This document shows positions 1 to 64,000 of a stretch of 64,000 nt of DNA, piece after piece. Position numbers and translations under genes: made by a program. Origin of the DNA: Methylophilaceae bacterium (GTDB taxonomy: Bacteria; Pseudomonadota; Gammaproteobacteria; Burkholderiales; Methylophilaceae). The stretch spans positions 124,001 to 188,000 of the forward strand of contig JAFMCB010000001.1 of NCBI GenBank assembly GCA_017858095.1, read 5' to 3'. Below the pieces are notes generated by a model. That model had not been told where the DNA came from. It saw only the letters and a list, made by a program, of their open reading frames with translations, and did no database searches. Position 1 is the stretch's first letter, and each line of letters begins with the position of its first letter.

Positions 1-882
1 GGTTTGGGCATTCTTGATAACCTGCGCTTGATAAACCTTAAATTCTGGTTTAAGTGCCTCAAGGAAAGCGGTAGCCTTGGCAGCAATAACATGCATTAAA
101 GGTCCACCTTGAATTCCTGGAAATACAAATGAATTAATTATTTTTTCAAATTCTGGCTTCGCGATGATAAACCCACCCCTGGGACCTCTAAGCGACTTAT
201 GTGTAGTGGAGGTAATAAAATCAGCATAAGGCGTTGGATTAGGGTACACGCCGCCTGCAATCAAACCAGAATAATGCGCCATATCCACCATAAAATATGC
301 GCCTACTTTTTTTGCAATTTCTGACATACGCTGCCAATCAAATCGTAATGCGTAGGCAGACGCTCCTCCAATAATCAGTCTGGGTTTTGTCTCAAGTGCA
401 ATTTTCTCCATTTCATCGTAATCTATCTCTTCCTGCTCATTTAAACCATATGGAACAATATTGAATAATTTTCCTGATAGGTTCGCCGGTGATCCATGTG
501 TTAAATGTCCCCCGTGGCCCAAATTCATACCCATAATGGTATCTCCAGGTTTGAGCACTGCGAAATAAACTGCTTGATTGGCTTGGCTCCCAGAGTGGGG
601 CTGAACGTTAACATATTCTGCACCATAGAGCTGTTTTAATCGATCAATAGCGAGTTGCTCAACCTGATCAACAAATTCACAGCCGCCATAAAATCGCTTA
701 GCAATGTATCCCTCTGCATACTTGTTAGTTAATTGTGACCCTTGTGCCTGCATTACTGCTGGGCTGGTATAATTTTCTGAAGCAATTAATTCAATATGTT
801 GTTCTTGTCGCTTGGTCTCGCTAACTATTTGACCCCATAATTCAGGATCGGTTTTTTCTAAATTTAGATCTTTATTAAACAT
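1..882 (-). CDS. glyA: Serine hydroxymethyltransferase (partial, 3' end outside window)
   Basis: Makes glycine and 5,10-methylene-THF from serine and THF in the cytosol, a central one-carbon enzyme. The visible part, about 294 of the usual ~416 residues, starts with ATG at 880-882. It contains the family signatures [12 protein letters not shown] near residue 33, HGGHLTHG near 123 and the PLP-lysine loop [14 protein letters not shown] near 226-240. The C-terminal domain lies beyond base 1. It is divergent from iscX, with about 107 bp of AT-rich sequence between them. Identification is secure. Confidence 0.97.
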
Positions 883-989
883 TGGTTTTATGAGTTAATT
901 AACTGTTATTGATTAGGCACTATTTTATCATGATGAGAAAAAATTAAGTTGCTTGACACAAACTATCTAAATGGAGATTAACTAAGATT

Positions 990-1184
990 ATGCAATGGAC
1001 AGATACGTTAGAAATCGCGGAAAAACTTTATGACTTAAAACCAGACGTTGATCCAAAAACGATACGATTCACTGATTTGATGAAATGGGTTATGGAGCTT
1101 GAGGGCTTTAACGATGATCCCAACAAATGTGGAGAGCGAATTCTCGAGGCAATTCAGCTCGCATGGATTGAAGAGTATGAATGA
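990..1184 (+). CDS. iscX: IscX-type iron-sulfur assembly protein
   Basis: Small acidic protein of 64 residues, the normal IscX length, matching the family pattern (MQWTDTLEIAEKL, FNDDP near residue 40, ILEAIQLAWIEEYE at the C-terminus). IscX binds IscS and iron and modulates Fe-S cluster assembly. It usually sits at the end of an isc operon; here it heads an operon with a phosphohexomutase, whose ATG overlaps its last codons. GGAG lies at 973-976, rather far upstream. A perfect TTGACA at 953-958 could be a -35 box, but the -10 partner is poor. Confidence 0.9.
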   Translation: MQWTDTLEIAEKLYDLKPDVDPKTIRFTDLMKWVMELEGFNDDPNKCGERILEAIQLAWIEEYE

Positions 1185-2562
1185 TTGTATTGATAAAAAT
1201 ATTTTTCGTGCTTATGACATACGGGGAGTGGTCAACGAATCCTTAAGTGAGGAGAATGTTTCATTAATTGGACAGGCAATTGGGTCCGTGGCACTCGAAA
1301 AAAAACAACCTACTATCTGTGTAGGTCGGGACGGGCGTTTATCAAGTCCTAAGTTATCTGATGCACTGATACATGGTCTTTTATCCACAGGTATTAATGT
1401 CATTGATATCGGGCTGGTAGCAACGCCAATGCTGTATTTTAGTAACTTTCATTTAAAAACTAATAGCGGAATTATGATTACTGGCAGTCATAACCCTCCT
1501 GAATATAATGGATTTAAAACTGTTATTGATCAAGGAACATTATCCTCAAATGATATTCAATCTCTGCATCAAAGAATTATGGAAAAAAATTTCAAATTTG
1601 GCCATGGACAATTAGAGAAAGCAGATATACGGTCCGCTTACATAAATGCAATTATAGAAAATATTAATATTAGCCGTCCCATAAAAATTTCTATTGATTG
1701 TGGCAATGGTGCGGCTGGGGTTTGTGCAGCCGATTTATTCAGCAAACTTGGAGTAAAAACAGAAAATTTATTTTGTGAAGTGGATGGCACATTTCCCAAT
1801 CACCACCCTGACCCTTCAAATCCAAAAAATTTGATGGATTTAATTCATAATGTTAAAACCACTGACAGTGAATTCGGGCTTGCGTTTGATGGTGATGCAG
1901 ATCGTTTAGGTGTTGTCACAAAAAACGGTGAGGTTATCTACCCTGATCGACAACTATTATTGTTTGCTGATGCTGTTTTAAAAGAAAATCCTGGGGCTAC
2001 TATTATCTTTGATGTTAAATCCACACGCTATCTTTTTGACTGGATTAGTTCGCGCGGTGGTCACCCATTAATATGGAAAACAGGGCACTCACATATTAAA
2101 TCGAAAATGAAGGAAATAAATGCGGCGCTTGCAGGAGAAATGAGTGGCCATACTTTTTTTAATGATCGCTGGTATGGTTTTGATGACGGACTTTATGCTG
2201 CAGCAAGATTGATTGAAATTTTAAGTCATCATGATAATCCATCCGCGGTGTTGGAAGCATTACCAAAAGGGTCGAGCACACCAGAATTAAATATAAAGTT
2301 GAATGAGGGTGAGCCACATGAACTTATTACTATTTTGCAAAAAGAAGCAGTATTTCCATTAGCTCAGAGTATCAATACTATTGATGGATTAAGGGTAGAA
2401 TACGAATTTGGATTTGGTTTGATGCGCGCCTCCAATACCACGCCCGTTATCGTTTTAAGATTCGAAGCTGATTCTGATGAGAATTTATTAAAAATACAAA
2501 ACGAATTTAAAATATGTTTGTCACAGTACATAGATATGGCTAAATTACCTTTTTTAGTATGA
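1177..2562 (+). CDS. Phosphomannomutase/phosphoglucomutase
   Basis: Alpha-D-phosphohexomutase of 461 residues that interconverts hexose 1- and 6-phosphates, probably for sugar-nucleotide and envelope polysaccharide synthesis. The phosphoserine loop ITGSHNPPEYNGFK has Ser104, the metal loop DGDADR is at 238-243 and the sugar-specificity loop GEMSGH at 320-325. A longer frame runs upstream inside iscX, but ATG 1177 (MNDCIDKNIFRAYDIRG) matches the family N-terminus and overlaps the iscX end by 8 bp, suggesting translational coupling. The stop overlaps the next start (ATGATGA). Whether mannose or glucose is preferred cannot be read from sequence. Confidence 0.93.
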   Translation: MNDCIDKNIFRAYDIRGVVNESLSEENVSLIGQAIGSVALEKKQPTICVGRDGRLSSPKLSDALIHGLLSTGINVIDIGLVATPMLYFSNFHLKTNSGIMITGSHNPPEYNGFKTVIDQGTLSSNDIQSLHQRIMEKNFKFGHGQLEKADIRSAYINAIIENINISRPIKISIDCGNGAAGVCAADLFSKLGVKTENLFCEVDGTFPNHHPDPSNPKNLMDLIHNVKTTDSEFGLAFDGDADRLGVVTKNGEVIYPDRQLLLFADAVLKENPGATIIFDVKSTRYLFDWISSRGGHPLIWKTGHSHIKSKMKEINAALAGEMSGHTFFNDRWYGFDDGLYAAARLIEILSHHDNPSAVLEALPKGSSTPELNIKLNEGEPHELITILQKEAVFPLAQSINTIDGLRVEYEFGFGLMRASNTTPVIVLRFEADSDENLLKIQNEFKICLSQYIDMAKLPFLV

Positions 2563-2984
2563 TGAAACTTTATTCAAGATTATTTATTATTATTAGCTTT
2601 TTTTTCACTGGCATCAGTGCTATGGAAAGAACTCCAGCGCCTGACAATGCAGAGGTTTACATTATTTCACCTATGGATAATGAGAGTGTTAATAATCCGG
2701 TGCAAGTTATATTTGGCCTGAAAAACATGGGGATTGCCCCAGCAGGAGTTAAAAATAGTCACACCGGACACCATCATTTACTTATTGATTTAGATAAATT
2801 ACCTGCACTGGATCGCCCAATTCCAAATGATAAAAATCATATACACTTTGGTAAAGGCCAAACTGAATCATCCTTAAACTTAACATCCGGAAAACACACA
2901 TTGCAATTGATATTAGGTGATCATCATCACATCCCCCACGACCCTGCAGTGATTTCAAACAAGATTACAATTTTTGTTAATTAG
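2559..2984 (+). CDS. Secreted DUF4399 protein
   Basis: A 141-residue protein with a Sec-type signal peptide (MKLYSRLFIIISFFFTGISA). The rest fits DUF4399: a beta-rich core with NPVQVIFGLKNMGIAPAG, a histidine cluster TGHHHLLID near 69-77, a second one GDHHHIPHDP near 123-132, and HIHFGKGQTE between them. The histidine clusters suggest periplasmic metal binding, but no function is established. Its ATG overlaps the preceding TGA; its end overlaps the convergent adhesin-E-like gene by 8 bp. Confidence 0.8.
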   Translation: MMKLYSRLFIIISFFFTGISAMERTPAPDNAEVYIISPMDNESVNNPVQVIFGLKNMGIAPAGVKNSHTGHHHLLIDLDKLPALDRPIPNDKNHIHFGKGQTESSLNLTSGKHTLQLILGDHHHIPHDPAVISNKITIFVN

Positions 2985-3375
2985 ATTTTGCTTCCTGGCA
3001 TGCAATGGACATGTAAGCGGAATTAACGGTATTGGGATTTATTTTTATCCATTCCGAGGGTGATCCTTTAGAATAAATTGCTTGTCCAAGTGCTTTTTTG
3101 TCTTTATAGATTGAGTAAGCCATATAGCGAAGCTGCTCTGCAATACAATCCACCTGAACAAGACTTTTTAACGAATTGTAAGTAATTGAATTAGCTTTTT
3201 GTGGCACATTAAAGCTTTCCATCACCCATAAACGTACTTTATTTTCAAGCATTTGAAAATTATCAAGCTTTACATAGTATGCAGATTGATTGGCATTATC
3301 CTCATGGAGTAAAGTCCAGCTCTCATCGGCAAAAACGTGGATAGAAAAAATAAGTAAAAAAATTAATTTCTTCAT
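2977..3375 (-). CDS. Secreted surface-adhesin-E-like protein
   Basis: A 132-residue protein with a short signal peptide (MKKLIFLLIFSIHVFA). The remainder (WTLLHEDNANQSAYYVKLDN, then WVMESFN and two cysteines near residues 77 and 126) fits the small Adhesin_E-like family (PF16747), a beta-barrel-like periplasmic or surface domain with two conserved cysteines. Upstream in-frame codons run through a terminator hairpin, so I start at ATG 3373-3375. That ATG lies six bases after TATAAT (3382-3387, minus strand) and has no Shine-Dalgarno, so it may be leaderless. Family assignment is moderate. Confidence 0.65.
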   Translation of the reverse strand: MKKLIFLLIFSIHVFADESWTLLHEDNANQSAYYVKLDNFQMLENKVRLWVMESFNVPQKANSITYNSLKSLVQVDCIAEQLRYMAYSIYKDKKALGQAIYSKGSPSEWIKINPNTVNSAYMSIACQEAKSN

Positions 3376-3394
3376 AAAATGATTATATACAAAT

Positions 3395-3421
3395 AAAAAA
3401 AGCCCGAACAAGTCGGGCTTT
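3395..3421 (-). terminator. Rho-independent terminator after the pqqA peptide genes
   Basis: A 9-bp stem (3399-3407 with 3413-3421, core GCCCGA/TCGGGC) has a 5-base loop and is followed on the minus strand by a run of seven T. It lies just downstream of pqqA copy 1 and would end the pqqA transcript before the adhesin-like gene. Confidence 0.85.
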
Positions 3422-3437
3422 CTAAGAACAAATAAAA

Positions 3438-3509
3438 TTACTTGTTCATTACGTACATGGTTACTTCAAAACCAAAACGCATTTCTGTAGCTGCAGGTTT
3501 AGTCCACAT
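3438..3509 (-). CDS. pqqA: PQQ precursor peptide PqqA, copy 1
   Basis: A 23-residue peptide starting [19 protein letters not shown]. It carries the invariant PqqA features: the E-x-x-x-Y motif with Glu15 and Tyr19, which are cross-linked by PqqE to begin PQQ synthesis, within [16 protein letters not shown] lies about 8 bases before the ATG. A strong terminator follows at once. No pqqBCDE genes are in the window, so the peptide genes are separated from the biosynthetic genes. PQQ serves XoxF/MxaF methanol dehydrogenases in methylotrophs. Confidence 0.95.
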
Positions 3510-3531
3510 AATGTTTCTCCTAAATAAATAG

Positions 3532-3630
3532 TTAATTTATAGACTTGGCAGAACACATAGGGCAAGTACATCGCCATCCGTGAAACAGCCAATCAGTAAT
3601 TTCTGTATTTTTACAAACTTTTAATTTCAT
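3532..3630 (-). CDS. Possible 32-residue cysteine-rich peptide between the two pqqA genes
   Basis: An ATG-initiated frame of 33 codons begins 6 bases after the stop of pqqA copy 2 and ends 22 bases before pqqA copy 1. It encodes four cysteines, three of them in GWRCTCPMC, with an aromatic stretch DWLFHGW before them. It has no PqqA signature and I do not recognise the family. There is no convincing Shine-Dalgarno, so translation would need coupling to pqqA copy 2. The CxCPxC arrangement could bind metal or be a modification site. It may also be a chance ORF. Confidence 0.4.
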
Positions 3631-3636
3631 TAAAAA

Positions 3637-3708
3637 TTAACGATTGCAAACGTACATAGTTACTTCAAAACCAAAACGCATTTCAGTTGCAGTAGGTTGT
3701 GTCCACAT
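3637..3708 (-). CDS. pqqA: PQQ precursor peptide PqqA, copy 2
   Basis: A second 23-residue PqqA ([19 protein letters not shown]...), again with Glu15 and Tyr19 of the E-x-x-x-Y motif. It differs from copy 1 at residues 4 and 6 and at the C-terminus, which ends VCNR rather than VMNK. The core [11 protein letters not shown] is identical, and the cysteine in the tail is unusual. AGGAG lies about 8 bases before the ATG. As the promoter-proximal gene of the small operon it may be the more highly expressed copy. Confidence 0.95.
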   Translation of the reverse strand: MWTQPTATEMRFGFEVTMYVCNR

Positions 3709-3894
3709 AGTATTTCTCCTTGTTTATGTTAAATAAAGTTCATTAAACATAAACCAGATCATTGAAGATGCAATTACAAGTAACTGCAAAGGTTCAACTT
3801 GAGATTTACACTAGTTATACTAGGCTGATCCATAAAAATAGCTATGATGATGAGCATGAAGATTGACTAAAGAAAATCATTAAGGCTAGAGACG
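3709..3894 (-). promoter_or_regulatory. Leader/promoter region of the pqqA peptide operon with a palindrome
   Basis: About 185 bp without a supported gene, between pqqA copy 2 and the terminator of the repeat-protein genes. It contains the inverted repeat CTAGT-TAT-ACTAG at 3811-3823, about 100 bases upstream of the pqqA ATG; on the minus strand its centre reads TAGTATAAC, which could serve as a -10 or an operator. The remaining ~100 bases before pqqA would be 5' UTR. No -35 box is convincing. Confidence 0.4.
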
Positions 3895-3926
3895 AAAAAA
3901 AACCGAGCTTGTAACAAACTCGGTTT
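3895..3926 (-). terminator. Rho-independent terminator after the repeat-protein genes
   Basis: Stem AAACCGAG/CTCGGTTT (3900-3907 with 3919-3926), extended by an inner TTG/CAA pairing, followed on the minus strand by a run of eight T. It lies 18 bases after the stop of the first repeat protein and separates that transcript from the pqqA leader. Confidence 0.85.
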
Positions 3927-3943
3927 AAATTTATTGGAGAGTA

Positions 3944-4222
3944 TTAATAACCACCCAAGTCAGCTCCCTTTCCCTCACCTGTTGGATTAAAACCACCATT
4001 ACCACCAATCAATAATGCGTCTGTGGGATGGAATGCTGTCGCAGGTGCTGCACTTTCACTAGCATAATCACCTAAATCGGCACCGCCATCATCGGCACTG
4101 GGATTAAAACCACCATTACCACCAATCAATAGTGCGTCTGTTGGATGGAAAGCATCATCAGCAATCAGAGCCGATGATGCAAACAATCCAGTTAGCAAAC
4201 TAACAAGTATTATTTTTTTCAT
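3944..4222 (-). CDS. Small exported repeat protein (two AFHPTDALLIGGN units)
   Basis: A 92-residue protein: a Sec-type signal peptide (MKKIILVSLLTGLFASSALIA) followed by two nearly identical 30-residue units at 24-53 and 63-92. Each begins AFHPTDALLIGGNGGFNP and ends GGADLG-D/G-Y, joined by ASESAAPAT. An upstream ATG exists in frame, but GGGAG seven bases before 4222 and the signal peptide support this start. It has no cysteine and is glycine- and aspartate-rich. I do not recognise the family. It lies 79 bases downstream of a sister gene with the same units and before a strong terminator, so the two are probably co-transcribed. Confidence 0.8.
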   Translation of the reverse strand: MKKIILVSLLTGLFASSALIADDAFHPTDALLIGGNGGFNPSADDGGADLGDYASESAAPATAFHPTDALLIGGNGGFNPTGEGKGADLGGY

Positions 4223-4502
4223 CAATTTTCTCCCATTCATGTATAAACTTAACAGCCTAATGAATGAATATTAAATCATAAATCGAGAAAAATTTAAACT
4301 TCTAGTACTCGCCTAAATCTGCACCGCCATCATCGGCACTGGGATTAAAACCACCGTTACCACCAATCAATAGTGCGTCTGTGGGATGGAATGCGCCTGC
4401 TGGTGCTGCTTCGTCATCAAGGCCTAGGTCTGCACCTTCACCCTCTGCAGCAACAATATTGTCATTACCACCAATCAATAGTGCGTCTGTTGGATGGAAT
4501 GC
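3947..4502 (-). repeat. Four copies of a ~90-bp coding repeat across two genes
   Basis: Units lie at 4422-4502 and 4305-4394 in the upstream gene, and at 4064-4153 and 3947-4036 in the downstream gene. The segment encoding HPTDALLIGG is almost identical in DNA in all four. The stretches 4071-4143 and 4312-4381 differ at only about two positions over ~70 bp even though they lie in different genes, indicating recent duplication or gene conversion. Confidence 0.9.
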
Positions 4503-4574
4503 TTCTTCTTCTTGAGGTGCTACGCAACCTACAAGAAATGCACCGATTAATGTTGCAAGTAAAGTTTTTTTCAT
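4302..4574 (-). CDS. Small repeat lipoprotein (two AFHPTDALLIGGN units)
   Basis: A 90-residue protein with a lipoprotein signal (MKKTLLATLIGAFLVGC, lipobox LVGC with Cys17), so probably membrane-anchored. Two units follow: residues 25-51, diverged after the core (GGNDNIVAAEGEGADLG), and 61-90, which matches the sister protein's first unit almost exactly (GGNGGFNPSADDGGADLGEY). A good Shine-Dalgarno (GGGGAG) precedes the ATG. Acidic, without cysteine apart from the lipobox. Family unknown. Lipoprotein and soluble versions of the same repeat suggest one is anchored and the other released. Confidence 0.8.
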   Translation of the reverse strand: MKKTLLATLIGAFLVGCVAPQEEEAFHPTDALLIGGNDNIVAAEGEGADLGLDDEAAPAGAFHPTDALLIGGNGGFNPSADDGGADLGEY

Positions 4575-4686
4575 TTACATACTCCCCTGTTAGTAAAAAA
4601 AATTTCTATTTTATGTTGCAAGAACAACGGTTTATTAAGGTTTATTTAGCTTAATACCTCAAATATGACAATTTTCTCTGTTGATG

Positions 4687-5316
4687 TCAATCGTGTTCGT
4701 TAATTTGTGCTTCAAAATTAAATTTATTATTCTCTACCAGGAGCCTTGCAAGGCTCGATCCAAGCGCTTGAGAGTTTAAAATTAATTTCTTTGCCTTAGG
4801 TAACTCTTGCGGAACAATGTAGCCATAATAATAGAGCAGCCCCAAACTGAAGGTAGCTTCAGGGTGCAGATTACCTGCTGCTTGTTTAAGCCATGTATAT
4901 GCTTCTGCTTTGCTTACGCCAAGGTTATTGACGTAAAGAAGCCAGAGAAAATATTGTGTTTCTATATCGCCATCATTACCAATTTTTCTGAGTTGATTTA
5001 AATCACCTTTTGTAAATTCTTTTTCAAAAATTGTTTGATATTTTTTGATATTATTTTTAAAAAGCTGCGCATGAAAATCATTGTCCGCAATATGGGCAAG
5101 ATAATATTGTTGGCTCTTCAGATGATTTTGAAAGGCGGCAATCTCAATCAAGTGACGGGATTTCGTCGCGTCGCTGTCCCCAATTATAAACGCATACTGA
5201 TATTGCGCTTCGGGCTCGCCATCCATCGCTTGCTGCAATAATTCATTTGCCACTACCGAAAAAGGTAAAATGCATTGCAACAGAAACAAGAATTTAAATA
5301 GTTGAAAAATGGACAT
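4687..5316 (-). CDS. Exported Sel1-repeat (TPR-like) protein
   Basis: A 209-residue protein with an N-terminal hydrophobic signal (MSIFQLFKFLFLLQCILPFSVVA). Sel1-like helical repeats follow: AMDGEPEAQYQYAFI near 30-44, GDIETQYFLWLLYVNN..AYTWLKQAA near 115-147, and HPEATFSLGLLYYYGYIVPQELPKAKKLI near 151-180. Such proteins are periplasmic interaction scaffolds; the partner is unknown. It lies upstream of the repeat lipoprotein on the same strand with about 110 bp between, and is divergent from the SoxYZ-like carrier. Confidence 0.8.
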   Translation of the reverse strand: MSIFQLFKFLFLLQCILPFSVVANELLQQAMDGEPEAQYQYAFIIGDSDATKSRHLIEIAAFQNHLKSQQYYLAHIADNDFHAQLFKNNIKKYQTIFEKEFTKGDLNQLRKIGNDGDIETQYFLWLLYVNNLGVSKAEAYTWLKQAAGNLHPEATFSLGLLYYYGYIVPQELPKAKKLILNSQALGSSLARLLVENNKFNFEAQINEHD

Positions 5317-5359
5317 ATTGCTCTATTTGTATTAAATTACATATGATTTTGACGTAATT

Positions 5360-6118
5360 ATGATGAATATTATTAAAAAAATTAGTTTTCTTATTCTTGT
5401 CACATTTTCTTTGAATTTGTGGGCTGAGGCAAATCCTGAACTGTGGCCCTTTGTTAAAGAGAAGATGTTCCAAGATCGCCCAATAATTGAAGCAGGTTTT
5501 GTTAAATTATCGGGACCTAAACGTGCCTCAAGTGGTGCACAGGTGCCGGTCAAATTGGAATTATCTGCCCCTGATGGCGTAACGATAAAGCATGTTTTCT
5601 TAATTATCGACGCAAACCCAACACAACATGCAGCAACCTACTTTTTGTCAGAAAAAATGCAAGAAGTTGATATTTCCACACGAATACGCATGGAGACCGA
5701 TTCCTTTGTTAGGGCAGTGGCTGAAGACGATAAAGGAAATTTATACATGAGTTTCCAAGAAATTCGCGCATCCGGTGGATGCAGTGGTTATATGGATGTC
5801 CATGATCCAGAATTAACGGCAGATCTTGGCAAGATTTTAATTAAAGCGAAAGATGACTTTTTAGTTACAAGAATTAAACATCCAAATTTTACTGGCTTAC
5901 AACGTGATTTAGATTCTGGCGGTTATATTCCGGAGTGGATTGTTAAAGATATGATTTACATGAATGATAATGAAGTAATCTTGGCGGTTCATAACAAAAT
6001 TTCAATCAGTCAAGATCCCTATTTAAAAGTGCGGTTACCCAAAGGGGTTATTGGTGATGTGGTATTAAACGCTATTGACACCAAAGGCAATCAATTTTCC
6101 AAAGACATTAAGATTTAA
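5360..6118 (+). CDS. Quinoprotein dehydrogenase-associated SoxYZ-like carrier
   Basis: A 252-residue periplasmic protein with a signal peptide (IIKKISFLILVTFSLNLWAEA). Residues ~24-143 resemble SoxY and end in EIRASGGCSG, the swinging-arm cysteine motif; Cys141 is the only cysteine. Residues ~145-252 resemble SoxZ (ILIKAKDDFLVTRIKHPN, GYIPEWIVKDM). In sulfur oxidisers SoxYZ carries sulfur intermediates on this cysteine. The fused form is known near PQQ-dependent alcohol dehydrogenase genes in methylotrophs and its role there is unclear. No other sox gene or dehydrogenase is in the window, but two pqqA genes lie 2 kb away. Tandem ATGs at 5360 and 5363; either may be used. Confidence 0.85.
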   Translation: MMNIIKKISFLILVTFSLNLWAEANPELWPFVKEKMFQDRPIIEAGFVKLSGPKRASSGAQVPVKLELSAPDGVTIKHVFLIIDANPTQHAATYFLSEKMQEVDISTRIRMETDSFVRAVAEDDKGNLYMSFQEIRASGGCSGYMDVHDPELTADLGKILIKAKDDFLVTRIKHPNFTGLQRDLDSGGYIPEWIVKDMIYMNDNEVILAVHNKISISQDPYLKVRLPKGVIGDVVLNAIDTKGNQFSKDIKI

Positions 6119-6461
6119 ATCTCAATAATTTTTGTTTTGTCCAAACAAAAATAAATGGACTGACTCCAATCAAAATAAAAATCATAAAAATTCGCAGTAT
6201 ATTCCAGTAAAAAAATACGTGATGGCTTATAAGTTCATGAAGTTCGACTAGTTTCTTTTGGTTAGCATCGAGATTTTTTTCAGCCTGCTTTAATAATTCA
6301 ATATTGCAAATCTTCTCATCAGTAAGGCATTGGCGCATCTCAATGTCATAACGCTGGAGAAAAATTTGATTAGAAAAATATTCATTAATTGCTAAAAAGA
6401 TTGATAAAAAAAGGCCAATAATAAAAAATAGCCAAAAGAAATGTTTATATTTGTTATACAT
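6108..6461 (-). CDS. Hypothetical inner-membrane protein with two TM segments
   Basis: A 117-residue protein with hydrophobic segments at about 9-27 (FWLFFIIGLFLSIFLAI) and 86-106 (NILRIFMIFILIGVSPFIFVW), flanking a ~55-residue polar region with two cysteines (RQCLTDEKICN) and a predicted helix. I do not recognise the family. Its end overlaps the SoxYZ-like gene by 11 bp in convergent orientation; upstream lies the TauE gene, 8 bp away on the same strand. Confidence 0.65.
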   Translation of the reverse strand: MYNKYKHFFWLFFIIGLFLSIFLAINEYFSNQIFLQRYDIEMRQCLTDEKICNIELLKQAEKNLDANQKKLVELHELISHHVFFYWNILRIFMIFILIGVSPFIFVWTKQKLLRFKS

Positions 6462-6469
6462 AATCTAAG

Positions 6470-7228
6470 TTAAGTTAAGATAAATTTCCATGCCGCAATA
6501 ATTAAAACAACACCCAAAACTTTTCTAATGCCACTCGCATCAAAATGCTTTATGCCCAGTTGAGTGCCAATAGTAACACCTAAAATGACCGCAATAGAAT
6601 ATAAAAAAATTGTTGGGGGCAATGATTGTATGGATGAAAGATTACCCAACAAACCAGCAATTGAATTTAATAAAATAAAGGCTGCCGCCGTTCCTGATGC
6701 TGCTCTGACCGATGTCCACCCGAATAACACTATGAGCGGCGAAAGAAAAATTCCACCCCCCGTTCCTGTTAATCCAGAAATGAAACCAATGCTGGCTCCT
6801 GCAATAAAAGCATATAAAAGATTTACTTTTTTTAATTGCGTTGGTGCATTTTGAACAAAATTGAAAATTAATTGCAGCCCGGCAATAAAGAGGACAAACC
6901 CCAATAAAGGTCGATAAAAAACATCCGTTAAATTAATATAGCCACCTAAAAAGGCTGCCGGAACTGAGCCTGCAATAATTGGAAGAAAAACATTTAAGTT
7001 AAAAAACTTGTTTTGAATAAAGCGAAATGAAGCAACAGATGAAACAATAACGTTTAACGTCAGGCCAATCGGCTTAATAAAATTTGTTGGCGTGCCTAGC
7101 AACGACATGATAGCAATATATGAAGAGGCGCCACCGTGACCAACAGATGAATAAATTATTGCACCAAAAAAAATTAAAATTGCAGTGAGGTAGTCTTTTT
7201 GTGAAAAAGATAAAAAAATTTCTATCAT
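6470..7228 (-). CDS. TauE/SafE-family permease
   Basis: A 252-residue polytopic protein with about eight TM segments. TauE/SafE features include SSVGHGGASSYIAIMSLLG near residues 28-46 and the second-half repeat SGLTGTGGGIFLSPLIVLFGW near 152-172. Members export sulfite or sulfoacetate, or move other organic anions. The nearby SoxYZ-like carrier makes a sulfur-anion substrate attractive but unproven. Its ATG overlaps the stop of the upstream secreted protein by 4 bp, so the two are translationally coupled. Confidence 0.88.
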   Translation of the reverse strand: MIEIFLSFSQKDYLTAILIFFGAIIYSSVGHGGASSYIAIMSLLGTPTNFIKPIGLTLNVIVSSVASFRFIQNKFFNLNVFLPIIAGSVPAAFLGGYINLTDVFYRPLLGFVLFIAGLQLIFNFVQNAPTQLKKVNLLYAFIAGASIGFISGLTGTGGGIFLSPLIVLFGWTSVRAASGTAAAFILLNSIAGLLGNLSSIQSLPPTIFLYSIAVILGVTIGTQLGIKHFDASGIRKVLGVVLIIAAWKFILT

Positions 7229-7737
7229 TTAAAACAACTAGAAAGAGCAGCAGGATTTACAACAGTAAATTCCCCTTTGCTTTTTGTATTATCCATTAGG
7301 TAATGAAAAAAAAGGGTGAATTTACCATGGGCTAAAATATCGTTAAACAATTTTTCCGGAATTACTTCATTACGTCGTTTAGTTAACTGTGATGTGTTGG
7401 ATATAAACTTTTCATTTTTAGTTTCAATAGCAAAAGTATGAAACCAATTTCTAATAGTGAATGTGTAGAAAGGTTTCTTTAGATTGCGGTGCCCTACTTC
7501 ATATGCTCGAAAATGTTTGTTTAAATCAAAAACATGTTTGTTGTTACTATAAAATAAAATTTCAAAATATTTTTTTCTGTCTTTTTCATCAAAGTTTTGC
7601 CTACAGACCGCTTTTAACTGCAGAAAATTATTATCGATTGGCGCAAAATAATTTGCTTCCGTAAAATCTTTGAATGAATGATCTTTGGCAAAAAGATTAA
7701 AGTTAAATAATAAAGAAAAAAATAATAAATAAGGCAT
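7225..7737 (-). CDS. Secreted hypothetical protein coupled to the permease
   Basis: A 170-residue protein with a signal peptide (MPYLLFFSLLFNFNLFA) and a mostly polar remainder rich in Phe, Asn and Lys, with cysteines near residues 45 and 168 that could form a disulfide. I do not recognise a domain. The 4-bp overlap with the TauE/SafE gene downstream suggests a shared job, for example as an accessory periplasmic protein. The gene is divergent from dhaL, 67 bp away. Confidence 0.65.
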   Translation of the reverse strand: MPYLLFFSLLFNFNLFAKDHSFKDFTEANYFAPIDNNFLQLKAVCRQNFDEKDRKKYFEILFYSNNKHVFDLNKHFRAYEVGHRNLKKPFYTFTIRNWFHTFAIETKNEKFISNTSQLTKRRNEVIPEKLFNDILAHGKFTLFFHYLMDNTKSKGEFTVVNPAALSSCFK

Positions 7738-7804
7738 TGCGTATTAGTTTAGCTTATTTTTCACATGCTATATTATTCCTATAAATTTTTTAAAAACAAA
7801 AAAG

Positions 7805-8434
7805 ATGAACAAACAATTTATTATTCAATGTATAAATAATGTGGTGGAAGAAATTCGATATCATGAAGATCAAATTGAATCGTTAGATCGTGCAATTGGT
7901 GATGGAGATCACTACATTAATCTAAAAAGAGGATGCGAAGCTATTCAAGCAATCATCCCAACTTTTGAAAAATTAAGTACTCCACAAATATTTTATAGTA
8001 TTGGTGTGAAATTACTTTCCACAATAGGTGGTGCATCAGGGCCGTTGTTTGCCAGTTTTTTTATAGAATTTTCTAAAAATATAGCCAGTAGTAAAAATGA
8101 ATTAACTAACGTTTTATTGGGGTTTGAAGCCGGAGTTGAGGCAATTAAAAAAAGAGGTAAATCAGGTAGTGGAGAAAAAACTATGCTTGATGTACTAATA
8201 CCTGTGCTCAATATTTTTAAAAAAAAGATTGGAAACAGCAATCTTGACGAAATAATCCACGCAATTAATGAGGCTGCTAATGATGGAGTAGAAGCAACAA
8301 AAACTATGCTGCCAACAAAAGGGAGGGCTGTAGGCTTGGGTGATCGTGCCATCGGTCATATTGATCCCGGTGCAAAAAGTTGTCAGTTAATTATTGCTAC
8401 AATTGGTAAAAAAATATTGGAAGAAAAAAAATGA
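7805..8434 (+). CDS. dhaL: Dihydroxyacetone kinase, DhaL subunit (nucleotide-binding)
   Basis: A 209-residue protein, the usual length of a free DhaL. Near the N-terminus is the Mg-nucleotide signature LDRAIGDGDHYINLKRG (Asp28, Asp33, Asp35); later come GGASGPLF, KRGKSGSGEKTMLDVL and the C-terminal GRAVGLGDRAIGHIDPGAKS. DhaL carries the nucleotide and passes phosphate to dihydroxyacetone bound on DhaK. It overlaps dhaK by 4 bp. No DhaM or PTS gene is in the window, so the phosphate donor (ATP directly, or PEP through a PTS) is open. Confidence 0.92.
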   Translation: MNKQFIIQCINNVVEEIRYHEDQIESLDRAIGDGDHYINLKRGCEAIQAIIPTFEKLSTPQIFYSIGVKLLSTIGGASGPLFASFFIEFSKNIASSKNELTNVLLGFEAGVEAIKKRGKSGSGEKTMLDVLIPVLNIFKKKIGNSNLDEIIHAINEAANDGVEATKTMLPTKGRAVGLGDRAIGHIDPGAKSCQLIIATIGKKILEEKK

Positions 8435-9435
8435 AAAAATTTTATAATCAGGTTGATGAGTTTATTACTGAAAGTTTGAGTGGATTTGCCATTGCGCATC
8501 AAGATCTAGTCAATCTACATTATGCACCCATTTTTGTTAGCAGAAAAAAAATTGATTCAAAAAAAGTAATTTTAATTTCCGGTGGTGGTTCTGGGCATGA
8601 ACCATTGCATACTGGCTATGTTGGTCAAGGAATGCTTGATATTGCATGCCCAGGTCATGTTTTTACTTCCCCAACTCCTGATCAAATGATTGCTGCTATA
8701 GAGTATTGTCAGCCTAAGAATGGTGTTCTTTTTATAGTCAAAAATTACTCTGGTGATGTAATGAATTTTGAAATGGCTTCAGAAATGATTCATTGTGATA
8801 ATGCCACACTCCTTATCAATGATGATGCGGCAGTAATAAATTCAAGCTATACCACAGGGCGTCGGGGTGTTGCAGGTACCTTAATTGTTGAAAAGGTAGT
8901 TGGGAGCCAAGCTGAATCTGGGGGCTCCTTGAAATCTTGCTTAAAGCTTGGTGAGAAAGTTAATCATCAATGCTCAAGTATGGGTGTTGCACTGACGAGC
9001 TGTACTGTTCCTGCAGCAGGAAAGCCAACATTTGATATTGATGATAACGAAATTGAAATAGGCATAGGTATTCATGGAGAACCTGGTAGAAAAAGAGAGA
9101 ATTTAAAAAATGCCGATGCAATTGTCGCTGATATGATAGAGGCAATTATTGAAGATTTAAAAACTAAGTCAATCGCATTAAACAAATCTTCTGAATTATT
9201 GTTATTGGTGAATGGAATGGGAGCGACCCCATTAAGTGAGCTCTACCTAATCTTTAATTCAGCAACTAAAATTTTACAACAGCAAAGTTTGCATATTTCT
9301 CGGTCCTTGGTAGGAAATTTCACAACAGCTCTTGATATGGCCGGTGCATCAATCACAATCTGTGTTCTAGATGAAGAGATAAAAAAACATTGGGATAGTC
9401 CGGTTTTAACAGCAAGTTTACGCTGGGGAATTTAA
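8431..9435 (+). CDS. dhaK: Dihydroxyacetone kinase, DhaK subunit (substrate-binding)
   Basis: A 334-residue substrate-binding subunit that holds the ketose through a hemiaminal with a histidine, here His215 in GIGIHGEPG. Other signatures are ISGGGSGHEPLHTGYVGQGMLD near 49-70, PGHVFTSPTPDQM and VKNYSGDVMNFEMA near 103-116. The product would be DHAP, feeding into the triose pool near TpiA. Slightly shorter than E. coli DhaK (356). Related DhaK/DhaL pairs phosphorylate erythrulose and other small ketoses, so the substrate should not be assumed. Confidence 0.92.
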   Translation: MKKFYNQVDEFITESLSGFAIAHQDLVNLHYAPIFVSRKKIDSKKVILISGGGSGHEPLHTGYVGQGMLDIACPGHVFTSPTPDQMIAAIEYCQPKNGVLFIVKNYSGDVMNFEMASEMIHCDNATLLINDDAAVINSSYTTGRRGVAGTLIVEKVVGSQAESGGSLKSCLKLGEKVNHQCSSMGVALTSCTVPAAGKPTFDIDDNEIEIGIGIHGEPGRKRENLKNADAIVADMIEAIIEDLKTKSIALNKSSELLLLVNGMGATPLSELYLIFNSATKILQQQSLHISRSLVGNFTTALDMAGASITICVLDEEIKKHWDSPVLTASLRWGI

Positions 9436-9464
9436 TACCATCCTGTAAAAAATTTAATAAATCT

Positions 9465-10187
9465 TTAGAAATTTTCGTTTTGCCCTAGTAAACGCCATTT
9501 TCCTAAAGGCAGACTACCTAATTTGACGTTACCAATTCTTACTCGCTTTAAACTAGTGACTTTCAAGCCTACCAAATCACACATTTTTCGAATCTGTCGA
9601 TTTCGCCCCTCAATCAAAGTGAAGCTAAGTTGATCATCATTCTGCCAGAAAACTTTCGCAGGCTTAAGTTTATATCCATCGAGCGATAATCCATGATTTA
9701 GTAAACCTAGTGCATGCTCAGATAATTCTCCATCAACCCTGACCAAGTATTCTTTTTCAATTACTATATTTTCCCCAATTATTTTTTTTGCCACTACGCC
9801 GTCTTGAGTGAGCACCAAAAGTCCTGTTGAATCTATATCAAGCCTTCCTGCCGGAGCTAATCCCTCAATATTTATTCTTCCTGGATCATTTTTACCAAAA
9901 AAATTTTCAGGGGTTATTAAGCTAGATGCAGGTTTAAATTTTTTTTCATCATCTAAATGAGAAATAAAGCCAACCGGTTTATTTAAAATAATTGTTAATT
10001 TTGATAATTGTGAATTTTTTGCTTGGTGGCTCAATTCGATTTTTTGATCTCTTCTAGCTCGAGAACCTAGCTCTTTTACAATCTCACCATCAACTTTTAC
10101 CCAGCCAGCTTCAATATAACGATCCGCTTCTCTACGAGAGCAAAGCCCTTTTTCTGATAATAATTTAGAGATTCTAATTAGATTCAT
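9465..10187 (-). CDS. rRNA pseudouridine synthase, RsuA/RluB/RluE/RluF family
   Basis: 240 residues: an N-terminal S4 RNA-binding domain (ISKLLSEKGLCSRREADRYIE) and the catalytic domain with the aspartate motif GRLDIDSTGLLVLTQDG, then EGRNRQIRKMCDLVG. It makes pseudouridine in ribosomal RNA. Open frame extends upstream through the neighbouring gene, but ATG 10185-10187 gives the family N-terminus (MNLIRISKLL) and lies 4 bases after the upstream stop, so I use it. The S4 sequence looks most like RluF, which modifies 23S rRNA, but the target is not certain. Confidence 0.88.
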   Translation of the reverse strand: MNLIRISKLLSEKGLCSRREADRYIEAGWVKVDGEIVKELGSRARRDQKIELSHQAKNSQLSKLTIILNKPVGFISHLDDEKKFKPASSLITPENFFGKNDPGRINIEGLAPAGRLDIDSTGLLVLTQDGVVAKKIIGENIVIEKEYLVRVDGELSEHALGLLNHGLSLDGYKLKPAKVFWQNDDQLSFTLIEGRNRQIRKMCDLVGLKVTSLKRVRIGNVKLGSLPLGKWRLLGQNENF

Positions 10188-10191
10188 TTTT

Positions 10192-10491
10192 TTAGCTCGA
10201 CTTCCTAAGAACCCACATTTTTTCTTCTCCATGAAAAATATGGGTAGGATTACCCATATGCCCTTCAGGGTGATTATCTCGCCAGTCTTTAGCAAGACTC
10301 TCAGACTCCTCCATCCCTCTTTTATTTTCAAATGTTGAAATTGATAGCAATGAATCATTTCCAATATCTACAATACAATAACGAACAAAACCATTAATTT
10401 CATATAACTTCGGTGCGAAACTTTCAGTTAATTTTTTAGAAATGGATGAAAAATCATACACATCGTCATATTTTCTAATTGAAACATACAT
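10192..10491 (-). CDS. Small antibiotic-biosynthesis-monooxygenase-like (ABM fold) protein
   Basis: A 99-residue cytosolic protein starting MYVSIRKYDDVYDFSSISKK. The pattern of strand, helix, GFVRYCIVDIGNDSLLSISTFENKRGMEES and a tryptophan near the end resembles dimeric alpha-beta barrel proteins. I see no catalytic residue set. It ends 4 bp before the pseudouridine synthase start and is probably co-transcribed with it. Confidence 0.6.
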   Translation of the reverse strand: MYVSIRKYDDVYDFSSISKKLTESFAPKLYEINGFVRYCIVDIGNDSLLSISTFENKRGMEESESLAKDWRDNHPEGHMGNPTHIFHGEEKMWVLRKSS

Positions 10492-10615
10492 AATTAAATC
10501 TCCAATAAAATTAAGAATATAAATATAACTTTTATTATTGCACCAAAGCTTAATAATCTTTTTTATATTTTTTAAATCTATGTGATAAATTTATAGTTAT
10601 AAACAAAAGGTTATT

Positions 10616-11575
10616 ATGGATGATCTAACAAAAACTAACGCATCTGCATTAACAGAAAATGCTTTATACGCCGAGTATACAAAAGCAGTAGATCCTCAAA
10701 GAAGCGGCATAATCAATAAGGTCCCATTTTATAATTTTTCAAGCTCACTCCATGAGTCTGGCGAAAGCGCAATTCACCCTCTTGATATTAGTTCTTCGCT
10801 AGGAATTCCTGGCCCTGCAACTTCGCCATGTTTATGTGCAAATTTTATTCGGTTGTTAAAAAATACCAGTTTAAAAACTACGCATAATGCTTCCTCAGAA
10901 TTATTTTATGTAATTAATGGTGCAGGTTATAGCTTATTTGAGGGTATAAAAATTCCTTGGCAAAAGGGTGATTTTGTTGTGGTCCCGGCAGGAAAAAATA
11001 TTGAGCACTTTGGTGTTAGTGAAGAGTCATCGCTTTATTTAATTCATGATCAACCACTTTTAGATTATTTGGGTGTTACGCCCTCAAAACAAAAATTCAA
11101 ACCCACGCTGTTTACAAATGAAAAATCAAAAAAGGAATTAGACCAAGTAAAAAGAGAAGGGAATGCTGTTAATCGAAGCAGAATAAGCGTTATTTTAGTA
11201 AATAAAGCTATGGATCAAACATTGTCAGCATCCCACACAATGTGGGCTATGCTTGGGGTTTTACCCAAGGAGGCATCGCAATTAGCGCATAGACATCAAT
11301 CTGTTGCCTTGGATTTAATTTTAGATTGTAAGCCTGGTTGTTATACCTTAGTTGGCGATAAAATTGATAACAAAGGCAATATTATTAATCCGATTCGTGA
11401 GGAGTGGAAGCCAAACTCAGCTTTTATAACGCCTCCAGGTTTGTGGCACGCGCATTTTAATGAATCCGGCCAAGATGTGAATTTCATCCCAATTCAAGAT
11501 GCAGGTCTGCACATTTATTTGCGAACATTAGATATAAAGTTTGTCTTGCCTAATCAACAAATTCCAACAGCTTAA
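10616..11575 (+). CDS. Two-domain cupin (bicupin) protein
   Basis: A 319-residue protein with two cupin barrels: residues ~75-145 (TTHNASSELFYVINGAG, then GDFVVVPAGKNIEHFG) and ~205-310 (AHRHQSVALDLILD, then NSAFITPPGLWHAHFNESG). Both keep His-rich putative metal sites. The layout resembles gentisate 1,2-dioxygenase-type bicupins, but the similarity is too general to name a substrate. Preceded by about 125 bp of AT-rich sequence; convergent with the nuclease gene, 4 bp away. Confidence 0.75.
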   Translation: MDDLTKTNASALTENALYAEYTKAVDPQRSGIINKVPFYNFSSSLHESGESAIHPLDISSSLGIPGPATSPCLCANFIRLLKNTSLKTTHNASSELFYVINGAGYSLFEGIKIPWQKGDFVVVPAGKNIEHFGVSEESSLYLIHDQPLLDYLGVTPSKQKFKPTLFTNEKSKKELDQVKREGNAVNRSRISVILVNKAMDQTLSASHTMWAMLGVLPKEASQLAHRHQSVALDLILDCKPGCYTLVGDKIDNKGNIINPIREEWKPNSAFITPPGLWHAHFNESGQDVNFIPIQDAGLHIYLRTLDIKFVLPNQQIPTA

Positions 11576-11579
11576 AAAT

Positions 11580-12233
11580 TTATTCACTTAATGCTTTTAC
11601 CAAATATGGATCTAAGTCGGTTTGGCTAACAAGCCATCTTTTATAATCTTGCGGAATTTCACTAAAAACAAGGCCTTTATGTTTTCCGAAAGGCATGGTG
11701 AGAGGGATTCTTGCTTTTTCACTTATTTGCCATAAACTTTCAAGCGAATTGGGATTGTGTTTTTTGCAAATAGCTTTAAGTATAGTGGAACAAATTTCAA
11801 CATCTGTTGCTGCTGAGTGAGCATTTTTTAAAATATCTCTAGCTTTTGTTCGCTCTAAAAAATAAAAAAGGGCGCTTTGTGAATAGGCGTCAAGCTGAGG
11901 CCATGTTCTTCTCGCAAGCGCAAGTGTACAAATACGTTTTATATTTGGATTGCCAGCCACATTCCAGTCATAGTCAATATTATGGCCAATTATGTATTCC
12001 ACAGTAGAGGGAAGTGAAAAAGTTTTATGCGAGGGACAATCTTTTAATTCCTCATCATAAATGTGATGAGTAGCAAGCGCTCCTAATTCAATTGGTTTTT
12101 CAGGATTGTATCGTTGGCAAAAACTTTCGCCAGTTTCGTATGGATCTATACTTTTTAGCTCAAGCCAGGCCCCCTCAATAATAACTGGGTTGTTTTTTCC
12201 TGTAGTTTCTGTATCAAAAATTATTGCTTTCAC
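11580..12233 (-). CDS. ExoX-like 3'-5' exonuclease with C-terminal DUF3820
   Basis: 217 residues. The DEDDh exonuclease domain starts with FDTETTGK near residues 6-13, continues with GHNIDYDW near 89-96, and has HSAATDVEIC near 138-147. A C-terminal DUF3820 segment follows (MPFGKHKGLVFSEIPQDYKRWL near 180-201). ExoX-type enzymes degrade single-stranded DNA ends in mismatch repair and recombination. It is 53 bp downstream of clpB on the same strand; no terminator is visible between them. Confidence 0.8.
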   Translation of the reverse strand: MKAIIFDTETTGKNNPVIIEGAWLELKSIDPYETGESFCQRYNPEKPIELGALATHHIYDEELKDCPSHKTFSLPSTVEYIIGHNIDYDWNVAGNPNIKRICTLALARRTWPQLDAYSQSALFYFLERTKARDILKNAHSAATDVEICSTILKAICKKHNPNSLESLWQISEKARIPLTMPFGKHKGLVFSEIPQDYKRWLVSQTDLDPYLVKALSE

Positions 12234-12286
12234 TAAGACTCCTCTTTAACGAAAGCATAACAGAATGAAAGATATTTTATAAAAAA

Positions 12287-14869
12287 TTAAATTTTCTCAA
12301 AGGTAAATTTATTTTTTTCAAAACCAATTTGAATATTATCATTGCTCGAAAAATCTCCATTTAGAATTTTTTTGGCTAGCGGGTTCTCAATCTCAGATTG
12401 AATTGCCCTTTTCAAGGGTCGAGCACCATAAATTGAATCAAAACCTGCTTGGGCAATTTGCTTCACTGCCTCCTTACTAAATTCTAAATTCATCTCCATT
12501 GATAAAAGCCGAGCTCTTAAACGATTAAGTTGTATTGTAGCAATCGATTGAATATTTTCTGCCCCCAATGGATGAAAAACAACCACTTCATCAATACGGT
12601 TGATGAATTCTGGTTTAAAGTAATTTTTAACCTCACCCATGACTGCAAGCTTAAGAATTTGGTAGTCTTCATTAGCTTTATCTTGAATCATTTGCGAAGC
12701 TAAATTAGATGTCATAATAATTACTGTATTTTTAAAATCAACAGTGCGACCTTGTCCATCCGTTAACCGTCCATCATCCAAAACTTGTAGTAAAATATTA
12801 AATACATCAGGATGGGCCTTCTCAACTTCATCTAACAAAATAACGCTGTAAGGTTTTCTTCGAATAGCTTCTGTTAAGTACCCTCCCTCATCATAACCTA
12901 CGTATCCAGGAGGAGCTCCAATTAGGCGTGATACTGAATGTTTTTCCATAAACTCACTCATATCGATTCGAATTAAATGGTCTTCCGAGTCAAATAAAAA
13001 CTCCGCAAGAGCTTTACTTAATTCAGTTTTACCAACTCCAGTTGGGCCTAAAAATAAAAAAGATCCATAGGGTTTATTGGGTTCACTTAACCCAGATCGA
13101 GATCGACGAATTGCATCAGAAATGATTGTTACAGCCTCATCTTGACCAACCAGACGCTCATGCAACTTATCCTCTATATGCAATAGTTTATCTCGTTCAC
13201 CTTGCATCATTTTAGCTACTGGAATACCTGTGGCACGACTGACTACCTCTGCAATCTCATCTGCACCGACTTCTGTGATAAGCATACGAGGTTTTTCTGT
13301 ATTTTGTTTTTCATTTTTTGCAGCTTCTTTAAGCTGCGTCTCTAATTTTGGTAGTTCACCGTATTGCAATTCAGATACTTTTTGCCAATCCCCTGCCCGT
13401 TTAGCTTCTTCCATTCTGAATTTTATCTGCTCAATTTTTTCTTTTAGGTCATGAGCGCCTCTTAAAATTATTTTTTCTGATTTCCATATTGATTCAAGAT
13501 CATTAAATTCACGCTCATTATTCAATATTTCCTCTTCAATAGCAGCCATTCTCTTTTTTGAAGCTTCATCTTTTTCTTTGCGAACCGCCTCTCTCTCAAT
13601 TTTTAATTGAATCAATCTCCTTTCAAGTTTATCTAAAGCTTCAGGTTTTGAATCAATCTCCATTTTTACTTTTGATGCAGCCTCATCGATTAAGTCAATG
13701 GCTTTATCTGGTAAAAATCGATCCGTAATATATCGATGTGATAATTCTGCTGCTGCAACAATTGCAGGGTCAGTTATTTCGACATTGTGATGTATTTCGT
13801 ATTTCTCTTGCAAACCTCTTAAGATAGCAACAGTGTCCTCAACAGAAGGTTCGTTAACTAAAACTTTTTGAAAACGACGTTCTAAAGCTGCATCTTTTTC
13901 AACATACTGTCGATATTCATTTAGCGTAGTTGCTCCAACACAGTGAAGCTCCCCTCTTGCTAACGCAGGTTTAAGCATATTGCCAGCATCAATTGCCCCT
14001 TCAGCTTTTCCTGCGCCGACCATTGTGTGAATTTCATCAATAAATAAAATAATTTGGCCATCATGAGCTGAAATCTCTTTCAAAACGGCTTTTAATCTCT
14101 CCTCAAATTCGCCACGATACTTTGCCCCAGCTAGTAATGATGCCATATCAAGCGATAACACTTTTTTATTTTTTAAAGTTTCAGGGACCTCATTGTTTAT
14201 AATACGCTGTGCCAGCCCCTCAACAATTGCTGTCTTTCCTACTCCTGGCTCTCCAATCAAAACAGGGTTATTTTTACTTCTTCTTTGAAGTACTTGAATG
14301 GTTCTTCGAATTTCATCATCCCGACCAATTACAGGATCAAGCTTACCTTGCCTCGCTCTTTCTGTTAAATCCAGGGTATATTTATTTAGTGCTTGGCGCT
14401 GACCATCAGCGCCTTGTGTATCAACGGATTCATTATTTCTGACAGATAAAATAGCCTGCTCAAGTGCTTCCTTGTTACAACCGGAATCCCGTAAGGCTTT
14501 ACCACCGGCATTTTTATCATCAATTAATGCTAATAAAAACATTTCGGAAGCTATAAAAGAATCATTATGCTTAAGTGCATTTTTTTCCGTCACATTCAAC
14601 AGATTATTTAAATCTCTAGAAACACTTATTTCACCATTTGCACTTGAAACCTTTGGTAAATTATCTATTGCTAACGTTAGACTATGTTTTAATCTATCAA
14701 CATTAGACCCTGCTGCGCTTAAAATAGCTGCCGTATCATTTTGATCGTCATTAACAAGAGCAAGCAACAAATGAACTGATTCAATAGAGGGGTTATCATG
14801 TTCATTAGCAAGCGTTTGTGCGCCAGCAAAAGCCTGTTGAAATTTAGTTGTTAATTTATCAAATCGCAT
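12287..14869 (-). CDS. clpB: ATP-dependent disaggregase ClpB
   Basis: An 860-residue AAA+ chaperone, full family length. It has N-terminal Clp repeats (1-145), NBD1 with Walker [10 protein letters not shown] near 205 and [14 protein letters not shown], a long coiled-coil M domain (~410-525), and NBD2 with GPTGVGKTE near 605 and [14 protein letters not shown]. It dissolves protein aggregates with DnaK. Start at ATG 14867-14869 with GGAG upstream. A sigma-32-type promoter lies about 30-55 bases upstream, consistent with heat-shock control. Confidence 0.98.
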
Positions 14870-14896
14870 TTATTTACTCCAAAAGAAGATATGAAA

Positions 14897-14925
14897 TAAA
14901 TGGGGGCGAAAGAAAATAAATCAAG
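14897..14925 (-). promoter_or_regulatory. Sigma-32 (heat-shock) type promoter of clpB
   Basis: On the minus strand CTTGAT (14920-14925) and CCCCATTTA (14897-14905) are separated by 14 bases. The known sigma-32 consensus is CTTGAA-N13/14-CCCCATNT, so the -35 has one mismatch and the -10 fits well. It lies directly upstream of clpB, a classical heat-shock gene. Confidence 0.85.
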
Positions 14926-14981
14926 TTTTATTTTATTAACTATATGATTTTATGTGGTTTTTTATCAAGAGAAATTATAAT

Positions 14982-15058
14982 TGGTCGGAGCGGTGAGATT
15001 CGAACTCACGACCCCTTGCACCCCATGCAAGTACGCTACCAGGCTGCGCTACGCCCCG
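14982..15058 (-). tRNA. tRNA-Pro (GGG)
   Basis: A 77-nt cloverleaf with encoded CCA. The acceptor CGGGGCG pairs with CGCTCCG (one G-T); the anticodon stem is CTTGC/GCAAG with loop ATGGGGT, giving anticodon GGG; the T-arm has GTTCGAAT. It follows the MerR-type regulator by 4 bases, the usual betaproteobacterial order pheT-ihfA-merR-tRNA-Pro. Confidence 0.96.
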
Positions 15059-15062
15059 AAAA

Positions 15063-15476
15063 TTATTTAAGAATTTTTAAAATATCATGCAACTGACTTT
15101 TAAAATTTGATAAGTTCTCTGTGACAATGGTTGCTGAGGTATTAGTATTTAATGGTAATTCAGCTTGAGCTTTCTGAATGGCTTCTTCAGAAGTTGCATC
15201 TTTAACAAATTTTCTATCAGACAGCTTTGCTTTAGCCCCCTGTATTGTAAAGCCTTCGAAGTAAAGAAGTTCTCTTATTTTCCTTATTAGCAAGATCTCT
15301 GCCTGCTGATAATATCGTCGATTACCCCGCCGTTTTGACGGTTGTAATTGAGGAAACTCTTGTTCCCAGTATCTCAAAACATGGGGTTTAAGGTCACATA
15401 AGGTACTTACCTCACCTATTGCAAAGTAGCGTTTGGTGGGTACGGGTGGTAAGACTTTTTTATGCTTGTTTTCCAG
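15063..15476 (-). CDS. MerR-family transcriptional regulator with an apparent CTG start
   Basis: MerR regulator: the winged helix includes [29 protein letters not shown] and [23 protein letters not shown], with no metal-binding cysteine set, so its ligand is unknown. The frame is open from 15063 to a stop at about 15488 (minus), yet contains no ATG, and no GTG or TTG upstream of the HTH; the TTG at 15377 would delete half of it. CTG at 15474-15476 gives 137 residues, has a purine-rich AGAAGAGAAG before it, and overlaps the ihfA end by 17 bp, so coupled CTG initiation is my best reading. Standard neighbour of ihfA in betaproteobacteria. Confidence 0.8.
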
Positions 15477-15762
15477 TTGTCTTCTCTTCTACACTAGTTT
15501 TTAATTTTTGACTTGAGTGAAAAGTGACAACACGACGGGCTTTGATTGGTATCTCTTCACCAGTCTTTGGATTTCTACCAGGACGCTCAGATTTAGTTCG
15601 GAGTTCAAAATTACCAAATCCAGAAAGCTTCACACTTTCACCACTTTCAAGCGCCATTCGAATTTCTTCAAAAAAGGCTTCGACCATTTCCTTTGCTTCA
15701 CTCTTGTTAAGACCAACCTCATCAAACAAGACTTCGGCAAGTTCTGCTTTAGTTAATGTCAT
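15460..15762 (-). CDS. ihfA: Integration host factor alpha subunit
   Basis: A 100-residue HU/IHF-fold DNA-bending protein. [22 protein letters not shown] is typical of IhfA, and the DNA-binding arm has [23 protein letters not shown] near 62-84, including the intercalating proline context RNPKTGE. It forms a heterodimer with IhfB. It sits right after pheT, the conserved proteobacterial position, and its 3' end overlaps the merR-type gene. Confidence 0.96.
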
Positions 15763-15776
15763 ACGTAGTTTCCATA

Positions 15777-18137
15777 TTAACGCAGTGTTGCACTAAAATT
15801 ACTTTGAAGAATACTTAGCACTTGATCCACAATTCTCGTCACTTCATTTTCCTCAAGTGTTTTGTAAGTATCTTGCATAAGTATCAGAAATGCAATACTT
15901 TTTTTATTATTATCTATTCCTGATCCCTCATAAAGATCAAACGGATAAAAATCAATTAAGTTTCTTATATTTAGTGATTTAATGGTTGCAACAATATCAC
16001 CCACAGCAATATTTTTATCTATTAGCACAGAGATGTCTCTTCTTACAGGGGTTAATTTACTGGGTAATTCTATGCGATTCATTGGATTTTCTAATATAGA
16101 ATTCAGTTTAAATTCAAAGAGATATACTTTGTCATCCAAGCTATATTTTTGTTGCCATGCAGGATGAAGTTGGCCTAACCAGCCAACATGCTGATCCCTT
16201 TTTTTAATCTCAGCAGTTTGGCCCGGATGTAAACTAGCAGGTATACCAGAATCAGTTCTATTAAAATCTAATAAATTACTTGAGATAATCTCTATATCTC
16301 CTTTAATATTAAAGAAATTTATATATTTTTTTTCTGCAGTCCATTGTTCTGGTAAGTAGCTACCATAAAGTAAACCAGAGACCATAGTCTCTTCTATTAT
16401 TTCTGTTTTATGCTTATGATATGTGGCGGCAATTTCAAAAATTCTAACCTGAGATTGGCCACGGTTAATATTATAAGTTAGCGTTTCTAGGTGGCTTCCC
16501 CATAACTTGGTTCGCATAACATTCATTTGTGATGCGATTGGATTGTTTAACTCAATTAAACTTTTATTTTCATGCAGCTCTTCTTCAACATCTTTGGCAA
16601 TAAAACTATAGGTTACAACTTCGTTATATCCTAAATTTGAAAAACTTAATTTGATGTCGTTAAGGCTTTTATTAGTAATGCAATTTTTAATAATCGAGGC
16701 ATTTGATTGCGGAGTGATGGCAGGAATATTGTTGTAACCGTATAACCTAATCACCTCTTCAATTAGATCTGCCTCAATAGTCAAATCAAAGCGGTATGAC
16801 GGTATATTCACCTCATAATGCTCATCTTGTTTTAAAAAATCAAGATTTAACCGGCTTAAAATATCCTCTACCTCTTTAGTATTAATATCAATACCCAAAA
16901 TATTATTTATTTTTTTAGTTCTTAAATGAATCTTTTTTCGCTGAGGAAGAGTATTTTGTATATCAACCGCATTAGAACACTCACCACCACAGAACTTGAT
17001 AATCAAATTAGCAGCACGTTGCATTGCTTTCAATGTATTCTGATAATCCACTCCTCGTTCAAATCGATGTGAAGAATCAGTGCTTAAGCTAAAAGATCTT
17101 GCGCGGCCAGCTATTTCCTCGGGTGCAAAGAAAGCGCTTTCTAAGAAAACTTCTTTTGTATCTGTCGTTATTGCAGATGATTGTCCGCCCATGATACCTG
17201 CTAGTGCTAGTGGTCCTGAATTATCTGCTATAACTAATTCCGAACCATCAAAATCAATTTTTTGTTCATTTAACAGTAATAAGGATTCTTTTTTTTGAGC
17301 ACGCCTTACTTTAATTTCGCCCTGCAACTTCTTTTGATCAAAAGCATGTAACGGCTGTCCTTGTTCAAGTAATACAAAATTAGTAATATCAACCACTGGA
17401 TTTATAGATGCAATACCTGCGCTATCTAAGTATCCTATTAACCATTGGGGAAGTTTTATTTTGTTATTAATTTGATTGATTTGGATTCCACAATACCTAG
17501 GGCAAGCTTTATTTTCTTCTACCAAAACTTTTTGTGAGTTATTAAATTTTTGCGAAAGATCTATTATTTCAACATCATTCATCTTCACTTTAATTTGGGC
17601 TGAAATTTCTCTGGCGATGCCTATCATACTTAAACAATCACCACGATTTGGTGTTATTGAAAGGGTATAAATAGTGTCATTTAAAGATAGTGCTTCTTTA
17701 ATTGATTGGCCAATTTTAGCACTTTGATGAAGCTCATGAAGTCCATCTAGTTCATCGTTTAAGCCAATTTCTTTGGCAGAACAAAGCATGCCAAAAGAAT
17801 CCACACCTCTTAATTTGGCTTTTTTAATCTCAAAATCAGGCAATTTCGCACCAACAAGAGCACAGGGAACTTTAATCCCTTGTCGTGCATTGGGTGCGCC
17901 ACAAACAATTTGTAAATTACTTTCTTGGCCCACATTAACTTCACAAACATTAAGCTTGTCCGCATTAGGATGCTTTTCAACTTTTACTATTTCCGCAACA
18001 ACAATATTGTCAGATAATTCATTAAAGTTTTTAATATCATCGACCTCTAAACCAGCCATCGTTAATAGATTACTTAGGTCGAAATCGTTAAGCGATTTAG
18101 AAAAAAAAGTTTGCAGCCATTTTTTTGAAAATTGCAT
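15777..18137 (-). CDS. pheT: Phenylalanine-tRNA ligase beta subunit
   Basis: A 786-residue subunit of the (alpha-beta)2 PheRS. N-terminal tRNA-binding domain near 39-150 ([22 protein letters not shown]), B3/B4 editing domain ([22 protein letters not shown]), B5 domain near 400-475, synthetase core and C-terminal anticodon-binding FDX-ACB domain ([15 protein letters not shown] near 695). It starts 6 bases after pheS ends. Normal length is about 790. Confidence 0.97.
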
Positions 18138-18143
18138 ACCTTA

Positions 18144-19127
18144 TTACCTGCTAAATTGTTTTAAGAAACGTAAATCATTATTAAAAAATGGTCGTAAATC
18201 ATTAATACCAAATTTCAACATAGCTAATCTTTCAACACCTAAGCCAAACGCAAACCCTTGGAAATTGTCATGATCAATTTCAACCTGTTTTAAAACTTCA
18301 GGGTGAACCATGCCACAACCCCCAATTTCTAACCAACCGTCATTCCAGCTCATGTCGATTTCAGCAGAAGGCTCGGTAAAAGGAAAGAAGGATGGTCGAA
18401 ATCGAATAATTAAACTCTCATCTTCAAAAAAGGATTGTAAAAAATCTTGTAATAACCCTTTAAGGTTGGCAAAACTCGCTTTTTCATCTATCCAAAGACC
18501 TTCTACCTGATGGAACATTGGTGAATGTGTAGCATCAGAATCTACTCGATAAACACGACCAGGTGAAATAATTTTTAGAGGGGGTTGGTGCGCTTTCATG
18601 TACCTAACTTGCACCGGTGAAGTGTGAGTTCTCAAAACATGCTTGCCGATGTAGAAGGTATCATGCATTGCTCTCGCAGGATGTGATTCAGGAATATTTA
18701 ATGCGGTGAAATTATGGTAATCATCCTCAATCTCAGGTCCGGTGGCTACATCAAAACCAATCGATCGAAACAACATTTCAACTCTCTGAAGCGTTAACGA
18801 AATAGGATGAAGGGATCCTGCAGATTGTTTATTTCCAGGTAACGTAACGTCAATTAATTCACTTTCTAATTGAGATTGCATCGCTTGCGATTGAATTGCA
18901 TTGCGACGAGCAGCTAAAAGAGCTTCAATTTCTTGTTTTATGCTATTGATTTCCGCGCCCACTTTTGGTTTTTCTTCTTTTGGAATTGAAGAAAGTGATC
19001 GCATAGCCTCAGTAATAGCTCCTGATTTTCCAATAAATTTTGCTTTGGCATGATCAAGATCAGGAAGCGATTGACACTGGGAAAATTCGCTTTTTGCCTG
19101 ATTGATAAGGTCTTTTAGTTGATCCAT
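18144..19127 (-). CDS. pheS: Phenylalanine-tRNA ligase alpha subunit
   Basis: A 327-residue catalytic subunit: N-terminal coiled coil (1-85), class II motif 2 [21 protein letters not shown] near 196-216 and motif 3 [18 protein letters not shown] near 290-307. It charges tRNA-Phe with phenylalanine. The ATG at 19125-19127 lacks a clear Shine-Dalgarno and lies 8 bases after a perfect 10-bp hairpin, which may affect its translation or mark a processing site between rplT and pheS. Confidence 0.97.
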
Positions 19128-19135
19128 ATTTTTAA

Positions 19136-19159
19136 ATAAGTGGTCAAAAGACCACTTAT
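19136..19159 (-). promoter_or_regulatory. Perfect 10-bp hairpin between rplT and pheS
   Basis: ATAAGTGGTC (19136-19145) pairs fully with GACCACTTAT (19150-19159), with a 4-base loop (AAAA on +, TTTT on the transcript). After the stem the transcript reads TTTAAAAATATG, so the T-run is short. It could be a weak attenuator, an RNase processing site or a translational switch. It occupies nearly all of the intergenic gap. Confidence 0.6.
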
Positions 19160-19169
19160 CTACGTATAT

Positions 19170-19532
19170 TTAAGCCGTTGTCAGATTTGATTTAGCGATT
19201 TCAACAAACTTTTCAAAAGCTGGTTTATCAAATACAGCCAAATCCGCAAGTACTTTCCTATCCACTTCAACAGAAGCTTTTTTTAAACCACTCATAAATC
19301 GACTGTACGTCAGTCCACATTCCCTAGCACCCGCATTAATACGAGCGATCCACAATACTCTAAATTGACGTTTTCTTTGTCTACGATCTCGGTACGCATA
19401 AACAGCCGCTTTCATTACAGCCTGTTTTGCTACACGATAAACATTTTTTCTACGGCCTCTAAAACCCTTAGCAGCAGCCAGAACTTTTTTGTGTTTTGCT
19501 CTTGCGGTAACTCCGCGTTTTACTCTAGACAT
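19170..19532 (-). CDS. rplT: Large-subunit ribosomal protein bL20
   Basis: A 120-residue protein of typical length and sequence ([37 protein letters not shown]...), very basic, with [27 protein letters not shown] in the middle. It binds 23S rRNA early in 50S assembly and in many bacteria represses its own operon. It follows rpmI by 12 bases. Confidence 0.98.
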
Positions 19533-19544
19533 CTTCTTTCCCCT

Positions 19545-19742
19545 TTATTGTGTTGGCATCATCTGACGTACTCGCTTAATGTCAGTTGATGAAATAATTT
19601 CTGTACCACGAAGATTACGTTTTTGTTTTGTAGTCTTTTTGGTAAGGATATGACGAAGATGGGAGTGAGTTCGCTTAACAGCACCACTTCCGAGGAATTT
19701 GAAGCGTTTTTTTGCTCCACTTTTGGTTTTCATTTTGGGCAT
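19545..19742 (-). CDS. rpmI: Large-subunit ribosomal protein bL35
   Basis: A 65-residue basic protein matching bL35: [24 protein letters not shown] at the N-terminus and [22 protein letters not shown] in the middle. It lies between infC and rplT, the universal order. GGAG precedes its ATG. Confidence 0.98.
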
Positions 19743-19806
19743 TTTTTTCTCCTTATTATTAAAAAGCGCATCGGCATGCCTTAAGCCTTATCGCTAGTGT
19801 AGAACC

Positions 19807-20391
19807 TTAAGTATCAGTATTTTCTATGCTATCTGTAGCCACTTCTTCTGTAACTTTAACTTTGACTTTTTTAGGGTTTTTATTTGGTGATAAAACCATA
19901 ACCATTTGCCTACCTTCCATCTTTGGAAATTGTTCAACCACACCAAATTCTTCTAAATCTGCCTCAACCCTCTTTAAAAGGGCCATGCCAAGTTGTTGAT
20001 GGGCAATTTCTCGACCTCTAAACCTTAGGGTAACTTTAGTTTTGTCACCATCATTTAAAAAACTGATCAAATTTCTTACTTTAATTTTATAGTCACCATC
20101 GTCTGTACCAGGTCGAAACTTTACTTCTTTAACTTTGACATTTTTTTGCTTCATTCGCGCTTCGTGCATTTTCTTACTTTGCGCATATTTAAACTTGCCA
20201 TAGTCCATCAAACGGCAAACTGGTGGAACCGCTTTTGGTGCGATCTCAACCAAATCAGTCTCTAGTTCTTCGGCTTTTGCAAAGGCTTCGTTTAAGGAAA
20301 CAATTCCAAGCGCTTCGCCTTCTATGCCTACTAATCGAATCTCAGGTGTTGTAATATCACTATTGATTCTGACGTCTTTATCTAGAGCTAT
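19807..20391 (-). CDS. infC: Translation initiation factor IF-3 with an ATA start codon
   Basis: IF-3 binds the 30S subunit and checks start codons and the initiator tRNA. The N-domain is [28 protein letters not shown], the linker/C-domain [20 protein letters not shown] and [31 protein letters not shown]. There is no ATG, GTG or TTG ahead of the N-domain; the TTG at 20253 would delete it. ATA at 20389-20391 gives an Ala-Leu-Asp-Lys N-terminus as in relatives, 194 residues, with AGAGG nine bases upstream. infC classically uses a rare AUU/AUC/AUA-type start that IF-3 itself discriminates against, producing autoregulation. Confidence 0.93.
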
Positions 20392-20436
20392 AGTATTTAT
20401 CCTCTTTAAAAATAATTAAACCGTGCAACTTTTAAG

Positions 20437-22344
20437 TTAAGACTTGTTTTTAATATCTTTTGATAAGTGTGTTAAAAACTCATCAATTGACATTGCTCCA
20501 AGGTCTTCACCTTTTTGAGTTCGCACGGCAACTTGTCTTGCATTCACTTCACGGTCACCTAAAACAATAATATAAGGTGTGCGCTGAATGCTATGTTCGC
20601 GTATTTTATAGGTAATCTTCTCATTTCTCAAGTCTGAGTCGCATCTAATGCCTTTTTTTCTAAATAAATCAACAAGTTCAAGGGTGTATTCTTTGTGGGC
20701 ATCAGCAATATTGATAAAAACGACTTGAATTGGTGCCAACCAGACTGGCATCGATCCACCGTAATGTTCAATTAAAATACCTATAAATCGCTCCATTGAG
20801 CCAACAATGGCACGATGCAGCATAACTGGCACTTTACGAGAGTTATCTTCTGCAACATACTCTGCACCTAATCGAGACGGCAAATTAAAATCTAATTGAA
20901 TAGTTCCGCATTGCCAAATACGATCCAAACTATCTTTTAAGATATATTCAATTTTAGGCCCATAAAATGCTCCCTCACCCTCTTGCACGACATAATCCAA
21001 ACCCGTTTCTTTTAAAGCAAATTCAAGTGACTCCTCTGCCTTATCCCATACCTCATCCGAACCCACTCTTTTTTCTGGTCTCGTTGACAACATAATGCTA
21101 ATATCAGTAAAACCAAAAGCATGGTAAACCTTAAAAAGCATCTCGTTAAATACCTTTACTTCCTGTTTAATCTGTTCCTCAGTACAAAAAATATGTGCAT
21201 CATCTTGTGTAAAACCTCTAACACGCATCAATCCATGAAGTGCGCCTGAGGGTTCATTTCGGTGACAGGAACCAAACTCAGCTAATCTAAGTGGTAAATC
21301 TCTGTAACTATGTAAATTATTATTGAAAACTTGCACGTGGCCAGGACAATTCATGGGTTTCACTGCGTAGTCTCTGTTTTCAGAAGCAGTAGTAAACATA
21401 TTTTCATGATAGTTTTCCCAATGTCCAGAGCTCTCCCATAGACTCTTATCAAGAACTGCTGGCGTTTTGATTTCTTGATAATCATAATCTTTAAACATCT
21501 GCCTCAAGAAATTTTCTATTTCAAGCCACAATGACCAGCCTTTGGGATGCCAAAATACCATACCGGGTGAGCTATCTTGCATATGAAACAAATTAAGTTG
21601 CTTACCAAGCTTACGATGATCTCTTTTTTCAGCTTCTTCAATCTTATGCAAATATTCGTTTAACTCTTCTTTAGAGGCCCAGGCAGTTCCATAAATACGC
21701 TGTAACATCTCATTATTGGAATCACCTCGCCAATATGCTCCCGCAACTTTCATTAATTTAAAAACTTTTAATTTCCCAGTTGAAGGAACATGAGGGCCTC
21801 GACACAAATCTGAAAAAGTACCTTGTGTGTAGACAGTTAAATCTTCATCATTGGGGATAGATTGAATTATTTCTGCTTTGTATTTTTCGCCTTGTTTTTT
21901 AAAAAAATTGATCGCATCAGATCTGCTCATAGTTGCTTTTATGACAGGAAGATCTTGCTTAACAATATCTAGCATTTTTTTTTCAATAACGACTAAATCT
22001 TCTGGTGTAAAAGATCGCTTGTAGGAAAAGTCATAATAAAATCCATTATCAATAACAGGGCCTATAGTCACTTGAGCATCTGGGAAAAGTTCTTTCACGG
22101 CATGAGCTAATAAATGGGCGGTTGAATGTCGAATAATATCCAAACCTTCAGCATTTTTCGACGTAATAATAGATAAATTAACGTCACGTTCAATAACAAA
22201 ACTTAGGTCAACTAATGAGCCCTCTACTTTGCCGCCAATCGCAGCACGAGCTAGGCCTTCACCTATATCCAAAGCAATATCTGCAACAGAGATTGCATCT
22301 TTAAAAGATCTTACTGAACCATCAGGTAATGTTATATTTGGCAT
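20437..22344 (-). CDS. thrS: Threonine-tRNA ligase
   Basis: A 635-residue class II synthetase: TGS domain (1-62), editing domain with [11 protein letters not shown] near 71, catalytic core with the zinc-site cysteine in MNCPGH near 331-336, [11 protein letters not shown] near 362 and a C-terminal anticodon-binding domain. Open frame continues upstream into tRNA-Val; ATG 22342-22344 ([10 protein letters not shown]) gives the true family N-terminus. It starts 18 bases after the tRNA-Val 3' end and ends 45 bases before infC. Confidence 0.98.
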
Positions 22345-22362
22345 ATTAAATTTAAAATTGAT

Positions 22363-22439
22363 TGGTAGGCGCGATTGGACTCGAACCAACGACCCCCACC
22401 ATGTCAAGGTGGTGCTCTAACCAGCTGAGCTACGCGCCT
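22363..22439 (-). tRNA. tRNA-Val (GAC)
   Basis: A 77-nt cloverleaf: acceptor AGGCGCG/CGCGCCT fully paired, encoded CCA, anticodon stem CCACC/GGTGG with loop TTGACAT (anticodon GAC), T-loop TTCGAGT. It lies upstream of thrS on the same strand and probably shares its transcript. Confidence 0.96.
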
Positions 22440-22490
22440 ATACTTTTACCAACGCGGCATTTTATAACAGCCTCGCCTATCAATCAAACA

Positions 22491-23354
22491 TTATGTCTTA
22501 TTTGTTTCTAAGCGTTTTAACATCATGCCATATCCTGAAATATAATTTGGATATTTTAGTGTAAAAGGCAAATCTGAAATTAAAGCTGATTTTAATTTTT
22601 TTCCTTCAACGGCAAGGTTATCTTGTATGTCAATTTTACTGAGCCCGCATGCAACCCGAATCCAATTGAGAACATCATATAAAGTTGCTGGTTCATTATC
22701 TGTAAGTAAATATAAAGAAGCGATCGAATAATTATGTTTCAATTGATTGAGGAGAAAAATAAAAAAACGTACCACATCCTCCTCATTGATGCGATTTGTC
22801 CAACGATTCTTTAATGGCCATGACTCTGAATCTTTCGCCATTTTAATTAAATAATTTCTATTGTGGCCATAGATACCTGATAAACGAATTATTGTTGTGG
22901 GTATGCGAGAGAGATTAGCTAATTCCTCTCCTTCATAAAGTGATTGTCCCCCAAAATCAGCAGGTATAGGTTTATCAAATTCAGTTAGAGGCTTATTTAT
23001 ATTTTTTTGTCCGTATACTCGAGTACTGGATAAGAAAAAAATATGTTTAACTGATAGGCACTTTTCTGCTGCCTTAAGAGTATTTCTTAACCCATTTACA
23101 TAAGCATTTTGGTAACTTTCAGGTGTTTGTTCATCTGCCGCAATTGAATATAAGACATAATCGGGATTCGTATTTTTCAAGATATTATCAAGATCATCCT
23201 CAAAAATATCTGCATTAATTACGTTAAAATGATTTTTTAAATCAAGAATATTTCTTTTAATGCCTATAACTTCAACGTTTTTATTTAGAGCCATTGCAAT
23301 ACCTTGTGCAACTTTTCCAAAACCAACAATTAATAATTTAGGTACTATTTCCAA
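22491..23354 (-). CDS. NAD-dependent epimerase/dehydratase-type SDR protein
   Basis: A 287-residue extended-SDR-like protein. The nucleotide-binding glycine motif is VGFGKVAQG near residues 10-18 and SSTRVYGQ near 109-116, with a tyrosine later in SLYEGEELA (YxxxE rather than YxxxK). Such YeeZ-like proteins are often found beside unrelated core genes, and their substrate is unknown. It overlaps the end of the DUF2818 gene by 10 bp, so it is probably read as a tail of the nuo operon. Confidence 0.75.
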   Translation of the reverse strand: MEIVPKLLIVGFGKVAQGIAMALNKNVEVIGIKRNILDLKNHFNVINADIFEDDLDNILKNTNPDYVLYSIAADEQTPESYQNAYVNGLRNTLKAAEKCLSVKHIFFLSSTRVYGQKNINKPLTEFDKPIPADFGGQSLYEGEELANLSRIPTTIIRLSGIYGHNRNYLIKMAKDSESWPLKNRWTNRINEEDVVRFFIFLLNQLKHNYSIASLYLLTDNEPATLYDVLNWIRVACGLSKIDIQDNLAVEGKKLKSALISDLPFTLKYPNYISGYGMMLKRLETNKT

Positions 23355-23626
23355 ATGACTTTATAAATAAAACCTGGGAAAGAAAAAACAATAAAAAGAA
23401 AAAAAGTAATTGTATAAAACTCCCAATCTTGATCGTGAACATTTCCAACAACTTGCTTTTCGACTCCGATTAAAAAAATACCCCAAATAAAATACATTAC
23501 TAGTACTTCAAACAACATTAACGGTAATGTTTTATTTTCTTTGGGGAAAAAAAACAAAAAATTTGTAGTGAGCCAAGGAGTGTTTGCAAGTATCAGAGAT
23601 AGGATAATTATTATAAATTCTGTCAT
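23345..23626 (-). CDS. DUF2818 membrane protein downstream of nuoN
   Basis: A 93-residue protein with three hydrophobic segments (about 3-22, 34-52 and 72-91). Length, sequence (ANTPWLTTNFLFF near 14-26) and position directly after nuoN match DUF2818, which is regularly found there in betaproteobacteria. An accessory role in complex I is possible but not shown. It starts 2 bases after nuoN ends. Confidence 0.85.
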   Translation of the reverse strand: MTEFIIIILSLILANTPWLTTNFLFFFPKENKTLPLMLFEVLVMYFIWGIFLIGVEKQVVGNVHDQDWEFYTITFFLFIVFSFPGFIYKVIWK

Positions 23627-23628
23627 AC

Positions 23629-25074
23629 TTAAATACTCAAGCTTGCAGCCAAAGCAGCAATACTCATTAGAAGTTTGGGAGATAAACCAAGAACCAGTAA
23701 GCTGCCACTGTTAATAATTAACAATCCAAGCAACTCTTTTGATACTTTAATTTTCTTCGCTACTGTAGGTTTATCAAAATACATAAGTTTAATTATTCTT
23801 AAATAATAATACATTCCAACCAAAGCCATAATTACAGCAATTATTGAAGGCCAAATAATATTTACGTCAATTGCTGCCTGCAGGACAGAAAATTTTGCAT
23901 AAAATCCAATCGTGGGTGGAATGCCTGCCATGCTTAACATTGTTAACATAGTAAGGAAAGCAACGGAAGGGTTGCGTTGGCTTAATCCCTTAAAATCATC
24001 AATTAATTCAAAATCTTTATCTTTATTCGATAAAATAATTATCGATCCAAAAGCAGCCAACGTCATTAATGCATAACAAGTCACGTAAAACAATGAAGCA
24101 GAAATGCCATTAACCGTCCCACTCATAAAACCAAAAAAGATAAAGCCAACATGAGAAATTGTTGAATAGGCTAACATTCTTTTAATGTTAGTTTGCGCAA
24201 TTGCTGCGATATTACCAATAACCATTGATAAAATAGCCATTATTAATAACATCTGTTGCCAATCCGCTATTACAGACTCCATTCCTTGGAAAAGCAGGCG
24301 TATTAACAATGCCGCAGAGGCGAACTTTGGCACTGAACTAATCATCATGGTCATCGGAAGTGTGGCGCCTTGATAAATATCTGGTACCCACATTTGAAAA
24401 GGTACAGCACCAAATTTAAAAGCAATACCAACAACAATAAAGACCAAACCAAAAGCAAGTATTGAGGGTGAAATATCAATTTGATTAAGCCCGTCTGCAA
24501 TAAGCCTTAAATCTAAAGAACCTGTTATTCCATAAATCATTGACATTCCATAAAGCAATAAACCTGATGCTAGCGCACCTAAGACAAAATACTTCATTGC
24601 AGCCTCTGTAGCTAATAAGTTATCCCTATTTATTGCAACAAGCGCATATAGACACAAAGATAATAATTCCAAACCCATATATATGATGAGTAGATTGTTT
24701 CCGGAAATCATGAGCATAATTCCCAAAAGCGCGAATAATGTTAATGAAAAATATTCGCCTGATAAAAGTGACTTTTTCTGCAAATAAGATTTTGCGTAGA
24801 TAAAAACAATAGACGTAGATATTAAGCTTAAGAGCTTTAAAAAACTTGCCAAGGTATCGCTAACGTACATATCATTAAAGACATACTGGGTCGCTTCAAA
24901 GCTTTGACGTGCAATAACGATTGCAGTCAATAAAAGACTAAGTTGTGACAAAGCATAAATTATTTTTTTACTGCTATCCTTAATATACAAGTCGGTCAGT
25001 AAAATAAACATAGCTGAGACTGCAATGATAATTTCAGGCAAGATGACATTAAGCTGTGATGTAATGCTCATCAT
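23629..25074 (-). CDS. nuoN: NADH-quinone oxidoreductase subunit N
   Basis: A 481-residue antiporter-like membrane subunit with about 14 TM helices. Proton-path signatures include MGLELLSLCLYALVA near residues 132-146 (the conserved Glu/Lys region) and KRMLAYSTISHVGFI near 300-314. It is the last nuo gene and overlaps nuoM by 4 bp. Confidence 0.97.
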   Translation of the reverse strand: MMSITSQLNVILPEIIIAVSAMFILLTDLYIKDSSKKIIYALSQLSLLLTAIVIARQSFEATQYVFNDMYVSDTLASFLKLLSLISTSIVFIYAKSYLQKKSLLSGEYFSLTLFALLGIMLMISGNNLLIIYMGLELLSLCLYALVAINRDNLLATEAAMKYFVLGALASGLLLYGMSMIYGITGSLDLRLIADGLNQIDISPSILAFGLVFIVVGIAFKFGAVPFQMWVPDIYQGATLPMTMMISSVPKFASAALLIRLLFQGMESVIADWQQMLLIMAILSMVIGNIAAIAQTNIKRMLAYSTISHVGFIFFGFMSGTVNGISASLFYVTCYALMTLAAFGSIIILSNKDKDFELIDDFKGLSQRNPSVAFLTMLTMLSMAGIPPTIGFYAKFSVLQAAIDVNIIWPSIIAVIMALVGMYYYLRIIKLMYFDKPTVAKKIKVSKELLGLLIINSGSLLVLGLSPKLLMSIAALAASLSI

Positions 25075-26552
25075 GATAGAGGTAACTTTGATCGATTCAT
25101 AAATTGCACGAAATTATCTACGGTTACGTTAGTAATGTCAGTAATTAAAAAAGGAAATAAGCCAATAATTAAAACAAAAGAAGCTAATGTACCTAAGATG
25201 ATTATTTGTTGTTTATTAATTTCTTTTAAATTCAAAACTGCTTTATTTGTAGCTTTGCCATAAAAAACTCGTTTCACCATCCACAATGAATATGCCGCCC
25301 CTAGAAGTAAAGTGAGTGCGGCAATAAAAGCTATCCAGAAACTTTCTTGGGCGGATGCCATAATAACCATAAACTCTCCGACAAAACCTGAAGTTCCTGG
25401 TAAGCCTGAATTTGCCATAGCAAAAAAAACGACTAACGCAGTGAATATAGGCATCTTATTAATTACACCACCGTAATCTTTAATTTGTCTGGAGTGCGTT
25501 TGGTCATAAAGTATTCCAACACAAATAAATAATGCAGCAGAAATAAACCCATGCGAAATCATTTGAACATAAGCCCCTTCTACGCCCATCGGAATTAATA
25601 GAAATATTCCAAGTGTGACAAAACCCATATGTGAAATCGAAGAGTAAGCAATTAATTTTTTCATATCTTGTTGAACCAATGCAATAACAGCGATATAGAC
25701 AATAGCTATTAACGATAAAATTATAAGAACTGGTTGAAGAAAATTAGCTGCATCCGGAGCAATAGGAAAAGCAAAACGTAAAAAACTATAACCACCAAGT
25801 TTAAGCATGATTGCAGCGAGTATGACTGAACCTGCTGTTGGTGCCTCAACATGTGCATCAGGTAACCATGTATGAACTGGCCACATAGGTATTTTAACTG
25901 CGAATGCCATGAAGAAGGCTATAAAAATTAAAATCTGAACCGGCAAAGTCAGTGGTAAATGATAAAAGTCCAGCAGAGAAAAACTTCCCGCTTCAAAGAA
26001 AAGGTAAATAAATGCTACAAGCATTAAGAGTGAACCAAGAACTGTGTAAAGAAAGAATTTAATTGTTGCATAAATGCGGTTTGTGCCACCCCAAATACCA
26101 ATAATTAAAAACATTGGAATCAGCATTGCTTCCCAAAAAATATAATATAGTATTGCATCGAGTGCTGAGAAAACCCCAATCATCAATCCAGACATCATCA
26201 AAAATGCGCCATGGAAATAATTTAGATTTTTTATTTCAGACTTTAATGTTAAAAATATTACAATCAAAGTCATAAAGCTTGTAAGCAAAATTAATGGGAC
26301 GGAGAATCCATCTACACCCAAATGATAATTAATGCGATAAGGCAGGATCCAGTGATGAAATTCTTGGAACTGAAATAAAACACTCTCATAATTAAACTCC
26401 ATAAGAATTGGAACGGTGATCAAAAAAGAGAGTAATCCACCGCTAATTGCTATAGCAGATAATATTTTCTTGGAAAAATAATTTGTAAAGCAAATTAATA
26501 AAATGCTAAAAAATATTGGCGTCCATATAGCTAAAGTAAGCGGCGCAACCAT
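25071..26552 (-). CDS. nuoM: NADH-quinone oxidoreductase subunit M
   Basis: A 493-residue antiporter-like proton-pumping subunit with about 14 TM helices: YHLGVDGFSVPLILLTSF near 77-94, FWEAMLIPMFLIIGIWGG near 139-156 with the conserved Glu, PVHTWLPDAHVEAPTAGSVILA near 226-247 and KKLIAYSSISHMGFV. It abuts nuoL and overlaps nuoN by 4 bp. Confidence 0.97.
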   Translation of the reverse strand: MVAPLTLAIWTPIFFSILLICFTNYFSKKILSAIAISGGLLSFLITVPILMEFNYESVLFQFQEFHHWILPYRINYHLGVDGFSVPLILLTSFMTLIVIFLTLKSEIKNLNYFHGAFLMMSGLMIGVFSALDAILYYIFWEAMLIPMFLIIGIWGGTNRIYATIKFFLYTVLGSLLMLVAFIYLFFEAGSFSLLDFYHLPLTLPVQILIFIAFFMAFAVKIPMWPVHTWLPDAHVEAPTAGSVILAAIMLKLGGYSFLRFAFPIAPDAANFLQPVLIILSLIAIVYIAVIALVQQDMKKLIAYSSISHMGFVTLGIFLLIPMGVEGAYVQMISHGFISAALFICVGILYDQTHSRQIKDYGGVINKMPIFTALVVFFAMANSGLPGTSGFVGEFMVIMASAQESFWIAFIAALTLLLGAAYSLWMVKRVFYGKATNKAVLNLKEINKQQIIILGTLASFVLIIGLFPFLITDITNVTVDNFVQFMNRSKLPLS

Positions 26553-28534
26553 TATAATTTAATAAAAAATGTCATTAATAAAAATAAGCCAATAATCATA
26601 ATAAAAGCGTAATGATAAATATATCCAGTTTGGAAATTTTTTAATTTATAAGCCATCCGATTGATAAAATACGCAGGACCATTAACAAGGTATCTATCGA
26701 TCAAATTAATATCAATTTTTAACCATAAGAAACTTCCAAAATATCTCAACCATTTTGCTAGGTATTTTTCATTCAAATGATCGAAACCATAACCATGTTG
26801 CAATATCTCTCTTGCATAACGAGTCACTTTAGATTCAATATTTATGTTGATATATTTAGCATTAATCAGCCAAGCAACTAAAATTCCTAGCAACATTAAG
26901 AAAAAGGGTAATGTTAAAAAACCATGTAATCCCATTTTAAAGGGGTTATTAAAATGATCTTGGATGACAGAAAAATTAGTGTGTATTGCCTGATTAATAG
27001 TTATTGATGTAGAAAAAAAATCACCGATTAACAAAGTTTGAATACTAACGTAACCAATTATCACAGATGGTATTGCCAAAAGAATTAATGGTATGGTGAC
27101 TACTCTTGAACTTTCAAATGGGATCTGACTAGAAGATAAACCATGGTGTGTATTTTTTAATTTTAATGTTTTCCATTTCTCTGTTCCATGAAAAACCATC
27201 AAATAGAGTCGTGTTGAATATAGTGCAGTAAAAAATACTCCGAAGACTAACATCCAGTAAGCGTAGTCAGAACCAAAGATTTGGCTATACTTTGTTGTTT
27301 CTATAATTATTTCTTTTGAGTAAAATCCAGAAAAGAAAGGTGTGCCAATTAATGCCAAAGAGCCCAATAGAAAAGTGATCCATGTAATAGGCATATATTT
27401 TTTTATATTTCCCATGTGCCTTATATCTTGATCATGATGCATGCCAATTATTACTGAACCTGCTGCTAAGAATAAAAGTGCTTTAAAAAAAGCATGGGTC
27501 ATTAAATGAAAAATAGCCACTGAATATGCCGATACGCCCAGCGCAACAGTCATGTATCCTAATTGCGATAATGTTGAAAAGGCAATCACTCTTTTGATAT
27601 CGTTTTGAATCACACCCATTATCCCCATTAATATCGCAGTTGTTGCACCAATAATTGTAATGAAGGAAAGAGCTGTTTCTGAAAGTTCGAATAAAGGAGA
27701 AAGTCTAGCAACCATAAAAATTCCTGCAGTAACCATAGTTGCGGCATGAATAAGTGCTGAAATAGGTGTTGGGCCCTCCATCGAATCTGGTAGCCATACA
27801 TGCAAAGGGATTTGAGCTGATTTACCCATTGCGCCAATAAAAAGAAGGATGCAAATTAACGAAAAAAGTGAAACAGAAAAATCTCCAACAAGAAAAATTT
27901 CTTGACTCTCTAGGGCGGCTGCGCGACCAAAAACTGTTTGGTAATCCAAAGACCCAAACCAAAAAAGGATTAGTGCAACCCCTAATAGTAAACCAATATC
28001 CCCCACCCTATTTACCAAAAATGCTTTTAAGTTAGCATGTATCGCTGTTGGTTTTTGGTACCAAAACCCAATAAGAAGATATGAAACAAGTCCAACTCCT
28101 TCCCAACCAAAAAATAATTGTAGGAAATTATTACTCATTACAAGCATTAACATGGCAAAAGTAAATAAAGAGATATAACTAAAAAAACGACTGAATCCTG
28201 GGTCATCCCTCATATAACCGATGGTATAGATATGTACCATCAGAGAAACAAATGTCACCACAACCATCATTAATGCAGTTAAATTGTCAATCATAAAACC
28301 AATCTCAAAGGTATAACTGCCTGTTGATAACCATTGGTAGAGAGTAAACTCTCCAGAGAATCCATGACTAGTAATATATAGAGTATATATAGCTACGAAA
28401 AATGCTAATCCAACACTCGCAGTAGTTAAGCCATAACTAAATACTTTTGAAAATTTATTGCCAAACAAACCGACTAAAATAGATGCTAGAAGTGGAGCAA
28501 AGGGGGCTATAGAAAAAATATGAATTAATTGCAC
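26552..28534 (-). CDS. nuoL: NADH-quinone oxidoreductase subunit L
   Basis: A 660-residue antiporter-like subunit with about 16 TM helices plus the long lateral helix near the C-terminus. Signatures: GWEGVGLVSYLLIGFWY near 144-160, HVWLPDSMEGPTPISALIHAATMV near 247-270, and KRVIAFSTLSQLGYM near 320. It shares its first base with the nuoM start region and follows nuoK by 1 base. Confidence 0.97.
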   Translation of the reverse strand: MQLIHIFSIAPFAPLLASILVGLFGNKFSKVFSYGLTTASVGLAFFVAIYTLYITSHGFSGEFTLYQWLSTGSYTFEIGFMIDNLTALMMVVVTFVSLMVHIYTIGYMRDDPGFSRFFSYISLFTFAMLMLVMSNNFLQLFFGWEGVGLVSYLLIGFWYQKPTAIHANLKAFLVNRVGDIGLLLGVALILFWFGSLDYQTVFGRAAALESQEIFLVGDFSVSLFSLICILLFIGAMGKSAQIPLHVWLPDSMEGPTPISALIHAATMVTAGIFMVARLSPLFELSETALSFITIIGATTAILMGIMGVIQNDIKRVIAFSTLSQLGYMTVALGVSAYSVAIFHLMTHAFFKALLFLAAGSVIIGMHHDQDIRHMGNIKKYMPITWITFLLGSLALIGTPFFSGFYSKEIIIETTKYSQIFGSDYAYWMLVFGVFFTALYSTRLYLMVFHGTEKWKTLKLKNTHHGLSSSQIPFESSRVVTIPLILLAIPSVIIGYVSIQTLLIGDFFSTSITINQAIHTNFSVIQDHFNNPFKMGLHGFLTLPFFLMLLGILVAWLINAKYININIESKVTRYAREILQHGYGFDHLNEKYLAKWLRYFGSFLWLKIDINLIDRYLVNGPAYFINRMAYKLKNFQTGYIYHYAFIMIIGLFLLMTFFIKL

Positions 28535-28535
28535 T

Positions 28536-28841
28536 TTATCCCTTTAATCTATTTAAGTCATCAACATTAATTGACTGATTATTTCGAAATACAACAATAA
28601 TAATTGCCAAACCAATCGCAGATTCTGCGGCAGCGACAGTTAAAATAAAGAATACAAAAACTTGCCCCGCTAAATCACCCAAGTAATGACTAAAAGCAAT
28701 AAAATTAATATTTACAGCAAGAAGCATAAGTTCTATGGCCATTAATAAGGTGATGATATTTTTTCGATTCAAAAATATTCCCACAACACCAATCAAAAAA
28801 AGAAGTGCGGCTAAAATTAAAAAATGCGTTAATGTAATCAT
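28536..28841 (-). CDS. nuoK: NADH-quinone oxidoreductase subunit K
   Basis: A 101-residue protein with three TM helices, exactly the family length. The conserved glutamates are in [17 protein letters not shown] near 33-49 and [16 protein letters not shown] near 70-85, both part of the proton path. It overlaps nuoJ by 4 bp. Confidence 0.97.
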
Positions 28842-29437
28842 CTTTTTTTACGTCTAATGGGATCTTGAGACTTCATTTTTACCATCTTAATTCTTTGATT
28901 TCTTTGGACTTTTATTTGATCAGCAGGATTTATGCCTTTGTGTGTTTTCATTCCTCTCAGGGTTAATAGAATGGCTGCAACAATGGCTACCAGAAGAATA
29001 ATGGAGGCAATTTCAAAAGGGAACACGTAATCGGTATAAAGAACTTGGCCAAGGGCCTCGGTATTACTAATACCCACAGAGTCTTTTGGGGTCATATCTT
29101 TAAAATAACTGTGATTTAGAACTAGAATCATTTCAATCAGCATGATAACAGCGACAATCGATGCCACCGGCATGTAATCCCAAAACCCTTCTTTTAAACG
29201 ATCAATATTTATATCAAGCATCATGACGACAAAAAGAAAGAGCACCATTACCGCCCCCACATATACAAGAACCAGTGCAATGGCTAAAAATTCTGCTTTT
29301 AATAATAGCCAAATTCCTCCAGCACTAAAAAATGATAAAACCAAAAAAAGTGCAGATAAAACTGGATTGCGTGAAGTGATTACTTTTAAGGCAGAAAAGA
29401 TTAGGATAAGTGAAAAAAAATAAAAAAGGACTTCCAT
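28838..29437 (-). CDS. nuoJ: NADH-quinone oxidoreductase subunit J
   Basis: A 199-residue membrane subunit with five TM helices. It contains [19 protein letters not shown] near 59-77, the conserved pi-bulge helix of NuoJ. The C-terminal ~40 residues are basic and cytoplasmic. It shares a base with the end of nuoI and overlaps nuoK by 4 bp. Confidence 0.96.
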
Positions 29438-29934
29438 TATCGGTACTTGGCCTCCTCTGCTCTATCAGCTTGTATCATTTTTTCATATTTATCACCAACC
29501 TTAAGTAGCATTTCTTTGTTATAAAGAAGGTCGCCTCTTTCCTCGCCGTGATAATCTAGAATTCTAGTTTCCACAATGGAGTCAACAGGACAAGATTCTT
29601 CACAAAACCCACAAAAGATGCATTTTGTTAGATCAATATCATACCTTGTGGTGCGACGAGTATTATCCTCTCGCATCTCAGATTCGATAGTGATAGCCAT
29701 AGCTGGACACACCGCTTCACATAATTTACAAGCTATACATCGCTCTTCACCATTCGGGTATCTTCGTAATGCATGCAATCCTCTAAAACGGGCAGATTGT
29801 GGTGTTTTTTCTTCGGGATACTGAATTGTTATTTTTCTAGAAAAGAAATATCTGCCCGTTAAACTTAAGCCGATGAGAAGCTCATACAGCGAGAGTCCTT
29901 TGATTAAACTTATGATTTGTTTTTTGATATTCAT
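29437..29934 (-). CDS. nuoI: NADH-quinone oxidoreductase subunit I (2x 4Fe-4S)
   Basis: A 165-residue peripheral-arm subunit with two complete 4Fe-4S motifs, [12 protein letters not shown] near residues 62-73 and [12 protein letters not shown] near 101-112, carrying clusters N6a and N6b toward the quinone site. An amphipathic N-terminal helix anchors it to the membrane. It begins directly after nuoH ends. Confidence 0.98.
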
Positions 29935-30945
29935 TTAATGAAACATATCCTTTAGTGGTGTCTGCATCATCAGGCCAATAAAAATTATCCAAATTAAGGT
30001 AATTGGAATAAATACTTTCCAGCCAAGCCTCATGATTTGATCATAACGGTACCTTGGAAAAGTTGCTCTAAACCATAAAAAGAAAAATAGGCAGAAGCCG
30101 ACTTTTAAAAAAAGCCATAATATTCCATCAGGTATAAAGCTTACAGGAGATAACCAACCACCTAAAAACATCAATGCCGCTAACATGGAAACTAAAATCA
30201 TATTTGCATATTCTGCAAGAAAAAAAACAGCGAAAGCCATGCCTGAATATTCAACATGAAAACCAGCAACTATTTCTGATTCACCCTCAGCAACATCAAA
30301 AGGTGCTCTATTGGTTTCTGCGACAGCGCTAATGAAATAAATAATAAATAAGGGAAAAAGTGGCCAAATATACCATTGCAACAAACCACCTTGTTGTCCA
30401 TTAACTATATCGCCGAGATTCAAACTATTTGCACACATGAGAACGCCCACTAAAGTAAAACCCATGGCAATCTCATAAGAAACTATTTGTGCTGCAGAGC
30501 GTAAACTTCCTAAAAATGCATACTTTGAATTTGAAGCCCATCCAGCAATGATAACGCCATAGACGGCTATTGACGTCATAGCCAATACATACAAAAGTCC
30601 AGCATTTATATCAGCTAAAACCAATTCTGCATTAAAGGGAATGACAGCCCACGCAGCAAAAGCTGGGGCTATTGTTAAAATTGGTGCTATAAAAAATAAG
30701 GTTTTATTTGATTTATTTGGAGTAATTATTTCTTTGAACATTAACTTTAATGCATCTGCAATTGGCTGTAGAAGTCCATGAAAACCAACACGGTTGGGCC
30801 CAATCCTTCCTTGCATGTAACCAATAACTTTTCTTTCAAAAAAAGTTAAATAAGCAACTGAAATCATTAGAGGAATGACTATCAATAGAATTTTCAGCAA
30901 AATCCAAAAAGATTCAGCAATAATATCTAACCAAGGAGTAGTCAT
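29935..30945 (-). CDS. nuoH: NADH-quinone oxidoreductase subunit H
   Basis: A 336-residue subunit with eight TM helices that forms the quinone-access chamber. Signatures: [26 protein letters not shown] begins near 35, [27 protein letters not shown] near 208-234, and [13 protein letters not shown] near 291. It follows nuoG by 4 bases. Confidence 0.98.
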
Positions 30946-30949
30946 AATC

Positions 30950-33094
30950 TTATAGCACTTCCTGCCTTATATTTATTAGTGGCTTATTTTTTTTGGAATG
31001 CAAAGAAATCGCTCTTCTAACAATCATGTCAGACTGTTCTGGTAAAATTGGATGGATTTCATTGCGACCATCTTTTTTTAATGGTTTTTCTTTGTTGTTA
31101 AATTTTTTTGCTGCTAGCGGTGGGTATGCCAGACGTTTTTTGGGATGAATTACTTTACATAAAACCTGTTCAGATGAATCGTAATCAAAATCATCCAAAT
31201 CAAGATAATTTCCTAAAACACGTAAAATTTTCCATGCCGGCCTTGATTGGCCCTTCGGCGATGTAATTGCCTTAATGCTTTGTAATTTTCTAGCAATATT
31301 TATATACGAGCCTGAAGATTCGGTATAAATAGCCATTGGCAATAAACAGTCAAAATCATCAAAGGCGTCTCCAGAATATGGCGTAATTGCTACTTTAAAA
31401 TTTATTTTTTGTATCAAATCTGTAAGATTTATATTTGCCCGGATATCATATTTTGGTTCAATATTTAAAGTAATTAATGAGGATATTTTCTTTGCCATCA
31501 TATCTTTTGTACTTTTCAACTCTTGTTTATGAGCAATCAAGTCTAATCCAACCCCATTAGGGTAATTTGAGAGGGATCCAAACAAACCCGATACACTCTC
31601 TGCTAAACAATTGGCCAGAAACACCAAATCGCTAGCATCGTTCGCTTCTAAAGCATTTTGGCCAAGAAAAATCGCTTTCTTATTTTTTCCTTTTACAAAC
31701 TGTTTCATCCATTGCAATGTATCAGCATTTAGTTTTTGTTTTTTGATAAAGGCCAATATATCTTGGTTGATTATTTTTTTCGGTTCAATTTCATAAACTG
31801 CTCTTAACATCTGAATCAATTGCGTTCTGTACTCTTGTGATTTACAAATAATTTTCTTCTCAAGAGGAATTAATAAATCATGCTCAAGTGCATTTATAAA
31901 AATTAATTTTCCACCCTGGTGAACCATTTTTCTGAAACGATGGGTCAGTAAAGGTTGGTCGAAACGCATATTTGAGCCTAAGATAATTACTTGATCAAGA
32001 GTTTCAATCTCGCTAATTTCACAACCAAGCCAGGTTCCAGAAAAATCGAAATTTTTTTGTGTAATTCGATAATCAACATTTTGCGTACCAATCTTGTCAG
32101 CAATTTTATGAATCAAATAAGATTCCTCAATTGAGCTTTGTGGGGAATGAAGGAACGCAACAGAATCTTGACCTTCATGCGCAATAGATCTATTAATATT
32201 TTTAGCTATAAATAAAAGTGCTTCTTCCCAATCAACTTTCAACCATTTTTTATTTTTCTTAATCATAGGCTCAAGAAGTCTATCGTTATGATAAAAACCT
32301 TCATAAGAAAAACGATCGCGATCAGATATCCAGCATTCATTAATTGCATCATTCTCTTTTGGAAGGGTTCTCATAACTCGGTCGTCTTTGATATGCATTT
32401 CTAAATTTGAACCAAGACTATCGTGTATAGAAATTGTTGGTCGCCTTACCAATTCCCAAGTTCGAGCTTTATATCGAAAAGGTTTTGAGGTCAGTGCGCC
32501 GACAGGGCATAAATCTATTATATTTCCGGATAATTCGGACTCCACTGATTTATCGACATAAGCTGAAATTTCTGCATGCTCACCCCGACCAACAAGCCCT
32601 AATTCTTGCACTCCCCCAATTTCTTTTAAAAATCTAACACAACGGGTGCACTGGATACATCGTGTTAGATCTGTTGAAATAAGTGGGCCAATATTTTTGT
32701 TCACTACAACACGCTTTTCCTCGGCATAACGGGATTCACTTGCTCCATATGCTACCGCGGTATCTTGTAATTCACATTCGCCTCCTTGATCACAAATTGG
32801 GCAATCAAGCGGATGATTAATCAACAAAAATTCCATTACACTTTGCTGTGCTTCTTTAGTAAATTTAGTTTTAGTTGAAACCTCCATTCCATCCATCACC
32901 TGAGTTGCGCATGCAGGAAGAGGTTTTCCAATATTTTTGACTTGAACGAGACACATTCTGCAATTTGCAGCAACAGTAAGTTTTTTGTGATAACAAAATC
33001 TTGGGATATCTATGCCGACCTCATCAGCAACCTCAATAATAGTTTTTTTCGATTGGACTTCAATCGATTTGCCATCAATTTTCAATTTAATCAT
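30950..33094 (-). CDS. nuoG: NADH-quinone oxidoreductase subunit G
   Basis: A 714-residue Fe-S subunit. The N-terminal 2Fe-2S domain has CRMCLVQV near 46; the His-Cys 4Fe-4S site is [18 protein letters not shown] near 94-111; a further 4Fe-4S motif [12 protein letters not shown] is near 142-153; the rest is a molybdopterin-oxidoreductase-like domain. Somewhat shorter than the ~770-900 residues common elsewhere. It overlaps nuoF by 8 bp. Confidence 0.97.
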
Positions 33095-34403
33095 TTAAGC
33101 TCTCAATCATTGATTTTCCATGGCGAATAAAATATTCAAATTCAACTTCAAAATGTTTAATAAAACTAAGCACTGGAACTGCAGCTGCATCTCCGAGGGC
33201 ACATATTGTTCTTCCTGAAATTTTTTGACTAACATCTTTTAATAAATTTAAGTCATCCAATCGACCTTGGCCATCAACAATGCGTTTAACGATTCGATAA
33301 ACCCATCCTGTACCTTCGCGACATGGGGTGCATTGACCACATGATTCCTCATAGAAAAAGTAAGATAAGCGTTTAAGTGTATTGACCATACAAGTTGTCT
33401 CATCCATCACAATCATTGATCCAGCACCTAAACTACTTCCAATTTTACTCAAACCATCATAATCCATAGTGGCCTGCATGATTGTATGTGCAGGAACCAA
33501 AGCAGTGGATGGCCCGCCAGGTATAACGGCTTTTAATTTATGTCCTTTCCATACACCACCAGCAAGATCCAATAATTCCGAAAATGGCATACCCATTTGA
33601 ATTTCATAATTTCCAGGATTAGAAATATGTCCAGAAACTGAAAATATTTTAGTGCCACCAGAATTAGCAACACCTAAATCATTAAATGCTTGACCACCGT
33701 GTCTAATAATCCATGGGATAGATGCAAATGTTTCTGTATTGTTTACGCAAGTTGGTTTTCCATAAATACCATAAGTTGCAGGGAAGGGAGGTTTGAATCT
33801 TGGCTGCCCTTTCTTACCCTCGATTGATTCAATTAAGGCAGTTTCCTCGCCACATATATAAGCCCCATATCCATGGACAGCATGAAGTTCAAATGAAAAA
33901 TCTGAATTAAGAATATTTTTACCTAATAAACCCGCTTGCCTTGCTTGGTTTAAAGCTTCGCCAAAAGATAAATACTCATTCCAAATTTCTCCATGGATGT
34001 AATTAAAACCGACAGTTGCGTCCATTATGTACGCACCAATAATCATACCTTCGATAATCTGATGTGGGTTGTATCGAATAATATCTCTATCTTTAAATGT
34101 TCCAGGCTCACCTTCATCACTATTGCAAACAAGGTATTTTTCACCCTTTGCATTTTTTGGCATAAATGACCATTTTAATCCAGTCGGAAAACCCGCACCT
34201 CCCCTACCCCTTAATCCAGATAGTTTTATTTCTTCTAGTAAGTCGGATGGTGAAATTTTATCAGTGAGAATTTTTTTTAGCGCCTCATATCCACCAATAC
34301 TAATATAAGTTTTTATGCTCGCGGGATGATTTAAATCTTTTGTGGCCAAGCACAGTGGGAAAAGTTTTTTTTGAACAGGTGCATTAATGATTTCATCAGG
34401 CAT
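33087..34403 (-). CDS. nuoF: NADH-quinone oxidoreductase subunit F
   Basis: A 438-residue NADH/FMN-binding subunit. [20 protein letters not shown] near 62-81 binds FMN/NADH, and the C-terminal 4Fe-4S cluster N3 is bound by [14 protein letters not shown] near 351-364 plus a later cysteine in [12 protein letters not shown]. Electrons enter the complex here. It abuts nuoE. Confidence 0.98.
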
Positions 34404-34882
34404 TATTTTAGCTCCTTAATGATCACATCAAATTTTTCTGGTGAAATTTTTTCATACATTTTTTCGTTATTAATCACCATCATTGGGGCAGCATCACAGT
34501 TACCCATACATTCGCTCTCTTTAAGGCAGAATTTTTCATCTTTAGTTAGCTCATTAAAATCTATTTTTAATCGCTGTTTAATATGATTAACCAAAGAATC
34601 AACGCCTCTTAACATGCATGAGATATTAGTACAAACAGAGATTTTATATTTTCCTGTTGGTTTTAAATCATACATATTATAAAAAGTAGCCACTTCCATC
34701 ACTGCAATTTCAGGGATCTCAAGATAATCAGCAACATCAGAGAGGTCTTTATTTGATAACCAACCATGTTCTGCTTGCACAAATTGCAATGCTGCCATTA
34801 CAGCCGATTTTTTTTGGTTTTTAGGATATTTTAGAAGCTCGTTATCAATTTTTTTGGTAATTTTTTTAGGAAGTTTACTCAA
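34403..34882 (-). CDS. nuoE: NADH-quinone oxidoreductase subunit E
   Basis: A 159-residue thioredoxin-like 2Fe-2S subunit. The four ligands are visible in [10 protein letters not shown] near 83-92 and [16 protein letters not shown] near 123-138 (cluster N1a). It overlaps nuoD by 4 bp. Confidence 0.96.
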
Positions 34883-36132
34883 CGATCTATCTCCCCAAAA
34901 ACAATATCTTGAGTTCCAATAATGGCAACCAAATCTGACAGCATATGGCCCTGTGTCATTTCATTTAATGCTGCTAAATGCGGAAAGCCCGGTGCTCTAA
35001 TTTTTAAACGGTAAGGCTTATTCGCCCCATCCGAAATGATATAAGTTCCAAATTCACCTTTAGGATGTTCTACAGCGGCATAAGCCTCTCCCTTGGGTAA
35101 ATGAAAACCTTCAGTAAAAAGTTTGAAATGATGGATCATGGCTTCCATGTCCTCCTTCATATCTTCTCGTTTGGGTGGTGCCACTTTTGTATCTTTTGTA
35201 ATAACCTCCCCTGGATTTTTTCTAAGCCAATCTATACATTGACGAATAATTTTATTAGACTCTCGCATCTCTTCAATACGGACTAAATACCGGTCATAAC
35301 AGTCACCCTCTTTGCCAATCGGTATATCAAAATCAAGAAGATGATAAACCTCATAAGGCTGTTTCTTTCTTAAATCCCATTCAACCCCTGACCCCCTCAG
35401 CATGGGTCCAGTCATACCTAAAGCAATTGCACGTTCGGGATCAACAACACCAATACCGACAGTTCTTTGTTTCCATATACGGTTATCAGTTAACAATGTT
35501 TCATATTCGTCCACATAGTTTGGGAAACGCTTTGTAAAGTCTTCAATAAAATCTAACAGGGACCCTTGTCGATTTGCATTTAATTTTTCTACTTCTTTTT
35601 TAGATCTGTTTTTTGTTAATTCATAACGGGGCATTGTGTCAGGAAGATCACGATAAACGCCACCTGGGCGATAATAAGCGGCATGCATTCTTGCTCCTGA
35701 AACCGCTTCATAACAATCAAATAGATCTTCACGTTCCCTGAAAGCATAAAGAAATACAGTCATAGCCCCGACATCTAATGCATGCGCACCAAGCCACAAT
35801 AAGTGATTTAAAATACGCGTAATTTCATCAAACATCACCCTAATATATTGTGCGCGTATTGGTACCTCAAGATTAAGAAATTTTTCAATAGTCATGATAA
35901 AAGCATGCTCATTCATCATCATTGATACGTAATCTAATCGATCCATATAAGGTATTGATTGCAGATAAGTTCTATTTTCTGCTAATTTTTCTGTAGCTCG
36001 ATGAAGTAAGCCAATGTGTGGATCAGCTCTGCGAATTACCTCTCCATCCATTTCAAGAACCAATCTAAGAACACCGTGTGCTGCTGGATGCTGAGGCCCA
36101 AAATTCATTGTGTAGTTTTTAATCTCAGCCAT
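34879..36132 (-). CDS. nuoD: NADH-quinone oxidoreductase subunit D
   Basis: A 417-residue 49-kDa-type subunit that forms the quinone-binding pocket with Nuo[23 protein letters not shown] near 10-31, [15 protein letters not shown] near 38-52, and the C-terminal [24 protein letters not shown]. Open frame runs 12 codons further up, but ATG 36130-36132 ([14 protein letters not shown]) is the family start; it overlaps nuoC by 8 bp. Confidence 0.97.
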
Positions 36133-36721
36133 TGTGAAAACCCTCATCTCGAATAATTCGGGGCACATTATTTCTTTGTTCTATTGAAACAGGTTCATAA
36201 ATCACTCTTTTTTGGCTTGGATCATAACGCATCTCTACCTTACCAATCATTGGAAAGTCTTTTCTAAATGGGTGTCCTATAAATCCATAATCTGTCAAAA
36301 TTCTCCTCAAATCTGGATGATTTAAAAACATAATTCCAAGAAGATCAAAAGCTTCTCTCTCATACCAATCTGCAACAGGCCATAATGAAATTACGGTTGG
36401 TAAAATGGGAAATTCGTTATTTTCAAGAAAAACTTTGACGCGGATTCGCTGATTATTTTTAAGCGATAAAAGATGGTAAACAACTGCAAAACGTCTCTCG
36501 TTTACCTGCTCTTCAGGAAACTCAAGATAATCAACGCCACATAGATCAATAAGCTGCTTAAAATGAAATTCTGGTTTATCTTTAAGAATTTTTAAAACAT
36601 CAATTGTCTCGTCAGCTTTTATGGTGATTGTCACTTCATCAAAACGCAAACAACTTCTTACTATTTTCTTAGCCAAACTTTTCTTAACATTTTCTAACAA
36701 TAATTTAGCTTTGGTTTTCAT
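36125..36721 (-). CDS. nuoC: NADH-quinone oxidoreductase subunit C
   Basis: A 198-residue 30-kDa-type subunit. Signatures: [18 protein letters not shown] near 53-70 and the C-terminal [29 protein letters not shown] near 119-147 with GHPFRKDFP. Separate from nuoD, as usual outside enterobacteria. It overlaps nuoB by 4 bp. Confidence 0.97.
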
Positions 36722-37194
36722 CGCGCTATGGTATGAGTTTTTTTAATTTTCTTCTGTAGCTGAATCAATCCATACATCAATGCCTCAGCAGTTGGGGGGC
36801 AACCTGGCACATAAATATCAACCGGAATAATTCTGTCACAACCTCTGACAACGGAATATGAATAATGGTAATACCCGCCACCATTAGCACAAGATCCCAT
36901 TGAAATTACCCATTTCGGATCCGGCATTTGATCATAAACTTTTCTCAAAGCAGGGGCCATTTTATTGACAAGGGTTCCTGCCACAATCATGACATCCGAT
37001 TGCCTGGGACTGGCCCGAAAAACAACACCAAAGCGATCCAGATCATATCTTGATGCTCCTGCATGCATCATTTCAACTGCGCAACAAGCAAGACCAAATG
37101 TCATTGGCCAAAGAGAACCTGTTCTTGTGTAGTTAATTAATGTATCTAGATTGGTGGTTACATAACCTTTCTCTAAAATTCCTTCAATGCCCAC
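36718..37194 (-). CDS. nuoB: NADH-quinone oxidoreductase subunit B
   Basis: A 158-residue subunit binding terminal cluster N2 with the tandem cysteines in [14 protein letters not shown] near 33-46, then [35 protein letters not shown] near 100-134. It passes electrons to quinone. It starts 3 bases after nuoA. Confidence 0.98.
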
Positions 37195-37197
37195 AAA

Positions 37198-37554
37198 TTA
37201 CTCCCAATCTAATGCCCCTTTTTTCCACTCATAGATAAATCCAACAACCAGAATTGCTAAAAAAACTAACATCGAAATAAAACCAAACATGCCGATTTGA
37301 TCAATTACTACTGCCCATGGAAATAAAAAGGTAATTTCAAGATCGAAAATGATAAATAGAATTGCCACTAGATAATAACGCACGTCAAATTTCATTCGAG
37401 CATCCTCAAATGCCTCAAAACCACATTCATAAGGAGAATTTTTTGCTGCGTTTGGTTTACTAGGGCTTAGTATAGAGCCTAGAATTATCGGACCGAGGCC
37501 AATAGCTAGTCCCACAAAGATGAAAAGCAAAATTGGAAAGTAATTTTCCAGCAC
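37198..37554 (-). CDS. nuoA: NADH-quinone oxidoreductase subunit A
   Basis: A 118-residue protein with three TM helices and the signature [42 protein letters not shown], beginning near 40, including the conserved Cys loop. First gene of the 14-gene nuo operon, 27 bp downstream of tRNA-Leu(GAG). No separate promoter is obvious, so read-through from the secG/tRNA side is possible. Confidence 0.98.
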
Positions 37555-37581
37555 AACCGTCCCTCAAAAAAATAATTATTT

Positions 37582-37666
37582 TGGTGCCGTCGGCGAGACT
37601 CGAACTCGCACGACTTTCGTCACTACCCCCTCAAGATAGCGTGTCTACCAATTCCACCACGACGGC
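37582..37666 (-). tRNA. tRNA-Leu (GAG)
   Basis: An 85-nt tRNA with a long variable arm. Acceptor GCCGTCG pairs with CGACGGC, encoded CCA, anticodon stem CTATC/GGTAG with loop TTGAGGG (anticodon GAG), T-loop TTCGAGT. It sits between secG and nuoA, a common betaproteobacterial arrangement. Confidence 0.96.
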
Positions 37667-37685
37667 TAAAAACTAAAAGCCAAAT

Positions 37686-38027
37686 TTAGTCTGGAATATC
37701 ATCGACACCAGTAATCTCATCTGACTCTGGTGAATCAATAATAGTTTCCACAGTTTCTTTTTCTTGAGGTAAATTTGCAACAGCAGACGAACCATGTTTT
37801 TTACTGGCAATGATTGCTAAAGCAATACTTGTACAAAAAAATACTGTGACACAGATTGATGTCAGTCGACTCAGAAAATTGGAGGATCCTTGAACGCCAA
37901 AAATACTGCCAGAATTTCCTCCACCAAAAGCAGCTCCAGCATCAGCCCCTTTACCATGTTGAACCAACACTAAACCTATTACACCCAAACATGCTAAAAC
38001 ATGAATGATTACAATTAAACCTTCCAT
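37686..38027 (-). CDS. secG: Preprotein translocase subunit SecG
   Basis: A 113-residue two-TM protein: MEGLIVIIHVLACLGVIGLVLVQHGKGADAG at the start with the SecG motif QHGKGADAGAAFGGG near 23-37, second TM near 53-72, then an acidic tail (EKETVETIIDSPESDEITG). It assists SecYE in protein export. Located between tpiA and tRNA-Leu. Confidence 0.96.
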   Translation of the reverse strand: MEGLIVIIHVLACLGVIGLVLVQHGKGADAGAAFGGGNSGSIFGVQGSSNFLSRLTSICVTVFFCTSIALAIIASKKHGSSAVANLPQEKETVETIIDSPESDEITGVDDIPD

Positions 38028-38044
38028 AATTCCTCTTCAAAAAA

Positions 38045-38812
38045 CTATAATGAATTAACAATCTGACAAATTTTTATAAATTCTTCTGCATTTAGCGAGC
38101 CTCGACCAATCAATGCCCCGTCAACACTTTCTAAACCGCATAATTGTAACGCATTTTTACTATTTACGCTTCCACCATAAATAATTTTAAGGTCATCAAT
38201 ACTATTGTTTTTATCTTCATGAATTAAGTTTCTAATGAAGTTGCACATATGATCGGCTTGCTCAGGTGAGGCTGCCAAATCAGAACCAATAGCCCATATA
38301 GGTTCATACGCAATAATTGAATTTTTAAATACATTGGTTCCGTATTTTTTGCGAATAGTTTCAATTTGATTTGCTACAACCCGCTCCATTATTCCAGCTT
38401 CTCTCTCAATCAAAGTTTCCCCAACACATAATAAGGGTGTCATTGATTTGCTTTTAACAATACTAAATTTGGTTGCTATATTTTCATCTGACTCACAATA
38501 AGCAGTACTTCTCTCTGAATGGCCAACAATGGCATACTTTGAATTAAAATCAGTAAGCATGGCAACACTTACCTCCCCAGTGAATGGTCCTTTTTCATCC
38601 TTCGCAACATTTTGGCTGCCCCAAGAAATATTACTATCTTGAAAGATCATTTGGGCTTGAAATAAATAGGGGTAAGAAACACAAATTCCAATATCAATTG
38701 TATTTACATCCTTTAATGCAATTTTTATTTGATTGAAATGCTTTTCATTAAAATCTAATGAGCCATTCATTTTTAAATTACCTACAACTACTTTTTTGCT
38801 AACTTTATTCAT
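38045..38812 (-). CDS. tpiA: Triosephosphate isomerase
   Basis: A 255-residue TIM barrel interconverting DHAP and glyceraldehyde 3-phosphate. Catalytic lysine in VVGNLKMNGS near residues 9-18, catalytic His in VGHSERS near 96-102 and catalytic Glu in IAYEPIWAIG near 167-176; phosphate loop YGGSVNSKNA near 212. In a RuMP-type methylotroph it links triose products. It overlaps recJ by 8 bp. Confidence 0.97.
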   Translation of the reverse strand: MNKVSKKVVVGNLKMNGSLDFNEKHFNQIKIALKDVNTIDIGICVSYPYLFQAQMIFQDSNISWGSQNVAKDEKGPFTGEVSVAMLTDFNSKYAIVGHSERSTAYCESDENIATKFSIVKSKSMTPLLCVGETLIEREAGIMERVVANQIETIRKKYGTNVFKNSIIAYEPIWAIGSDLAASPEQADHMCNFIRNLIHEDKNNSIDDLKIIYGGSVNSKNALQLCGLESVDGALIGRGSLNAEEFIKICQIVNSL

Positions 38813-40505
38813 TGATTATTTGTCTTAAAATTAATTGGATTTCTTCTTTACCACTATAGCGATTGATATCAATCTCATAAATAGTCTCTATTTTATCAGC
38901 TAGTGATTGTTCATGATTAAAATAGATTGCAGAGAATTTTTTTTCTTTATATTTCAATGTACATTTAACATGTTTGCCACCAATGATTTTTTGATCGAGG
39001 ACTTGGAAAGAATCTTTAAAAATTGGTGCTGGAAAACCTTGCCCCCAAATTTCACCATTAATTAAGTTAATGCCATCAATATTAATATCATCAAGAATTG
39101 AATGGTCAATTTCAAACTCAATACTTAAATCATTGGCGTTAAGTAAATCACTTGCAACACTTTCAAATTCAGTTTCAAATAAAGAAAAATCATTCTCTAA
39201 AATAGTTAAGCCAGCTGCCATTGCATGGCCACCAAAACTCATAATTAAATTTGGATTTTTTTTTGAAACTAAATCAATTGCATCTCGTAAATGAAAATTG
39301 CTTATAGACCGCCCAGAACCTTTTAAACGCCCTTCTTCATCTTTCGCAAAAATAATTGTAGGACGATAAAATTTCTCCTTTATCCTAGAGGCAAGAATAC
39401 CTATAATTCCTTGATGCCAGCTTGCGTCATACAAAGCTATTGCTTTTTTATTTTCCAGTGACCCTAGAATATCCTTTGATAATGCACTATCTTTCATTTC
39501 ATTTTCAATTTGGCGTCTTTCGGTATTTAAACTTAATAAGCGTCTGGCATGATGCAGCGCTTCATCAAAAGTTTTTGCAAGTAAACATTTAATACCCAAG
39601 CTCATATCATCAAGTCTTCCTGCGGCATTTAATTTAGGTGCAATCACAAATGATAGGTCTGAAGTTTTCAGATTTTGAAGGCGACGGTTGCTGAGTTGCG
39701 AAATTGCTCTTATTCCAAAATTTCCCTCACCTGAACGAATAATATGCATACCAAACTGAACTAATAAGCGATTATTAAAATCTAGCTTTACCAGGTCAGC
39801 GATTGTTCCTAGGCAAACTATATCAAGTAAATCAGATAATCTTGGCTCTTCATTTTTATTTAACAGTTTTCTTTTTTTTGCCTGAGATTTAATAGCAATA
39901 AGAAGATAAAAAATCACCCCCACTCCGCATAAATTTTTGCTTGGAAAATTACAAGATTTTTGGTTTGGATTAATAATAAAATTCGCATTGGGTAAAGCAT
40001 CGCCTGGTAAATGATGATCTGTAATAACGACATCGACTCCATGAGCTTTTGCTTTTTCAACACCTTCTATACTTGCAATCCCATTATCAACTGTAATAAT
40101 TAAATCTGGTTTTTTTTCTAGCGCTTTTTCTACAATTGATACGGATAAACCATAACCATCCTCAAAACGATTAGGCACAAGAAAATCAACATTTGCTCCA
40201 AATTTTTCTAAGCCTTTAATTGCACAAGCAGATGCGGTGGCGCCATCTGCATCATAATCACCAATAATGAGTATATTTTTTTTTGCCAAAATCATATCCA
40301 AAATAAAATTCGCGGCCGATTCTGCAAAACTTAACTCACAGTATGGAATTAATTTTTCCAACTTATAATCAATATCATTGCTCGAATCAATAGCTCTTGC
40401 GCTAAGAATTGATGCGAGAGTTTTATGAATATCAAATTCAATTAATTGTTTTTCAAGAATAATATTTTTTTTTCTTAATTTAGTTGTTACCAACGAACTC
40501 ATCAA
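38805..40505 (-). CDS. recJ: Single-stranded-DNA-specific exonuclease RecJ
   Basis: A 566-residue DHH-family 5'-3' exonuclease for recombination and mismatch repair. DYDADGATASACAIKGL near 78-94, VDNGIAS, the DHH motif ITDHHLPGDALPNANFIINP near 156-175, and the DHHA1 domain with FGGHAMAAGL near 427-436. Its 5' end overlaps the RpfE-type gene by 26 bp. Confidence 0.96.
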   Translation of the reverse strand: MMSSLVTTKLRKKNIILEKQLIEFDIHKTLASILSARAIDSSNDIDYKLEKLIPYCELSFAESAANFILDMILAKKNILIIGDYDADGATASACAIKGLEKFGANVDFLVPNRFEDGYGLSVSIVEKALEKKPDLIITVDNGIASIEGVEKAKAHGVDVVITDHHLPGDALPNANFIINPNQKSCNFPSKNLCGVGVIFYLLIAIKSQAKKRKLLNKNEEPRLSDLLDIVCLGTIADLVKLDFNNRLLVQFGMHIIRSGEGNFGIRAISQLSNRRLQNLKTSDLSFVIAPKLNAAGRLDDMSLGIKCLLAKTFDEALHHARRLLSLNTERRQIENEMKDSALSKDILGSLENKKAIALYDASWHQGIIGILASRIKEKFYRPTIIFAKDEEGRLKGSGRSISNFHLRDAIDLVSKKNPNLIMSFGGHAMAAGLTILENDFSLFETEFESVASDLLNANDLSIEFEIDHSILDDINIDGINLINGEIWGQGFPAPIFKDSFQVLDQKIIGGKHVKCTLKYKEKKFSAIYFNHEQSLADKIETIYEIDINRYSGKEEIQLILRQIINE

Positions 40506-41418
40506 ATATCCTCTTGTGACGATTAATTTTTAAAAATGAAAACCAGTCAGGTTTTGCAATCAATAGATAATCACCTAAAATTATTTTTAGCTGTAAGTTT
40601 TTAATTTTTTTTCTTGAAATAAATTTTTCAATAAAAGTAATTAATATTTTTTGATCGACTTTATTCGTTCTTAAGTCAAAGTAAATATCAGCATTCATGA
40701 TGCTTTCATCTGAATGATTGTTATCAAAAACAATTAACTTAAGTGAAGAATCTATAAGGTACATCTGATTTATTAAATAAGAATTTGATAATATTTTTTT
40801 ATTTGAATGAATTTTAATATTCTCAGGAAATTGGCCCCCACCAGAAAACCAGATAGTATTAATTGGAAATAATTTTTGTTGCTGTCTTATGCGATTAATA
40901 TCAGCGTTGTAAAGACACATTTGTATTTCGTTAATTAATCGATGCCAAAACATAGCGTCTTTACCATACGGTAAAAAATTTTTGTCAGGAATTGAATTTA
41001 ATTGTTCTGGAAAAAAACTTCCTACAGCTGTATGAGAGTTTGCCTTTAGTAAAATAAATTTATCTTTTATTATGAAATTAATTGAATCGCTCGAAAAATT
41101 TTTATTCAATAAATTGCATAAGTCCAATAAAGTATTTGAATCTAGTTGATTATCAAAATTTTTTTCAAAACGATAAAAATCTCTCTGTAAAGAAAAAAAG
41201 CAAGGTGAGGCTTTAAAGAAAAAACTTTTATCTGGATTTAATTTTTCAAAAGCCAAAATTGAAGCAATAGGTAAATCATTAGTTTCTATATTTAAAAGAT
41301 TTTTAGCTATTATTTCTTCAAATGTAGAAATTTTTTTTTCGATATTTGACTTATGTAAAAATTGCTCTAAGAGGGTAGAGTTTATAGGTTCGTCAATTGC
41401 AAGATGAATGGTGTTCAA
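40480..41418 (-). CDS. RpfE-type / phosphoglycerate-mutase-like conserved protein
   Basis: A 312-residue cytosolic protein. NTIWFSGGGQFPENIK near 193-208 is the characteristic motif of the RpfE-type proteins encoded next to recJ in betaproteobacteria, often described as related to cofactor-independent phosphoglycerate mutases. I see no complete alkaline-phosphatase-superfamily metal site, so enzymatic activity is doubtful. The start is TTG at 41416-41418; no ATG is available near the conserved IHLAIDEP N-terminus. It starts 1 base after the small membrane ORF ends and overlaps recJ. Confidence 0.65.
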   Translation of the reverse strand: MNTIHLAIDEPINSTLLEQFLHKSNIEKKISTFEEIIAKNLLNIETNDLPIASILAFEKLNPDKSFFFKASPCFFSLQRDFYRFEKNFDNQLDSNTLLDLCNLLNKNFSSDSINFIIKDKFILLKANSHTAVGSFFPEQLNSIPDKNFLPYGKDAMFWHRLINEIQMCLYNADINRIRQQQKLFPINTIWFSGGGQFPENIKIHSNKKILSNSYLINQMYLIDSSLKLIVFDNNHSDESIMNADIYFDLRTNKVDQKILITFIEKFISRKKIKNLQLKIILGDYLLIAKPDWFSFLKINRHKRIFDEFVGNN

Positions 41419-41419
41419 A

Positions 41420-41548
41420 TTAGATATATATAATTAATAAAGCAAAATAAAGAAGAGCGAATGCGGCTATTAGAACAAAAACTAATTTAAGTGTTTTGTG
41501 AATTTCCTTAAGAATATTTTTAACTTCATTAATGTCATTTTCTTGCAT
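41420..41548 (-). CDS. Possible 42-residue single-pass membrane protein
   Basis: An ATG frame of 43 codons encodes a charged amphipathic start (ENDINEVKNILKEIHKTLK) followed by one strong TM segment (LVFVLIAAFALLYFALLIIYI) running to the C-terminus, a sensible topology for a small inner-membrane protein. TATAAT (41555-41560, minus) lies six bases before the ATG and there is no Shine-Dalgarno, so the mRNA may be leaderless. The stop is 1 base before the TTG of the RpfE-type gene. Family unknown. Confidence 0.5.
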   Translation of the reverse strand: MQENDINEVKNILKEIHKTLKLVFVLIAAFALLYFALLIIYI

Positions 41549-41716
41549 AATTAAATTATACGCAAAACTATATGATTTGTAGGTGGGAATAATGTTTTGT
41601 TTAGTATTGCTCTATTGATGGTATTTTGAAACTTGAAGATTAAGAATCTTAGTGCCTACTAAATTAAGATTGATAATATAGTAACTATTCTTAAATATAC
41701 TTAGCAAAATTTCTTC
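41549..41716 (-). promoter_or_regulatory. AT-rich spacer with a possible promoter at its left end
   Basis: About 168 bp between the small secreted protein and the small membrane ORF. I see no gene or hairpin. The only signal is TATAAT at 41555-41560 on the minus strand; its -35 region (CTACAA) is a poor match. Confidence 0.3.
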
Positions 41717-42013
41717 CTACATTTGGCTTTTTACGAAGCATTTAAAGCTTCCTTGAATTATTTCTCTTTCATTCTCATCTTTAATTATACGATCAAATGT
41801 AACATTTAATAATTCAAAGCGTGTTCCACAAACTTCTTTAACTTTATTTGTAAATAACAATTTCAAGTCTTTTTTACTAGATGAGGATTTTCCCTCAATT
41901 GATAAGGAATAGCTATCTGAACCTTGAAATAATAATTTTATATGGAAGTCATTGATCTCATTCGTCCAACCTGGTGATATTGATAAAATAAAAATATATA
42001 AAAAATTTTTCAT
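41717..42013 (-). CDS. Small secreted hypothetical protein
   Basis: A 98-residue protein with a short N-terminal hydrophobic segment (MKNFLYIFILSISPGW), likely a signal peptide, and a beta-rich remainder with two cysteines (near residues 62 and 93) that could form a disulfide. No family recognised. It is the first gene after tRNA-Leu(TAA), with AAAGAG close to its ATG. Confidence 0.55.
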   Translation of the reverse strand: MKNFLYIFILSISPGWTNEINDFHIKLLFQGSDSYSLSIEGKSSSSKKDLKLLFTNKVKEVCGTRFELLNVTFDRIIKDENEREIIQGSFKCFVKSQM

Positions 42014-42044
42014 TTACTCTTTATTAGTATGGGATATAAATACA

Positions 42045-42133
42045 TGGTGCCCGGGGCCGGAATCGAACCGGCACGACCGTTAAAAGTCGAGAGATTTTAA
42101 GTCTCTTGTGTCTACCAATTTCACCACCCGGGC
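42045..42133 (-). tRNA. tRNA-Leu (TAA)
   Basis: An 89-nt tRNA with a long variable arm. Acceptor GCCCGGG/CCCGGGC fully paired, encoded CCA, anticodon stem AGAGA/TCTCT with loop CTTAAAA (anticodon TAA), T-loop TTCGATT. Third of the three-tRNA cluster after pgsA. Confidence 0.96.
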
Positions 42134-42176
42134 ATAACTCTATTTTATCATCACTAAATTCATAGTGATGAAAAAA

Positions 42177-42250
42177 TGGAGGCGCGTGCCGGAATCGAAC
42201 CGGCGTCTACGGCTTTGCAGGCCGCTGCATAACCACTTTGCTAACGCGCC
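42177..42250 (-). tRNA. tRNA-Cys (GCA)
   Basis: A 74-nt cloverleaf: acceptor GGCGCGT/ACGCGCC, discriminator T, encoded CCA, anticodon stem GCGGC/GCCGT with loop CTGCAAA (anticodon GCA), T-loop TTCGATT. Middle gene of the Gly-Cys-Leu cluster. Confidence 0.96.
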
Positions 42251-42263
42251 AACTTCTTAAACT

Positions 42264-42297
42264 AAAAAGGGGGAGTAAATCGACTCCCCCTTTTTTT
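42264..42297. terminator. GC-rich hairpin between tRNA-Gly and tRNA-Cys
   Basis: AAAAAGGGGGAGT (42264-42276) pairs with ACTCCCCCTTTTT (42283-42295), with a 6-base loop. On the plus strand it is followed by seven T; on the minus strand, the direction of the tRNA genes, it ends in five T. It looks like a terminator, yet tRNA-Cys and tRNA-Leu lie beyond it on the minus strand, so it may instead be a processing site, a partial terminator, or act against antisense transcription. Confidence 0.7.
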
Positions 42298-42302
42298 AAA
42301 TT

Positions 42303-42378
42303 TGGAGCGGGAAACGAGGTTCGAACTCGCGACCTATACCTTGGCAAGGTATCGCTCTACCAGCTGAGCTATTCCCGC
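42303..42378 (-). tRNA. tRNA-Gly (GCC)
   Basis: A 76-nt cloverleaf: acceptor GCGGGAA/TTCCCGC, discriminator T, encoded CCA, anticodon stem ATACC/GGTAT with loop TTGCCAA (anticodon GCC), T-loop TTCGAAC. It follows pgsA by about 53 bp, matching the E. coli order pgsA-glyW-cysT-leuZ. Confidence 0.96.
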
Positions 42379-42431
42379 ATTGCGAAGGCAGTATTTTAGC
42401 GTTTTTTGGCTATGTGTCAATCATACAATTT

Positions 42432-43007
42432 TCATTGTTTTTCATCTTTTAAAGATTGAATAGCCTTATTCAAATAAAATATCATGGAAACAATTGTAAG
42501 TATGGCTGCTATGTTTATAAGCCATGAGCCAATTATGTATATTGGTATAAAACTAATATTATGTGCAAACAGTAAACATGGAATTGCAATCATTTGAAAA
42601 ACGGTTTTTAATTTGCCAATAAAAGCAACCGCTACACCACTTGACTTTCCAATAGTTGCCATCCATTCACGAAGTGAACTTACCACAAATTCTCGTCCTA
42701 TTATAATTATTCCAATCAGAGCGCTAATTCGATCTAATTCAACTAATAATATTAAAGCAGTTATAACAATAAACTTATCTGCTACTGGGTCAATAAAAGC
42801 ACCGAATTTTGAAGTCTGATTTAGGCGGCGTGCTAAATAACCATCGAGCCAATCTGACAATGCTGCAAGAATAAAAATTGCCGTAGCTATAAAATCTTTT
42901 TCGTAGAGTGATAAATATGAATTTGGTAAAAAATAGATCGCAACTAGGCAAGGTACCAGAAGGATTCTAAAAAATGATATTAGATTAGGTATATTGTAAG
43001 TTGCCAT
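42432..43007 (-). CDS. pgsA: CDP-diacylglycerol-glycerol-3-phosphate 3-phosphatidyltransferase
   Basis: A 191-residue inner-membrane enzyme making phosphatidylglycerol phosphate. The CDP-alcohol phosphatidyltransferase motif is intact: DWLDGYLARRLNQTSKFGAFIDPVADK with its four aspartates, beginning near residue 52. About five TM segments. It lies 11 bases downstream of uvrC on the same strand, as in many proteobacteria. Confidence 0.96.
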   Translation of the reverse strand: MATYNIPNLISFFRILLVPCLVAIYFLPNSYLSLYEKDFIATAIFILAALSDWLDGYLARRLNQTSKFGAFIDPVADKFIVITALILLVELDRISALIGIIIIGREFVVSSLREWMATIGKSSGVAVAFIGKLKTVFQMIAIPCLLFAHNISFIPIYIIGSWLINIAAILTIVSMIFYLNKAIQSLKDEKQ

Positions 43008-43018
43008 AGATGATCATT

Positions 43019-44818
43019 TTAATGGAAAAAGTCATATATTTTTTCTGCAAGTTGATTATTTATACCTTCAACTAAAACTAACTCTTCAGTAGGCGCATTT
43101 TTAACCCCATCAAGACCACCAAAATAAACCAATAAATTTTTTCTTTTTTTTGCACCAATACCCTCAATATTTTCAAGACTTGATGCTAATCCAGCTTTGG
43201 CTCTTTTTGCTCGATGTCCTGTTATTGCAAAACGATGTGCTTCATCACGTATTTTTTGTAATAGATGAAATCCAATATGGGTTGGGTCTGTTTCTTGCAC
43301 AATATTACCATCAGATAAAATCAATTTTTCTTGGCCAACTTTACGTGATGGGCCTTTTGAAACTCCAACCAAAAAAATATTAGGAACATCTAGTTCAACC
43401 ATAATTTTTTTAGCAACATTTACTTGGCCCAAACCCCCATCAATTAAAACTAAATCAGGTTTTTTACTTTCTTCAGAAATTATTCTTTTTAAACGGCGAT
43501 CAATTACCTCACGCATGGCACCATAATCATCACCTGGATTATCATGCTTGATATTGAATTTTCTATACTCCTTAGGTTGCATATTGAAATTGTCATAAAC
43601 CACACATGATGCAACAGTCTGTGCACCCATAGTGTGACTTATATCAAAACATTCTATTCTTTTAACATAATCAGGTAATTTTAATAACCCTCTTAATTTA
43701 AAAAGCTTTTCTTCTTGAGCTGAATGTTTATCATTCTCTTGAATAAGAGCTACTTTGGCATTTTTTTGTGCCATCAAATGCCAATTTTTTTTATCCCCAA
43801 CAAGTTTTGAAATAATTTTTATTTTTGAATAATTTTTTATCACAAAAAAATCTTGGATCAGTGATTTATTTATTTTTTTATCAATAACGATTGAAGGAGG
43901 CGGTTTAATTTGATCATAAAATTGGACAATAAAGACCTCAATTACATTTACATCATCTTGCTCTTGTTGAAATTTAGGAAAATAACTCTTATCACCCAAA
44001 TGTCGGCCACCACGAATCATGACAACATTTACACAAACTTTACCGTAAGCATGATACGACGCAATAATATCTGCATCTTTTTCACTAAAATCACTTACCG
44101 ATTGTTGTAATCTTACCTGACGCAAACTTTGAATTCTGTCACGATAAACGGCAGCTCTTTCAAAATTAAATGAATCTGAATGCTCATTCATTTTAGTGGT
44201 TAAATTTTTAATCACTTCATTTCCTTTGCCGTTTAAAAATAAAGCTGCTTGTTTTGTATCATGCAAATAATCCGATTGGCTAATTAAATTAACACATGGG
44301 GCTGTACATCTTTTAATTTGGTGCTCTAAGCAAGGTCGCGAACGATTTTTAAAAATAGTATTTTCGCAAGTTCGAAGCATAAAAACTTTTTGGAGTAATT
44401 TAATACTCTCTCTAACCGCGGTTGCATTAGGAAAAGGCCCAAAGTAGAGAGTATTTTTTTTCTGAGCACCGCGATGAAAGCGTATTCGTGGAAACTTATC
44501 ATCGGTAATTGCTAAATAAGGATACGATTTGTCATCCCTAAAAATAACGTTATAACGAGGCATAAATTTTTTTATTAGATTATTTTCTAAAATTAATGCC
44601 TCAGCCTCAGTATTGGTAACGGTAAATTCAATTGAATTAATGTTACCCACCATCAACTTTGTACGTGGGCTACTTTGATTTTTTACAAAATATGATCTTA
44701 CTCGGTTTTTTAAATTTTTAGCTTTACCGACATAAATAACATCGCCCTTAGAGTTTATCATTCGATAAACTCCAGGGAGGGTTGGAAAAGTTTTCGCTAA
44801 ATCTTTAAGTTGTTGCAC
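43019..44818 (-). CDS. uvrC: Excinuclease ABC subunit C
   Basis: A 599-residue nucleotide-excision-repair endonuclease. N-terminal GIY-YIG nuclease (PGVYRMINSKGDVIYVGKAKNLKNR, beginning near 15), UVR motif near 203-238, C-terminal RNase-H-like nuclease (IECFDISHTMGAQTVAS near 388, PDLVLIDGGLGQV near 454) and a helix-hairpin-helix end. It cuts on both sides of the UvrB-bound lesion. It follows the tautomerase gene by 3 bases. Confidence 0.98.
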   Translation of the reverse strand: MQQLKDLAKTFPTLPGVYRMINSKGDVIYVGKAKNLKNRVRSYFVKNQSSPRTKLMVGNINSIEFTVTNTEAEALILENNLIKKFMPRYNVIFRDDKSYPYLAITDDKFPRIRFHRGAQKKNTLYFGPFPNATAVRESIKLLQKVFMLRTCENTIFKNRSRPCLEHQIKRCTAPCVNLISQSDYLHDTKQAALFLNGKGNEVIKNLTTKMNEHSDSFNFERAAVYRDRIQSLRQVRLQQSVSDFSEKDADIIASYHAYGKVCVNVVMIRGGRHLGDKSYFPKFQQEQDDVNVIEVFIVQFYDQIKPPPSIVIDKKINKSLIQDFFVIKNYSKIKIISKLVGDKKNWHLMAQKNAKVALIQENDKHSAQEEKLFKLRGLLKLPDYVKRIECFDISHTMGAQTVASCVVYDNFNMQPKEYRKFNIKHDNPGDDYGAMREVIDRRLKRIISEESKKPDLVLIDGGLGQVNVAKKIMVELDVPNIFLVGVSKGPSRKVGQEKLILSDGNIVQETDPTHIGFHLLQKIRDEAHRFAITGHRAKRAKAGLASSLENIEGIGAKKRKNLLVYFGGLDGVKNAPTEELVLVEGINNQLAEKIYDFFH

Positions 44819-44821
44819 AAA

Positions 44822-45001
44822 TTAACCTAATAAGCTGCCCCCAATACCCCAGTCTTCGCCTTTTACTTCGTCAAAAACAATATAAGTATATGAAGGTGGT
44901 TTTCCTGCAACTCTTTGCATCACTTCTGTGATCTCTTTAGCAATCTCTTCTTTTTGACTACGATTTAGAGTGCCTGCTAATTTAACATTAATATATGGCA
45001 T
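44822..45001 (-). CDS. 4-oxalocrotonate tautomerase-family protein
   Basis: A 59-residue protein, typical of the small tautomerase subunit. After Met removal it starts with the catalytic Pro (MPYINVKLAGTLNRSQKEEI), with GKPPSYTYIVFDEV near 37-50 and WGIGGSLLG at the end. It probably forms oligomers acting on a small keto-acid; in organisms without aromatic degradation the substrate is unknown. GAGGGG lies close to the ATG. The 5' end overlaps the glycosylase gene by 14 bp. Confidence 0.88.
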   Translation of the reverse strand: MPYINVKLAGTLNRSQKEEIAKEITEVMQRVAGKPPSYTYIVFDEVKGEDWGIGGSLLG

Positions 45002-45629
45002 TTCTTTCCCCTCTTTCTTGTAAGATTAATTTAAAAATATTTTGAAACATGCTCTTAGTTAATCGTTTAGTCTGCGTGTTATAACGACTACAATGATAAC
45101 TATCATATAAAATTAATCCATTTATCAATTCATGTCGACTCCCATGTGCAAATCCATAATTAGTTTTTTTTAATCCAAGCGCATTAAGCACAGCAATATG
45201 TGCAATTGTGCCAAGGGCTAATATAATAGATTTTTTTGGGAGATTGATAATTTCACAATTCAAAAAAGAATTGCAATTTTTTATTTCCAAAGGAAGAGGT
45301 TTATTTTGTGGCGGTAAACACTTCACAGCATTTGTGATCCTGCAATCATACAATTCTAACTGGTCATTATTTAATGATGCTGCAGCACTAGAAAAACCAA
45401 ACTCATAAAGAGTTTCATACAATAATAAACCTGCATAATCTCCAGTAAAAGGACGCCCAGTTTTATTTGCTCCATGCATACCAGGCGCTAATCCAACAAT
45501 TAATAAATGCGCACTTTGATCGCCAAAACTTGGGACAGGTTTACAATAATAATCAGGATAGTTTTTTTTGGTTTGAATTAAAAATTGATTCAGACGATGA
45601 CATTTTTTACAATTTTGATCAAACTTCAT
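44988..45629 (-). CDS. Uracil-DNA glycosylase, family 5 (UdgB-like)
   Basis: A 213-residue Fe-S-type uracil-DNA glycosylase. Motif 1 is LIVGLAPGMHGANKTGRPFTGDYAG near 44-68, the family 5 type; motif 2 is DSYHCSRYNTQTKRLT near 176-191. Cluster cysteines appear at CKKC near the N-terminus (residues 7-10) and later at CRITNAVKC. It removes uracil and related bases from DNA. It lies between acnB and the tautomerase. Confidence 0.85.
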   Translation of the reverse strand: MKFDQNCKKCHRLNQFLIQTKKNYPDYYCKPVPSFGDQSAHLLIVGLAPGMHGANKTGRPFTGDYAGLLLYETLYEFGFSSAAASLNNDQLELYDCRITNAVKCLPPQNKPLPLEIKNCNSFLNCEIINLPKKSIILALGTIAHIAVLNALGLKKTNYGFAHGSRHELINGLILYDSYHCSRYNTQTKRLTKSMFQNIFKLILQERGERNAIY

Positions 45630-45634
45630 CGAAG

Positions 45635-48187
45635 TTAATCTACTGGATTAATTTCAATTACTCTTTTACTTTGATAGTCATCCATATCATTAAAATTTAA
45701 ATACTGATAAATTTCTTCTGAATTATGATTTATTTTTTCAGCCATTAATTCTAAATATTCTTGTTTTGTAGGAATGTAACCTAGCAATGCAGAAAACGCT
45801 GCCAATTCTGCAGAGCCGAGATAAACTTGCGCACCTTTACCTAAACGATTATCAAAATTTCTTGTACTGGTTGAAAATACCAATGCATTATCAGCAACGC
45901 GTGCTTGATTACCCATACATAAACTGCATCCTGGAATTTCTGTCCTGGCGCCAATTTTCTCAAAAACTTTGTACATTCCCTCTTTCTTTAATTGGTCCTG
46001 ATCCATGCGAGTGGGAGGAGCAATCCAGAGGCGCGTATGAATTTTTTCAAAGCCTTCAAGCACTTTTGCTGCAGCACGATAATGTCCAATATTCGTCATA
46101 CAGCTACCAATAAAAACCTCATCAATTTTTTCTTTTGCAATCTCCGATAGAGTTTTAATGTTATCGGGATCATTAGGACAAGCAATTAAGGGTTCCGTAA
46201 TTTCTTCCAAATTTATTTCTAAAATATATGCATACTCTGCATCATTATCGGCTTCTAATAACACTGGATTTTTAAGCCAAGTTTGCATTTCACTAATGCG
46301 TCTCTCTAAGGTACGGACGTCTTGATAACCTTTTTCAATCATATTTTGCAGTAATGAAATATTCGATTCAAGGTATTCAATAATAGGTTCTTTATTTAAT
46401 TTTATGGTACAACCATTCGCAGAACGCTCTGCTGAGGCATCTGATAATTCAAATGCTTGCTCTACTTTGAGATCAGGTAAACCTTCAATTTCAAGAATTT
46501 TTCCATTAAAGATATTTTTTTTACCTTGTTTTCCTAAAGTCAGCACTTCATTTTTTAATGCAAAATAAGGAATAGCATTAACCAAATCTCTTAGAGTAAT
46601 ACCTGGCTGCATTTTGCCTTTAAATTTAACTAGAACAGATTCAGGCATATCGAGCGGCATTACACCAAGTGCGGCTGCAAAAGCGACTAGACCTGAGCCT
46701 GCTGGAAATGAAATACCAATTGGGAATCGAGTATGGGAATCTCCACCGGTTCCAACCGTATCAGGAAGAATCATCCTATTTAGCCATGAATGAATTACTC
46801 CATCACCCGCTTTTAAACTCACACCGCCGCGACTGCTCATAAAGTCAGGTAAAGTATGCTGTAAATCTAAATCTGTAGGTTTTGGGTAGGCTGCTGTATG
46901 ACAAAAGCTTTGCATTACTAGATCAGCGCTGAAGCCTAAACATGCAAGTTCTTTCAATTCATCTCTTGTCATGGCACCAGTCGTATCCTGTGATCCAACT
47001 GTTGTAATTTTTGGCTCGCAATAAACACCAGGGCGAATACCCTCTACCCCACAAGCAAGTCCAACCATTTTTTGTGCCAATGTAAAACCTTTTTTGCTGC
47101 CTATATTATTATCTACAAATATGAATTGTTTTGACGGTTCTAAATTAAGTGACTTTCTAGCTTTGCTGGTTAAATCTTTACCAATAATTAATGGAATTCT
47201 TCCTCCAGCTCGAAGCTCGTCAAATAGAGTTGCTGGTCGCAATAAAAATGAAGTGAGGCACTTACCGTTAATATGAATATTTAGATTTTTTGTATTAATG
47301 GCCAGCACATCACCTGTATTCATTTTTGTGACATCACATTCTATAGGCAGCGCACCAGAGTCTTCAGCAGTATTAAAGAAAATAGGTGCAATTTTACCTC
47401 CCAAAATAATACCCCCCGAGTTTTTATTTGGAATGAAAGGTATAGGGTTGCCCATATGCCATTGCAATGAATTCAATGCCGACTTTCTTGATGAGCCAGT
47501 TCCCACAACATCACCAACATAAATAATAGGTAAGCCTTTTTCTTTTAATGTTGAAATAATTTCTAATGCATTAGGTATTTTTGTTTTTAGCATGGATTGT
47601 GCGTGTAATGGAATATCAGCTCGACAAAAAGCCTCTTGTGCTGGAGATAAATCATCGGTGTTTGTCTCACCATCAACTTTGAATACAACTCCCTCAATTA
47701 TATTAGGAACATTATTTTTGGCATTAAACCACTCAGCTTCTGCCCATGATTGCATCAGTTTTGTTGCAAACTCATTTCCTGCTTGATGTAATGTTTCAAC
47801 ATCGTAGAAACTATCAAAAATAAGAGTTATCTTTGATAAGGCTAAAAAAGCTTGTTCAGCAAATTTTGTTTCTAGTAACTTTACAAGAGACTGAACATTG
47901 TAGCCTCCCAGCATAGTGCCAAGGAGATCAATAGATTTCTTTGGGCTGATATTTTTTACTTGTATCTTCTCATTAGCAATGTCAGTTAAAAAAGCTGCTT
48001 TTACAAAAGCTGCTTGGTCTACTCCGGCAGGAACTCGATGAATTAAAAGATCAATTAAAAAATTATGGTCTTTTGTGTTTTCTTTAATTAATTTTACCAA
48101 TTCAACTGTTTGTTCTGGATTCAAAGAAAGCGGGGGTAGATTTTGTTTTTCTCGCTCTATCTTATGAGATAAATATTCTTTTAACAT
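45635..48187 (-). CDS. acnB: Aconitate hydratase B
   Basis: An 850-residue enzyme converting citrate to isocitrate, and in some bacteria also acting on 2-methylisocitrate. AcnB domain order: N-terminal HEAT-like domain (1-160), swivel domain near 165-370, then the catalytic barrel with GSCMTNIGHYRAAA and CSLCMGNQARV holding the 4Fe-4S cluster. An ATG 12 codons upstream (48223) is in frame; ATG 48187 (MLKEYLSHKIEREKQNLPPL) matches the family start. Neither has a strong Shine-Dalgarno. Divergent from purB. Confidence 0.96.
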   Translation of the reverse strand: MLKEYLSHKIEREKQNLPPLSLNPEQTVELVKLIKENTKDHNFLIDLLIHRVPAGVDQAAFVKAAFLTDIANEKIQVKNISPKKSIDLLGTMLGGYNVQSLVKLLETKFAEQAFLALSKITLIFDSFYDVETLHQAGNEFATKLMQSWAEAEWFNAKNNVPNIIEGVVFKVDGETNTDDLSPAQEAFCRADIPLHAQSMLKTKIPNALEIISTLKEKGLPIIYVGDVVGTGSSRKSALNSLQWHMGNPIPFIPNKNSGGIILGGKIAPIFFNTAEDSGALPIECDVTKMNTGDVLAINTKNLNIHINGKCLTSFLLRPATLFDELRAGGRIPLIIGKDLTSKARKSLNLEPSKQFIFVDNNIGSKKGFTLAQKMVGLACGVEGIRPGVYCEPKITTVGSQDTTGAMTRDELKELACLGFSADLVMQSFCHTAAYPKPTDLDLQHTLPDFMSSRGGVSLKAGDGVIHSWLNRMILPDTVGTGGDSHTRFPIGISFPAGSGLVAFAAALGVMPLDMPESVLVKFKGKMQPGITLRDLVNAIPYFALKNEVLTLGKQGKKNIFNGKILEIEGLPDLKVEQAFELSDASAERSANGCTIKLNKEPIIEYLESNISLLQNMIEKGYQDVRTLERRISEMQTWLKNPVLLEADNDAEYAYILEINLEEITEPLIACPNDPDNIKTLSEIAKEKIDEVFIGSCMTNIGHYRAAAKVLEGFEKIHTRLWIAPPTRMDQDQLKKEGMYKVFEKIGARTEIPGCSLCMGNQARVADNALVFSTSTRNFDNRLGKGAQVYLGSAELAAFSALLGYIPTKQEYLELMAEKINHNSEEIYQYLNFNDMDDYQSKRVIEINPVD

Positions 48188-48337
48188 TGATTTATTTTCG
48201 CCATAAATATTGATGAGAGCCATATTTTAAATTAAAAAAAACAATTTCCCAAAGAAAGATTTTGTTACTTACTGCGCTGTATCGTCATTGCCCTTATTTT
48301 TCAGGTAAAATAGAGCTGTTTTTAGAGAAAGAAACTT

Positions 48338-49705
48338 ATGACAGATGCTTTAAATGCCCTTTCACCGCTTGATGGTCGATATGCCAATCGTGTCAATAAT
48401 TTAAGGCCTATTTTTAGTGAATATGGCCTAATAAAAAAAAGGGTGTTAATAGAAATTAATTGGCTCATACATCTGTCTGCTGATAAAGATATAAAAGAAA
48501 TACCTCGTTTTAGTAAGAATTCAATCCAGGCTCTGAATGAGTGTATCGCTAAATTTAACTTAAAAGATGCCAAGGCTGTTAAATTAATTGAGCAAACAAC
48601 AAATCATGATGTTAAAGCGATTGAATACTGGCTAAAAAAACATTTTAAAAGAAATGTAGAAATTTCAAATGTTTCAGAGTTTATTCACTTTGCTTGTACA
48701 TCTGAAGATATTAATAATCTTTCTTATGCATTGATGATCAAAGATGGTTTAAATGAAGAAATAATTCCCATGATTGAATCTCTTTATGAAGAAATTCGAA
48801 AATTATCCAAAAAATATTCAAACATTTCAATGCTTGCTAGGACTCATGGGCAAACAGCATCCCCAACAACACTCGGAAAAGAATTAGCTAATATTGCCTA
48901 TCGACTCAGACGCCAATTAACTCAGTTAAAAAAACAACCCATTCTTGGTAAGATTAATGGTGCTGTTGGTAACTTTAATGCACATCAAATTAGTTTCCCT
49001 CAGAAAGACTGGAATAAATTTTCAAAAGAGTTTATTGAAAAATTAGGTTTACAATTTAATCCTTACACGACGCAAATAGAGCCTCATGATTTTCTTGCTG
49101 AAATTTTTAATTCTTTGGCTTTAATAAATACTATATTAATTGATTTTAACCGCGATATTTGGGGTTATATTTCAATGGGGTACTTTAACCAAAAACTTAA
49201 AAAAAATGAGGTGGGTTCTTCGACAATGCCACACAAAGTTAATCCAATTGATTTTGAAAATTCAGAAGGAAATCTCGGTCTAGCTAACGCCTTATTTAGG
49301 CATTTATCTGAAAAATTACCTGTCTCAAGATATCAACGTGATTTAACCGACTCAACTGTACTTAGAAATATTGGAATTGCATTTGGTTACAGCTATGTTG
49401 CATATCAAGCTTGCCAAAAAGGTTTATTAAAGCTTGAAGTCAACATAAAAAAAATAAATGAAGATTTAAATAATTCATGGGAAGTGCTCGCGGAGCCTAT
49501 TCAAACCATTATGAGAAAACATGGAATCAAAAATCCTTATGAAAAACTTAAGAATTTGACTAGGGGAAATAAAAATATTACCAAAGAATCTTTACAAAAT
49601 TTTATAGCTAAGCTCGCAATTCCAGAATCGGATAAGAAAATACTCCTTAATCTTTCTCCATTTAATTACACCGGAATAGCAACAAAGCTCGCAAAAAAAA
49701 TCTAA
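48338..49705 (+). CDS. purB: Adenylosuccinate lyase
   Basis: A 455-residue enzyme for two purine-biosynthesis steps (SAICAR to AICAR, adenylosuccinate to AMP). Starts MTDALNALSPLDGRYANRVNNLRPIFSEYGL, the long-type PurB N-terminus; catalytic His region ARTHGQTASPTTLGKE near 168-183 and signature GSSTMPHKVNPIDFENSEGN near 294-313. First gene of a five-gene plus-strand run; its end overlaps the wrbA start by 1 base. Confidence 0.97.
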   Translation: MTDALNALSPLDGRYANRVNNLRPIFSEYGLIKKRVLIEINWLIHLSADKDIKEIPRFSKNSIQALNECIAKFNLKDAKAVKLIEQTTNHDVKAIEYWLKKHFKRNVEISNVSEFIHFACTSEDINNLSYALMIKDGLNEEIIPMIESLYEEIRKLSKKYSNISMLARTHGQTASPTTLGKELANIAYRLRRQLTQLKKQPILGKINGAVGNFNAHQISFPQKDWNKFSKEFIEKLGLQFNPYTTQIEPHDFLAEIFNSLALINTILIDFNRDIWGYISMGYFNQKLKKNEVGSSTMPHKVNPIDFENSEGNLGLANALFRHLSEKLPVSRYQRDLTDSTVLRNIGIAFGYSYVAYQACQKGLLKLEVNIKKINEDLNNSWEVLAEPIQTIMRKHGIKNPYEKLKNLTRGNKNITKESLQNFIAKLAIPESDKKILLNLSPFNYTGIATKLAKKI

Positions 49706-50304
49706 TGACAACAATATTGGTCCTATATTACTCTAAAGAGGGTGCGGTAAAAGCAATGGCACAGGCGATAGCACTGGGTATTAATTCAATCAACGGAGTT
49801 GAGGCAAAAATTCGAACTGTGCCTGATGTTTATGCTAACGTAGAAGAAAAAAAATCCTCAATTCCGGATACTGGCTCTATCTATGCAACACTAGATGATT
49901 TGATTGCTGCTGATGGTTTGGCGCTTGGCAGCCCAACACGTTTTGGCAATATGGCGGCTCCCCTAAAATATTTCATTGAATCTACTTCTTCTTTATGGTT
50001 TAAGGGTGCGCTTGAAAATAAACCAGCAACTGTTTTTACTTCAACAGGATCATTGCATGGTGGAAATGAAGCAACCCTACTAACCATGCAAATACCTTTA
50101 TTGCATCTTGGTATGATTATCATGGGCGTGCCTTACTCAATTCCTGAGTTATCAACAACTTCAAGTGGTGGAACACCCTATGGTGCAAGTCATGTCAGCA
50201 TTGAAAAAGGAGGCGTGCAATTAAGTGACGAAGAAAGAAAAATTTGCATCGCTCAGGGTAAACGAATAGCAAAACTTGCTCATACTATAAAAAATAGTGC
50301 TTAA
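49705..50304 (+). CDS. wrbA: NAD(P)H:quinone oxidoreductase WrbA
   Basis: A 199-residue flavodoxin-like protein. FMN-binding loop YYSKEGAVKAMAQAIALG near 8-25, then GSPTRFGNMAAPLKYFIEST near 74-93 and TSTGSLHGGNEATL near 111-124. WrbA tetramers perform two-electron quinone reduction, which avoids semiquinones. It overlaps the DUF2069 gene by 8 bp. Confidence 0.95.
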   Translation: MTTILVLYYSKEGAVKAMAQAIALGINSINGVEAKIRTVPDVYANVEEKKSSIPDTGSIYATLDDLIAADGLALGSPTRFGNMAAPLKYFIESTSSLWFKGALENKPATVFTSTGSLHGGNEATLLTMQIPLLHLGMIIMGVPYSIPELSTTSSGGTPYGASHVSIEKGGVQLSDEERKICIAQGKRIAKLAHTIKNSA

Positions 50305-50626
50305 TTTATTTGCTTTATCTAGTCTTATTGCTTTAATTTTTCTAAATTTTATATGGGAAGCTTTTTTTAATCCCCTACAAGATGATGGGTCATGGTTAAT
50401 TCTGAAGTCAGTTATTTTACTCTTTCCTCTAAGGGGTATTATTCAAAAAAATATTTATACCTATAAGTGGTCAGGAATGTTAATTATGTTATTTTTTATC
50501 GAGGGAGTTGTAAGGTCTTACAGTGAAAAAGAAATTTCGCAATGGTTCGCTTTCGGTGAAACTTTCCTGTGTGTTGTTTTTCTAGCAAGCATAGGCCATT
50601 TTTTTTGGAAAATAAAATATAAATGA
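50297..50626 (+). CDS. DUF2069 inner-membrane protein
   Basis: A 109-residue protein with four hydrophobic segments (about 5-22, 30-46, 57-72, 82-104). Pattern and position next to wrbA fit DUF2069; function unknown. Starts with GTG at 50297-50299, inside the end of wrbA, and overlaps surE by 4 bp, so it appears translationally coupled on both sides. Confidence 0.85.
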   Translation: MLNLFALSSLIALIFLNFIWEAFFNPLQDDGSWLILKSVILLFPLRGIIQKNIYTYKWSGMLIMLFFIEGVVRSYSEKEISQWFAFGETFLCVVFLASIGHFFWKIKYK

Positions 50627-51363
50627 AAATATTAGTATCAAATGATGATGGTTATGATGCCCCAGGCTTATTGTGTTTAGTAGAGTATTTAAAAAAAATT
50701 GCTAGCGTCATAATTGTTGCTCCCGATAGAAATAGGAGTGGTTCCAGCAGTTCATTAACGTTAGATAAACCATTAATGGTTAATAAAATTAATTCCTTTA
50801 CCTATGCTCTAGATGGAACTCCTACAGATTGTGTCCATATCGCGCTAACAGGCCTTATTACTGAAAAACCTGATATGGTAATTTCTGGAATAAATGATGG
50901 GCCCAATATGGGTGATGACACAATTTACTCAGGTACTGTTGCTGCTGCAATGGAGGGCTATCTTTATGACATTCCTTCTTTTGCAATTTCAATGGGCGCA
51001 AAAGAACCTAAATATTTTGAAACAGCGGCTCAAGTAACACTTGATTTAATAAAAAAATATGAAATAAACCCCTTCTCAAAGCCAACCTTATTAAATGTAA
51101 ATGTACCTGATTTACCTTATAAAGAAATTCAAGGGATAAGCGTGACAAGGCTTGGGAAGAGGCATCAAGCAGAACCAGTAATTCAATCAAATAGCCCTAA
51201 TGGTGAAAAATTATATTGGGTAGGAGCTGCTGGAGAACCAAATGATGGTGGCCCAGGGACTGATTTTTTTGCTATGAAAGAGAATTGTGTTTCAATATCA
51301 CCTATTCAAGCTGATCTTACTCAGCACAAAGAAATTTCAATGTTATCTGAATGGATTAAATAG
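50623..51363 (+). CDS. surE: 5'/3'-nucleotidase SurE
   Basis: A 246-residue metal-dependent phosphatase for nucleoside monophosphates. MKILVSNDDGYDAPGL holds the Asp-Asp metal pair (residues 8-9), followed by APDRNRSGSSSSLT near 34-47 and SGINDGPNMGDDTIYSGTVAAAMEG near 88-112. Stress-survival role in E. coli. It ends 1 base before nlpD; the pcm gene usually found between them is absent here. Confidence 0.96.
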   Translation: MKILVSNDDGYDAPGLLCLVEYLKKIASVIIVAPDRNRSGSSSSLTLDKPLMVNKINSFTYALDGTPTDCVHIALTGLITEKPDMVISGINDGPNMGDDTIYSGTVAAAMEGYLYDIPSFAISMGAKEPKYFETAAQVTLDLIKKYEINPFSKPTLLNVNVPDLPYKEIQGISVTRLGKRHQAEPVIQSNSPNGEKLYWVGAAGEPNDGGPGTDFFAMKENCVSISPIQADLTQHKEISMLSEWIK

Positions 51364-51364
51364 A

Positions 51365-52258
51365 ATGAATGCTAAGTTTTTAAATTTTTTTATATCATTT
51401 TTTTCAATTCTCATTATTGCAGGCTGTGCATCGAAATCCCCTGCCCCTGTGGAAGGAAAAATTGATTATGAAAAAAAAGAAGATGAAAGGCCTGATGTTA
51501 AACCCAAAACTCAATGCCCCGATGTGTATATAGTTAAAGAAAATGAGACGCTTTTTAGTATAAGCCTTAAATGTGGTTTTAATTATAAAGATGTTGCTAA
51601 TGCTAACGGCCTTAAAACACCCTATAAAGTAAAAAAAGGAGATGAGATAAGGCTTGATTTACTTAGGCAGCAAGATCCGGTAAAAATTGAACCCCCTGCT
51701 CAGGAAGATAAAGTTGAAACTATTCCACTTGGAGAGGAAGCTGATTTAAATACGATTGAAACTGTGGAAGAATTCCAAGGATACGGTACGCCGACTGAAA
51801 TTAATGAGCCAAAAGTAATCCGTGAAGTCTACAACAAAAAAAATTTGAAAGAGACTGAGAGGTTTGTCGCTCAAAAAGAAAAATTATCTAAAACTTGGAC
51901 TTGGCCAACTAACGGAAAAGTTGGAGCAAAATTTGATCCAAATAATGGAAAAAAAGGTATTGAAATACTTGGTGAGATTGGTCAAGAGATAAGAACTGTT
52001 TCAAGGGGAAAAGTAATTTATGCTGGTGAAGACCTGAAAGGTTATGGCAAGCTCATTATTATTAAACATGACGATAACTTAATCACTGTCTACGGTAATG
52101 CTCAGGAAATACTTGTTAGTGAGGGTCAATCAGTAGAGGCTGCTGAAGCAATAGCCACAATGGGAAATTCTATTGAAAACGAGGTGAAACTAATATTTGA
52201 AGTTCGCAAAGGGGGTCAATCTATCGACCCCATGCTCTATCTAAAAAAAACTTCCTAA
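51365..52258 (+). CDS. nlpD: NlpD-like lipoprotein with LysM and degenerate LytM domain
   Basis: A 297-residue lipoprotein: signal and lipobox IIAGC near 15-20, LysM domain near 53-98 (YIVKENETLFSISLKCGFNYKDVANANGL), acidic linker, then an M23/LytM-type domain near 180-297. The zinc-binding HxxxD and HxH residues of active LytM enzymes are missing (IIIKHDDNLITVYGNAQ), as in NlpD, which activates the amidase AmiC at the septum. Open frame runs upstream inside surE; ATG 51365 gives the lipoprotein signal. Its end overlaps the thioredoxin-like gene by 4 bp, convergent. Confidence 0.9.
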   Translation: MNAKFLNFFISFFSILIIAGCASKSPAPVEGKIDYEKKEDERPDVKPKTQCPDVYIVKENETLFSISLKCGFNYKDVANANGLKTPYKVKKGDEIRLDLLRQQDPVKIEPPAQEDKVETIPLGEEADLNTIETVEEFQGYGTPTEINEPKVIREVYNKKNLKETERFVAQKEKLSKTWTWPTNGKVGAKFDPNNGKKGIEILGEIGQEIRTVSRGKVIYAGEDLKGYGKLIIIKHDDNLITVYGNAQEILVSEGQSVEAAEAIATMGNSIENEVKLIFEVRKGGQSIDPMLYLKKTS

Positions 52259-52632
52259 TTTAACTGATTATTATCTTCGCGTTTATAATAGTCATGGACT
52301 GTGCTCAAATCATAGTCACGTGCCCATTTAATAATTTCATCAAGTGCTGGTGCGCCAATTTCTCCAATTTGCGCATGAATTCCTGCTTTTTCTCTCACTA
52401 CAAGTAAACCAGGTATTTTATCGATCTGAAAATATTCTCCAATTTCAGGATCTTTTTCAATATCCACCATACCAAAAACAATATCTTTATTTTTTTTTGC
52501 AGCTGCTTCAAAAACAGGAGTGAAATTGACACAGGGTTCACACCATGGCGCCCAAAAATCTACAATAACAAAATTGTTCTCTTCAATTGTTTTCTTAAAA
52601 TTATCTTTTGTGAGTGTTACTAAATTAGCCAT
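52255..52632 (-). CDS. Thioredoxin-family protein
   Basis: A 125-residue cytosolic protein with a thioredoxin fold: FVIVDFWAPWCEPCVNFTPVFE near residues 21-42 (redox motif CEPC instead of CGPC) and the cis-proline in DKIPGLLVV near 73-81. The C-terminal ~20 residues are longer than in TrxA. The altered active site suggests a specialised disulfide reductase or a chaperone-like thioredoxin. It follows the nitroreductase by 9 bases. Confidence 0.88.
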   Translation of the reverse strand: MANLVTLTKDNFKKTIEENNFVIVDFWAPWCEPCVNFTPVFEAAAKKNKDIVFGMVDIEKDPEIGEYFQIDKIPGLLVVREKAGIHAQIGEIGAPALDEIIKWARDYDLSTVHDYYKREDNNQLN

Positions 52633-52641
52633 TACAATCCT

Positions 52642-53229
52642 TTATTTTTTCCATTCATTAATTGAGTAAATTTCATTAAGAGGTCTTCTTTTCCTTGGAG
52701 CAAGTTCTTTTTCTTTTTGTTCATCACTTAATTCAGTCTGTTGCAATGCTTCGCCAACAGCAATGCACGCCATAATATCAAAATCTGCAGGTACTTTGGC
52801 TAAATTTCTTATTTTTTCTGAATCAAAGCCACCCATCTGATGAGCACTTAAGCCCATACTTGTTGCCTGTAAGCAAAGATTTTCTGCGGCAGCACCAGTG
52901 TCGTACTGCCCAAAACGATTTGGTGAACCGTTATGATTAAAATTTTTATTAGCACACGCAACAACTAACAGAGAAGCATCCATAGCCCAATTTTGATTTC
53001 CAATAGATAAGCAATTTAGAGCTCTTGACCAAGCAGTTGCATCACTCTTATCAAAAGCTATAAATTTCCAAGGCTGATCACCATAGCATGAAGGGGCCCA
53101 CCGAGCAGCTTCAAAAAGGGAATTTATTATTTTTTTATTCATAAAAAAATTAGGGTTAAAGGCACGAGGGCTCCATCGTGAGGCAATCAAATCATCTATA
53201 GGAGATTCAAGGGGTGTTTCTTTTTTCAT
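52642..53229 (-). CDS. Nitroreductase-family FMN oxidoreductase
   Basis: A 195-residue protein with the FMN-binding signature SRWSPRAFNPN near 17-27, ARWAPSCYGDQPWKFIAFD near 42-60 and the C-terminal MACIAVGEA near 158. Members reduce nitro compounds, quinones or enones with NAD(P)H. It overlaps the yceI gene by 4 bp and precedes the thioredoxin-like gene, suggesting a small redox operon. Confidence 0.88.
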   Translation of the reverse strand: MKKETPLESPIDDLIASRWSPRAFNPNFFMNKKIINSLFEAARWAPSCYGDQPWKFIAFDKSDATAWSRALNCLSIGNQNWAMDASLLVVACANKNFNHNGSPNRFGQYDTGAAAENLCLQATSMGLSAHQMGGFDSEKIRNLAKVPADFDIMACIAVGEALQQTELSDEQKEKELAPRKRRPLNEIYSINEWKK

Positions 53230-53801
53230 TTTTGTAAAATACCTTCAATTAATAAGTTAATTTCAATGTCATCCCCAAGTGAAGCATTCTCTTTTAATCC
53301 CCAAGTGTAACCATAATCAGAAGCTTTAATCTTTGTTTTACCCTCAACACCGATTCGATAACCGCCCCATGGATCCTCCCCAAAACCCAAAATTTCAAAA
53401 GGAAAATTAATCTCCTTGCTGACTCCATGCATCGAAAGAGTTCCAAAAATGGTACCCGTCTTATTATCTGCACTCACAACTTTAGTACTTTCGAATCGGA
53501 TTAAAGCAAAACTTGCTGTATCGAGAAATTTTTCTTCCTGGATATGGGCATCTCTTTTAGGGTGGCTACTATCTATACTTAATAAATTTAATGTTGCATT
53601 GATCTTTGATTGTTGTAAATCATTTTTATTAATTACAATTTCACCCTGTATATCAGGAATTGTGCCAGAGGTTTTCGACACTATATGTCTGATTTTCCAA
53701 TTAGCGAAACTATGTTCACTATCAATTTTATAAACTTCATCTGCTTTAAGATGAAAACTCAAAACAAAAGCTAATAAGAAAATAGTAAAAAAAACTTTCA
53801 T
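53226..53801 (-). CDS. YceI-family periplasmic protein
   Basis: A 191-residue protein with a signal peptide (MKVFFTIFLLAFVLSFHLKA). YceI lipocalin-like barrel motifs: YKIDSEHSFANWKIRHI near 23-39, GTLSMHGVSKEINFPFEI near 119-136 and TKIKASDYGYTW near 155-166. The family binds polyisoprenoids and some members handle acid or redox stress. Open frame extends 14 codons upstream; ATG 53799-53801 gives the proper signal peptide. Divergent from tadA. Confidence 0.92.
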   Translation of the reverse strand: MKVFFTIFLLAFVLSFHLKADEVYKIDSEHSFANWKIRHIVSKTSGTIPDIQGEIVINKNDLQQSKINATLNLLSIDSSHPKRDAHIQEEKFLDTASFALIRFESTKVVSADNKTGTIFGTLSMHGVSKEINFPFEILGFGEDPWGGYRIGVEGKTKIKASDYGYTWGLKENASLGDDIEINLLIEGILQK

Positions 53802-53911
53802 AACAAAACCCACATATGTTTTAGTAGAGACAATGATGATCATTATAATTCATTTTTTTTAGATAATTTTAAAGGCATAAAATATTACTTATGTACAATA
53901 CTTAAATAAGA

Positions 53912-54388
53912 ATGAATTCAAATATTGATCACGAATATTTTATGTCATTAGCTATAGAAATGGCTAAACAATCACTTGCATCCAATGAAGTTCCTGTTGG
54001 AGCAATTATTGTTTGTAATAACAAAGTTATCGGCAAAGGATATAATCTCAATATCTCCAGAAGTGACCCTACTGCCCATGCTGAAATTAATGCATTACGA
54101 GATGCAAGTAAATTGCTAGCTAATTATCGACTCAATAATTGTCAAATGTATGTGACATTAGAGCCATGTATTATGTGCCTAGGAGCAATTTTTCATGCAA
54201 GAATTGAAAAGCTTTTTTATTCAGCAATTGATCAAAAAACCGGTGCATGTGGTGGCTATTTAGATTTAACTCAAGATAAAGCCATTAACCACCATTGTGA
54301 AATTGTTGGCGGAATTCTTGCTAATGAGACAAGCGCCTTGTTGAAAGAGTTTTTTAAAAATAAAAGACAAAAAAAACCGCAAACATAG
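53912..54388 (+). CDS. tadA: tRNA-specific adenosine deaminase
   Basis: A 158-residue zinc deaminase converting the A34 wobble base of tRNA-Arg to inosine. The zinc motif HAEINALRDA near 60-69 has the catalytic Glu, and LEPCIMCLGAIFHARI near 87-102 supplies PCxxC. Essential in most bacteria. Its stop codon is inside a terminator hairpin shared with the convergent yccA-type gene. Confidence 0.96.
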   Translation: MNSNIDHEYFMSLAIEMAKQSLASNEVPVGAIIVCNNKVIGKGYNLNISRSDPTAHAEINALRDASKLLANYRLNNCQMYVTLEPCIMCLGAIFHARIEKLFYSAIDQKTGACGGYLDLTQDKAINHHCEIVGGILANETSALLKEFFKNKRQKKPQT

Positions 54389-54398
54389 TTTGCGGTTT
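54374..54398. terminator. Bidirectional terminator between tadA and the yccA-type gene
   Basis: A perfect 11-bp stem, AAACCGCAAAC (54374-54384) with GTTTGCGGTTT (54388-54398), 3-base loop. A-rich flanks give T-rich tails on both strands, with at least six T on the minus strand. It sits between two convergent genes and overlaps the end of tadA. Confidence 0.85.
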
Positions 54399-54419
54399 AC
54401 AAAAGTACTTAATTAAAAA

Positions 54420-55106
54420 TTAATCACGATTTCCCATCAAGGCAATTAAGAGATGCAATAAATTAACAAATAAATTATAGATGTTCATATACAGTGCAAG
54501 TGTTGCCATAATGTAATTTGTTTCCCCTCCTCTGACAATTCGATTGACATCATAAAGAATAAAGCCTGAGAATATCATCACCGCAATAGCAGAGATAGCT
54601 AACGACGCTGCAGGAACTTGAAAGAAAATATTTACAATTGATGCGAGGATAAGCAAGATTAAGCCAATCATTAAAAACTTACCCATAAAAGAGAAGTCTC
54701 TTTTAGTTGTTTGCGCTATACCAGCCAAAGTTAAGAAAATTGCACCTGTTCCGCCAGCAGCTAAACTTACTATTTGACCACCATTGCTCATACTAAAAGC
54801 ATACTGAAGAATGGGTCCCAAAAGCACGCCAAGAAGAAAAGTGAGTACCAATAAGAAAACTACACCAAGACTACTATTTCGATTTCTTTGAATCAAAAAA
54901 AACATTCCGAAAATTCCAGCTAGAGTCAGGAGCATAAACATCATTGGACTTGTTTGCGCCATAGCAAAACTCATATTCATTCCCAGGAGCGCACCAATTA
55001 CTGTGGGAAATAAAGATACACCCAATAAGGCATAAGTATTTCTTAAAACTTTATTTGTTGTAACCGAAGATGCAGACTGTGCTGCAACATTAAAGTTATT
55101 TTCCAT
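54420..55106 (-). CDS. Bax1-inhibitor/YccA-type membrane protein
   Basis: A 228-residue protein with seven TM segments; starts with a short polar N-terminus, then NTYALLGVSLFPTVIGALLGM near 23-43 and the C-terminal SGFILYDVNRIVRGGETNYIMATLALYMNIYNLFVNLLHLL typical of UPF0005/YccA. YccA is a substrate and modulator of the membrane protease FtsH. AAAGGA lies before the ATG, with a TATAAT about 15 bases farther up. Confidence 0.92.
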   Translation of the reverse strand: MENNFNVAAQSASSVTTNKVLRNTYALLGVSLFPTVIGALLGMNMSFAMAQTSPMMFMLLTLAGIFGMFFLIQRNRNSSLGVVFLLVLTFLLGVLLGPILQYAFSMSNGGQIVSLAAGGTGAIFLTLAGIAQTTKRDFSFMGKFLMIGLILLILASIVNIFFQVPAASLAISAIAVMIFSGFILYDVNRIVRGGETNYIMATLALYMNIYNLFVNLLHLLIALMGNRD

Positions 55107-55186
55107 TACTATAAATTTCCTTTAAATGATTATAATTACACGCATTAGAATAAGGGTATGACAACAAAGTTTCAAGTTTTTTTTGT

Positions 55187-56212
55187 TTATTTGTTATTTT
55201 TTGTAAAAAAATTGACCTCTTCTTGAATTGAATTTAAGCTTTGCCCCAAGAAAGAGCAGTTATCATTTTTTTTCTTATCCAAGCGCATATTTTTAATTTT
55301 AATACTTGTGCTCTCACAATAATCCCAGTTTTCATTCATCAACGCCTCATCAACCCTATCAAATGCGTTGCATATAAGTGCAATATCAATACCTGCAGAA
55401 AAGGCTTTATTTAAACGCTCTGTAATTGAAGGAAAAAAATTGGCGGCGGCGCTCATACTTAAATCATCGGTAAAAATAAGGCCTTTAAAGCCTAATGATT
55501 GTTTTAATATTTTATTTATCCAGAAATTTGAAAAGGTGGATGGGTATTTGTCACATTTTTCATAGATAACATGGGAAGTCATTATGCCACTCATATTAGT
55601 ATCTAAGGTTTTCATAAAGACTTTAATGTCATGCTTTTTTATCTCTTCATAAGATCTCGAATCAATTGCAGTCTCAAGGTGTGTATCTTCTTTAATGTAT
55701 CCATGTCCGGGAAAATGTTTACCAATGGCTTGCATGCCTCCCATAGAAAGCCCATCAATTAACGCTTTTGCTAATTCACTTATTATTGCACCTTGATAAT
55801 GAAAAGAACGATCACCAATGATTGAGCTGGAGGCATAATCAATATCAAGCACTGGTGTAAAACTAAAATCGATGTCAATTTCACCTAGTTCTTTCGAAAT
55901 AAGCCAACCAATTTTTTTTGTTAGTAACAAGGTCTGATCTTTATTTTTTTCATAGGCAAAACCTAGCTGCCTCATCGCAGGAATCAATGTAAATTGATCC
56001 TTAAATCTTTGTACTCTGCCACCTTCGTAATCTACAGTTATAAGGATATTTTCTTTAACACTCCTGATATCTTTTATTAATTTTACTAACTGATTTTTAT
56101 TTTTATAATTCCTTGAAAAAAGAATAATACCTGCAACGCTAGGATGTTTAATTCGCCTTATATCAGAGGAAGTTAATTGCGATGCTTCTATGTCAACTAT
56201 TAAAAAACTCAT
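55187..56212 (-). CDS. nagZ: Beta-N-acetylhexosaminidase NagZ
   Basis: A 341-residue GH3 enzyme that removes GlcNAc from anhydro-muropeptides in cytosolic cell-wall recycling. No signal peptide. Signatures: VDYEGGRVQRFK near 60-71, AIGKHFPGHGYIKEDTH near 162-178 with the catalytic His/Asp loop, and GLIFTDDLSMSAA near 244-256 with the nucleophile Asp. It follows the YhhQ-type gene by 3 bases and belongs to the muropeptide/oligopeptide cluster to its right. Confidence 0.94.
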   Translation of the reverse strand: MSFLIVDIEASQLTSSDIRRIKHPSVAGIILFSRNYKNKNQLVKLIKDIRSVKENILITVDYEGGRVQRFKDQFTLIPAMRQLGFAYEKNKDQTLLLTKKIGWLISKELGEIDIDFSFTPVLDIDYASSSIIGDRSFHYQGAIISELAKALIDGLSMGGMQAIGKHFPGHGYIKEDTHLETAIDSRSYEEIKKHDIKVFMKTLDTNMSGIMTSHVIYEKCDKYPSTFSNFWINKILKQSLGFKGLIFTDDLSMSAAANFFPSITERLNKAFSAGIDIALICNAFDRVDEALMNENWDYCESTSIKIKNMRLDKKKNDNCSFLGQSLNSIQEEVNFFTKNNK

Positions 56213-56215
56213 ACT

Positions 56216-56923
56216 CTAATCCTGCCGAATTCGAAAAGGATTAAAATTGGTTTGATAATCATAATGATCAATGTTTTCTTTTGCTTTTAGAAATTTCACA
56301 ACTTTGTAAGTAATTGGAGTAAATATAAATTCAATACTCGTTTTTGCAATAAACTGAGCGAGAATAACTAATGGTAATTTCTCATTAGGAATAATACCCG
56401 AGTTATAAAAAGCTAATGGATAGAACAAAAGTGAATCAACACCCTCTCCCGCAATAGTAGAGCCCATCGTTCTTGTCCATAAAAATCTACCTTGAGTCCA
56501 AATTTTCATTTTTGACATGATAAATGAATTAGTAAATTCACCTGCCCAAAAAGCAATTAACCCAGCTAAAGCTACTCTCCATGCAGATCCAAAAGCTATT
56601 TCATAAACCTCTTGATTTTGCCAAAATGGGGCTGGTGGCAAAGTCACAATTACCCAAGCCATAAATGAAGCAAAAGCTAATCCAGCAAAGCCTGCCCAAA
56701 TAACTCTTCTTGAAGCCGCATAGCCATAAACTTCGGTTAAAATATCGCCAAAAATATATGAAATGGGAAAAAACAAAACTCCTGCTCCAAAAGTTAATGT
56801 TCCAATTAAAGGCAAATCAATTTGAGAAATTTTTGCAGGCCCTATAATATTTGCTGTGATCAACACCGTAACAAATGCTGCCATTACTAAATCGTAATAT
56901 TTGTAACCTTTACCGTTTGTCAT
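56216..56923 (-). CDS. Queuosine-precursor transporter, YhhQ/QueT-like
   Basis: A 235-residue membrane protein with about six TM segments, matching the VUT/YhhQ family: ANIIGPAKI near 24-32, FPISYIFGDILTEVYGYAASRRVIWAGF near 52-79 and GEGVDSLLFYPLAFYNSG near 154-171. The family imports 7-cyano-7-deazaguanine precursors for queuosine. It overlaps the permease gene by 14 bp. Confidence 0.9.
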   Translation of the reverse strand: MTNGKGYKYYDLVMAAFVTVLITANIIGPAKISQIDLPLIGTLTFGAGVLFFPISYIFGDILTEVYGYAASRRVIWAGFAGLAFASFMAWVIVTLPPAPFWQNQEVYEIAFGSAWRVALAGLIAFWAGEFTNSFIMSKMKIWTQGRFLWTRTMGSTIAGEGVDSLLFYPLAFYNSGIIPNEKLPLVILAQFIAKTSIEFIFTPITYKVVKFLKAKENIDHYDYQTNFNPFRIRQD

Positions 56924-57710
56924 GATTTAATTGTATATCCCAATATTTATGAAGAAAATCTCCGATAGCATTGATGCAATAAACTAATGACATGATACTT
57001 ATGCCCACAAAAATTGCATAATGGGGAGAAACTAACAGAAACCTTACACTGTCGCGCATCATTGCGCCCCAAGACGCCTCAGGAGCTTGGATTCCTAATC
57101 CTAAAAAAGAAAGGCTTGCTTCTGCAATAATAAGTCCAGCAACAGAGTATGTGCCTTCAACTAATAGGGGTGTTTGCAATGAGGGCAGGATATGTTTTTT
57201 TAAAATCCAAATATCACTACCCCCCATTGATCTTGATGCTTTAACATAATCATTATTTTTACAAATTAAAGTTTGGCTTCTTGCTAATCTAGCATAAGCT
57301 ACCCAACCGCCAATAAAAAGCGCCATGATGAGATTAAGTTTTCCTGGAGATAACATTGCAGCGAATGCAATGGCTAATAAAATTCCAGGGAATGACATAA
57401 AAAGGTTAATAAAATAAAAAATGAATTGATCAACTCTGCCGCCAAAATAACCAGCAACAATGCCTATCATAATTCCAAAAAAAGAAGATAAAAACGTTGC
57501 AATGAGAACAATTCCAAGAGAATTTAACAGACCATCAACTAAACGCGTCAAAATAGAACGGCCATAATCGTCCCTGCCTAACCATGCGTGTTTATTAGGT
57601 GATGATAAAATTTCATCAAAAACCATCTCATTTGCATCCCAATTAAATATAAATCGAGCTATAACCAAAAAAATCCAAAGCATCAGTATGATTAATGCGA
57701 TTTTATTCAT
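56910..57710 (-). CDS. Oligopeptide-type ABC transporter permease (DppC/OppC-like)
   Basis: A 266-residue inner-membrane permease with about six TM segments. N-terminal HAWLGRDDYGRSILTRLVDG near 41-60 is typical of DppC/OppC, and the EAA loop is ARSMGGSDIWILKKHILPS near 159-177. It pairs with the DppB-like permease directly upstream (sharing 1 base). No ATPase genes follow. Confidence 0.92.
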   Translation of the reverse strand: MNKIALIILMLWIFLVIARFIFNWDANEMVFDEILSSPNKHAWLGRDDYGRSILTRLVDGLLNSLGIVLIATFLSSFFGIMIGIVAGYFGGRVDQFIFYFINLFMSFPGILLAIAFAAMLSPGKLNLIMALFIGGWVAYARLARSQTLICKNNDYVKASRSMGGSDIWILKKHILPSLQTPLLVEGTYSVAGLIIAEASLSFLGLGIQAPEASWGAMMRDSVRFLLVSPHYAIFVGISIMSLVYCINAIGDFLHKYWDIQLNHDKR

Positions 57711-58633
57711 TATTTATTTAACCTTACTCGTGGATCAACCCATTGATAAAGAAGCTCAGTGAAGAAATTAATGCAAACATAACTTGTAGCAATTAATAAA
57801 ATGCAGCTTTGAGTTACAGGGTAATCACGTGTTTGAATCGACTCGACAAGTAATTTTCCTATTCCATTCCAACTAAAAATAGTTTCAGTAATCACTGCAC
57901 CAGAGAGCAAAGAGCCAAATTGCATGCCAAGTAACGTGATAATTGGAATTAATACAAGTCGAAAAACATGGTGAATTAAGACTTTCCATTCACTTAATCC
58001 CTTGGCTCGAGCAGTTCTAACCACATCAGAATTCATTAATTCAACCATGCAATTGCGAGTCATTTTTATTGTTACGGCAAGCAACCCCAACGCCAAAGTT
58101 AAAGCAGGTAAGATTATTGAGTAGATTCCTTGCATGCCACTAATTGGGAGCCATCCCAAAAATATTGAAAACAGAAGTATGAGTAGGGGACCTAAAAAAA
58201 AATGTGGAATTGATATAAAGAGAAGACTTAAGTTGGTAATAGTTTTGTCTAGCCATTTTCCTTGATACTTTGCCGCCATAAAACCAGCCGTTAATCCAAC
58301 AGATAAAGTTATAAGTAATGAAGATATTGCCAAAATATAAGTATTCTTTATTGCCTCTTGGATTAAAACTTTAACAGGTTGCTGATTAAAAATTGACGTA
58401 CCAAAATTTCCCTGAAATATTCCAAATAATGATTGAAGTAGTTGTGTATATAAAGGCTGATCTAAACCAAGCAATTGTTTTAAAGCCACTCTATCTGCAA
58501 CTGATGATGATTCACCCAACATAACCAAAACAGGGTCGCCAGGAACCAAATGAAGTAAAATAAAACTGATGACAAAAATACCAAGAATTTGAAAAATGAG
58601 ATAAATAAAATCGATTACAAATTTATTTTTCAT
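57710..58633 (-). CDS. Oligopeptide-type ABC transporter permease (DppB/OppB-like)
   Basis: A 307-residue permease with about six TM segments: HLVPGDPVLVMLGE near 28-41, GLDQPLYTQ near 55-63, EAA loop ARAKGLSEWKVLIHHVFRLVLIP near 206-228 and ETIFSWNGIGKLLVESIQTRDYP near 251-273, all DppB signatures. Overlaps the YkuD-fold gene by 11 bp. With the lipoprotein upstream it would import peptides or muropeptides. Confidence 0.92.
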   Translation of the reverse strand: MKNKFVIDFIYLIFQILGIFVISFILLHLVPGDPVLVMLGESSSVADRVALKQLLGLDQPLYTQLLQSLFGIFQGNFGTSIFNQQPVKVLIQEAIKNTYILAISSLLITLSVGLTAGFMAAKYQGKWLDKTITNLSLLFISIPHFFLGPLLILLFSIFLGWLPISGMQGIYSIILPALTLALGLLAVTIKMTRNCMVELMNSDVVRTARAKGLSEWKVLIHHVFRLVLIPIITLLGMQFGSLLSGAVITETIFSWNGIGKLLVESIQTRDYPVTQSCILLIATSYVCINFFTELLYQWVDPRVRLNK

Positions 58634-59108
58634 TTATAAAAACTTTTGTTCCCACTTCAACCTCATTATACAAATGAATTACATCATCATTAGACATTCT
58701 TATGCAGCCATGGGAGCTGGGGGTGCCGAGTAAATTTTCTTCATTAGTTCCATGAATATAAATATAGCGTTGCATTGTATCAACTTTACCTAAGCGATTA
58801 AATCCCACCTCCATGCCAGATAACCAAAGTATTCTCGTTAAGATCCAATCTGTTTCAGGTTGTTTTTTTTCAACTTCAGTAGACCATAAATATTCTAACG
58901 GGCGACGGCCATGAAACACTGTATATTTATCCGCATTTGTTCCAATTTTTGCACGGATAATATGCTCTCCAAGTGGCGTCTGATTACTATTTTTTTGTTG
59001 GCCTGTACCTAACTTTGCTGTTGAAATTCTAAAAATTTTTACTGGGCCATGCAAAGTATTTAATTGTAATTCCTGCTTTTGCACGGATATATATATTGTT
59101 TTAGTCAT
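58623..59108 (-). CDS. YkuD-fold L,D-transpeptidase/carboxypeptidase-like protein without signal peptide
   Basis: A 161-residue protein consisting of a YkuD domain only. The catalytic motif is IHGTNEENLLGTPSSHGCIRMSNDDVIHL near 112-140 with the cysteine in SHGCIRM. The N-terminus (MTKTIYISVQKQELQLN) is the first strand of the fold and shows no export signal. It is embedded between genes for an oligopeptide-binding lipoprotein and permeases, next to nagZ, so a cytosolic role in trimming imported murein peptides is conceivable; periplasmic action would need an unusual export route. Confidence 0.85.
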   Translation of the reverse strand: MTKTIYISVQKQELQLNTLHGPVKIFRISTAKLGTGQQKNSNQTPLGEHIIRAKIGTNADKYTVFHGRRPLEYLWSTEVEKKQPETDWILTRILWLSGMEVGFNRLGKVDTMQRYIYIHGTNEENLLGTPSSHGCIRMSNDDVIHLYNEVEVGTKVFINEK

Positions 59109-60547
59109 TACAGTTTCTCAATATTTTCAAGAGCCTTCCAATTACCATCAATGCGTAAATCATAAAATCTAATTTTATCAGTATGTGAGACAACGTTCCC
59201 TTCAAACCATAATGGAATAAATGCTACATCATCAAAAATAAACCTGATAGCAAATGACCAGTTGTTTGAAGAAAGCGCATTCTCTATTAAAGAATCAAAA
59301 AGATGATTTTCATAATTGCCTCGATTAAGCCCTATTGGCGGTATATTTTCTGAAAAAAATATTTTTTCGTACATATTAGGGTTTTTAATACCTACCCATG
59401 TTAGTGAGTACATATCAAAATTTCCAGCTTGAATATCGCGAAAATATGTACCCCAATCCAATGATTTTATTATTAAATTAATACCAATATCTGCTAATTG
59501 ATTTTGAATTATTGTTGCAACCTTCATTCGAAATGGGTCCGTTGAAGTTTTATACACTATCTCGATCGGCTTACCCCCATTATATTTTTTTATTATGTCT
59601 CTTGCTTTCTGTGGATTAAACTCTGATGAAGGTATCTTTTCATGCACCCAATGCTCAGGGGGAAATAATTGATTTGCATTACGAGTTTTTTCATTAAAAA
59701 AATATTTTATGAAAGCTTTTTTATCTATTGCCATTTCAATGGCTTGTCTAATTTCAGTAATTTTTAAATACTCATTTTTAAAATTAAAACCAAGATAAGA
59801 TATATTTGCTCCAACTTTTTCCTGAGTAACGATGTGTGCTTGTGCTTTTAAAAAATTTACCGTAGCAATGGGTAGATCGTTTTGAATAATATCCACCTCA
59901 TTTTTAATTAGTTTAAGCGCTCTTACGGTTGGATCTTTAATTTCAATAAATTCTATATTTTGATTATCTGCACGACGTTTCAATATAACTTTATTTTTTT
60001 CTGGGAGCAAAATAAATGGGCCAGAACCAATAGGTGCTATTGAAAAATTATGTTTTTTTTTCAATAATTTATGAGGAAATATTGGAATTACAAGCCGACT
60101 TAAAAAATTAGGGTCATCTTCATAAAGAGTTAATTGAAACTCTTTCGCTGAGATTAGTTTTATTGATTTAATTATACTTAGCTCTGTTGCATATCGGGAT
60201 GTTTTTGAATTTTGTAGAAAATTTATTGAGCCAACAATATCATCGGCAGTCATTTGATCCATGTTGCTAAAAAAAGGTAAGTTCTTTTCTACTAAAAATA
60301 TATAGCGTAAGTTACCTTCGTACTTCCAGCTAACAAAATTGGAATGGGGCCGAAAGGTATCATCATATTGGAATAAATAAGAATAGAGTAAATGATTTAT
60401 TCTTTCTGATGCAGCATCTGCTGACATTGATGGATCAAAGTTCTGTGGTTTCTGAGCTATCCCAAAAATAATAGAAGTTTTACTTTTTTCATAATTACAG
60501 GAGCTGGTTAATATAACCAATATAATTAAAATTATCCTAGCTATCAT
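59108..60547 (-). CDS. Oligopeptide-binding lipoprotein of an ABC transporter
   Basis: A 479-residue family 5 solute-binding protein. Lipobox LTSSC near residues 13-17 (MIARIILIILVILTSSC), then FGIAQKPQNFDPSMSADAASE near 28-48, IRQAIEMAIDKKAFIKYFF near 261-279 and a C-terminal domain with FDMYSLTWVGIKNPN. It captures peptides for the DppBC-like permeases downstream. It overlaps rlmD by 11 bp and the YkuD gene by 1 base. Ligand, free peptide or muropeptide, not decidable from sequence. Confidence 0.9.
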   Translation of the reverse strand: MIARIILIILVILTSSCNYEKSKTSIIFGIAQKPQNFDPSMSADAASERINHLLYSYLFQYDDTFRPHSNFVSWKYEGNLRYIFLVEKNLPFFSNMDQMTADDIVGSINFLQNSKTSRYATELSIIKSIKLISAKEFQLTLYEDDPNFLSRLVIPIFPHKLLKKKHNFSIAPIGSGPFILLPEKNKVILKRRADNQNIEFIEIKDPTVRALKLIKNEVDIIQNDLPIATVNFLKAQAHIVTQEKVGANISYLGFNFKNEYLKITEIRQAIEMAIDKKAFIKYFFNEKTRNANQLFPPEHWVHEKIPSSEFNPQKARDIIKKYNGGKPIEIVYKTSTDPFRMKVATIIQNQLADIGINLIIKSLDWGTYFRDIQAGNFDMYSLTWVGIKNPNMYEKIFFSENIPPIGLNRGNYENHLFDSLIENALSSNNWSFAIRFIFDDVAFIPLWFEGNVVSHTDKIRFYDLRIDGNWKALENIEKL

Positions 60548-61856
60548 AACTTTCGAATAAGCTGATTGATTCTATGTGAGAGGTATGCGGAAACATATTA
60601 AGAACACCAGCTTTAGAAAATTGATAACCCTTCTCTTTTATCAAAATTTCTGCATCTCTAGCCAGTGATGCTGGATTGCATGAAATGTAAACAATCTTTT
60701 TGGGCTGCTTCTTTTTATCAATACTTTTAATTAATTCCATCGCACCATCTCTTGGTGGGTCTATGAGCCACTTATCCGCTAAACCAAATTTATCGATGTG
60801 ATCCTTAGATACTTTAAATAAATCTCTCTGCTCAAACATAACTGTCTGTTTATTTAATTTCGCATTTTCTCTTGCTGCGTTGACTAAGTGGTTATTGCCT
60901 TCAAAACCAATGACTTTTGCACCAAAGGTTGCTATAGGTAATGTAAAATTTCCCAATCCACAAAAGAAATCAAAAATAGTTTCCATCTTTTTAGGCTCCA
61001 ATAATTGCATGGCTTTTCTTATCAAAACTTCATTTATAAATGGATTAATTTGAGTGAAACCGGTAGGTTGAAATCGATAAACCAAATTAAATTCTTTATT
61101 AATATAGTCAATATAATGAACCATATCTTTTAATAATGGCGCTACCGTCTCTGTGCCCTTCGTTTGTGTCCAAAACTCGATATCGTATTTGTTCTGAAAA
61201 TCTATTAGTACCGCCATATCCGAATCATTTAAAGGAGCAAGGATTCTTAATACCAATAAATGTCTATCTTGATTGGAGGCATATTCAATTTGTGGAATCT
61301 GATCTTTGATGGATAGTGAGGTCAAGCAGTATTGCAAGGGGGCCAGCAAATGCGATATTTTTTTTGGGATAACCTCACATGAAGTCATGTCAGTAAGAAA
61401 ATGTGATAGTTTTTCGTTGAAACCTATCAGCACCCTCTCTTTTTTTGCAATATATTTTGCTCTTAATCTCGCTTTATGTCGATAAGCTTGGCCAGGGCCT
61501 GACACTGGTGACATTATGTTGATAGGTTTTACCTTGCCAACATGAACTAGTGTTTCCTCAAAAGCTTTTTGTTTGAAGGCTAATTGCACTCCAAAGTCAT
61601 AATGTTGCATTGAGCAGCCACCGCAGATACCATAATTTTCACAAATTGGTTTACTGCGATTAGCTGAGGCTTCCAGAATCTGTAGACTTTTTGCAAAAAA
61701 GACTTTTTTCTTTTTCTTAAATATTTTGTAGGTTAACTTTTCACCTAATAAAGCATTTTCAATAAAAAGTGTTTTGTCATCATCATAAGCAATACCTCGA
61801 CCTTCATGATCAATGGCTACAATTTCAACAAATGTGTTCGATGCATCATTTGCCAT
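60537..61856 (-). CDS. rlmD: 23S rRNA (uracil-5-)-methyltransferase RlmD
   Basis: A 439-residue enzyme: N-terminal TRAM domain (1-65), 4Fe-4S motif CENYGICGGCSMQHY near 72-86, SAM-binding domain with FDFFCGLGNFTLPIA near 293-307 and the catalytic cysteine in YISCNPASLARD near 389-400. It methylates a uridine equivalent to E. coli U1939 in 23S rRNA. It follows cysM by 9 bases. Confidence 0.94.
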   Translation of the reverse strand: MANDASNTFVEIVAIDHEGRGIAYDDDKTLFIENALLGEKLTYKIFKKKKKVFFAKSLQILEASANRSKPICENYGICGGCSMQHYDFGVQLAFKQKAFEETLVHVGKVKPINIMSPVSGPGQAYRHKARLRAKYIAKKERVLIGFNEKLSHFLTDMTSCEVIPKKISHLLAPLQYCLTSLSIKDQIPQIEYASNQDRHLLVLRILAPLNDSDMAVLIDFQNKYDIEFWTQTKGTETVAPLLKDMVHYIDYINKEFNLVYRFQPTGFTQINPFINEVLIRKAMQLLEPKKMETIFDFFCGLGNFTLPIATFGAKVIGFEGNNHLVNAARENAKLNKQTVMFEQRDLFKVSKDHIDKFGLADKWLIDPPRDGAMELIKSIDKKKQPKKIVYISCNPASLARDAEILIKEKGYQFSKAGVLNMFPHTSHIESISLFESYDS

Positions 61857-61865
61857 TATTGTTAA

Positions 61866-62753
61866 TTAAGCTGGAAAAATACCTGTTGATAAGTAACGGT
61901 CGCCTCTATCACAGGCAATAGATACAATAACCGCATCAGGATTTTTTTTGGCTATTTGCAAAGCAACATATAGAGCGCCTCCAGTTGAAGCACCTGAAAA
62001 AATTCCTTCACGCTTCGCAAGATCACGCGCTGTTTTTTCAGCATGCTGCTGCCCAACTAGAATAATTTCATTGATATTTTCGTTGTTAAAAATTTTAGGT
62101 AGGTAAGCGTCTGGCCATTTTCTTATACCAGGAATTTGTGCGCCCTCTTCAGGCTGAACACCGATGATTTGAATATTTGAATCTTTTTCTTTTAAAAATT
62201 TTGATGTTCCTACAATAGTTCCTGTAGTTCCCATACTCGAGATAAAATGCGTTATTTTATGTTCTGTATCGCGCCAAATTTCAGGTCCAGTTCCCTCATA
62301 ATGCGCCCTAGGATTATCTGGATTACCAAACTGATCAAGAACAATTCCCTTGCCTTCTGATTGAAGTTTTAGCGCGGTGTCCCTAGCGAGCTCCATGCTT
62401 CCCTCTTTAGAGGTTAAGATGAGTTCAGCACCAAACGCTCGCATCGTTTGTCTTCTCTCAAGTGATTGATTTTCAGGCATGATAAGTATTAAACGATATC
62501 CTTTCATTGCTGCCACCATAGCTAAAGCAATACCCGTGTTACCGGAAGTAGCTTCGATCAATGTATCGCCTGGCTTAATTTCTCCTCTTAGCTCAGCATG
62601 TTTTATCATTGAGTAGGCAGGGCGATCTTTTACAGAACCAGCTGGATTATTGCCTTCTAGCTTTAAAAAAACTTGGCCCATTTTTTCATTAGCCAATCGC
62701 TGTAATTTTGCTAGAGGGGTATTTCCTATCGTTGCTTCAAGAGTATGTTTCAT
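61866..62753 (-). CDS. cysM: Cysteine synthase B
   Basis: A 295-residue PLP enzyme making cysteine from O-acetylserine and sulfide or thiosulfate. PLP lysine in NNPAGSVKDRPAYSMI near 35-50 and phosphate loop EATSGNTGIALAMVAA near 68-83; length and sequence (ERRQTMRAFGAELIL near 101) fit CysM rather than CysK. It shares one base with the dsbB start region. Confidence 0.95.
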   Translation of the reverse strand: MKHTLEATIGNTPLAKLQRLANEKMGQVFLKLEGNNPAGSVKDRPAYSMIKHAELRGEIKPGDTLIEATSGNTGIALAMVAAMKGYRLILIMPENQSLERRQTMRAFGAELILTSKEGSMELARDTALKLQSEGKGIVLDQFGNPDNPRAHYEGTGPEIWRDTEHKITHFISSMGTTGTIVGTSKFLKEKDSNIQIIGVQPEEGAQIPGIRKWPDAYLPKIFNNENINEIILVGQQHAEKTARDLAKREGIFSGASTGGALYVALQIAKKNPDAVIVSIACDRGDRYLSTGIFPA

Positions 62754-63247
62754 TAACGAATTTTTTTAAATATCAACAAAGCGTAAATCATAAAAAATAG
62801 GTACCCTAAAAAAGCCATCTGTGGCAAAGTTACTCCTAGCAGAGTCCAGTCTATTTGAGAACAATCGCCTGTACCTTGAAAAAGTAAATCAAAGGCTTCC
62901 GTAAGTGGAAAGTTTTCAAACATATAATTTAAATCTATTCCGCATTCTGCAGGAACAGAGATAATCTTTGCTTGAATTAAGATATGACGTCCCGAAAAAA
63001 TTAATCCAGCTAATGTTGTTATGGTAATTATCAAGACATGCAAAAATCTAATTAATTTTTTATTCGGAAGCCAAACAGAAATCAAAAAAATAGAACCCAA
63101 AACGATATAAATAATTCGTTGTGTAATGCATAATGGGCATGGTTCTAACTCATATTTCAATTGAATAACTAATGCAGTCACTATCATGGCAAAACTAAGA
63201 ATTGTGCCAATTATATTTGCTTGTTTAAATGTCATTGATTTAATCAT
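62753..63247 (-). CDS. dsbB: Disulfide bond formation protein DsbB
   Basis: A 164-residue four-TM inner-membrane protein that reoxidises DsbA and passes electrons to quinone. Redox pair in EPCPLCITQR near 35-44 and second periplasmic pair in ECGIDLNY...GDCSQID near 99-130, both intact. Divergent from xseA with a 53-bp gap. Confidence 0.95.
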   Translation of the reverse strand: MIKSMTFKQANIIGTILSFAMIVTALVIQLKYELEPCPLCITQRIIYIVLGSIFLISVWLPNKKLIRFLHVLIITITTLAGLIFSGRHILIQAKIISVPAECGIDLNYMFENFPLTEAFDLLFQGTGDCSQIDWTLLGVTLPQMAFLGYLFFMIYALLIFKKIR

Positions 63248-63300
63248 TTATTTTTAAAGCTTATAATGAAACTATTCATTTTTATAAAAAATAACTTTCT

Positions 63301-64000
63301 TTGAATAATACTACTGATAATAACTCATTCGACCAAGACCCCAAAATTTTTTCCGTGAGCGAAATTAATCGAATGGTGAGGGATGTTCTACTTAATAACT
63401 TTACTACCATCTGGATCAAGGGCGAGATCTCTGGCTTTCGACAATTTACGTCAGGACATTGGTATTTTGATTTAAAAGATGCGCAATCTCAAGTAAGTTG
63501 CACAATGTGGAGTGGAAAAAATAAGCAAATTAATTGGCAGCCCAAAAATGGCGATCTGATTGAGGCGCAATGCCAAGTTGGCTTATGGGAAGCGCAAGGT
63601 AAATATCAGCTCAATGTCGAATTTTTTCAAAAAGCAGGGCTTGGTGATTTATTCGAAAAATTTAATCAATTAAAGAATAAATTAGATAGTGAAGGTTTAT
63701 TTTTATCATCGCATAAAAAAACTTTACCCAGCTACCCATTAAAAATTGGTGTCATTACATCGCCCGACGCAGCTGCTTTGCAAGATGTTTTGGTGACCAT
63801 AAAACGAAGAGCAATTTATGCCTCTATTACTATCTACCCTACTCTTGTTCAGGGAGAAAATGCCTCCAGACAAATTATAAAATCGATACAATTGGCAAAC
63901 AAAAGAAATGAAGTTGATGTATTAATTTTGTGTCGTGGTGGAGGATCGATGGATGATTTATGGGCTTTTAATGATGAAAGTTTGGCGCGAGAAATATATG
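63301..64000 (+). CDS. xseA: Exodeoxyribonuclease VII large subunit (partial, 3' end outside window)
   Basis: N-terminal OB-fold (FSVSEINRMVRDVLLNNFTTIWIKGEISGF) and the start of the catalytic domain (KIGVITSPDAAALQDVL; ILCRGGGSMDDLWAFNDE at the right edge). About 233 residues are visible. The frame has a stop at 63292-63294, so the start is TTG at 63301 or GTG at 63355; I prefer TTG because it leaves a short N-terminal extension before the OB-fold, as in relatives. With XseB it degrades single-stranded DNA to acid-soluble oligonucleotides. Confidence 0.93.
   Translation, partial: MNNTTDNNSFDQDPKIFSVSEINRMVRDVLLNNFTTIWIKGEISGFRQFTSGHWYFDLKDAQSQVSCTMWSGKNKQINWQPKNGDLIEAQCQVGLWEAQGKYQLNVEFFQKAGLGDLFEKFNQLKNKLDSEGLFLSSHKKTLPSYPLKIGVITSPDAAALQDVLVTIKRRAIYASITIYPTLVQGENASRQIIKSIQLANKRNEVDVLILCRGGGSMDDLWAFNDESLAREIY

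Follow-up and report, generated by a model that had tools for sequence, protein, structure and literature searches.

OM43 and Methylopumilus are methanol users with streamlined genomes, of the ocean and of lakes, and in one genome of the OM43 kind two small, repetitive genes lie next to a pair of pqqA genes. The question raised by this locus is what these genes encode and what such a genome keeps them for. We analysed a window of 64,000 nucleotides (C32:124001-188000) from a Methylophilaceae bacterium, and its relevant features are collected in Table 1. An earlier note on this DNA had described a lipoprotein gene and a signal-peptide gene in tandem, each with two units, and both genes were confirmed in the window. 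As judged by sequence comparison, they belong to a new exported family, which is strongly selected, is core in OM43 and falls in no named family. Because the family has been retained, sometimes duplicated and homogenised near pqqA in a streamlined genome, with an almost fixed core, it likely matters for the way of life of these bacteria. If it is tied to XoxF, marine methanol oxidation that depends on lanthanides would gain a new part; otherwise an abundant marine group would still have in it a core protein that belongs to no named family.

Table 1. Features around the repeat genes, in positions of the window
Feature	Positions	Strand	Remarks
Adhesin_E, small exported protein	2977..3375	minus	PF16747, E 1.2e-22; frequent next neighbour
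pqqA copy 2	3438..3509	minus	23 aa; then terminator-like hairpin 3423-3397
pqqA copy 1	3637..3708	minus	23 aa
Terminator-like hairpin	3900..3926	minus	12 pairs, T tail; 3' of gene A
Gene A	3944..4222	minus	92-aa signal-peptide protein, two FHPTD units
Gene A units (A.1, A.2)	4150-4064 and 4033-3947	minus	
Gene B	4302..4574	minus	90-aa lipoprotein, LVGC lipobox, two FHPTD units
Gene B units (B.1, B.2)	4499-4419 and 4391-4305	minus	
Promoter-like site	4662..4690	minus	TTGACA-17-CATATT, TG before second hexamer; upstream of gene B
Sel1-like exported protein	4687..5316	minus	PF08238, E 0.00084, 20.3 bits, below cut-off 30.7
Quinoprotein dehydrogenase-associated SoxYZ-like carrier	5360..6118	plus	TIGR04557, E 3.1e-61, 206.5 bits, cut-off 140
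TauE/SafE-type permease	6470-7228		

The two genes, their units and their selection

As a mechanical open reading frame, gene A covers 3944-4240 (98 aa); the start at 4222 was preferred because a GGGAG site lies ahead of the internal ATG there. Both units in gene A and in gene B open with FHPTDALLIGGN; B.1 diverges after it, and the other three have FHPTDALLIGGNGGFNP. From the promoter-like and terminator-like sites that flank them, genes B and A look like one transcription unit. Promoter-like sites in 3380-5400 number nine against 7.5 (sd 3.2) in shuffles, which is weak evidence alone, and terminator-like sites number three against 1.4 (sd 1.0), a slight excess. On positions 2000-6500 Rfam gave three matches, none of which came near its gathering score. 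Elsewhere in the same genome, outside the window (C30:26629-26790), there is a third gene, which has one unit (FHSTDALLIGGNGGFNP).

Over 51 nucleotides, the DNA of A.1 and B.2 is 96% identical and that of A.1/A.2 and of A.2/B.2 94%; B.1 is 78-82% identical to the other three. Against L036, the nearest relative, identity at the corresponding positions is 90% for A.1, 84% for A.2 and B.2, and 69% for B.1. Since the window units are closer to each other than to their counterparts in L036, homogenisation of units within the genome, as had been proposed from the window alone, is supported. In L036, the units within each gene are 98% alike, and those of the two genes 82-84%. On these identities, homogenisation acts within genes, and in the lineage of the window it probably acts between genes too. 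The first 36 nucleotides are identical in A.1 and B.1, after which B.1 (4419-4499) continues differently; perhaps a very short stretch was converted, or the remainder of the unit has decayed.

Selection was estimated with seven KB13-type one-unit orthologues, which give 21 non-independent pairs. For the 17-codon core, pS was 0.639, a value near saturation, pN 0.011 and pN/pS 0.017; the tail had pS 0.581 and pN 0.053, and the signal peptide pS 0.339 and pN 0.101. Because the silent sites of the core turn over and its peptide is almost fixed, the repeat protein is taken to be real and strongly selected, and not a chance product.

The anatomy of the family was compiled from 46 distinct proteins of the fetched loci. 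A lipobox is present in about half of them (24 or 25, depending on the pattern used) and a plain signal peptide in the rest; the lipobox call of L051 is doubtful, as its orthologues are signal-peptide proteins. Each protein has one or two units. The mature net charge is -3 to -17, and mature proteins have one to three His and, with L051 set aside, no Cys beyond that of the lipobox. Twenty unit types were aligned, without the single FHPTQ unit seen among the collected proteins, and columns H2, T4, D5 and G13 are invariant, with F1 and P3 nearly so. The motif is [FY]H[PS]TD, followed in one subtype by ALLIGGN, or more fully ALLIGGNG(G/P/Q)(F/Y)N, and in the other by DV..QGGKG. It is retained in lipoproteins and signal-peptide proteins alike, despite their differing leaders and linkers. 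A, V or S at lipobox position +2 is compatible with sorting to the outer membrane, and one of these residues is found in 20 of the 25 lipobox calls. The third copy (L093 8612-8842) encodes a lipoprotein whose Cys is followed by Asp, unlike in gene B, and Asp at this place is an inner-membrane retention signal. Going by such sorting signals, copies of the repeat protein may reside in different membranes.

Two AlphaFold2 models rest on alignments of 10 and 5 sequences and have low confidence, with pLDDT 60.7 and 58.9 and pTM 0.20 and 0.24; they show the signal helix and one short helix inside the motif. They agree with a predicted disorder of the chain, and with such shallow alignments the agreement is no proof.

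The repeat had appeared unrecognised from the letters alone, and no convincing match was found in the libraries searched. Four proteins were scanned against each of Pfam and NCBIfam, and none passed a curated cut-off, all matches being sub-threshold; a PDB profile search with two sequences gave a best E of 0.46. No PHROGs family was matched by the window protein; with ten members, eight families were each matched by one or two, the best at E 0.0007 by one member to an undescribed family. Phage records gave no match at E 0.01, and none of 25 pattern stretches in viral contigs was confirmed. The 12-letter motif did not occur in the open literature searched, and no description of the repeat family was found by title or abstract start.

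The earlier note had also compared the Asn/Asp/Gly-rich part of the unit with EF-hand loops as in lanmodulin (LanM), and this resemblance was not borne out. The RTX motif consists of stacked GGxGxDxUx repeats, and these calcium-binding nonapeptides were found in none of the 46 proteins. Neither the canonical 12-residue EF-hand loop and DxDxDG nor the LanM pattern [DE]xDxDx6E (quoted in PMC9260416) was found in any of the 46, a very loose pattern was found in two, and the Pfam matches of four of the proteins, listed up to E 10, did not include the EF-hand family. The best-conserved part is FHPTD and not the Asp/Asn-rich tail, in which carboxylate positions vary, and units of the DV..QGGKG subtype (FHPTDDVSSQSQGGKG) are without the Asn-Pro segment altogether. 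Repeat proteins and LanM are alike in being small, exported, from methylotrophs, built of repeated units and supplied with acidic residues, whereas the repeat proteins differ in their motif and have no EF-hand loops. A calcium or lanthanide buffer, in which the acidic tails and the Asp and Asn of the motif bind metal for XoxF in a LanM-like role without EF-hands, is decidedly unlikely, given these patterns, the near-constancy of FHPTD beside its variable tail, and the few His and the absence of Cys besides the lipobox. The acidity itself is common among marine proteins anyway (according to PMC8262872).

It is very unlikely that the protein is a processed precursor, from which cleavage between units frees FHPTD peptides as a signal, carrier or antagonist. 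Near-identical tandem units, variable linkers and the number of units would suit it, but none of the seven window neighbours scanned was recognised as a peptidase, an exporter of peptides or an enzyme that modifies them, although a TauE/SafE-type permease is encoded at 6470-7228; about half of the proteins are lipoproteins, and one-unit orthologues retain most of a mature chain of 43-44 residues.

Distribution in marine and freshwater genomes

By profile search (threshold E 0.01), 35 of 187 Methylophilaceae genomes have a match, namely 24 of 31 in genus g1, 10 of 16 in genus g43 and a weak one in G077 of g39 (E 0.0036, in a 634-aa frame), which was discarded as probably spurious. The repeat is thus present in close relatives; its absence there, like a hit to a well-characterised family, would have counted against the earlier note, and neither came up. 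Named records with the repeat gene are HTCC2181, KB13 and LSUCC isolates of the OM43 clade, and Candidatus Methylopumilus; because identical proteins occur in both kinds of record, g1 corresponds to OM43 and g43 to Methylopumilus. All 17 OM43 genomes with a completeness of at least 85% have the gene, and the seven genomes without it are at most 84% complete. Among nine Methylopumilus genomes at least 90% complete, six have the gene, and since it is absent from the other three, it is dispensable in this genus.

In an order-wide sample of 399 genomes, seven had a match, six of which belong to the same two genera; a weak, partial match in G476 (E 0.0026, in a 169-aa frame) was discarded as probably spurious. 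In the class-wide sample (274 genomes), the genome of the window was the only one with a match, and matches outside g1 in single-protein searches (E 0.018 to 0.86) were set aside as weak. Within the reach of these searches, the repeat family is nearly restricted to two pelagic genera. Several source records are draft MAGs, and one contig labelled as a Chitinophagaceae MAG (L039) has a Methylopumilus-type repeat gene and tRNA-Lys fragments; it is probably mis-binned.

Neighbours of the repeat genes and a candidate partner

The adjacency to pqqA, pointed out before for the window, recurs in OM43: of the 24 OM43 genomes with a repeat gene, 23 have two pqqA genes on the same strand after the repeat locus, and the region ends at a contig end in the remaining one (G013, L060). 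This pairing concerns the primary locus, and no pqqA was seen in the stretches read around the extra copies in L093, L095, L098 and L102. The tandem pqqA genes in the 23 genomes are two different pqqA genes.

On the other side, the SoxYZ-like carrier gene lies upstream in the window, two genes from the repeat genes and in the opposite direction. Among the clusters listed, the Sel1-like and SoxYZ-like clusters are each present in 15 of the 21 stretches compared, and the Sel1-like protein has close relatives only in the genus of the window. In G018 and G028 the SoxYZ-like gene and the repeat are on separate contigs and the repeat genes are still with the pqqA pair; in G002 and G004, drafts of 60 and 77% completeness in which no unit was found anywhere, there is no unit beside the SoxYZ-like gene. 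The SoxYZ-like side is thus a less constant neighbour than the pqqA side. The SoxYZ-like carrier had been considered as an obligate partner, and this candidate was dropped because the adjacency is broken in these four genomes.

TIGR04557-type SoxYZ-like proteins are conserved in bacteria with lanthanide/PQQ alcohol dehydrogenases (according to PMC12997753), and XoxJ and XoxG are named in PMC5120137. The repeat proteins resemble these PQQ/quinoprotein accessories in being exported and encoded near pqqA and a SoxYZ-like carrier. In contrast, no sequence relation was seen, and a TIGR04557 gene is found in 177 of the 187 family genomes as against 35 of 187 for the repeat, so the SoxYZ-like gene is no general partner.

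Some extra copies lie near genes of quinoprotein type. In L093, a PQQ-type alcohol dehydrogenase gene (TIGR03075, 394.9 bits, short of the curated 480) lies 3.3 kb from the third copy; in L094, 2.6 kb separate the counterpart of that copy from the matching quinoprotein-type gene. Of these two dehydrogenase-type genes, the one in L093 was scanned. A GSDH-like gene is the next gene in L040 and L103, with a relative 2.9 kb away in L105 (PF07995, scanned in L040 only). Other cases count against a link with PQQ and XoxF: G108, G110 and G118 have the GSDH-like gene without a repeat beside it, an extra copy in L095, a lipoprotein, starts 78 nt after the gene of a ZnuD-like TonB receptor, and other extra copies lie near unrelated genes.

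Export signals, motif conservation, purifying selection, homogenisation, the near-restriction to two genera and the position before pqqA in OM43 can be read from the sequences themselves. Beyond them, we tentatively favour, as possible rather than probable, a docking peptide, exported, acidic and for the most part disordered, that would serve a periplasmic partner in PQQ/XoxF methanol oxidation. The protein would be exported as a free periplasmic protein or as a lipoprotein, and its function would depend on a single short linear motif, of which each protein has one or two copies. On binding to a conserved partner in the periplasm, this motif would adopt a short helix, and two units could provide two-site binding. 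The partner would belong to the PQQ/XoxF apparatus, as the dehydrogenase, its cytochrome or chaperone, or a component of cofactor or metal loading. A docking peptide accounts better than an enzyme or a metal loop would for the strict motif in variable acidic chains, its one or two copies, the two anchoring modes and the predicted disorder. PQQ/XoxF methanol oxidation is pointed to by the pqqA position in OM43 and by the quinoprotein-type genes near some copies; this is guilt by association, the proximity to quinoprotein genes was noticed post hoc, and the link is a modest one. In an OM43 isolate, xoxF is the most abundant transcript (PMC5120137).

It is conceivable, if unlikely, that streamlined pelagic methylotrophs have invented or acquired the protein as a helper, in the periplasm, of methanol oxidation with lanthanide and PQQ; its FHPTD peptide would tune or load the single XoxF4, and in some freshwater strains the protein would be carried as a tRNA-Lys single-gene cassette. 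The same neighbourhood could also be read as that of an envelope or surface protein for adhesion, spacing or periplasmic bridging, unconnected with methanol oxidation, with pqqA merely a fixed neighbour. The Adhesin_E-type and Sel1-like neighbours and the many lipoproteins with outer-membrane-compatible residues agree with this, but the name of PF16747 does not establish adhesion here, and the pqqA side was retained in G018 and G028 while the SoxYZ-like side was not; we regard it as unlikely.

Freshwater copies and a tRNA-Lys island

The fGI-2 island of Methylopumilus is recognised by repeats of a 20-base tRNA-Lys end, and its cargo includes terC, msrA and metal transport (PMC10872708). Such an end, with at most three mismatches, was found in seven of 14 Methylopumilus-type stretches (L039, L040, L041, L096, L097, L103 and L106, of which L041 and L106 hold the same repeat gene), and an intact tRNA-Lys(ctt) is at or near the repeat gene in L096, L103 and L040. 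The end was not found in L038, L044, L045, L046, L047, L078 and L105, several of these stretches being short. In this the seven stretches match fGI-2. In the Methylopumilus genome G108, direct repeats of 66-74 bp bound a 553-bp unit with the repeat gene alone, beside tRNA-Lys (L096 8915-9541), and by its arrangement this unit looks like a minimal single-gene cassette of fGI-2. Several freshwater repeat genes are thus at the island, whereas the repeat protein is unmentioned in the consulted parts of PMC10872708 and no such boundary turned up among the marine copies that were scanned.

For the freshwater cassettes an integron origin was disfavoured, as their boundaries go with tRNA-Lys repeats; small insertions outside the three Methylopumilus islands are described as not bona fide integrons (PMC10872708).

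These observations raise the possibility that the gene is mainly mobile-island cargo, spread by insertion at tRNA-Lys and serving a stress or metal role typical of islands rather than a role in methanol use. The tRNA-Lys ends, the 553-bp unit and the match to fGI-2 speak for it. Half of the Methylopumilus-type stretches gave no such end, however, the gene is in all the more complete OM43 genomes, and no island boundary motif was found in 13 OM43 stretches, so that we consider it quite unlikely. Two matches to the tRNA end in OM43 are at tRNA-Ala (L056) and tRNA-Gly (window 42303-42378).

In L103 and L040 a single pqqA lies across tRNA-Lys from the repeat gene, at distances of 4.4 and 8.2 kb, and pqqA was not seen in the Methylopumilus stretches L044, L047, L096 and L105. 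The order IHF - MerR - tRNA-Pro - pqqA - Adhesin_E, in which the first two genes are what we take to be IHF and MerR, is common to L103 and the window. Downstream of the GSDH-like gene, L103 has a block of about 880 bp that contains a small HTH gene besides the repeat gene and that is missing from G108 and G118; G108 has two repeat-gene copies elsewhere in its genome. Through an island of fGI-2 type, the repeat gene may have moved into or out of the pqqA neighbourhood.

Around the extra copy in L095 (4680-7364), a small His-rich exported protein comes before the ZnuD-like TonB receptor and the repeat lipoprotein after it. Two other genomes have a similar TonB receptor at a distance of 5.8 kb (L098) and 5.7 kb (L102, unscanned) from the repeat genes.
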